Shown here one piece after another: positions 1-33,363 of a stretch of 33,363 nt of DNA. A program made the translations under genes and the position numbers. Numbering within the stretch: position 1 is the first letter of the stretch; the number at the start of each line of letters is the position of its first letter. The stretch is from an uncultured Pelagibacteraceae bacterium (GTDB lineage: Bacteria > Pseudomonadota > Alphaproteobacteria > Pelagibacterales > Pelagibacteraceae), in NCBI GenBank assembly GCA_902537845.1, contig CACBDC010000011.1, positions 1 to 33,363 of the forward strand, written 5' to 3'. The notes under the pieces were generated by a model. It was not told the origin of the DNA. It ran no database searches and saw only the letters and a program-made list of their open reading frames with translations.

Positions 1-1383
1 ATGACCAAAAAAACTGGTCGAAGTGCAGATAACGATCCTGGTTTAGCTTCATTAATGAATGCGAATACACCAGCAGTTTGTGTAGTAGGAAAATCTTGGG
101 ATTTTCATGTAAAAGTTGCTTTAGGAATTCAAAAAGAGGAAAATTTAGAAAACATCAAAGAAACAGCAAAACATTTTGTAAAAAATAAGAAAGAATTTTT
201 GTTTGATGCAGAACATTTTTTTGATGGTTATAAGGCTAATCCAGAATATGCAATTGACTGTTTAAAGCAAGCCTACGATAATGGTGCTAGATGGGTTGTA
301 TTATGTGATACTAATGGTGGCACTCTACCGAATGAAATTAGAGAAATTGTTACAAAAGTTTCAAAAATAATACCTGGAAACAATCTTGGAATTCATGCGC
401 ATAACGACACAGAAAATGCTGTGGCAAATTCTTTAGCTGCAGTTGAAAGTGGCGTGAGGCATATTCAAGGAACTATTAATGGTTTAGGTGAGAGATGTGG
501 CAATGCAAATCTGATGTCAATTATTCCCAACTTATGTTTAAAAAAATCTTTTAGCGATAAGTATGAAATTAACATTAAAAAAAATAAACTTTCTTCATTA
601 ACTGAATGTTCAAGATTGTTAGATGAAATACTAAATAGAAAACCTAATAAAAATATGGCTTATGTTGGTGCCTCAGCCTTTTCTCACAAGGGAGGTCTTC
701 ACGTTTCAGCAGTGAAGAAAGATCCAAAAACTTATGAACATATTGATCCAAAAACAATTGGGAATCATAGAAACATTATTGTTTCAAATCAAGCTGGTCG
801 ATCAAATATTTTATCAAGACTAGAACAATACGGAGTTAAAATTGATTCTAAAGATCCAAAAATCCAAAAAATTTTGGATGAGGTAAAAGATAGAGAATTT
901 AGTGGTTATTCATATGATGGAGCTGACGCTTCATTTGAATTATTAGCTAATAGATTATTAGGTAAAGTTCCTGAATATTTAAAAGTAAAAAGTTATGATG
1001 TGAATGTTTCAAAATTTGACAAAATACAAACAAAAGCAAGCGTAGTTTTCTTGATAGATGGAAAAGAAATTGAGTGTCATGGTGAAGGTAATGGACCTGT
1101 AAATGCATTGGATAATGCGATCAGATCTAATTTTAAAAAAGTAACAAAATACTATAATTTTTTTTCAGATTTAAAGTTACTTGATTATAAAGTTAGAATT
1201 CTGAATACTGGTACTGAGGCAACAACTAGAGTTTTAATTGAAAGCACTGATAAAACAGGTGTGAGTTGGTTTACAGTTGGCGTATCACCAAATATTATTG
1301 AAGCTTCATTTAAAGCATTAATTGATAGCTTGGATTATAAACTTTATAAAGAAAAAGCTCCTGCTAATTTAAATGGGCAGTAA
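1..1383 (+). CDS. cimA: Citramalate synthase, 5'-truncated by window edge
   Basis: Member of the 2-isopropylmalate/homocitrate/citramalate synthase family, closest by eye to the CimA type that condenses pyruvate and acetyl-CoA to citramalate for isoleucine synthesis. The visible 460 residues hold the middle and end of the catalytic barrel, including metal-binding HAHND (132-136), the following NGLGERCGNANL block (160-171) and KGGLHVSAV (230-238), then a LeuA-type dimer/allosteric domain from about residue 310. Family members are about 525-540 residues and begin with a DTTLRDG motif that is absent here, so the ATG at base 1 is internal and some 70-80 residues lie upstream. The 3' end overlaps the next gene by 11 bases. 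A related Claisen-type synthase is the alternative; the extended spacing and C-terminal domain favour CimA. Confidence 0.85.
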   Translation: MTKKTGRSADNDPGLASLMNANTPAVCVVGKSWDFHVKVALGIQKEENLENIKETAKHFVKNKKEFLFDAEHFFDGYKANPEYAIDCLKQAYDNGARWVVLCDTNGGTLPNEIREIVTKVSKIIPGNNLGIHAHNDTENAVANSLAAVESGVRHIQGTINGLGERCGNANLMSIIPNLCLKKSFSDKYEINIKKNKLSSLTECSRLLDEILNRKPNKNMAYVGASAFSHKGGLHVSAVKKDPKTYEHIDPKTIGNHRNIIVSNQAGRSNILSRLEQYGVKIDSKDPKIQKILDEVKDREFSGYSYDGADASFELLANRLLGKVPEYLKVKSYDVNVSKFDKIQTKASVVFLIDGKEIECHGEGNGPVNALDNAIRSNFKKVTKYYNFFSDLKLLDYKVRILNTGTEATTRVLIESTDKTGVSWFTVGVSPNIIEASFKALIDSLDYKLYKEKAPANLNGQ

Positions 1384-2083
1384 ATTTGGTTTCATTCTAG
1401 TAAAACCGCAACTGGGTGAAAACATAGGTGCATGTGCCAGAGCAATGAAAAATTTTGGTTTCTCAAAACTTCACATTGTAGAGCCTAAAATTAATTTTCC
1501 AAATCATAAAGCTAAAGCAACATCCGTAGGAGCTTATGATATTATAAATAAAGCAAGAGTATTTAATAATATTCAAGATGCAATAGAGCCTTTTAATTTG
1601 GTCGTATCTTTAAGTGCAAGACGTAGAGACATAAATAAAAAAAATATTTCACTTAAAGAATTTCAAAAAATAATCAAAAGAAGAAATCTTAACTTGGGTT
1701 TAATGTTTGGTCCTGAAGCATCTGGTTTATCAAATAAAGATTTGTCATTTTCTAATTATATTTTACAAATTCCAACTTCACCTAAATTTAAATCTTTAAA
1801 CTTATCGCATTCTTTGACTGTCATTTGTTACGAGATCTTTAAATCATTTAATGATAAAAAATTTAAGAATAATGAGCTGAATTTGAAAGTTTCATCTAAA
1901 TCAAAAATATCTTCTTTATTAGCTCACTTAGTAAGCCTTTTAGAAAAAAAAGACTTTTTTATCCCTAAAGAGAAAAGACACTCAATGATATTAAATATTA
2001 ATAATTTAATTTATAGATTAGAACCAAACGATAAAGAATTAAGGATTTTAGCTAGTATTATAAGTACATTGAGTAAAAAATAA
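1373..2083 (+). CDS. trmJ: TrmJ-family tRNA/rRNA 2'-O-methyltransferase (SpoU/TrmH superfamily)
   Basis: SPOUT methyltransferase of the TrmJ group (family 1), which methylates the ribose of tRNA nucleotide 32 in characterised members. Visible motifs: motif 1 NIGACARAMKNFGF at 17-30, the SAM-binding knot GPEASGLS at 113-120 and SLNLSHS at 141-147. At 236 residues it has the catalytic domain plus a short lysine-rich helical tail, similar to alphaproteobacterial TrmJ. The ATG lies 11 bases inside the end of the citramalate synthase gene, in another frame, which suggests translational coupling. The exact RNA target cannot be read from sequence, so the symbol is a family-level assignment. Confidence 0.8.
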   Translation: MGSKFGFILVKPQLGENIGACARAMKNFGFSKLHIVEPKINFPNHKAKATSVGAYDIINKARVFNNIQDAIEPFNLVVSLSARRRDINKKNISLKEFQKIIKRRNLNLGLMFGPEASGLSNKDLSFSNYILQIPTSPKFKSLNLSHSLTVICYEIFKSFNDKKFKNNELNLKVSSKSKISSLLAHLVSLLEKKDFFIPKEKRHSMILNINNLIYRLEPNDKELRILASIISTLSKK

Positions 2084-2096
2084 CATTAAAGCTTAA

Positions 2097-2124
2097 TTGA
2101 CAAATCATTAGTAAAGCTTATAAA
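2097..2124 (+). promoter_or_regulatory. Probable sigma70-type promoter of rpsD
   Basis: A perfect -35 hexamer TTGACA (2097-2102), a 16-base spacer, and TATAAA (2119-2124, five of six to consensus) sit in the 57-base gap before rpsD. The expected start point near 2131 would leave a leader of only about 10 bases before the ATG at 2141. This is the best promoter match I found in the window. Transcription is unproven. Confidence 0.6.
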
Positions 2125-2140
2125 AACACAATTATTAAAT

Positions 2141-2758
2141 ATGACAAAAAGACTCAAATCTAAACATAAAGTTGACCGAAGGCTTAAAGCTAACATATGG
2201 GGAAGGCCTAAAAGTCCTTTTAATTCAAGAGCATACCCACCAGGACAACATGGGCAAAATAAAAAAGGCAAACCAACTGATTACGGTATTCAATTACAAG
2301 CTAAACAAAAATTAAAAGCATATTACGGGAATATTAATGAGAGACAATTTAGAAATATTTATAGAAAAGCATTATCTAAAAGAGGAGACACAACTGAAAA
2401 TTTAATAGCACTTTTAGAAAGTAGACTTGATACAGTCATATATAGAGCTAAATTTGCCCCAACCGTTTTTGCTGCAAGACAAATGATTAACCATGGCCAT
2501 ATCAAAGTGAATAAAAAAAGAGTTAATATTGCAAGCTATGTAGTACGCAGCACAGACTTGATAGAAATAAGAGAAAAATCAAAAAAATTAACAGTAATTG
2601 ATGGATCATTACAAAGCAAAGAGAGAGATGTTCCAGAATATATACAATTAGATAACAAAAATAAAACTGCTAAACTAGTAAGAGTTCCTAAGTTTTCAGA
2701 AGTACCATTCCCAGTAATTATGGAACCAAGTTTAGTAATTGAATATTATTCAAGATAA
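2141..2758 (+). CDS. rpsD: Small ribosomal subunit protein uS4
   Basis: Ribosomal protein S4, a primary 16S rRNA-binding assembly protein of the 30S body. The 205-residue length is normal. The N-terminal part carries the [10 protein letters not shown] segment (about 30-39), and the S4 RNA-binding domain (about 93-155) holds [14 protein letters not shown] and the [13 protein letters not shown] stretch. It has the short alphaproteobacterial-style start [10 protein letters not shown] without a zinc-knuckle cysteine cluster. It has its own promoter and is directly followed, in the same reading frame, by the TTG of a methyltransferase gene. Confidence 0.97.
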
Positions 2759-3502
2759 TTGAATTTTTTTAGCCTTTTTAAGAGAAAATTAATTTACAGT
2801 ATCAAAAAGAAAAAATTAATTGATAAAGACAATTTCAAAAGCACAAGTTTAGATGAGTTATTTCACCACTACGGAAGTGATAAAGCAAATCTATTTAAAA
2901 TTTCTGGAAAAAAAGGTCACGGTTATTCAAAGTTTTATGAAAATAAACTTGAAAAGTTCAAGAATAAGAAAATAAATATTCTTGAGATTGGCTCATATTC
3001 AGGAGCATCCGCTGCTGCTTTTGTAAAATATTTTTCAGACGTAAAAGTTTTTTGTTTAGATATAAACATTTCAAATTTTATTTATAAATCCAAAAATATA
3101 GATGTTTATGGTATTGATATTAAAGATGAAATTAGTGTTATAGATACTTTAAAAAAAATATACAATTTAAATCAAATAAATAATTTTGATATTATAATTG
3201 ATGACGGTTCTCATAATTTAAGCGATATTTTGCTAGGAATAAAAATTTTTTTTAAACATTTAAAAAAAGAGGGCATATTTATTATTGAGGATTTTAAACA
3301 TCCAAATTACTATGAATATAATAGAAACATTGATCATATTTTAATTGATGAGATTTTGAAAAATATCAATGAGAAAAAATTTTTTTCATCAGACATAATT
3401 ACAGAGGATTTTCAATCTAGTTTATTTGAATCTGTTGAAAAAATTGAGACATTTAAAGGAAACTTAAGTGACTCAGATATCTGTTTTTTATCAAAAAAAT
3501 GA
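2759..3502 (+). CDS. Class I SAM-dependent methyltransferase (TylF/CmcI-like), accessory
   Basis: Predicted small-molecule or sugar methyltransferase. Family hallmarks: HHYGSDK (36-42), HGYSKFY (54-60), SAM-binding LEIGSYSGAS (75-84), an acidic residue at D101 for the SAM ribose, IIDDGSHN (136-143), which resembles the metal-site DG-H of TylF/CmcI-type enzymes, and IIEDF (165-169). I chose the TTG at 2759 because no ATG or GTG occurs in frame before the HHYGSDK motif and the rpsD stop lies immediately upstream in the same frame. No Shine-Dalgarno or promoter of its own is seen, so it probably rides on the rpsD transcript. It is visibly more A/T-rich than rpsD, consistent with an acquired gene. 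Substrate unknown. It ends one base from the convergent grxD stop. Confidence 0.75.
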   Translation: MNFFSLFKRKLIYSIKKKKLIDKDNFKSTSLDELFHHYGSDKANLFKISGKKGHGYSKFYENKLEKFKNKKINILEIGSYSGASAAAFVKYFSDVKVFCLDINISNFIYKSKNIDVYGIDIKDEISVIDTLKKIYNLNQINNFDIIIDDGSHNLSDILLGIKIFFKHLKKEGIFIIEDFKHPNYYEYNRNIDHILIDEILKNINEKKFFSSDIITEDFQSSLFESVEKIETFKGNLSDSDICFLSKK

Positions 3503-3503
3503 A

Positions 3504-3821
3504 TTATATAATTTTTTTGTCTTCAAAAAGTTTTTTAAGCTCTCCCTTTTCGAACATTTCTTTAACAATATCACATCCACCAATAAATTCTTTACGTACG
3601 TAAAGCTGAGGTATCGTGGGCCAATCACTAAATTCTTTAATACCTTGTCGAAGCTTTTCGTCTTCAAGTACATTAATACCTTTAAAATTTACTTTTAAAT
3701 GCTTAAGTACATTTGATACAGCCATTGAAAAACCGCATTGAGGTGAGTCAGGTGTTCCTTTCATAAACAAACATACTTCATTATCGTTAATTAAATTACT
3801 TATTTTTTCTTTTATCTCCAT
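3504..3821 (-). CDS. grxD: Monothiol glutaredoxin, Grx4/GrxD type
   Basis: CGFS-type monothiol glutaredoxin that carries and transfers [2Fe-2S] clusters, usually together with a BolA partner. Seen: the active site PQCGFS with Cys29, KGTPDSP before it (21-27), WPTIPQLYV (67-75) and GGCDI (81-85) of the glutathione-binding fold. The length of 105 residues is normal. It is the last gene of the nine-gene minus-strand unit, and its ATG overlaps the bolA stop by one base (TAATG arrangement). Confidence 0.95.
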   Translation of the reverse strand: MEIKEKISNLINDNEVCLFMKGTPDSPQCGFSMAVSNVLKHLKVNFKGINVLEDEKLRQGIKEFSDWPTIPQLYVRKEFIGGCDIVKEMFEKGELKKLFEDKKII

Positions 3822-4051
3822 TATTTTCCCTCTGTAGTTATCGATAACGCGTGTAACTCATTTCCCATTTTACCTTTTAAAGATTTGTACACAAGTTTAT
3901 GTTGTTCAATTTTACTTAAATTGTTGAATTTAGAAGACCTGATTGTTGCAGCGTAATGATTATTGTCACCCATTAAATCTTTAATTTCTATTGAAGCATC
4001 TGGAATTGACTCTTTAATAAGTTTTTTTATTTCATTTACAGCTAAAGGCAT
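3821..4051 (-). CDS. BolA/IbaG-family protein
   Basis: Small BolA-fold protein (76 residues) that forms Fe-S-bridged complexes with CGFS glutaredoxins. The family's conserved C-terminal histidine is present in the LHALSI segment (His67), with the preceding KMGNE turn. The length and the DNNHYAAT segment look more like the IbaG/YrbA branch than E. coli BolA, so no firm symbol is given. It lies directly upstream of grxD with a one-base stop/start overlap, and one base overlaps the purL stop, so the two Fe-S partners are made in sequence from one message. Confidence 0.9.
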   Translation of the reverse strand: MPLAVNEIKKLIKESIPDASIEIKDLMGDNNHYAATIRSSKFNNLSKIEQHKLVYKSLKGKMGNELHALSITTEGK

Positions 4052-6231
4052 TAATAATTATTATACCATCGATTATTTATTTTAAATAATTCTTTAGTGC
4101 TAATTTTTAACTCACCCTCAATTTCAAAGTATTCCTCTTGGGTATAACCAATATTTTCAAAGAAAATATCATTATTTTTTAGGATTTTTTCAACTTTTGT
4201 AAAATTATGTGGTTCAATTTCAATGACATATCTCGCCTGGTCCTCTCCAAAAAAGTAATTAATTAAATTAGTTAATTTTTTTGGTTTATTGATTTTTGCA
4301 CCATATAATGAAGATAAAGACATTTCTGAAAGCGTTGTAATTAATCCACCGTTAGATACATCATGGGAAGATAAAACTAGATCTTCATTAATTAACTGAA
4401 GTAAGCTTTCTCCATTATTTTTTTCATTGAGTAAATTTATCTCTGGTGGCATTCCTAAATCTATTGAATAATTTTCTTTTAAAAAACAACTTTGCTCTAA
4501 ATGACCAAATGTTTTTCCAATTAATAATAGAAAGCTATTTTCTTTTTTAAATTTATGATTAAGCGGCTTAGATAATTTATTAATTAAACCTACTCCCCCA
4601 ATAACTGGAGTAGGGTGAATATTTTTTTTATTAGTTCCATTATAGAAAGAAACATTTCCTGAAACCACAGGGTAGTTTAAAAATTTACAAGCTTCTTTAA
4701 TACCCTCTAAACATTCCGCAAATTCACCCATAATTTCTTGATTTTCAGGATTACCAAAGTTTAAACAATTAGTTATTGCTATTGGTTTTGCGCCGACAGC
4801 AATCAAATTTCTCCAATTTTCACATACAATTTGTTTTCCACCTGTTAAAGGAAACGATTTACAATAATTTGCAGATGAGTCCACGGAGATGGCAATAGCT
4901 TTATCTTTGTTATGTATTCTAATTATTGCAGCATCTGAACCTGATTTTTGAGCAGTGTCACACATAACCATTTGATCATATTGATTTGTTATCCAACTTT
5001 TATTTGAATGATTTGGGCTTGATAAAATATTTATTAAAGCATCTTCAATCTTAATTTTCTTTAAATTTTTTAAATCAATTTTATTTTTTTGAGGTTTTTT
5101 TTTAATCCATTTTCTATCATAAATAGGAGCCTTTGACGCTAAAGCCTCAATAGGAATTTCTCCCACAATATTGTTTTTGTATTTTAATGTAAGATTATTT
5201 GTATCAGTGGTTTTGCCTATGACGACAAAATCTAAATCCCATTTGTCGAATATTCTTTTCGCAGCATTTTCCTTACCATCCTCAAGTATAATTAACATTC
5301 TTTCTTGACTCTCAGATAACATCATCTCGTAAGGCGTCATATTCTCTTCTCTACAAGGAACTTTATCAAGATGAAGTTCAATTCCTAAAGATCCTTTCGA
5401 AGCCATTTCTACACTTGATGAAGTCAATCCAGCTGCACCCATATCTTGAATAGAAATAATTGAATTATCTTTCATTAATTCAAGACAGGCCTCCATCAAG
5501 AGTTTTTCTGTAAAAGGGTCTCCTACTTGTACAGTGGGTTTTTTTTCATCTGAATTTTCATCAAATTCAGCAGACGCCATAGATGCTCCATGAATTCCAT
5601 CTCTTCCAGTCTTGGAGCCGACATAAACAACCGATTTGTTGATTCCTTTTGCTTTTGAGTAAAAGATTTTATCTTTTTTAGCATGGCCAACTGCCATAGC
5701 ATTTACTAAAATATTTTCATTATAAGTTTCGTTAAATTTTGTTTCACCGGCAACAGTTGGTATACCAATACAATTTCCATACCCGCCTATTCCTGATACT
5801 ACGCCATTTAGTAAACTTTTAGTTTTAGGATGTTTTGGATCACCAAAATGAATAGAATTTAATAGAGCAATAGGTCTTGCCCCCATTGTAAAAACATCTC
5901 TTAATATTCCTCCAACACCTGTAGCCGCCCCTTGATACGGCTCAATATAAGAAGGGTGATTATGACTTTCAATTTTGAAGATGATTGCATCATCATCACC
6001 AATATCAATTACGCCAGCATTTTCTCCAGGTCCCTGTATTACTCGTTTCCCTTTTGTGAATAATTTTTTTAGATGAATTCTTGAAGATTTGTATGAACAA
6101 TGCTCATTCCACATAGCTGAAAAGACTCCTAACTCCAATAAATTTGGCTCTCTTTTTAATAATTTTTTAATGATTTCAAATTCTTCAGGTTTAAGGCCGT
6201 GCTTTTCAACTATTTCATTAGTAATTTTCAT
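4051..6231 (-). CDS. purL: Phosphoribosylformylglycinamidine synthase subunit PurL
   Basis: Synthase subunit that converts FGAR to FGAM with ATP and with ammonia delivered from PurQ (purine pathway step 4). This is the small form (726 residues) that needs separate PurS and PurQ, both encoded just upstream. Motifs: [13 protein letters not shown] (38-50), ESHNHPS (88-94) and [12 protein letters not shown] (101-112), followed by two AIRS-type halves with GGVGLINK and [10 protein letters not shown] further on. The gene begins one base after the purQ stop; its stop overlaps the bolA start. Confidence 0.97.
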
Positions 6232-6232
6232 T

Positions 6233-6910
6233 TTAATTAATCAAGCTAGAAAATAAATTTAAACCATCTTTGTTAGAAATTACTTCATCAATCATTCTTT
6301 CTGGGTGGGGCATCATTCCTAAAATATTTTTTTTAGAATTGAATATACCAGCTATATTATCTATAGACCCATTAGGATTAGACTCTTCATTAATGTTTCC
6401 TTTTTCATCACAATATTTAAAAGCAATCAGTTCATCTTTTTTTAATTCTTCTAAATGTTTACGATCTGTAAAAAAATTACCTTCATTGTGAGCTATATTA
6501 ATTTTTAGAATTTGATCTTTTTTATATTTATTTGAAAATTTTGTATCATTATTCATGACTCTAATTCGAACATCTTTATTTATAAATTTTAAGTTTTTAT
6601 TTCTTAGCAGAGTTCCTCTCAAAAGACCTGTTTCAGTTAAAATTTGAAATCCATTACAAATTCCTAATATTAAACACCCTGAATTAGCCGCTTTGATAAC
6701 TTCATCAATAATTTTAGATTTTCCAGCGATGGCACCTGACCTCAAATAATCACCATAAGAAAAACCTCCAGGAATTACTATCAAATCAGATTTTGGTAAA
6801 ACCGTTTCTTTATGCCATATCATAGTATTTTTAAATTGCATTTTTTCTAAAGCAACTGCTATATCTCTATCGCAATTAGAGCCAGGAAAAACAATAACAG
6901 ATGATTTCAT
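6233..6910 (-). CDS. purQ: Phosphoribosylformylglycinamidine synthase subunit PurQ (glutaminase)
   Basis: Class I glutamine amidotransferase subunit supplying ammonia to PurL. The nucleophile is Cys85 in [10 protein letters not shown]; the rest of the triad is His202 and Glu204 in [24 protein letters not shown] (45-60) forms the oxyanion/fold signature. The 225-residue length is normal for the free-standing subunit. Its start overlaps the purS stop by one base. Confidence 0.96.
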
Positions 6911-7149
6911 TAAATTTTATTTATTTTGTAATCTTCAATAATTAGGTTTACCAAAAGTTTTTTACAAATTTCATCAACTTTTTTTTCAGCAGACACTTGA
7001 TCAATTTCATCAACATCTATTTCAAAATGTTTTCCTTGTCTTATACCTTTTAAATTTTTCATACCCATGTTTATCAAAGTATTTTGAACTACTTTTCCCT
7101 GAGGATCTAAAACATCTTTTTTAAGAGTTACTGTTACTGAGAATTTCAA
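6910..7149 (-). CDS. purS: Phosphoribosylformylglycinamidine synthase subunit PurS
   Basis: Small structural subunit (79 residues) bridging PurQ and PurL. It has the family pattern of VTVTLKKDVLDPQGKVVQ (4-21), MGMKNLKGIRQGKHFEI (29-45) and a C-terminal helix ending in CKKLLVNLIIEDY. Its presence fits the small-PurL system. It follows purC after one base and overlaps purQ by one base. Confidence 0.95.
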   Translation of the reverse strand: MKFSVTVTLKKDVLDPQGKVVQNTLINMGMKNLKGIRQGKHFEIDVDEIDQVSAEKKVDEICKKLLVNLIIEDYKINKI

Positions 7150-7150
7150 T

Positions 7151-7942
7151 CTATTTTTTTTTAAATTTAATTGGTATCGTTTTTCCGAAGTTTACTTCAC
7201 TAATATTAGTTTCTTCAGGCATTATACCCAGTCTTCTTGCAACTTCTTGATATCCTTGAATAATATTACCTAAATCTTTTCTGAATCTGTCTTTATCTAA
7301 TTTCTTCTCAGTTTTAGAATCCCAAAGGCGACAAGTGTCAGGACTAATTTCATCTGCAAGTACTATTTCTTTCTCCTCTGTGTCCTTATTCCAAGTTTTT
7401 CCATACTCAATTTTAAAATCAACAAGCTTAATACCTATTCCCCTAAACATACCAACTAACAAATCATTAATTCTAAGTGTCATTTTATCAATCTCGCTAA
7501 TTTCTTTTTCGGTTGCCCAGTTAAAAGAAAAAATATGCTCTTTTGAAATTAGAGGATCATTGAGCTCATCCTTTTTAAAACAATACTCTAAAAGAGGCTT
7601 ATCTAATATTGTTCCTTCAGGTATACCAAGTCTTTTTGTAAGTGAACCAGTTGCTATATTTCTTACAATAAATTCTATTGGAAAAATTTCAGCTTTTTTA
7701 ATTAATTGCTCTCTCATGTTTAATCGTTTTATAAAATGAGTTTTGATTCCACACTGAGAAAGATTTGTTAAAATATACTCAGAAATTCTATTGTTAAGAA
7801 CACCTTTGCCCTCTACACTTGCTTTCTTTAAATTATTAAAAGCAGTAGCATCATCTTTAAAATGCTGTATGACTAAATTCTTATCTTTTGTTTCATAAAG
7901 AATTTTAGCTTTACCTTCGTATAATTTTTTCCCTTTATTCAT
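7151..7942 (-). CDS. purC: SAICAR synthetase
   Basis: Phosphoribosylaminoimidazole-succinocarboxamide synthase, joining aspartate to CAIR with ATP. Visible: the N-terminal KKLYEGKAKILYET (5-18) nucleotide-binding hairpin, IEFIVRNIATGSLTKR (89-104), LVDFKIEYG (173-181) and DEISPDTCRLWD (197-208). At 263 residues it is slightly longer than the E. coli enzyme (237), as is usual in alphaproteobacteria. It sits 4 bases after purB and 1 base before purS. Confidence 0.96.
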   Translation of the reverse strand: MNKGKKLYEGKAKILYETKDKNLVIQHFKDDATAFNNLKKASVEGKGVLNNRISEYILTNLSQCGIKTHFIKRLNMREQLIKKAEIFPIEFIVRNIATGSLTKRLGIPEGTILDKPLLEYCFKKDELNDPLISKEHIFSFNWATEKEISEIDKMTLRINDLLVGMFRGIGIKLVDFKIEYGKTWNKDTEEKEIVLADEISPDTCRLWDSKTEKKLDKDRFRKDLGNIIQGYQEVARRLGIMPEETNISEVNFGKTIPIKFKKK

Positions 7943-7946
7943 TAGA

Positions 7947-9242
7947 TTATTTTTTTAGACTTCTTTTAAAAATTATATTAATTTTTTTTGTATGGTAACT
8001 AAAATCAAATAGCTTTTTAAGTTTATTAACAGGTATTTTATTTGTAATTTTTTTATCAGATACAATATTTCTATAAAAAGATGAGTTATTCTTCCACGCC
8101 TTCATAGCATTATGCTGAACAATTTTATATGCCTGCTCTCTAGTGAAACCAGCTGTGGTTAGTTCTAACAGAACACGTTGTGAAAAAAAAATTCCATTTG
8201 TTATATCTAAATTTTTTTTCATATTTTTAGGATAAATGTTTAAATTTTTCACTATATTGCTAAGTCTATTTAGAGCAAAATCTAAAGCTATTGTGGAGTC
8301 TGGACCAATATTTCTTTCAACAGCTGAATGAGAAATATCTCTTTCATGCCAAAGAGCAACGTTTTCTAGAGCAGGAATTACAAATGATCTTATCAACCTC
8401 GCTAAACCGGTTAAATTTTCACTTAGAATAGGATTTTTTTTATGTGGCATAGCGGAGGAGCCTTTTTGCTTTTTTCCGAAAAATTCCTCTACCTCTAAAA
8501 CTTCAGTTCTTTGAAGATGTCTTATTTCAACAGCAAATCTCTCTATAGAACTGGCAATAATACCTAATGTTGAAAAAAAAAGTGCATGTCTATCTCTCGG
8601 TATAATCTGAGTAGAGATTGGTTCAACTTTTAATTTCAATTTTTTAGCTACATAATTTTCTACCCTAGGATCAACATTTGCAAATGTTCCTACAGCACCT
8701 GAAATAGCGCAGGTAGAAATTTCTTTAATTGAATTTTCTAAACGTTTTTTATTTCTTACAAACTCTTGATAAAAGGTTAACATTTTAAAACCAAAAGTTA
8801 TTGGTTCAGCATGAATACCGTGACTTCTACCAATGCATAGAGTGTACTTATGTTTCAAAGCTTGTTTCTTTATTGATTGAAGAAGAATATTTATATCTTT
8901 AATTAATATCTCTCCAGATTGCCTTAATTGAAGGTTAAAACATGTATCTAAAACATCAGACGAAGTCATTCCTTTGTGCAAATATCTAGCTTCCTTACCA
9001 GCTTTTTCTGTTATTGATGTTAAAAATGCTATTATATCGTGTTTAACTTTATTTTCTATTTGTAAAATTCTTTTTGGATTTATTTTAGCTTTTGATTTAA
9101 TTTTTTTTACAGTACCTTTTGGAATAATCTTAAATTTTTCCATAGCCTCGGCTGCAGCAAGCTCAATATTTAACCAAGTAGAATATCTATTAAAATCTTC
9201 CCAAATATTTTTAATTTCTTTTCTTGAATATCTTTCAATCAT
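7947..9242 (-). CDS. purB: Adenylosuccinate lyase
   Basis: Fumarase/aspartase-superfamily lyase acting twice in purine synthesis (SAICAR to AICAR, adenylosuccinate to AMP). The three conserved regions are visible: GMTSSDVLD (91-99), GRSHGIHAEP (138-147) and the superfamily signature GSSAMPHKKNP (261-271), whose flexible loop carries the catalytic serine. Length 431 is normal. The start codon directly abuts the map stop, with no intergenic base. Confidence 0.96.
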   Translation of the reverse strand: MIERYSRKEIKNIWEDFNRYSTWLNIELAAAEAMEKFKIIPKGTVKKIKSKAKINPKRILQIENKVKHDIIAFLTSITEKAGKEARYLHKGMTSSDVLDTCFNLQLRQSGEILIKDINILLQSIKKQALKHKYTLCIGRSHGIHAEPITFGFKMLTFYQEFVRNKKRLENSIKEISTCAISGAVGTFANVDPRVENYVAKKLKLKVEPISTQIIPRDRHALFFSTLGIIASSIERFAVEIRHLQRTEVLEVEEFFGKKQKGSSAMPHKKNPILSENLTGLARLIRSFVIPALENVALWHERDISHSAVERNIGPDSTIALDFALNRLSNIVKNLNIYPKNMKKNLDITNGIFFSQRVLLELTTAGFTREQAYKIVQHNAMKAWKNNSSFYRNIVSDKKITNKIPVNKLKKLFDFSYHTKKINIIFKRSLKK

Positions 9243-9998
9243 TTAATTTTTAGTATTTGATAGAGTAAAAATTTCACAACCATCTTTTGTTACACCTATT
9301 GTATGTTCAAATTGTGCAGATAAGGATTTATCTTTTGTCACTGCAGTCCAACCATCGTTCAATGTTTTTGTTTGATAATTTCCCATATTTATCATTGGTT
9401 CGATGGTAAAAATCATACCCGAAGATATTTTATCGCCAGTACCTTTTTCTCCATAATGTAAAACATTAGGTTCTTTATGAAATGTTTGACCAATTCCATG
9501 CCCACAAAAATCCTGAACAACTGAAAACCCTTGAGATTCAACATGAGTTTGAATTGTTGAACCAATATCACCTAAATGAACTCCATCTTTGATAATACTA
9601 ATTGCTTTCATCATTGACTCATAAGTAGCATTAATTAATTTTTCAGCTTTAATAGAAATCTCGCCAACCTTAAACATTCTACTTGTATCTCCATGCCAGC
9701 CTTCCTTGAAGGCGGTAACATCTACATTTACAATATCTCCTTCTTTTAAAATTTTATCAGAAGGTATGCCATGACACACAACATGGTTTGCTGAAGTGCA
9801 ACAAGATTTTGGAAATCCTCTATAAAATAATGGTGCAGAGTAAGCTTTATGGTCATTAATAAATTCATAACAAATTTTATCAATTTGATCTGTGGATATA
9901 CCTGGCTTTATAATTTTACTGACTTCGTCTAATGCACCTGAAGCTATAGAACCAGCTATTTTAGTTTTTTCAAATGACTCTTTAAATTTTTTACTCAT
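9243..9998 (-). CDS. map: Methionine aminopeptidase, type I
   Basis: Removes the initiator methionine from nascent proteins. The complete five-residue dinuclear metal site is visible: Asp93, Asp104 (NVDV...HGDT), His167 (CGHGIG), Glu200 (FTIEPM) and Glu231 (QFEHT), plus substrate-site His76 in VCHGIP and His174. The 251-residue length and absence of an N-terminal zinc-finger extension fit bacterial type Ia. It overlaps the end of sfsA by one base and leads directly into purB. Confidence 0.97.
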   Translation of the reverse strand: MSKKFKESFEKTKIAGSIASGALDEVSKIIKPGISTDQIDKICYEFINDHKAYSAPLFYRGFPKSCCTSANHVVCHGIPSDKILKEGDIVNVDVTAFKEGWHGDTSRMFKVGEISIKAEKLINATYESMMKAISIIKDGVHLGDIGSTIQTHVESQGFSVVQDFCGHGIGQTFHKEPNVLHYGEKGTGDKISSGMIFTIEPMINMGNYQTKTLNDGWTAVTKDKSLSAQFEHTIGVTKDGCEIFTLSNTKN

Positions 9999-10693
9999 TA
10001 CAATTTTAATTTTATTTTATTATTGAGTTTTATTCCTTTTGAGGAAAATTTACAATCATAGCAAAGGATTTTTAGTTTATTTTTAACAGCTTTCTTTAAA
10101 GCGATTGCGTAATTAGGATCAATGTCTTTAGCTACTGAAAATGATTTACAATCTTCCCTTTGTATTAGATAAAGGATAAAAATTTCATAATTTTTTTTAG
10201 TTGCTTTTAAAAGCTCATTTATATGTTTTAGACCTCTTGTGGTTACTGCATCAGGAAATTCAGCAATAAATTTTTTTCTAGAAAGGGTTACATTTTTTAC
10301 TTCTATAAAAGCTTTATATCTTTTATTTGTAATCAAAAAATCAAATCTTGTATTTAACCCAAATTTAGCCTCTGGTTTTATATCTACAATATCATTTAAT
10401 TCATCAATCAAATTATTTTGAAGAGCGTGAAGAACTATCTTATTTGTTGAATGTGTATTCACACCAACTTTTGAATAGTTGTCTTCGATTATTTCTAAAG
10501 TATATTTTAATTTACGATTTGGATTGTCCGATTTGCTAATCCACACTTTGTTACCTTTTTTTAATAGTCCATACATGGAACCCGTATTTGGACAATGTGC
10601 TGCTATTATTTTATTATTAATTTTTACATCTACAAAAAAACGCTTGTATCTTTTTATAAATAGTCCTGGTATTAATCTATTTTCAAAATTCAT
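9998..10693 (-). CDS. sfsA: SfsA family DNA/RNA nuclease-like protein
   Basis: SfsA homologue of 231 residues with an N-terminal OB-like part carrying HCPNTGSM (33-40) and a PD-(D/E)XK-type nuclease fold: RFDF (116-119), EVKNVT (131-136) and FPDAVTTRG (146-154). The family was named from maltose-gene stimulation in E. coli; its cellular role remains unclear, and nuclease function is inferred from the fold. It is the first gene of the minus-strand purine unit. The start is 17 bases from the divergent cinA-like start. Confidence 0.92.
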   Translation of the reverse strand: MNFENRLIPGLFIKRYKRFFVDVKINNKIIAAHCPNTGSMYGLLKKGNKVWISKSDNPNRKLKYTLEIIEDNYSKVGVNTHSTNKIVLHALQNNLIDELNDIVDIKPEAKFGLNTRFDFLITNKRYKAFIEVKNVTLSRKKFIAEFPDAVTTRGLKHINELLKATKKNYEIFILYLIQREDCKSFSVAKDIDPNYAIALKKAVKNKLKILCYDCKFSSKGIKLNNKIKLKL

Positions 10694-10710
10694 ATATATT
10701 TATAGCTTTT
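10694..10710. promoter_or_regulatory. 17-base divergent intergenic region, candidate overlapping -10 boxes
   Basis: The whole space between the sfsA start (minus) and the cinA-like start (plus) is 17 bases. On the plus strand TATATT (10695-10700) lies about 10 bases before the ATG at 10711; on the minus strand TATAAA reads from 10704 to 10699. No convincing -35 boxes are visible, and they would have to lie inside coding sequence. Either gene would then have almost no leader. Weak call based on position and A/T-rich hexamers. Confidence 0.3.
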
Positions 10711-11469
10711 ATGAGGAGAAAAATAAAAAAAATTAACGCTGCCATTTTAATAATTGGCAATGAAATACTTTCTGGTCGTACCCAAGATAAAAATGTTGCC
10801 TTTATATCCAATTGGTTGAATACTAAATGTGGAATTTCAGTCAATGAAGTGAGAATAGTACCAGACGAAGAAAAAATTATTGTAAAAAATATTTTGCATT
10901 TATCAAAAAAATTTAATTATGTCTTCACAACTGGAGGAATTGGACCAACACATGACGATATTACAGCTAAATCAATTTCTAAAGCATTTAAAGTAAAGTA
11001 TGAGTATCATGAAGAGGCTTATGCAATTCTTGAAAAATATTACGGAAAGAAAAAATTTAATGATGGAAGAAAAAAAATGGCAAAAATGCCAAGGGGTTCT
11101 AAATTAATATACAATCCATCAAGCGCCGCTCCAGGTTTTATGACTAAAAATGTATTATCCTTGCCTGGCGTTCCTTCAATTTTAAATTCGATGATCGAAA
11201 ATTGTAAAAGATATTTAGTTAAAGGATTAAAAATTCACAGCAAAACTATAAATCTTTTTACTGTTGAAAGTAATATCTCAAAACAGTTAAGTTTAATCCA
11301 AAAAAAATATAAAAAATTTGTTGATATAGGAAGCTATCCTTTCTTCAGACTTGGAAAAATAGGTGTTGCAATTGTCACTAGATCAACATCTCTTAAAAAA
11401 TTAAAAAACGTCAATACTGACTTAATGAAAATTATTAAAATGAAAAAAATTGAAGTTTTAAAACTTTAA
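10711..11469 (+). CDS. CinA N-terminal / MoaB-like molybdopterin-binding domain protein
   Basis: Contains the MoCF (molybdopterin-binding-like) domain found in MoaB, MoeA and the first half of CinA: GNEILSGRTQDKN (16-28) and TTGGIGPTHDDIT (73-85) are the signature, followed by SSAAPGF and LPGVP typical of the CinA branch. At 252 residues it lacks the C-terminal PncC/CinA amidase domain, as in other COG1058-type stand-alone proteins. The function of the stand-alone form is not established; pyrophosphatase activity is known for some CinA domains. The stop overlaps the convergent glycosyltransferase stop by four bases. Confidence 0.85.
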   Translation: MRRKIKKINAAILIIGNEILSGRTQDKNVAFISNWLNTKCGISVNEVRIVPDEEKIIVKNILHLSKKFNYVFTTGGIGPTHDDITAKSISKAFKVKYEYHEEAYAILEKYYGKKKFNDGRKKMAKMPRGSKLIYNPSSAAPGFMTKNVLSLPGVPSILNSMIENCKRYLVKGLKIHSKTINLFTVESNISKQLSLIQKKYKKFVDIGSYPFFRLGKIGVAIVTRSTSLKKLKNVNTDLMKIIKMKKIEVLKL

Positions 11470-12419
11470 ATCAAATCATAGACTTCATCGACTGAAATAG
11501 ACTCAATATCCTTAGTTCCATGAAGTTTTTTACTATCTAATATTTTTGTATAATTATTTTTTGGAGCAAATTTTTCTGAGTTTGTAGGACCAAACAAAAC
11601 TATCATAGGAATATCTGCTAACCCCATCATGTGCATTACCCCGTTATCAATAGATACAGCTTGATCTAGTCTTGATGATAAAGCTGTAACTAGAGCAGGG
11701 CAGGATAATTCAGAATTTGTCTCAGGAAATAAAGATCCAGGAACTTGATTTTTTATTTTTTCAATTATGTGTTCTTGATTTTTTTCAATAAAAAAAACTG
11801 GTATTTTGTTTTTTATAAGTGACTTATTTGCAAGGGAAATAAATTTATATATAGACCAACTTTTTTTTCTATATTCATTTCCTTGCGTAATGGAAAATCC
11901 TATATAATTAGATTTTGGTAGCAGTCTTTTTGCTTCATTAATTAAATTCTTTGGTAGTTTATTGTGATTAAAATTGATAATTTTTATTTTTTCATCTAAA
12001 AAAAAACTTAAGTTTTCAATGTGATTTTTAGACTTATATCTAATTTTTTTTGACGAGAATAAATTTCCATAAGTTGTTGAGTAGAAATGATTATGTGGAA
12101 TTTTCTTCAGAATTAGAGAGTTTCTAAATTTAGACTGGAGATCAATTATCAGGTCAAATTTATCTTGATTTATTTTATTTAAATTCTTTTTAACAAATAA
12201 TAGATGCCACCATCTAAAACCAAAATATTTCAAATTCAATTCAAGCGTTTCTACATTGACATTATATTCTTTCAATTTTCCCTCAAAATGATTGGAGTGG
12301 GCACCTAAATAAAAAATTTTAGAACGTCTATAATGATTTTTAAGACTTAATATTAAAGGGATGATTTGTATAGAGTCACCTAAACCCCCACCAGAATTAT
12401 AAATTAAGATTTGTTTCAT
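11466..12419 (-). CDS. Glycosyltransferase family 9 (heptosyltransferase-like)
   Basis: GT-B fold protein resembling ADP-heptose:LPS heptosyltransferases. Seen: the N-terminal GGGLGDSIQIIP (10-21) that sits near the acceptor/nucleotide cleft, FDLIIDLQSKFRN (88-100), and the donor-site segment SIDNGVMHMMGLADIP (256-271) followed by VLFGPTN (274-280). Length 317 is within the family range. Donor and acceptor sugars cannot be deduced; a role in lipopolysaccharide or surface glycan assembly is inferred. It is divergent from tRNA-Leu and convergent with the CinA-like gene. A minus-strand TATAAA at 12431-12426 is a possible -10 just before the start. Confidence 0.85.
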   Translation of the reverse strand: MKQILIYNSGGGLGDSIQIIPLILSLKNHYRRSKIFYLGAHSNHFEGKLKEYNVNVETLELNLKYFGFRWWHLLFVKKNLNKINQDKFDLIIDLQSKFRNSLILKKIPHNHFYSTTYGNLFSSKKIRYKSKNHIENLSFFLDEKIKIINFNHNKLPKNLINEAKRLLPKSNYIGFSITQGNEYRKKSWSIYKFISLANKSLIKNKIPVFFIEKNQEHIIEKIKNQVPGSLFPETNSELSCPALVTALSSRLDQAVSIDNGVMHMMGLADIPMIVLFGPTNSEKFAPKNNYTKILDSKKLHGTKDIESISVDEVYDLI

Positions 12420-12507
12420 TGGATATTTATACTTTAACTAAAAGCAGACTAGAAGATAGAGACAGAAAATAATTTTTTTTTACTTCTTTAAAACTCTTGT
12501 GTATTAA

Positions 12508-12513
12508 TATACT
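12508..12513 (+). promoter_or_regulatory. Candidate -10 box of tRNA-Leu/nadK
   Basis: TATACT in the 120-base gap between the glycosyltransferase start and tRNA-Leu, 26 bases before the mature tRNA 5' end. The -35 region is weak. The rest of the gap is A/T-rich and shows no other gene. Confidence 0.35.
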
Positions 12514-12539
12514 AACAATAACAATAAAAAGAGCGACGT

Positions 12540-12625
12540 GCCCTCGTGGTGAAATTGGTAGACACAAAGGACTTAAAATCCTTGCCCTTTTGGGAGTGCC
12601 AGTTCGAGTCTGGCCGAGGGCACCA
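12540..12625 (+). tRNA. tRNA-Leu(UAA)
   Basis: Class II tRNA of 86 bases with encoded CCA. Acceptor GCCCTCG (12540-12546) pairs with CGAGGGC (12615-12621), the discriminator is A, and the anticodon loop CTTAAAA places UAA at 12574-12576. The T arm is GCCAG-TTCGAGT-CTGGC. The long variable arm is as expected for leucine. It is followed after only 8 bases by the nadK ATG, so tRNA and mRNA are probably co-transcribed. Confidence 0.97.
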
Positions 12626-12633
12626 CATCAATT

Positions 12634-13401
12634 ATGAGTAAACCAGTAGTTATTTCAGATAAGAACTTAAAGTCTTTAAAAATAAAAAATAAAGTTAAAA
12701 AAATTTTTAAGAAAAAAGAAATTAAAAAAAATAATATTGTAATAGTTATTGGAGGTGATGGCTTTATGCTTCAAACCTTAAAGAAAAATAAAAAAACAAA
12801 CAAATTATTTTATGGAATTAATTCTGGGAATTATGGATTTTTAATGAACAAATTTTCGAAAAATCATTTAAAAAAAAATATTGATAATTCAAATATGATT
12901 AGTATTTCACCTTTAGAAATGACTGTATTCAATAAAAAAAAAACCAGGAAATGTTTAGCTATTAATGAAGTCTCAATTTTAAGACAAAGCAGACAAGCTG
13001 CTAATTTATCAATAAAAAATAATTCTAGTTTTATAATGAAGAAATTAGTTTCAGATGGCGTACTGGTTTCTACCCCAGCTGGAAGTACAGCCTATAATTT
13101 ATCAGTTCATGGGCCGATTTTAAGTTTGAACTCCAAAAAAATTTCTATTGCACCAATAAGTGCGTTTAGACCAAGAAGATGGTCTGGAAAAATAGTGAGC
13201 GAAAAATCAAAAATAACTATTACAAATTTAAATTCTTCAAAAAGACCTGTTAGTGCGGTTGCGGACAATGTAGAAATAAGAAATGCAAAAAAAATAATTA
13301 TAAAAGTTCAAAACAAAATAAGATTTAATTTACTTTACGATAAAAATAGTGGTTTACAAAAAAAAATAAAATTAGAGCAAATAAGAAAGGAAATTTTTTA
13401 G
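12634..13401 (+). CDS. nadK: NAD kinase
   Basis: Phosphorylates NAD to NADP. The catalytic GGDG is at 40-43 (VIGGDGFML), with INSGNYGFL (62-70), the conserved NE pair at 111-112 (AINEV) and DGVLVSTPAGSTAY (141-154). Length 255 matches short alphaproteobacterial NAD kinases. The ATG lies 8 bases after the 3' CCA of tRNA-Leu; its stop overlaps the convergent sulfotransferase stop by four bases. Confidence 0.95.
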   Translation: MSKPVVISDKNLKSLKIKNKVKKIFKKKEIKKNNIVIVIGGDGFMLQTLKKNKKTNKLFYGINSGNYGFLMNKFSKNHLKKNIDNSNMISISPLEMTVFNKKKTRKCLAINEVSILRQSRQAANLSIKNNSSFIMKKLVSDGVLVSTPAGSTAYNLSVHGPILSLNSKKISIAPISAFRPRRWSGKIVSEKSKITITNLNSSKRPVSAVADNVEIRNAKKIIIKVQNKIRFNLLYDKNSGLQKKIKLEQIRKEIF

Positions 13402-14435
13402 TTCTTAAGGTAATTATAAATTTCTATTGATTGCTCAATTTTGGTTTTATCAAAATAAAATTCATCTGATTTATATTCTTTAAAAGAGAAGTGCTTATCT
13501 CCTATATTATCAAACATTTCTTCCCCAATAAAATTTGAAATTCTTTTAAGTTCAAATTTAGTGTTTTTACATAATTGTTCATAATCAATAAATAAAATAT
13601 TTGGATTAGTTTTAAATTCTTCTTTTTTAATAAAATTATAAAAATTTATCCACTGATCTAACCAGTAATTTACATCATTATGTTCTGAAGCGCTTTTTTT
13701 TAAATCTTTAAAAATCATAGGCTTATGATTAAGACCAAATTCATGATGAACAAGATAATTCATATATTTTTTTGCAAAATTATCTTTTTTTTGTAAATTT
13801 GAAAAATTAATATTTTGTTTTAACAATGAAATTGAATGATCTAAAGGATTTCTGAAAGATAACAAAAATTTTGCTTTAGGAAATTTGTGTATTAAACTTT
13901 TTATTCTTAACAAGCTATTATTATTTTTACACAAATAATTAAATTTTTTGTATTTTACTAAACAATTTTTAATAAATAATTCATATAAATCTAAATTATA
14001 ATTATCTATTTGATGATATCTTAAATGATCTTTAAAAATATATTTTTCTGAGGTTTTCAAATTCCAAAATATTTCCTCAAATTGTTCTGGAGAATCAAGA
14101 TTAATCATCATTTTATCATTGTGTTTTCTTTCTATTGATTTTTTTGATTTCAAATATTTTGAGACAATATTCCAAATATTTGGACTGATAACAAAAGGCA
14201 TATCTCTATAAGTAAATGAAGCAAATTTTTTGGTATCATATATTGTATTTAGTAAAATAGTTGTCCCGGCTCTTGCCAGACCAGTTACATATATCTGATG
14301 ATTCATTTCAATTGATTTATTTTTTTTCTTGAATAAAAAATTTTCAACATCAAATAAAAGTTCTGGAATTATTTTATTTCCAATAATGGAGTAATGCAGC
14401 AGCTTAACTAAAAAATTATAATTATTATTGAACAT
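13398..14435 (-). CDS. PAPS-dependent sulfotransferase family protein
   Basis: Predicted cytosolic sulfotransferase. The 5'-phosphosulfate-binding loop is TGLARAGTTILL (51-62), and the 3'-phosphate-binding segment is FLLSFRNPLDHSISLL (190-205), with the conserved serine and arginine in place; the arrangement LARAGTT...SFRNP is typical of bacterial Sulfotransfer-fold proteins. There is no signal peptide or membrane segment. The length is 345 residues. The acceptor is unknown: glycans, lipids or small metabolites are all possible. It is divergent (39 bases) from an APS-kinase-like gene, which could provide its donor. It is strongly A/T-rich with many Lys/Asn/Ile codons, suggesting accessory status. 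Confidence 0.82.
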   Translation of the reverse strand: MFNNNYNFLVKLLHYSIIGNKIIPELLFDVENFLFKKKNKSIEMNHQIYVTGLARAGTTILLNTIYDTKKFASFTYRDMPFVISPNIWNIVSKYLKSKKSIERKHNDKMMINLDSPEQFEEIFWNLKTSEKYIFKDHLRYHQIDNYNLDLYELFIKNCLVKYKKFNYLCKNNNSLLRIKSLIHKFPKAKFLLSFRNPLDHSISLLKQNINFSNLQKKDNFAKKYMNYLVHHEFGLNHKPMIFKDLKKSASEHNDVNYWLDQWINFYNFIKKEEFKTNPNILFIDYEQLCKNTKFELKRISNFIGEEMFDNIGDKHFSFKEYKSDEFYFDKTKIEQSIEIYNYLKN

Positions 14436-14454
14436 AAAATTAAATTCATATACT
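14428..14454 (+). promoter_or_regulatory. Candidate promoter of the APS-kinase-like/ASST operon
   Basis: TTGAAC (14428-14433) and TATACT (14449-14454) separated by 15 bases, with the predicted start near 14461 and the ATG at 14475. The -35 overlaps the first codon of the divergent sulfotransferase. The spacer is short, so this rests mainly on the -10. Confidence 0.35.
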
Positions 14455-14474
14455 TATATCTTCATATTTCAAAT

Positions 14475-14900
14475 ATGGCTAAAAAAATATTAGTAATGGG
14501 TTTACCAGGAGCTGGAAAAACTACTTTGAGTAAATATTTAGCTAAAATTATTAATGCAGTACAAGTAAATGCTGATGAAGTTAGAAAAAAAGCTAATGAT
14601 TGGGATTTTTCTTTAGAAGGTAGAAGAAGACAGGCAAAGAGAATGAAAGATTTGTCAAATTATTACATTTCAAAGGGAAAAAATGTAGTAGCTGATTTTA
14701 TATGCCCTACAAAGGCAACAAGAGATGATTTTGATGCTGATTTTTTAATCTGGGTTGATACAATTAAAAAGGGTAGGTTTGAAGATACTAATATTCTTTT
14801 TGAGCCACCAGAAAATTCAGATTTTAGAGTGACAACACAAGACGGAAAATATTGGTCAGAAAAGATAGCAAAAATAATATTGAAGGAAAAAGAGGTATAA
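14475..14900 (+). CDS. Adenylylsulfate (APS) kinase-like P-loop protein
   Basis: Short P-loop kinase that looks like the core of APS kinase (APS + ATP to PAPS). Seen: Walker A GLPGAGKTT (9-17), NADEVRKKANDWDFS (32-46), corresponding to the APS-kinase segment after the substrate-binding aspartate, then SLEGRRRQAKRM and VVADFICPT followed by IWVDT. At 141 residues it is shorter than E. coli CysC (about 200), so its specificity is uncertain; related adenylylsulfate-kinase-like proteins occur in marine phages and bacteria. It precedes the arylsulfotransferase-like gene by one base and is divergent from the sulfotransferase. No sulfate adenylyltransferase is in the window. Confidence 0.78.
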   Translation: MAKKILVMGLPGAGKTTLSKYLAKIINAVQVNADEVRKKANDWDFSLEGRRRQAKRMKDLSNYYISKGKNVVADFICPTKATRDDFDADFLIWVDTIKKGRFEDTNILFEPPENSDFRVTTQDGKYWSEKIAKIILKEKEV

Positions 14901-14901
14901 A

Positions 14902-16254
14902 GTGAATTTTGAGAAATTCTTATTTTCAAAGGTAAGCACTTGGGTTTTATTACTTGTGATAATTTTTTTTCTTATCTTCTCATTTTTTTTTGGGGCATTA
15001 GTCTTAAGAAGCGAGACTGCACAAAAAATTGTATTAATTCCTAAAAATATAAAAATTTTTTTTTCAGAAGAGTTAGATCTAGGAAATGAGACAGACAGAT
15101 TTGGAGATAGACAGGGTCTTAAAATTTATAAAAAAGATTCAAATTTATATGATCAGAAGGATTTTCTATTATTATCTAGATATTCAGGTGAGAAAAAAAG
15201 ATCTATTGTTGAATTAATAAGCTTGAGAAGTGGAGAAACTATTCATCAATGGACACCCAATTTTGAGGAAATTAACAAACTGTCAAAGATACCAGAAGAA
15301 GTAGTAAACTTTAAAAGAGATCATAACAATAGTAGATATCAAATGATACATCCCTACTTGATGTCTAATGGAGATCTATTTTTTCATTCTATTTATTATT
15401 CACCACTTATTAAAATTGATATTTGTTCAAAGGTTATTTCTACTTTAGATATGTTAACGCACCATAGTATAGAAGCGGATGAGGATGGACTATGGACACC
15501 AATTACTTATATCCCATCAAAGAATAATCCTGGTTTGGATGAAAGCAAAGGAGTTGGAAAATCATATTTTTATGATGATGGTATATTAAAAGTTAGCTTT
15601 GATAACAAAAAAATTTTCGAAAAGTCTTTTGTCGAAATCTTAGTTGAAAATAAATTATCTTATTTAATATTCGGTGGCAAAGATCCATCGAGAGACCCTT
15701 TACATTTAAATGACATACAACCTGTTCTTAAGTCAACAAAATATTTTAAAAAAGGAGACCTGTTTTTAAGTTTTAGAAATTTATCGATGATCATCCTTTA
15801 TCGGCCATCAGAAAATAAAGTCATTTGGTTTAAACAGTTTCCTTGGGAGTTACAGCATGATGTAGATATATTAGATGAGTCAAGAATATCAGTATTTAAT
15901 AACAACAGGCTGAGAAATAAATTCGATCAAAATAAAAAATATAATGATTTTATGATTTATGATTTTGAAAAAGATGAAATTAAATATGTTTTTAAGAAAG
16001 AATTTGAAGAATATAAAATACAAACAATTGGGGAGGGGCTAGGAGATTTATATAAAGATGGATCTATTTTTATAGAGGAGTCAAATTTTGGAAGAATATT
16101 GATGCTTGATAAAAATGGAGAAAAAATTTGGGAATATATTAATAGATCTAAAGACAATAATAAATTATATAGACTAAATTGGTCGAGAGTAATAAATTTG
16201 GATTTACAAAAATTTAATAAAGAATTAAATAAAAACAATGCTTGCAAAAAATAG
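14902..16254 (+). CDS. Arylsulfotransferase (ASST)-like protein, membrane-anchored
   Basis: ASST-family beta-propeller protein of 450 residues with one N-terminal membrane segment (about 12-35), so the bulk is predicted periplasmic. Family features: HHSIEADEDGLWTP (187-200), DPLHLNDIQPV (265-275), GDLFLSFRNLSMI (285-297), QHDVDILDESRISVFNN (318-334) and a last blade with FGRILMLDKNGEKIWEY (396-412). Characterised ASSTs move sulfo groups between phenols without PAPS. His268 and His319 look like the two conserved active-site histidines, but no histidine follows residue 319, so the transient sulfo-histidine of classical ASST may be missing. The start is GTG at 14902, one base after the preceding stop; the 3' end overlaps the next small gene by 17 bases. 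Confidence 0.78.
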   Translation: MNFEKFLFSKVSTWVLLLVIIFFLIFSFFFGALVLRSETAQKIVLIPKNIKIFFSEELDLGNETDRFGDRQGLKIYKKDSNLYDQKDFLLLSRYSGEKKRSIVELISLRSGETIHQWTPNFEEINKLSKIPEEVVNFKRDHNNSRYQMIHPYLMSNGDLFFHSIYYSPLIKIDICSKVISTLDMLTHHSIEADEDGLWTPITYIPSKNNPGLDESKGVGKSYFYDDGILKVSFDNKKIFEKSFVEILVENKLSYLIFGGKDPSRDPLHLNDIQPVLKSTKYFKKGDLFLSFRNLSMIILYRPSENKVIWFKQFPWELQHDVDILDESRISVFNNNRLRNKFDQNKKYNDFMIYDFEKDEIKYVFKKEFEEYKIQTIGEGLGDLYKDGSIFIEESNFGRILMLDKNGEKIWEYINRSKDNNKLYRLNWSRVINLDLQKFNKELNKNNACKK

Positions 16255-16450
16255 ATTATTTTATGTTACGATTTCATTTGTATTTTTGATTGAAGAAATT
16301 GCTAATGCTTATATTGGTCCTGGTTTAGCTTTAGGAACAGTAGTTATTTCTTTAGGCCTAGTAATACTTTTAGTATTTTTAATCGTAGCGATTTTATACT
16401 ATCCAGTAAAAAGATTAATAATAAAATATAAAAATAGAAATAAAGAATAA
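16238..16450 (+). CDS. Small AYIGPG-type secreted/membrane protein
   Basis: Conserved-looking 70-residue protein of unknown function. Residues 1-24 resemble a signal peptide ending in ANA (22-24), which would leave AYIGPGLALG near the mature N-terminus, followed by a single membrane segment (about 33-54) and a basic tail ending KYKNRNKE. Short proteins with AYIGPG motifs followed by a membrane helix and a YPVKRL-like basic segment are a recurring hypothetical family in proteobacteria. It overlaps the arylsulfotransferase-like gene by 17 bases in another frame, so the two are probably translated together and may act together. I cannot assign a function. Confidence 0.7.
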   Translation: MLAKNRLFYVTISFVFLIEEIANAYIGPGLALGTVVISLGLVILLVFLIVAILYYPVKRLIIKYKNRNKE

Positions 16451-16459
16451 AATCTACGG

Positions 16460-16532
16460 TGCCCTCACACGGACTCGAACCGCGAACCTATTGATTACAA
16501 ATCAATTGCTCTACCAATTGAGCTATGAGGGC
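16460..16532 (-). tRNA. tRNA-Thr(UGU)
   Basis: Reads on the minus strand as acceptor GCCCTCA (from 16532), D arm with GCTCAATTGGTAGAGC, anticodon stem ATTGA/TCAAT with loop TTTGTAA (anticodon UGU), T arm, and TGAGGGC ending at 16461 with discriminator A at 16460. CCA is not encoded: the next bases read CCG. It lies 56 bases downstream of rlmB in the same direction, so it may share that transcript. Confidence 0.95.
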
Positions 16533-16588
16533 ATGAATGTCTCTTTAAGATAATTTTACTAAAAAAACAATATAAATTAAATCCAATT

Positions 16589-17332
16589 CTATTTAATTGT
16601 ATTAAAAATATGGTGACATACAACTGAAACGGTGTTTGATATATTTAAACTTTCAATATTATGGTTCATATCTACCTTAAACTTAAAATCTGAATTTTCT
16701 AAAGTTTTTGCTTTTATTCCATATCCCTCTGATCCAAATAATAGAACGTTTTTTCCTCTCCAGTTGTTTTTTGTGAAATCCTTTGATGCAGAAACATCAA
16801 ATGCACTTACCCAAAAATCTTTTCCTTTTAAAAATTTTAATGCAGAGTTTAAATTTGAAACTTTAAATATTTTAATATGTTCTGTACCACCGCTTGCACT
16901 TTTATATAATAATTTACTTTTTGATGGAAAAGATCGTTCTTTTACTAATAATCCATCTATATTAAAGGCTACTGCACTTCTTATAATCGAACCAATATTT
17001 CTTGGGTCAGTGACATCTTCCAATGCAATTAAGTTAATGTTATTTTTTTTATTTTCTGCAACAAATTCTTTTAATGTAATTTCTTCTAATTGCTCAACTT
17101 CAGCAACCAAACCTTGATGTGAGGTTTCATCTCGACCACATAAATTGTCTAGTTCTTTTCTTGATTTATAAAAAAAATTTACCTTTTTAAATAAATTTAA
17201 ATTTTGATTTTCCCTATTAATTTTTTTCTGTGCATCTTCTGTTAAAAACACTCTCTCAACTCTTCTAGAGGGATTTTTCAAAGCCTCTAAAACCGCATGT
17301 TTTCCAACAATTAAAAAGGTGGTTTTTTTCAT
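16589..17332 (-). CDS. rlmB: 23S rRNA (guanosine-2'-O-)-methyltransferase RlmB-type
   Basis: TrmH-family group 3 SPOUT methyltransferase; E. coli RlmB modifies G2251 of 23S rRNA in the peptidyl-transferase centre. It has an N-terminal L30e-like substrate-binding domain (VGKHAVLEAL, 9-18), then LEDVTDPRNIGSIIRSA (104-120), FGSEGYG (199-205) and ESLNISNT (227-234), which are motifs 1-3 of the family. Length 247 is normal. It sits between tRNA-Thr and the divergent tRNA-Tyr/tuf unit. Confidence 0.92.
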   Translation of the reverse strand: MKKTTFLIVGKHAVLEALKNPSRRVERVFLTEDAQKKINRENQNLNLFKKVNFFYKSRKELDNLCGRDETSHQGLVAEVEQLEEITLKEFVAENKKNNINLIALEDVTDPRNIGSIIRSAVAFNIDGLLVKERSFPSKSKLLYKSASGGTEHIKIFKVSNLNSALKFLKGKDFWVSAFDVSASKDFTKNNWRGKNVLLFGSEGYGIKAKTLENSDFKFKVDMNHNIESLNISNTVSVVCHHIFNTIK

Positions 17333-17387
17333 GATTTTAATGGCTTATAACTCGATTTATTAGCATATTTTAAGGTAAAATGATTTA

Positions 17388-17415
17388 TTGCAATTATTAC
17401 ATAAATGCTTATAAA
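17388..17415 (+). promoter_or_regulatory. Probable promoter of the tRNA-Tyr/tRNA-Gly/tuf transcript
   Basis: TTGCAA (17388-17393), a 16-base spacer and TATAAA (17410-17415) in the 132-base gap between the rlmB start and tRNA-Tyr, 49 bases before the tRNA 5' end. The spacing and -10 equal those of the rpsD promoter candidate. The rest of this gap shows no gene. Confidence 0.5.
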
Positions 17416-17464
17416 ACGCTTGTTGTTAAATGCTTTTTAAGTTAGTGGGTATCCCCAAGATTTA

Positions 17465-17550
17465 GGAGGGGTACCAAAGCGGTCAAATGGGGCGGGCTGT
17501 AAACCCGTTGACTTCGGTCTTCGAAAGTTCGAATCTTTCCCCCTCCACCA
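17465..17550 (+). tRNA. tRNA-Tyr(GUA)
   Basis: Class II tRNA, 86 bases, CCA encoded. Acceptor GGAGGGG (17465-17471) pairs with CCCCTCC (17540-17546), the discriminator is A, anticodon loop CTGTAAA gives GUA, there is a long variable arm, and the T arm is GAAAG-TTCGAAT-CTTTC. First gene of the tuf-proximal transcript. Confidence 0.97.
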
Positions 17551-17594
17551 AACTTAAGGCTTTAATAATAAAGAGCGCGATAAGTTTGGATATT

Positions 17595-17668
17595 GCGGGT
17601 GTAGTTCAATGGTAGAACGCTAGCCTTCCAAGCTGGATGTAAGGGTTCGATTCCCTTTACCCGCTCCA
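17595..17668 (+). tRNA. tRNA-Gly(UCC)
   Basis: 74 bases including encoded CCA. Acceptor GCGGGTG (17595-17601) pairs with TACCCGC (17658-17664) with one G-U pair, the discriminator is T, anticodon loop CTTCCAA gives UCC, and the T arm is AAGGG-TTCGATT-CCCTT. It lies 44 bases after tRNA-Tyr and 36 before tuf. Confidence 0.97.
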
Positions 17669-17704
17669 AAATTAAATATTAAAAAAAAAGTGAGGAAAAT
17701 ATAG

Positions 17705-18904
17705 ATGTCGAAAGAAAAGTTTAACCGAAATAAACCGCATTGTAATATCGGTACAATCGGACACGTAGACCATGGTAAAACAACATTAACTGCTGCGATA
17801 ACAAAAGTGTTATCTGAAGCAGGTGGTTCAAGTTCAGCAAACTTCGTTGCTTACGATCAAATTGATAAAGCTCCAGAAGAAAAAGAGAGAGGAATTACAA
17901 TTTCAACTGCACACGTTGAATATGAAACTGAAAAAAGACACTATGCTCACGTAGACTGTCCAGGACACGCTGACTATGTAAAAAATATGATTACAGGTGC
18001 TGCACAAATGGATGGAGCAATCTTAGTTGTTAATGCAGCAGATGGTCCAATGCCTCAAACAAGAGAGCACATTCTTTTAGCTCGTCAAGTTGGAGTTCCT
18101 GCAATTGTAGTATTCTTAAACAAAATTGATACAGTAAAAGATAAAGAATTAGTTGATCTTGTTGAGGAGGAAATAAGAGAATTATTAACTTCTTATAAAT
18201 TCCCAGGTGACAAAATTCCAATTATAAAAGGTTCTGCTTTAAATGCTGTTGAAGGAAAAGATGAAGCAACAGGAAAAAATGCGATCATGGAATTAATGAA
18301 AGCAGTAGATGAGACTATCCCTCAACCTGATAGACCTAAAGATAAGCCTTTCTTAATGCCAGTTGAAGATGTCTTTTCGATTTCTGGAAGGGGAACAGTA
18401 GTAACAGGAAGAGTAGAGTCTGGCGTAATTAAAGTTGGTGAAGAGATAGAAATTGTGGGAATTAGAGATACAAAGAAATCTGTTTGTACTGGTGTAGAAA
18501 TGTTTAGAAAACTTTTAGACAGCGGTGAAGCGGGAGATAATATTGGAGCTCTTTTAAGAGGTGTAGAGAGAACAGATGTTGAGAGAGGTCAAGTTCTTTG
18601 TAAACCAGGCTCAATTACTCCTCATACAGAGTTTGAATGTCAGGCTTACATTTTAAAAAAAGAGGAAGGCGGAAGACATACACCTTTCTTTACAAAGTAC
18701 AGACCTCAATTTTATTTTAGAACTACAGATGTAACTGGAGAAGTTACATTACCGTCAGGAACTGAAATGGTTATGCCTGGTGATGATGGAAAATTCACAG
18801 TTAAACTTATTACACCAATTGCAATGAATGAAAATTTAAATTTTGCAATAAGAGAAGGTGGAAAAACAGTTGGAGCTGGAGTAGTAACTAAAATAGTTAA
18901 GTAA
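17705..18904 (+). CDS. tuf: Elongation factor Tu
   Basis: GTPase delivering aminoacyl-tRNA to the ribosome. G motifs: GHVDHGKT (19-26), RGITIS (62-67), DCPGHAD (84-90) and NKID (139-142). Domains 2 and 3 follow, with GRGTVVTGR. Length 399 is slightly above the usual 394-397. A GAGG Shine-Dalgarno-like element precedes the ATG by about 10 bases, one of the clearer ones in the window. It is flanked by tRNA-Gly upstream and tRNA-Trp 5 bases downstream, the tufB-type location; no tuf copy is present between fusA and rpsJ. Confidence 0.98.
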
Positions 18905-18909
18905 CGCTT

Positions 18910-18985
18910 AGGAGCGTAGTTCAATTGGTAGAGCGCCGGTCTCCAAAACCGGAGGTTGTGGGTTCGAGTCCCTCCGCTCCTGCCA
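18910..18985 (+). tRNA. tRNA-Trp(CCA)
   Basis: 76 bases with encoded CCA. Acceptor AGGAGCG (18910-18916) pairs with CGCTCCT (18975-18981), the discriminator is G, and anticodon loop CTCCAAA gives CCA. The T arm GTGGG/CCCTC contains one T-T mismatch, which from memory also occurs in other alphaproteobacterial tRNA-Trp genes. It is embedded between tuf (5 bases) and secE (15 bases). Confidence 0.97.
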
Positions 18986-19000
18986 AACTTAGATAAAGTT

Positions 19001-19192
19001 ATGAAAAACCCTTTTAAATTTATTCAAGAAGTTAAACAAGAAACTTTTAGAATAACTTGGCCAACCAAAAAAGATACTATGATGGGAGCTATAATGGTTT
19101 TTGCTCTAGCATCAATAGCAGCTATATTTTTTTTAATATTGGATCAGATTTTAAGATTTCTATTAAATCTTATATTAACGATTAGTTTTTAA
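19001..19192 (+). CDS. secE: Preprotein translocase subunit SecE
   Basis: Small SecYEG subunit of 63 residues. It has the amphipathic cytosolic helix with VKQETFRITWPTKKD (about 9-23), the SecE consensus, and one membrane segment (about 28-57). I chose the ATG at 19001: an in-frame ATG exists at 18956, but it lies inside tRNA-Trp and would add 15 residues that are only tRNA translation. It is followed by nusG after 3 bases. Confidence 0.95.
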   Translation: MKNPFKFIQEVKQETFRITWPTKKDTMMGAIMVFALASIAAIFFLILDQILRFLLNLILTISF

Positions 19193-19195
19193 AAA

Positions 19196-19720
19196 ATGAA
19201 TTGGTATATCGTACAAGCATACTCTGGTTTTGAAAAAAAGGTTGTTGAGTCAATTAAAGATGAGCTTAAAAAAAATAAACTATCCGATAAATTAGAGGAC
19301 ATATTAGTACCTACTCATCAAGTAACTGAAGTTAAAAAAGGAAAAAGAACTAAAAGAGAGAAAAAATTTTTCCCAGGATATGTTTTGATAAAGATTGAAT
19401 TAACAAAACAGATTTACCACATGATCAAAAATCTTCAAAAAGTAAGTGGCTTTCTTGGATCGGCAGACAAACCAACTCCAATTTCTGATAATGAGATAAA
19501 AAGAATTTTAGGGCAAGTATCTGAGAGTGCCGTCACACAAAAAACTGGTATTAGTTTTGAAATTGGGGAGAAAGTTAAGGTTTGCGATGGTCCATTTGCT
19601 TCATTTAATGGATTAATTGAAGAAATTGATGAAGAAAAATCTAGACTTAAAGTGTCAGTTTCTATATTTGGTAGAGCTACTCCTGTAGATTTAGAATTTA
19701 ATCAAGTGGAGAAAAATTAA
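19196..19720 (+). CDS. nusG: Transcription termination/antitermination factor NusG
   Basis: NusG binds the RNA polymerase clamp and links it to Rho or the ribosome. The NGN domain begins WYIVQAYSGFEKKV (2-15) and contains KKFFPGYVLIKIE; the C-terminal KOW domain (about 121-173) holds GEKVKVCDGPFASFNG. Length 174 is normal. It sits between secE and rplK, the usual order, and its stop directly abuts rplK. Confidence 0.97.
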   Translation: MNWYIVQAYSGFEKKVVESIKDELKKNKLSDKLEDILVPTHQVTEVKKGKRTKREKKFFPGYVLIKIELTKQIYHMIKNLQKVSGFLGSADKPTPISDNEIKRILGQVSESAVTQKTGISFEIGEKVKVCDGPFASFNGLIEEIDEEKSRLKVSVSIFGRATPVDLEFNQVEKN

Positions 19721-20146
19721 ATGGCAAAAGAAATAACAGGTTACGTAAAATTACAAATTAAAGGTGGTCAGGCAAATCCAGCTCCACCTGTTGGGCCAGC
19801 ATTAGGACAAAGGGGAATAAATATTATGGAATTTTGTAAAGCTTTTAATGAAAAAACAAAAGCTTTTATGGGAAAACCAGTTCCAGTTGTTATTACTGTT
19901 TATAAAGATAAAAAATTTGACTTTATTATAAAATCTCCTCCCGCTTCACATTTTATACGTGAAGCTGCTAAACTAAAAAGTGGGTCTAGTGAACCAGGTA
20001 GAGTAGTGGCTGGGTCTATTACAATGAAACAAGCAGAAGCAATTGCTAAAGAGAAAATGAAAGATCTAAATGCTTTTGATTTAAAAGAAGCTACAAAAAT
20101 AATTTGTGGATCGGCAAGATCCATGGGTATCGAGGTTAAAGAATAA
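19721..20146 (+). CDS. rplK: Large ribosomal subunit protein uL11
   Basis: L11 of the GTPase-associated centre. Seen: [20 protein letters not shown] (10-29), the conserved proline-rich N-terminal domain that interacts with release factors and RelA in model bacteria, and the C-terminal rRNA-binding domain ending [12 protein letters not shown]. Length 141 is normal. No gap to nusG; three bases before rplA. Confidence 0.98.
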
Positions 20147-20149
20147 ATT

Positions 20150-20839
20150 ATGAAAAAAAGATCAAAAAGATACAAAGAGATATTAAAAACTGTAATAAAA
20201 GATAAGAAATTAGATACAAAGACTATAATTGAAACAGTTAAAAAAAACTCAAATTCAAAATTTGATGAGTCAATAGATGTATCTTTAAGAATAAACTTAA
20301 AACAATCTAAAGGTGGAGATTTAAGTTTGAGAACAGTAGTAAATTTACCAAATGGATCTGGAAAGAAAAACAAAATTGCTGTTTTATGTGAACCAGATAA
20401 AGTAGATGAAGCAAAAAATGCTGGAGCAGATATTGCTGGTGCTGATGACCTTTTAGAAAAAATAGCTGCAGGAAAATTTGATTTTACAAAGCTTATTTGC
20501 ACACCAGGCATGATGAGTAAAATTGGAAAACATGGTAAAGTTTTAGGACCTAAAGGTTTAATGCCGAATCCAAAATTAGGTACAGTAACACCTGAGATTG
20601 CTAAAGCTGTAAAAAATATAAAAACAGGTTTAGTAGAAATTAGGAATGATAAAGATGGAAATTTGTCGTCTACGATAGGAAGAAAAAGTTTTTCTACTGA
20701 AAAACTTTTAGAAAATTTCGATCATTTTATTGAAAGCGTAAAAAAAGAAAAACCTGACACTATCAAAGGAGAGTTTATAAAAACCATTTTTATTACTTCA
20801 ACTATGGGGATTTCTTATAAACTTGGAGCTAGAAAATAA
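20150..20839 (+). CDS. rplA: Large ribosomal subunit protein uL1
   Basis: L1 of the ribosomal stalk that contacts E-site tRNA; in E. coli it also represses its own operon by binding the rplK leader. Family signature GKHGKVLGPKGLMPNPKLGT (124-143), with the preceding CTPGMM. Length 229 is normal. The three-base gap to rplK and two-base gap to rplJ imply one message. Confidence 0.98.
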   Translation: MKKRSKRYKEILKTVIKDKKLDTKTIIETVKKNSNSKFDESIDVSLRINLKQSKGGDLSLRTVVNLPNGSGKKNKIAVLCEPDKVDEAKNAGADIAGADDLLEKIAAGKFDFTKLICTPGMMSKIGKHGKVLGPKGLMPNPKLGTVTPEIAKAVKNIKTGLVEIRNDKDGNLSSTIGRKSFSTEKLLENFDHFIESVKKEKPDTIKGEFIKTIFITSTMGISYKLGARK

Positions 20840-20841
20840 TT

Positions 20842-21354
20842 ATGATGTCAAAAGAAGCAAAGAAAAACTATGTTGAGGAAATGAAAAAAAACTTTACAGA
20901 AAACGAATCTGTAATGATTGCTCAATATCAAGGATTGAATGTAAACGAACTTGACTCTTTAAGAAAAGAATTAAGAGAAAAAGGTATTATATTTAAGATT
21001 ACAAAAAATAGAATTACCAAAATCGCTATAAAAGAAACACCTAAAAAAGATTTAGAGAAATTTTTTATTGGTCCTACTGCTGCAGCAATTTCTTCTGATC
21101 CAATATCCACCGCTAAAATATTATCAAAGTTCTCAAAATCTAATAATAAACTAAAAATCGTCGCAGGTTTCATGGACGGCAAGGTTTTGGACGAGAAAGA
21201 GGTGTCAGTAATTGCCACACTCCCTTCATTAGAAGAAGCTAGGGCTAAAATAGTGGGAATTTTAGCATCCCCAGCTCAAAAATTAGTGAGTATTTTACTT
21301 GCACCTGGCTCAAAAATTGCTAATTTAGCGCGCGCAAAGAGTTTAAAAAATTAA
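20842..21354 (+). CDS. rplJ: Large ribosomal subunit protein uL10
   Basis: L10 anchors L7/L12 dimers to the ribosome. The N-terminal rRNA-binding part has [20 protein letters not shown] (20-39) and KNRITKIA; the C-terminal helix for L12 binding follows [17 protein letters not shown]. Length 170 is normal. Two consecutive ATGs (20842 and 20845) could serve as start. Only two bases separate it from rplA, leaving no room for a classical independent rplJ leader. Confidence 0.97.
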
Positions 21355-21368
21355 ATCACAGGATTAAA

Positions 21369-21740
21369 ATGGCAGACTTAAATAAAATCATTGATGAACT
21401 TTCTACCTTAACAGTTGTTGAAGCAGCAGAACTTTCTAAGCAACTTGAGGAAAAATGGGGAGTTACAGCAGCAGCACCGGTTGCAGCAGCACCAGCAGGT
21501 GGAGCAGCAGCACCAGCAGGAGAGGAGAAATCGGAATTTTCCATTTTCTTAGCCTCTGCAGGAGACAAAAAAATTAACGTAATTAAAGAAGTTAGGGCAA
21601 TAACTGGTTTAGGTTTAAAAGAGGCTAAAGATTTAGTAGAGGCAGCACCAAAAGAAGTTAAAGGTGGTGTAGCTAAAAAAGAAGCTGAAGAATTTAAGAA
21701 AAAACTTGAAGCAGCTGGAGCTAAAGTAGAATTAAAGTAA
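21369..21740 (+). CDS. rplL: Large ribosomal subunit protein bL12 (L7/L12)
   Basis: Stalk protein recruiting translational GTPases. The N-terminal dimerisation domain (1-32) is joined through an Ala/Pro/Gly-rich hinge (about 33-52) to the C-terminal domain, with [12 protein letters not shown] and a terminal GAKVELK. Length 123 is normal. The hinge is locally G/C-rich because of alanine codons, unlike its surroundings. It lies 14 bases after rplJ. Confidence 0.98.
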
Positions 21741-21762
21741 ACAAAATTTAAGACTAGATTTT

Positions 21763-21796
21763 ATTGTAAGATAAGAACTTGCAATGAAATTTTTTT
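21763..21796 (+). terminator. Attenuator-like hairpin plus T-run between rplL and rpoB
   Basis: Bases 21763-21770 (ATTGTAAG) pair with 21778-21785 (CTTGCAAT) through eight pairs, one of them G-U, around a seven-base loop. Seven T follow at 21790-21796. The stem is A/T-rich and four bases separate stem and T-run, so it would be a weak or partial terminator, or an RNA-processing site. E. coli has partial termination at the same position. Confidence 0.45.
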
Positions 21797-21803
21797 ATAT
21801 TAG

Positions 21804-24800
21804 ATGCAATTATCTTTTACTCAAAAGAAACATATAAGAAAAAACTTTGGTAAATTAGTCGAAGGTTTATCCATTCCGAATTTAATTGAGGTTCAAAAAA
21901 ATTCATATAACGAGTTTTTAGAGTCAAAATCCCTTAACGAACAACTAAATGATTTATCTAAAGGTATTGATAAGGTTTTTAAAAGTATTTTTCCAATCGA
22001 AGATGGAAATGATAAATCCACTCTTGAATATATTTCTTATAAATTAGAAAAACCAAAGTTTGATGTTATAGAGTGTAAACAAAGAAGTTTATCTTACTCA
22101 GCAGCTTTAAAAGCAAATTTAAGACTCGTCGTTTATGATATAGATACAGAAAATAATACCAAACAAATTCTTTCAGCAAAAGAGCAAGAGGTTTTTATTG
22201 GTGATTTACCTTTAATGACTCCTAGTGCTACTTTTATTACTAACGGAGTTGAGCGTGTCGTTGTAAATCAAATGCACCGAAGTCCTGGAGTTTTTTTTGA
22301 TCACGATAAAGGAAAAACACATGCTAGTGGAAAATTATTGTTTAATTGCAGAATAATTCCTGGGAGAGGTTCTTGGTTGGACTTCGAATTTGATCCAAAA
22401 GATATTTTATATTTTAGAATAGATAGGAAGAAAAAACTTCCAATTACAACTTTTTTATTTGCACTTGGTTTTACTAAAAGTAAAATAATTGAGACATTTT
22501 ATTCCACTAACAAATATTCTTATAATAAGGAAACTAAAAGTTGGATTACAGATTTTGACCTTGAAAATTATAAAAGACCGTTAAAACTATCTTATGATCT
22601 TATAGATGCGAAAAATAATAAAAAAGTATTGGGTAAAGGAGAAAAATTAAACATAGTAATTGCAAAAAAACTTCAAGATAAAGGCTTAAGCTCTATTTCT
22701 ATTCCAAATGATCAAATTATTGGGAGATATCTTGCAAAGGATATCAAAAATAAGAGTGGAGAAATTTTAGTTGGCGCAGGTTTTGATATAACCGAAGAGC
22801 AACTTGAAAAAATTATTGCTCAAGAGGAAAAAGAATTAATTATTGTAAATATTGACCCAATTAATAAAGGCCCTTACATACTAGAAAGTTTAAAGATAGA
22901 TAAAAATTTAAATAAAATTGATGCTTTGAATGATATTTATAAAGTATTAAGACCTGGGGAAGCGCCTTCTATAGAAATAGCAGAGGAAATATTTAATAAT
23001 CTGTACTTTAAAAAAGAAAGATATGATCTATCAGAAGTTGGCAGAGTAAAATTAAATTCTAAACTTGACCTAAACACAAATTCTAAAAAAACTGTCCTGG
23101 AAACTGCAGATATTGTTTCAATTATAAAATTTATGCTAGATTTAAGAGATGGAAAGGGAGATGTTGATGATATTGATCATCTAGGCAACAGAAGAGTTCG
23201 GTCAGTAGGAGAGTTAGTAGAAAATCAATTTAGAATCGGTCTTTTACGAATGGAAAGAACCGTAAAGGAAAAAATGTCCACATTTTTGGAGATCGAGTCA
23301 GCAATGCCTCAAGACTTAATTAATGCCAAGCCAATAACTACATCTTTAAAAGATTTTTTTGCGACTTCACAGCTTTCACAATTTATGGATCAAACCAACC
23401 CATTATCAGAAATTACACACAAAAGAAGAGTTTCAGCTTTAGGACCAGGGGGGCTTACTAGAGAGAGAGCAGGGTTTGAAGTACGAGATGTCCACCCAAC
23501 TCATTATGGAAGAATATGCCCTATAGAAACACCAGAAGGGCCTAACATTGGTTTAATCAATAGTTTAGCTACTTACTGTAGAGTGAATAAGTTTGGTTAT
23601 ATTGAAAGTCCTTATAAAAAAGTTGTTAATGGAAAAGTAACATCAGAAATAAAATATTTATCAGCAATTGAAGAGGAAAAATTCACTATTGCACAAGCAA
23701 ATTCAGTTCTTAATCAAGATGGATCTTTTGTAGAAGAACTAGTTGCATGCAGAAAAAATTTAAATTTTGAATTATCATCTAGGGAAAACATTGATTATAT
23801 AGATGTTTCACCAAAACAGTTAGTTTCTGTGGCAGCAGCTTTAATACCTTTTTTAGAAAATGACGATGCAAACAGAGCATTAATGGGATCAAATATGATG
23901 AGGCAAGCGGTCCCTCTTTTGAAACCCGAGTCTCCATTAGTTGGAACAGGCATCGAGTCAGATGTAGCATTAGACTCCGGAGTGACTATTGTTGCAAAGA
24001 GAAATGGTATTGTAGACAAAATCGATGGTAAAAGAATAGTGGTAAAAGCTACTGAGGTAACTGATTTATCACAGTCAGCAGTTGATATTTACAACTTATC
24101 AAAATTTCAAAGATCAAATCAGAATACATGCATAAATCAAAAACCATTAGTTAAAGTTGGAGATAAAATAAAAAAAGGAGATATAATAGCAGACGGACCT
24201 GCAACAAAGCTTGGAGAATTGGCTTTGGGTAAAAATGTTACCGTAGCTTTTATGCCCTGGCAAGGATACAACTTTGAGGACTCAATTTTGATCTCAGAAA
24301 GATGTGTAACTGACGATGTATTTACTTCAGTTCATATCGAAGAATATGAGTCAATGGCAAGAGATACAAAACTTGGTGCAGAAGAAATTACAAGAGATAT
24401 ACCAAATGTAAGTGAAGAAAGTTTAAGAAATCTTGACGAATCAGGAATTGTATATGTTGGTGCTGAAGTAAAGCCTGGTGACATTCTAGTCGGTAAAGTC
24501 ACTCCTAAAAGTGAAACATCATCAAGTCCTGAGGAAAAATTATTAAGATCAATATTTGGGGAAAAAGCTACAGATGTAAGAGACTCTTCATTGAAACTAC
24601 CTTCAGGAAGTACTGGTGTAGTTATTGATGTAAGAGTTTTTAATAGACACGGAATAGAAAAAGATGAAAGATCAATAGCAATAGAACGAGCTGAAATTGA
24701 GTCAGTACAAGAAGATAAAAAAGTAGAGGAAGAAATACTAAATAGAAATATTAAATTAAGAGCTATAAATTTATTGAATGGTCAAAGTATCAACAAGCAA

Positions 24801-25895
24801 TTTAAAGATTTGAAACCAGGCACAACATTAAACCAAAACGATTTCGAAAGTTTAGGTTTAAAAGATCTTTGGAAGATACCTTTACAAAAACAAGAACTAA
24901 ATACTGATTTAGAAAAATTGAAAAATCAATTTGAAAATGCATCTGAGGATATCAAATTAAGGTTTGAGGATAAAGTTACTAAGATTCAGCAAGGAGATGA
25001 TTTACTTCCTACAGTTATGAAAGTTGTTAAAGTGTTTGTGGCTGTAAAGAGAAGATTGATGCCAGGAGATAAAATGGCAGGTAGACATGGTAACAAAGGA
25101 GTGGTTAGTAAAATTGTTCCTGTAGAAGACATGCCTTACATGGAAAGTGGGAAACCAGTAGATATAGTTTTAAATCCTCTTGGAGTTCCCAGTCGGATGA
25201 ACGTTGGTCAAATATTAGAAACACATCTTGGATGGTCTTGCTCTGAACTCGGAGATCAAATCAAAGAGCACATGAAAAATTTTGATAAAGAAATTGAGAA
25301 AATAAAAGATAAATTGAAAGAAGTTTATGGAAAAAATTATTATGATGAAGTTATTTCAAAATTATCCAACAAAGAAGTTGCAGAATTAGTTCAAAATTTG
25401 TCAAATGGAGTACCTATAGCGACCCCTGTTTTTGATGGTGCTAGCACAGAGGATATTACTAAAATGTTAGATTTAGCAAAATTACCTAACAGTGGACAAA
25501 CTCACCTGTGGAACGGTCAAACTGGAGAAAGATTTGATAGGCCTGTTACAGTTGGAATAATATATATGCTTAAACTTAACCACTTAGTGGAAGACAAAAT
25601 TCATGCAAGATCAACTGGTCCTTACAGTCTAGTTACACAACAACCACTGGGAGGGAAAGCACAACTTGGTGGCCAAAGATTTGGTGAAATGGAAGTTTGG
25701 GCTCTGGAAGCGTATGGTGCTTCATATACTTTACAGGAAATACTAACAGTAAAATCTGATGATGTCGCTGGTAGAACAAAAGTTTACGAAACAATCGTAA
25801 AAGGAAATAATAATTTTGAGTCCGGAGTCCCCGAGTCTTTCAACGTTCTAGTGAAAGAAATCAGAGCTCTTGGCTTAAATATTGAATTAAACTAG
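21804..25895 (+). CDS. rpoB: DNA-directed RNA polymerase subunit beta
   Basis: Catalytic beta subunit, 1363 residues, usual proteobacterial length. Seen: [20 protein letters not shown] in the rifampicin-region/fork-loop area, [24 protein letters not shown], and GRHGNKG (1093-1099) containing active-site basic residues. The C-terminus LGLNIELN is family-typical. It starts 63 bases after rplL, downstream of an attenuator-like hairpin, and lies two bases before rpoC. Confidence 0.99.
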
Positions 25896-25897
25896 TT

Positions 25898-28800
25898 ATG
25901 GAAAAAAATTTAACAAAGAATTTTGAAAATCAAAATATTACTCAAGAAAATAATTTTAATAGCATTAAAATTACCTTAGCTAGTCCTGAAAAAATAAAAT
26001 CTTGGTCTTATGGAGAAATTAAAAAGCCTGAAACTATTAACTATAGAACGTTTAGACCTGAAAAAGATGGATTATTCTGCTCTAGAATTTTTGGGCCGGT
26101 AAAGGACTATGAATGTCTATGCGGTAAATATAAAAGAATGAAGTTTAGAGGAATTATTTGTGAAAAATGTGGAGTTGAAGTTACAAAGTCTAACGTGAGA
26201 AGAGAAAGAATGGGCCATATAGATTTAGCTTGCCCAGTAGCACACATTTGGTTTTTAAAATCTTTACCAAGTAGAATCTCTTTAGCTATAGATATGAAAC
26301 TTAAAGAAGTTGAAAAAGTTTTATATTTTGAGAGCTTTATAGTAGTTGAACCTGGTTTAACAACATTAAAAAAAGGGCAATTAATTTCCGAAGAGGCTTT
26401 ATTAAAGGCTCAGGAGGAATTTGGTGAGGATGCTTTCACTGCTGGTATTGGCGCTGAGGCAGTAAGAGAAATTTTAGTAAATTTAGATCTTAAAAAAGAA
26501 CAACAAAAATTAAGAGAATCATTAAAGGAAATCAAATCAAAAGTTACTGAGGAAAGAACGATCAAAAGATTAAAATTAATAGAATCTTTCATCAATTCTG
26601 GAAATAAACCAGAGTGGATGATTTTGACTTCTGTTCCAGTGATTCCACCGGAGTTAAGACCTTTGGTGCCATTAGATGGAGGTAGGTTTGCAACATCTGA
26701 TCTAAACGACTTATACAGGCGAGTTATTAATAGAAATAATAGATTGAAAAGGCTTTTAGACCTTAAAGCTCCAGACATAATTGTAAGAAATGAAAAAAGG
26801 ATGCTCCAAGAGTCTGTGGATGCATTATTTGACAATGGAAGAAGAGGTAGGGTAATAACTGGAACTGGTAAACGGCCACTTAAATCTCTAGCAGAAATGT
26901 TAAAAGGTAAGCAAGGTAGATTCAGACAAAATCTACTTGGAAAAAGAGTAGATTATTCAGGGAGATCGGTAATTGTAGTGGGACCAGAATTAAAATTACA
27001 TCAATGTGGTTTACCGAAAAAAATGGCTTTGGAATTATTTAAACCATTTCTTTACGCAAGATTAGATAAATTAGGTTTGGCTACTACTATTAAGCAAGCG
27101 AAAAGATTAGTTGAAAAAGAAAAAAGTGAAGTATGGGATTCCTTGGAACATATTATAAGAGAGCACCCTATATTATTAAATAGAGCACCAACACTTCACC
27201 GACTAGGTGTACAAGCATTTGAAGCGAAATTAATTGAGGGAAATGCAATTGAACTACATCCGCTAGTTTGTGCAGCTTTTAACGCAGATTTTGACGGAGA
27301 CCAAATGGCAGTGCATATACCTCTGAGTTTAGAGGCACAGTTAGAAGCAAGGGTATTAATGATGTCAACAAATAATATTCTAAGTCCATCTAATGGAAAA
27401 CCTATTATTGTGCCTAGCCAAGACATAGTATTAGGTATTTATTATCTTTCACAAGCAGAAGATGAAGAAAAAAAACCAAAAGGTATTTTTTCAAGTATAG
27501 AAGAAATTGAGCAAGCGCTTGAAAATAAATCTATTAGTTTGCATTCAAAAATAGTTTCAACATTCAAGACAGTTGATAAAGATGGAAAATTAGTAACAGA
27601 AAAATATACTAGCACTGCTGGAAGATTTTTATTAGCTAATGTTCTTCCCAAAAATTACAACATCAAATTTGCTTTAGTAAATAAGTTATTAACCAAAAAA
27701 AATGTGTCAGAAGTTATTGATACTATCTTTAGGTATTGTGGACAAAAAGAAACAGTAATTTTCTGCGATAAAATAAAAACTCTTGGGTTTAAACATGCGT
27801 TTAAAGCTGGAATTTCTTTTGGTAAAGATGATCTAATTATCCCCAAAACAAAAGAAAATTTGATTAGTAGCACTAAAAAACAAATAGAAGAATATGAAAA
27901 ACAGTATTCAGATGGTTTGATTACTAGAGGCGAAAAATACAATAAAGTTGTAGATGTATGGTCTAAATGCACTGATACAGTTGCAAACGAAATGATGAAA
28001 GAGATTTCTTCTGCAGAGAAAGTTTATGATGATGACAGAATAGAAACCAATTCAGTTTACATGATGGCCGACTCTGGCGCCAGAGGTTCTCAAGCTCAGA
28101 TGAAACAATTAGCTGGAATGAGAGGATTAATTGCTAAACCTTCAGGGGAAATTATTGAAACTCCAATAATTTCTAATTTCAAAGAAGGTTTATCAGTCTT
28201 GGAGTATTTTAATTCAACACACGGAGCTAGAAAAGGTTTAGCTGATACAGCTTTAAAAACTGCTAACTCAGGCTATTTAACAAGAAGATTATGCGATGTT
28301 GCTCAAGATGTTCAAATTACAAAAGCCGAGTGTGATCCGAAGAAAAGATCTTCTGTAACGATTTCTGAAATTATAGAAGGCGGAAATATTTTAGTAAGCT
28401 TGTCCGAAAGAGTTCTTGGAAGAGTTATCGCAGAAAATATAAAAAATCCAGTCACAGGGGAAGTGATTATAAAAAAAGATAAATTAATTGACGAGTTCGA
28501 TTGTGAAAAAATTGATGCCGCTGGGGTTAAATCTGTCAATGTTTATTCAGTTATTACTTGTGCTTCAACAAAAGGAGTGTGTCAAGTTTGTTACGGAAGA
28601 GACTTAGCAAGAGGAAAACTTGTGAGCGTAGGAGAAGCTGTAGGTATGATAGCAGCTCAGTCTATAGGTGAGCCAGGTACACAGCTTACAATGAGAACTT
28701 TCCACGTTGGTGGTACTGCCCAAATTAAAGAGGAGTCTCAAATCATTTCGCAAACAAAAGGAAAACTTAATATAATAAATAAAAATTTAATAGAAGACTC

Positions 28801-30085
28801 AAAGAAAAATACAATCGTTATGGGTAGAAATACTCAATTAAGTATAGAAGATGAAAATGGCAGGCAGTTAGCAATTTACAAAGTCAATTATGGATCAAAG
28901 CTTTTCTTTAAAGACGGTGACACAGTTGAAAAAGGAAAAAAAATTGCTGAGTGGGATCCATACACATTACCAGTAATCGCAGAAACAAGTGGAATTGTGA
29001 ATTATATGGATCTGATGGAAGGTAGCTCTTTGACTGAAACTCTTGATGACGCAACTGGTTTATCCTCGAAGTCAGTGACTGATTGGAAATCATCCTCTAA
29101 AAATTCTGAATTAAAACCCAGAATTACTTTAAGGAATGAAAAAGGTGAAATAATAAAGAAAGCAGATGGGAATGAAGCTAGATATTACTTAGTGCCTGAT
29201 ACAATTTTATCGGTTAAAGACGGCCAAAAAATATCAGCTGGGGATGTTTTAGCAAGATTACCTAAAGAAACTTCCAAAACAAAAGATATCACTGGTGGTT
29301 TACCAAGAGTAGCTGAATTATTTGAAGCGAGAAGACCTAAAGATAGTGCAATCATAGCAGAAAATGATGGAGTTATTGAGTTTGGAAAAGAAGTTAGAGG
29401 TAAGCAAAAAATTTCAATTGTTTCTTCTAATGGAGATTCATCAAACTATTTAATTCCAAAAGGAAAACATGTAAATTTTAACCAAGGAGAAAAAATTAAA
29501 AAAGGAGAATATCTTTTAGATGGAAGTCCCGCTCCACATGATATTTTAAGGATTTTAGGTGTAGAAAAACTTACAGAGTATTTTGTTTCCGAAGTCCAAG
29601 AAGTTTATCGACTTCAAGGTGTTGTCATTAACGACAAACATATAGAGACAATTGTCAGACAAATGTTAAAAAGAGTAGAGGTAAAAGATCCAGGTGACTC
29701 AGAATTATTAGCAGGAGAAGTAATAGATTTATTAGATATTAATGTAATTAATGATAAATTAAGAGGAGAAAAGAAAAAACCCGCTGCTTTTGAAAGAGTC
29801 TTATTAGGAATAACTAAAGCTTCATTGCAAACGAATTCATTTATATCTGCCGCATCTTTTCAAGAAACAACTAGAGTTTTGACCGATGCATCTGTTAAAG
29901 GAAAAACTGACTCTTTAGAGGGACTAAAAGAGAATGTTATTGTAGGAAGGCTGGTTCCAGCTGGAACTGGTTTGACAAAAATCGAGTGGGATAAACAAGC
30001 TCGAGAACAAGATAAAGCTAGATTAGAGGAACTTAAAAAACAGGAGCTAGAATCCGCTCCAGAAGCGCCAGAACAGACAGCCTAA
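25898..30085 (+). CDS. rpoC: DNA-directed RNA polymerase subunit beta'
   Basis: Catalytic beta' subunit, 1395 residues. The N-terminal zinc-binding cysteines are C73, C75, C88 and C91; the Mg-chelating NADFDGD is at 462-468 (Asp464, 466, 468); the trigger-loop region has MAARGSQ-like [20 protein letters not shown], and [20 protein letters not shown] follows. The N-terminus carries about 20 extra Asn/Gln-rich residues before the conserved [12 protein letters not shown] block. Two-base gap from rpoB. Confidence 0.99.
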
Positions 30086-30109
30086 ATAAGATTTAAAACC
30101 GCTTAAATA

Positions 30110-30137
30110 TTGACTTTTACAAATTCAATGCTAGTTT
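30110..30137 (+). promoter_or_regulatory. Weak promoter candidate upstream of rpsL
   Basis: TTGACT (30110-30115, five of six to the -35 consensus), a 16-base spacer, then TAGTTT (30132-30137), only three of six to the -10. It lies in the 151-base gap between rpoC and rpsL. The -35 is good but the -10 is poor, so a separate str promoter is possible, not shown. Confidence 0.3.
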
Positions 30138-30152
30138 ACGGCACATTTTGAA

Positions 30153-30191
30153 TGTTAGAAGTAAGGTAGATTAGAACCTTAAACACTAACA
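30153..30191 (+). promoter_or_regulatory. Structured leader hairpin before rpsL
   Basis: Nested inverted repeat: outer TGTTAG (30153-30158) with CTAACA (30186-30191), inner TAAGGT (30162-30167) with ACCTTA (30176-30181), and a small internal loop between them. The terminal loop has eight bases. No T-run follows, so it is not a standard terminator. A ribosomal-protein-binding leader or processing signal for rpsL-rpsG-fusA is inferred from its position 45 bases before the rpsL ATG. Confidence 0.45.
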
Positions 30192-30236
30192 AATACATCC
30201 AAAGGGTTTTCCTTATTTCAACTTCAAAATATTATT

Positions 30237-30608
30237 ATGCCGACAATAAATCAGTTGATTAAAAAGAGTAGAGTTAAGCCTATTGCTAGAAATAAAGTAC
30301 CAGCATTAGAAAGGCAGCCTTTAAAAAGAGGTGTTTGTGTAAAAGTTTATACTACTACTCCAAAAAAACCGAATTCAGCATTAAGAAAAGTTGCAAGAGT
30401 AAGATTATCAAATGGATTTGAAGTAACAGCTTATATTCCTGGAGAAGGTCACAATTTACAAGAACACTCTGTAGTTTTATTACGTGGTGGGCGAGTGAAA
30501 GATTTACCAGGAGTTCGCTACCATATATTAAGAGGTAACCTAGATACACAAGGTGTAGCAAATCGTAAGCAACGAAGGTCCTTATACGGAGCAAAAAAAC
30601 CTAAATAA
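30237..30608 (+). CDS. rpsL: Small ribosomal subunit protein uS12
   Basis: S12 of the decoding centre. Seen: [19 protein letters not shown] (40-58) and [13 protein letters not shown] (84-96). Lysines at 43 and 88, where streptomycin-resistance substitutions occur in other bacteria, have the ordinary wild-type identity. Length 123 is normal. First gene after the 151-base rpoC-rpsL gap. Confidence 0.98.
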
Positions 30609-30611
30609 TTT

Positions 30612-31082
30612 ATGTCTAGAAAACGAAAAGCACCAGTAAGAAAGGTTTATCCAGATCCGAAGTTTCATTCTGAAGTCGTATCTAAATTCATAAATTCAAT
30701 TATGTACGATGGAAAAAGATCAACAGCAGAAAAAATTCTTTATGATGCATTAGAAAAGATAAAATCAAAAAATAAAGAGGATCCATTAAAAATTTTTAAT
30801 ACAGCAATTAGCAATGTTAAACCTAATCTCGAATGCCGATCTAGAAGAGTTGGTGGTGCGACGTACCAAGTTCCTGTTGAAGTAAAAGCAAAAAGAGCAC
30901 AAGCTTTAGCTTTAAGATGGATTATGGATGCTACTAGAAAAAGAAAAAATAAAACAATGGCTGAAAAATTATACGCAGAAATCTTGGATGCGTCCCAAAA
31001 TAAAGGTTCAGCAATAAAAAAAAGGGAAGATACTCATAAAATGGCAGAGTCTAACAAAGCTTTTGCTCATTTTAGGTGGTAA
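30612..31082 (+). CDS. rpsG: Small ribosomal subunit protein uS7
   Basis: S7 nucleates assembly of the 30S head. Conserved N-terminus [18 protein letters not shown] and the core with [17 protein letters not shown] (92-108) and [10 protein letters not shown]. Length 156 is typical. Three bases after rpsL and six before fusA. Confidence 0.98.
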
Positions 31083-31088
31083 TAATTT

Positions 31089-33161
31089 ATGGCTAAATAC
31101 ACTTTAGATAAATATAGAAATATTGGTATCATGGCTCACATAGATGCGGGTAAAACAACAACAACAGAAAGAGTTTTATATTATACAGGTAAAAGTCACA
31201 AAATCGGAGAAGTGCATGATGGCGCAGCTACAATGGATTGGATGGAACAGGAACAAGAGAGAGGTATTACAATTACATCCGCAGCCACAACTTGTTTTTG
31301 GAGAGATCACAGAATTAATATCATAGATACGCCAGGTCACGTTGATTTCACAATTGAGGTTGAAAGATCATTAAAAGTTTTAGATGGAGCAGTGGCAGTT
31401 TTTGATGGTGTAGCTGGAGTTGAACCACAGTCAGAAACTGTTTGGAGGCAAGCAGATAAATATAAAGTTCCAAGAATTTGTTTTGTGAATAAGTTAGATA
31501 GAACTGGAGCAGATTTTTATAGATGTGTTGAAATGATTAAGGAGCGTTTAGGATGCAAACCACTTCCTTTACAACTACCAATAGGGTCAGAGGCTGACTT
31601 AAAAGGTGTAGTTGATTTAGTTAAAATGAAGGGTGTAGTTTGGCAAAATGAGGATTTAGGTGCTAAATTTGATTACGTCGACATTCCAGATGATTTGAAA
31701 GATAAAGCTAAAGAATATAGACAAAACTTGGTTGAAACAGCTGTTGAAGAAGACGAAAAATTAATGGAGGCCTATTTAGACGGGAAGGAGCCTTCTGATG
31801 AAGATTTAATTAAGTGTATCAGAAAAGGAACTCTAAGCTTTAATTTTGTCCCAATTTTAACTGGATCTGCTTTTAAAAACAAAGGTGTTCAACCCTTATT
31901 AGATGCTGTTATTGATTACTTGCCAAGCCCAAAGGATATTGGCTCAATTGAGGCTACAAAATTAAATTCAGAGGAAAAATTAAAAATGAAATTTGAAGAT
32001 AACGAACCATTTTCTGCTTTAGCATTTAAAGTTGCTAATGATCCATTTGTTGGTTCATTAACATTCATTCGTATTTATTCTGGAAAGTTACAAGCTGGTA
32101 CTGCTGTTTATAATTCATCCACCGAGAAAACAGAGAGGGTAGGAAGAATGTTGCTTATGCATGCAAATTCTAGAGAAGATATTAAAGAAGCTAACACAGG
32201 TGATATCGTTGCACTTGCGGGATTAAAAAATACAATAACTGGGCATACACTTTGTGATGAAAATAAACCAATATTACTTGAACCAATGGAATTTCCTGAC
32301 CCTGTAATAGAAATTGCTGTTGAGCCAAAAACAAAAGGTGACCAAGAAAAAATGGGAGAAGCCTTAAACAGATTAGCAAAAGAAGATCCATCATTTAGGG
32401 TCAGCTCTGATGAGGAGTCAGGACAAACAATTATAAAAGGTATGGGTGAGCTCCATTTAGATATTATTGTTGATAGGATGAAAAGAGAATTCAAAGTTGA
32501 AGCAAATGTAGGAGCCCCCCAAGTGGCTTATCGAGAGACTATTCTTGGTTCTTCAGAAGTTACTTACATTCATAAAAAACAAAGTGGAGGATCAGGTCAA
32601 TTTGCCAAAGTAACTTTAAGCGTCGAGCCTTTAGAGCCAGGAAAAGGAAGAGAAGTTGATAATAAAATTAAAGGTGGAGCTATTCCTAAAGAATTTATCC
32701 CTGGAGTAGAAAAAGGAGTTTTGAGTGTCGCAGAGAGTGGAATTTTAGCAGGTTTCCCCGTTATAGATTATAAAGTTACTATTATTGATGGTTTGCATCA
32801 TGATGTGGACTCTAGTGTTCTTGCATTTGAGATTGCATCAAGAATGTGTTTTAGAGAAGCATGTACTAAAGCAACTTTAAAATTATTAGAACCGATGATG
32901 AAAGTTGAAGTTGTGACACCTGAAGACTTCATGGGTGATGTTATTGGAGATTTAAACAGCAGAAGAGGGCAAGTGGCCTCAACTGAAGCAAGAGGAAACG
33001 CGACAGTAATCAACGCGACTGTGCCATTAGCAAATATGTTTGGTTATATTAATAACCTACGTTCTTCTACACAAGGAAGAGCACAATATACGATGCAATT
33101 TAGTCATTATGATAAAGTTCCTCAAAACGTACAGGATGAAGTTACAAAAAAATTAGCTTAA
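31089..33161 (+). CDS. fusA: Elongation factor G
   Basis: Translocation GTPase. G motifs: [10 protein letters not shown] (16-25), [18 protein letters not shown] and NKLD. Domains II-V follow with GMGELHLDI and [15 protein letters not shown]. Length 690 is normal. It is followed after three bases by rpsJ, not by tuf as in the classical str operon. Confidence 0.99.
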
Positions 33162-33164
33162 TTT

Positions 33165-33363
33165 ATGGAAAATCAAAATATAAGAATACATTTAAAAGCT
33201 TACGATAATAAAATCCTAGATTTATCTACGGAGGAAATTGTGAACACTGCAAAAAGAACGGGAGCTCAAGTAAAGGGTCCTATTCCTTTACCTACTAGAA
33301 TTGAAAGATATACGGTTCTTAGATCCCCTCATATTGACAAAAAAAGTAGAGAACAATTTGAAT
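33165..33363 (+). CDS. rpsJ: Small ribosomal subunit protein uS10, 3' end beyond window
   Basis: The first 66 residues of S10 are visible: [15 protein letters not shown] (5-19), [13 protein letters not shown] and [18 protein letters not shown], all matching the family core. A complete protein is about 102 residues, so about a third lies outside. This is the first gene of the S10 ribosomal operon, which therefore appears fused to the str genes. S10 is also NusE, a NusG partner. Confidence 0.96.

Follow-up and report, generated by a model that had tools for sequence, protein, structure and literature searches.

The window that we analysed is a stretch of 33,363 nucleotides from an uncultured Pelagibacteraceae bacterium. 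In it, the end of a gene for an ASST-like protein overlaps the start of a small reading frame with an AYIGPG motif. Is this small frame a gene, and if so, is its product a partner of the ASST-like enzyme, as the first-pass annotation proposed, or does it belong with something else? We will term the ASST-like protein A and the small protein S.

S and the ASST-like enzyme A

S is a membrane protein of 70 residues with an ATG start (16238..16450 on the + strand, from the list of open reading frames in the window). As A ends at 16254, the two genes share exactly 17 nt (16238..16254, + strand), and both the position of S and this overlap agree with the first-pass annotation. The features that it had described can also be seen in the sequence. 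All on the + strand, a predicted signal-like N-terminus (residues 1-24, 16238..16309) ends with ANA-YIGPG and is followed by the AYIGPG motif (residues 24-29, 16307..16324), a single hydrophobic span (residues 35-53, 16340..16396, mean KD 3.43), and, past Pro56 (16403..16405), a basic tail. An AlphaFold2 model of S (mean pLDDT 88, pTM 0.50) contains two helices, at residues 2-21 and 28-67. In an alignment of 47 rows, Y25, G27, P28, and P56 are invariant, the spacing from Tyr25 to the distal Pro is 31 residues in 47/47 rows, and the net charge over the 17 residues past that Pro is +3 to +10. By positive-inside reasoning, it is likely that only the short N-terminal tip of S is outside and that its basic tail is inside.

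S matches nothing above the cut-off in Pfam or NCBIfam (the best E values were 0.13 and 0.015, respectively), and a search of plasmids with the S of one Ruegeria locus gave no match. The genome that contains the window (0.9 Mb, 75% complete) encodes one copy. Because homologues in several phyla keep the Tyr, the Gly, the Pro, and the distal Pro, S is not a chance reading frame; judging from this conservation, it is a genuine conserved gene.

A has 450 residues and a GTG start (14902..16254, + strand). It matches Pfam Arylsulfotran_2 (PF14269) with 117 bits, relative to a cut-off of 27, and its AlphaFold2 model (pLDDT 88) predicts an N-terminal membrane helix and then a beta-propeller. When the fold of this model was compared to known structures, the best match was Cpz4 (Z 27.8) and then E. 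coli ASST (Z 25.2-25.6); the next protein scored 21.2. These matches bear out the original description of A as ASST-like. (A sequence search of the PDB with the A profile returned designed propellers and no ASSTs.) A 2026 review (PMC13426309) gives His252, His356, Asn358, Arg374, and His436 as the catalytic or sulfuryl-binding residues of E. coli AST. From their order and from the H-x-N spacing, the counterparts in A would be H188 (15463), H268 (15703), N270 (15709), R292 (15775), and H319 (15856), which together span 15463..15858 on the + strand. They are kept in 80, 80, 80, 79, and 80 of 80 relatives, respectively. Judging from its model and its alignment, A has retained both the fold and the active-site residues of the PAPS-independent arylsulfate sulfotransferases (PF14269/PF05935).

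A also contains a pair of Cys residues, C175 (15424-15426) and C448 (16243-16245, within the overlap with S), so that the pair spans 15424..16245 on the + strand. Both are present in 73 of 80 relatives, neither is present in 7, and one alone is present in 0; this joint presence or absence fits a disulfide in an extracytoplasmic protein. We also considered whether the C-terminal Cys is a mere by-product of the overlapping ATG of S. We rejected this idea because the Cys codon does not derive from the start of S (in the window, L012, and L013) and because the two Cys come and go together. Finally, a search of viral contigs for relatives of A gave 10 candidate stretches, of which 0 were confirmed.

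Genes that travel with S

Two other genes next to A and S are relevant. T (13398..14435, - strand), which is divergent from the other three genes, encodes a PAPS-type sulfotransferase of 345 residues (PF13469, 50 bits, cut-off 27). In an alignment of 12 rows, G-x-x-R-x-G-T-T is found in most rows and R55, G57, R195, and S203 are invariant. We take G-x-x-R-x-G-T-T and R195-x7-S203 to be PAPS-site signatures. K (14475..14900, + strand), which is upstream of A, encodes an APS-kinase-like P-loop kinase of 141 residues (PF01583, 31.6 bits, cut-off 21.1). Its P-loop residues are invariant in 6 rows. As K scores just 31.8 against the NCBIfam apsK model, which is far below the cut-off of 138.7, its substrate is uncertain.

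In many other genomes, S is followed by another membrane protein, which we will term M. Its short form has 115-138 residues and at least 2 hydrophobic spans; in other lineages, this is replaced by a second form, M2, of 240-254 residues. M matches no Pfam or NCBIfam family. No M adjoins the S of the window, where the next gene is on the opposite strand.

Within the family of the window, a search with S matched 10 of 197 genomes at E ≤ 0.01: 7 of these matches have an ASST next to them, another (L008) is a fusion, and the motif is missing from two (L009 and L010). Relatives of A were found in 15 of 297 family genomes, and in 14 of those 15 an AYxGPG-type reading frame overlaps the end of A (with the variants AYIGPA in L018 and AYIGLG in L025). 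The sole exception is G215, which has ASST relatives without S. In the complete genome G009, M and T are present with an S-like remnant, interrupted by a stop, directly upstream of M (the L124/L143 locus), and no PF14269 protein was found. G017 has K and has no match to A or S.

More broadly, a scan of contigs with an alignment of ASSTs returned 482 relatives, of which we analysed 80 named loci that are biased towards the A of the window. (A scan with the sequence of that A alone returned no relative.) The S profile matches 46 of the 80 loci; in 36 of these 46, S lies within 200 nt of the end of the match to A (35 on the strand of A). Thus, in these loci as in the 14 family genomes, S has the preference for ASST neighbours that the first-pass annotation expected; the lack of any such preference, which would have counted against its proposal, was not observed. 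The association with T is even tighter: T is found in 42 of the 80 loci, with S in all 42 and in 0 of the 34 loci without S (Fisher p = 2e-18, not corrected for kinship). M is found in 31 and K in 6. The figure of 34 is an upper one, as in L218 and L225 the contig stops close to A.

These genes are tightly packed. A and S overlap in 25 of the 35 named loci with S directly downstream of A, and the gap is negative for 17 of 27 S-M pairs and for 25 of 25 M-T pairs, although these latter gaps lean to small values because the start codon nearest the upstream stop was used. In six genomes (L229, L202/L251, L258, L261, L252, and L175), M and T form a single reading frame; the M part of these natural fusions has E values from 3e-15 to 1e-3.

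When the neighbours in 59 loci were sorted by family, A was found in 59, T in 54, S in 48 (as called), M in 25 and 4, and K in 6. Among these loci, no other family recurs except for a generic ABC ATPase in 7. In particular, no sulfatase family recurs among the neighbours.

The module is found in Pseudomonadota, Cyanobacteriota, Bacteroidota, Chlorobiota, and Nitrospinota. The carriers include Pelagibacteraceae, Prochlorococcus, Synechococcus, Rhodobacterales, Sphingomonadales, Chromatiaceae, Thiotrichaceae, Zetaproteobacteria, Nitrospina, Mucilaginibacter, other Bacteroidota, and Chlorobiaceae. (Two loci that are labelled as Alpha- and Gammaproteobacteria, L164 and L188, have an ASST that lies inside the Prochlorococcus group; they are mislabelled, contaminated, or transferred.)

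What happens when A and S are separated? The 34 loci with A and without S come from 28 genomes, and 25 of these 28 have S elsewhere in the genome. In the pieces of these 25 genomes that contain S, 24 of 26 places have T next to S, in most cases along with M. A is present in 8 of 26, which is low by design, as this set of genomes was chosen for A standing apart. We also searched 398 genomes from across the phylum that were not chosen for A. This gave 15 matches to S with E < 1e-16, all of them in the module: A is present in 13 and T lies within the same 3.2-kb piece in 14. The fifteenth is the window, whose T is about 1.8 kb away, beyond the piece. L135 and L142 have S and T with no A in the piece. 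Of the weak matches, L144-L150 have nothing of the module and were set aside as chance, and L143 is the M-T locus of G009. A search of the class with S gave 44 of 385 at E ≤ 0.05, and most of the weak matches are fused proteins, AYxDPG proteins, or chance.

In a tree of the ASSTs, rooted at the midpoint, both basal groups carry S, so we read S as ancestral with repeated separation from A. The idea that the presence of S marks a single clade of A was rejected: its labels change 14 times on the tree, as compared to a mean of 26 when they are shuffled.

As S stays with T and M when A is apart, and given the sample from the phylum, we view S-M-T as a tight core and A as its usual partner. S-M-T, usually with A and sometimes with K, is a compact and overlapping gene set, and the gene partnership is solid. 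S itself almost certainly belongs to the A-S-M-T module. The first-pass view of S as a partner of the ASST was therefore right about a strong neighbourhood, but it was incomplete: the most faithful partners of S are T and M.

A proposed sulfation relay and its rivals

If T uses PAPS, then this must be supplied. Among 30 family genomes, all 14 with A and S have matches to APS kinase, and 13 of the 14 have the K type, versus 1 of the 16 others (Fisher p = 2e-6, not corrected for kinship). The fourteenth, G054, has a strong PAPS_reduct match of CysD length and a 609-residue frame with an APS-kinase domain. Of the 30 genomes, the one that contains the window is alone in having a match to ATP sulfurylase (PF01747); there, at L231 (G000:C7), reading frames for a 161-residue APS-kinase-like protein and a 315-residue ATP-sulfurylase-like protein lie side by side. 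Thus 12 of the 14 genomes, including near-complete ones such as G003 (99%), have neither PF01747 nor a strong CysD match and show no known source of APS. K is often beside, or fused to (L284 and L112), a small HIGH-motif nucleotidyltransferase (GRWQPFHDGH); besides these two, the loci with both are L279, L283, L285, and L290-L292. A guess is that the two proteins are a minimal APS/PAPS-making pair, or else do something different. The pair also adjoins other metabolic genes.

We propose a self-contained sulfation module, A-S-M-T, to which K is an optional addition and in which S serves as a dedicated subunit in the inner membrane. PAPS would be provided by K or by another APS kinase. T, which M would anchor at the inner membrane face in most lineages, would use PAPS to sulfate a membrane or phenolic carrier. 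On the other side, the active-site His of A, a periplasmic enzyme tethered by its helix, would accept the sulfuryl group that the carrier brings, and A would then hand this group on to an acceptor beyond the cytoplasmic membrane. S would cross the membrane, its AYxGPG motif facing outwards and its basic tail facing inwards, and would link the T/M side to A. This relay between two membrane faces is modelled on Cpz8/Cpz4 of caprazamycin synthesis, and a carrier must link T and A. We give the whole two-step relay, with S (and M) holding T and A together, a probability of about 0.5; we infer the use of PAPS, the carrier, and the bridging role and topology of S. Several observations count against the relay: G009 has no A, G215 has an ASST and no S, K occurs in G017 without the module, 34 of 80 loci with A have no adjoining S, the window has no M, 12 of 14 family genomes with A and S lack a known APS source, and no gene for making a carrier recurs.

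The absence of a recurring carrier gene is in keeping with the use of a widespread membrane compound like a quinol, although it proves nothing. For example, the carrier might be a membrane-soluble aryl sulfate such as the sulfate ester of ubiquinol, menaquinol, or plastoquinol: T would charge it inside, it would cross within the S-M complex, and A would discharge it onto envelope glycans or lipids. We offer this identity for the carrier tentatively and consider it doubtful.

Another explanation is that S, along with M, serves to anchor or assemble the sulfotransferase side and nothing else, and that A is a frequent but independent neighbour with other substrates. This would account for S remaining with T, and mostly with M, when A is elsewhere, and for the S and T of L135 and L142; related AYxGPG or AYxDPG stretches are also fused ahead of other enzymes. 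However, S overlaps A and not T both in the window and in G277, which have T on the opposite strand. Also, both basal groups of ASSTs carry S, and the 25 genomes with A apart on which this explanation draws were picked for that arrangement. We consider it rather unlikely. The overlap with A could instead suggest that S helps A to fold or to insert into the membrane, as DsbL/DsbI do for E. coli AST. The strict pairing of the Cys residues in A is consistent with this, and E. coli AST has a known partner operon (PMC13426309). But S has no Cys, which rules out a role as a thiol oxidase; 34 loci with A have no adjoining S; and sets of S-M-T exist away from A, all of which makes a helper of this kind very improbable.

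It is also conceivable that T and A sulfate separate substrates and that the cassette is a bundle of genes for sulfation of the envelope, with S as a structural peptide. No carrier gene recurs among the 59 loci and the supply of APS is not visible in most family members, which speaks for this reading. Still, the overlapping A-S-M-T order across distant phyla and the co-segregation of S and T point to one machine, and we view separate substrates as improbable. Last, as S is short and starts inside another gene, it might be a non-coding by-product of the overlap. Given its conservation at the protein level across several phyla, its fixed spacing of 31 residues, and its copies far from A, there is next to no chance of this.

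The module ties a large branch of the ASST-like proteins to a PAPS-type sulfotransferase and to two undescribed membrane families. It occurs in some of the commonest bacteria of the ocean (SAR11 and Prochlorococcus), and it predicts that its carriers have sulfated envelope molecules. We know of no report that these organisms make them. As far as our searches go, S and M look like undescribed families, and we found no description of the S-M-T-A module in open-licence papers. A paper on the O-chain clusters of SAR11 (PMC11898729) contains none of the sulfation terms that we searched for. According to the 2026 review (PMC13426309), little is understood of what bacterial aryl sulfotransferases do physiologically, and no natural substrates of theirs have been established. 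The module offers an answer to where bacterial ASSTs obtain their sulfate, and this answer can be tested with knock-outs. If the quinol relay is true, then it names the physiological donor of ASSTs, and ATP-driven export and lipid-linked sugars would be joined by one more route for carrying an activated group through a membrane.

Comparison with known systems

Some proteins resemble S in having a signal-like start, an AYxGPG or AYxDPG motif, one hydrophobic span, and a basic stretch, and they match the S profile. Unlike S, they are joined to an enzyme, and there is no match to A or T at those loci. In L008/L123 and L126, the domain that follows an AYIGPGAG stretch is type I phosphodiesterase-like (PF01663 for L126). 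In L125 and L127, AYIDPG or AYIDPA precedes a domain like those of CDP-glycerol glycerophosphotransferases (PF04464 for L127). There are also separate small proteins with a sister motif of the AYLDPGTG type (L046, L047, L052, L054, and, as AYLDGGTG, L043), and no sulfation module was seen with these. In L037 (G553), a small AYLGLG protein like that of G188 is beside an opposite-strand protein with a double His that resembles that of ASSTs.

AssT of E. coli CFT073 is like A in its ASST fold (Z 25.2-25.6), its active-site residues, and the partner genes alongside, and its disulfide may have a parallel in the Cys pair of A. In contrast, its partners are DsbL/DsbI, whereas S, without Cys, is not a Dsb protein. 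At the N-terminus, moreover, the E. coli enzyme has a beta-sandwich domain (PMC13426309) and A has a membrane helix.

The closest parallel is the synthesis of caprazamycin. As described in PMC4257720, the PAPS-dependent Cpz8 makes a phenolic sulfate, which is used by the PAPS-independent ASST Cpz4. Both systems combine a PAPS-type sulfotransferase with an ASST-type enzyme (in the module, as one gene set, with T in 42 of 80 loci with A), and it is Cpz4 that the fold of A matches best (Z 27.8). The systems differ in the carrier, which for caprazamycin is a pyrone in the antibiotic pathway; the module has no recurring carrier gene, and a type III polyketide synthase, which would be a gene for an aryl carrier, is not among the recurring families in the 59 loci. 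Further differences are the membrane tether of A, the link of T to a membrane protein, and two additional proteins, S and M. By this analogy, the module would work like the two-step sulfation by Cpz8 and Cpz4, and we do not count it as a member of that system.
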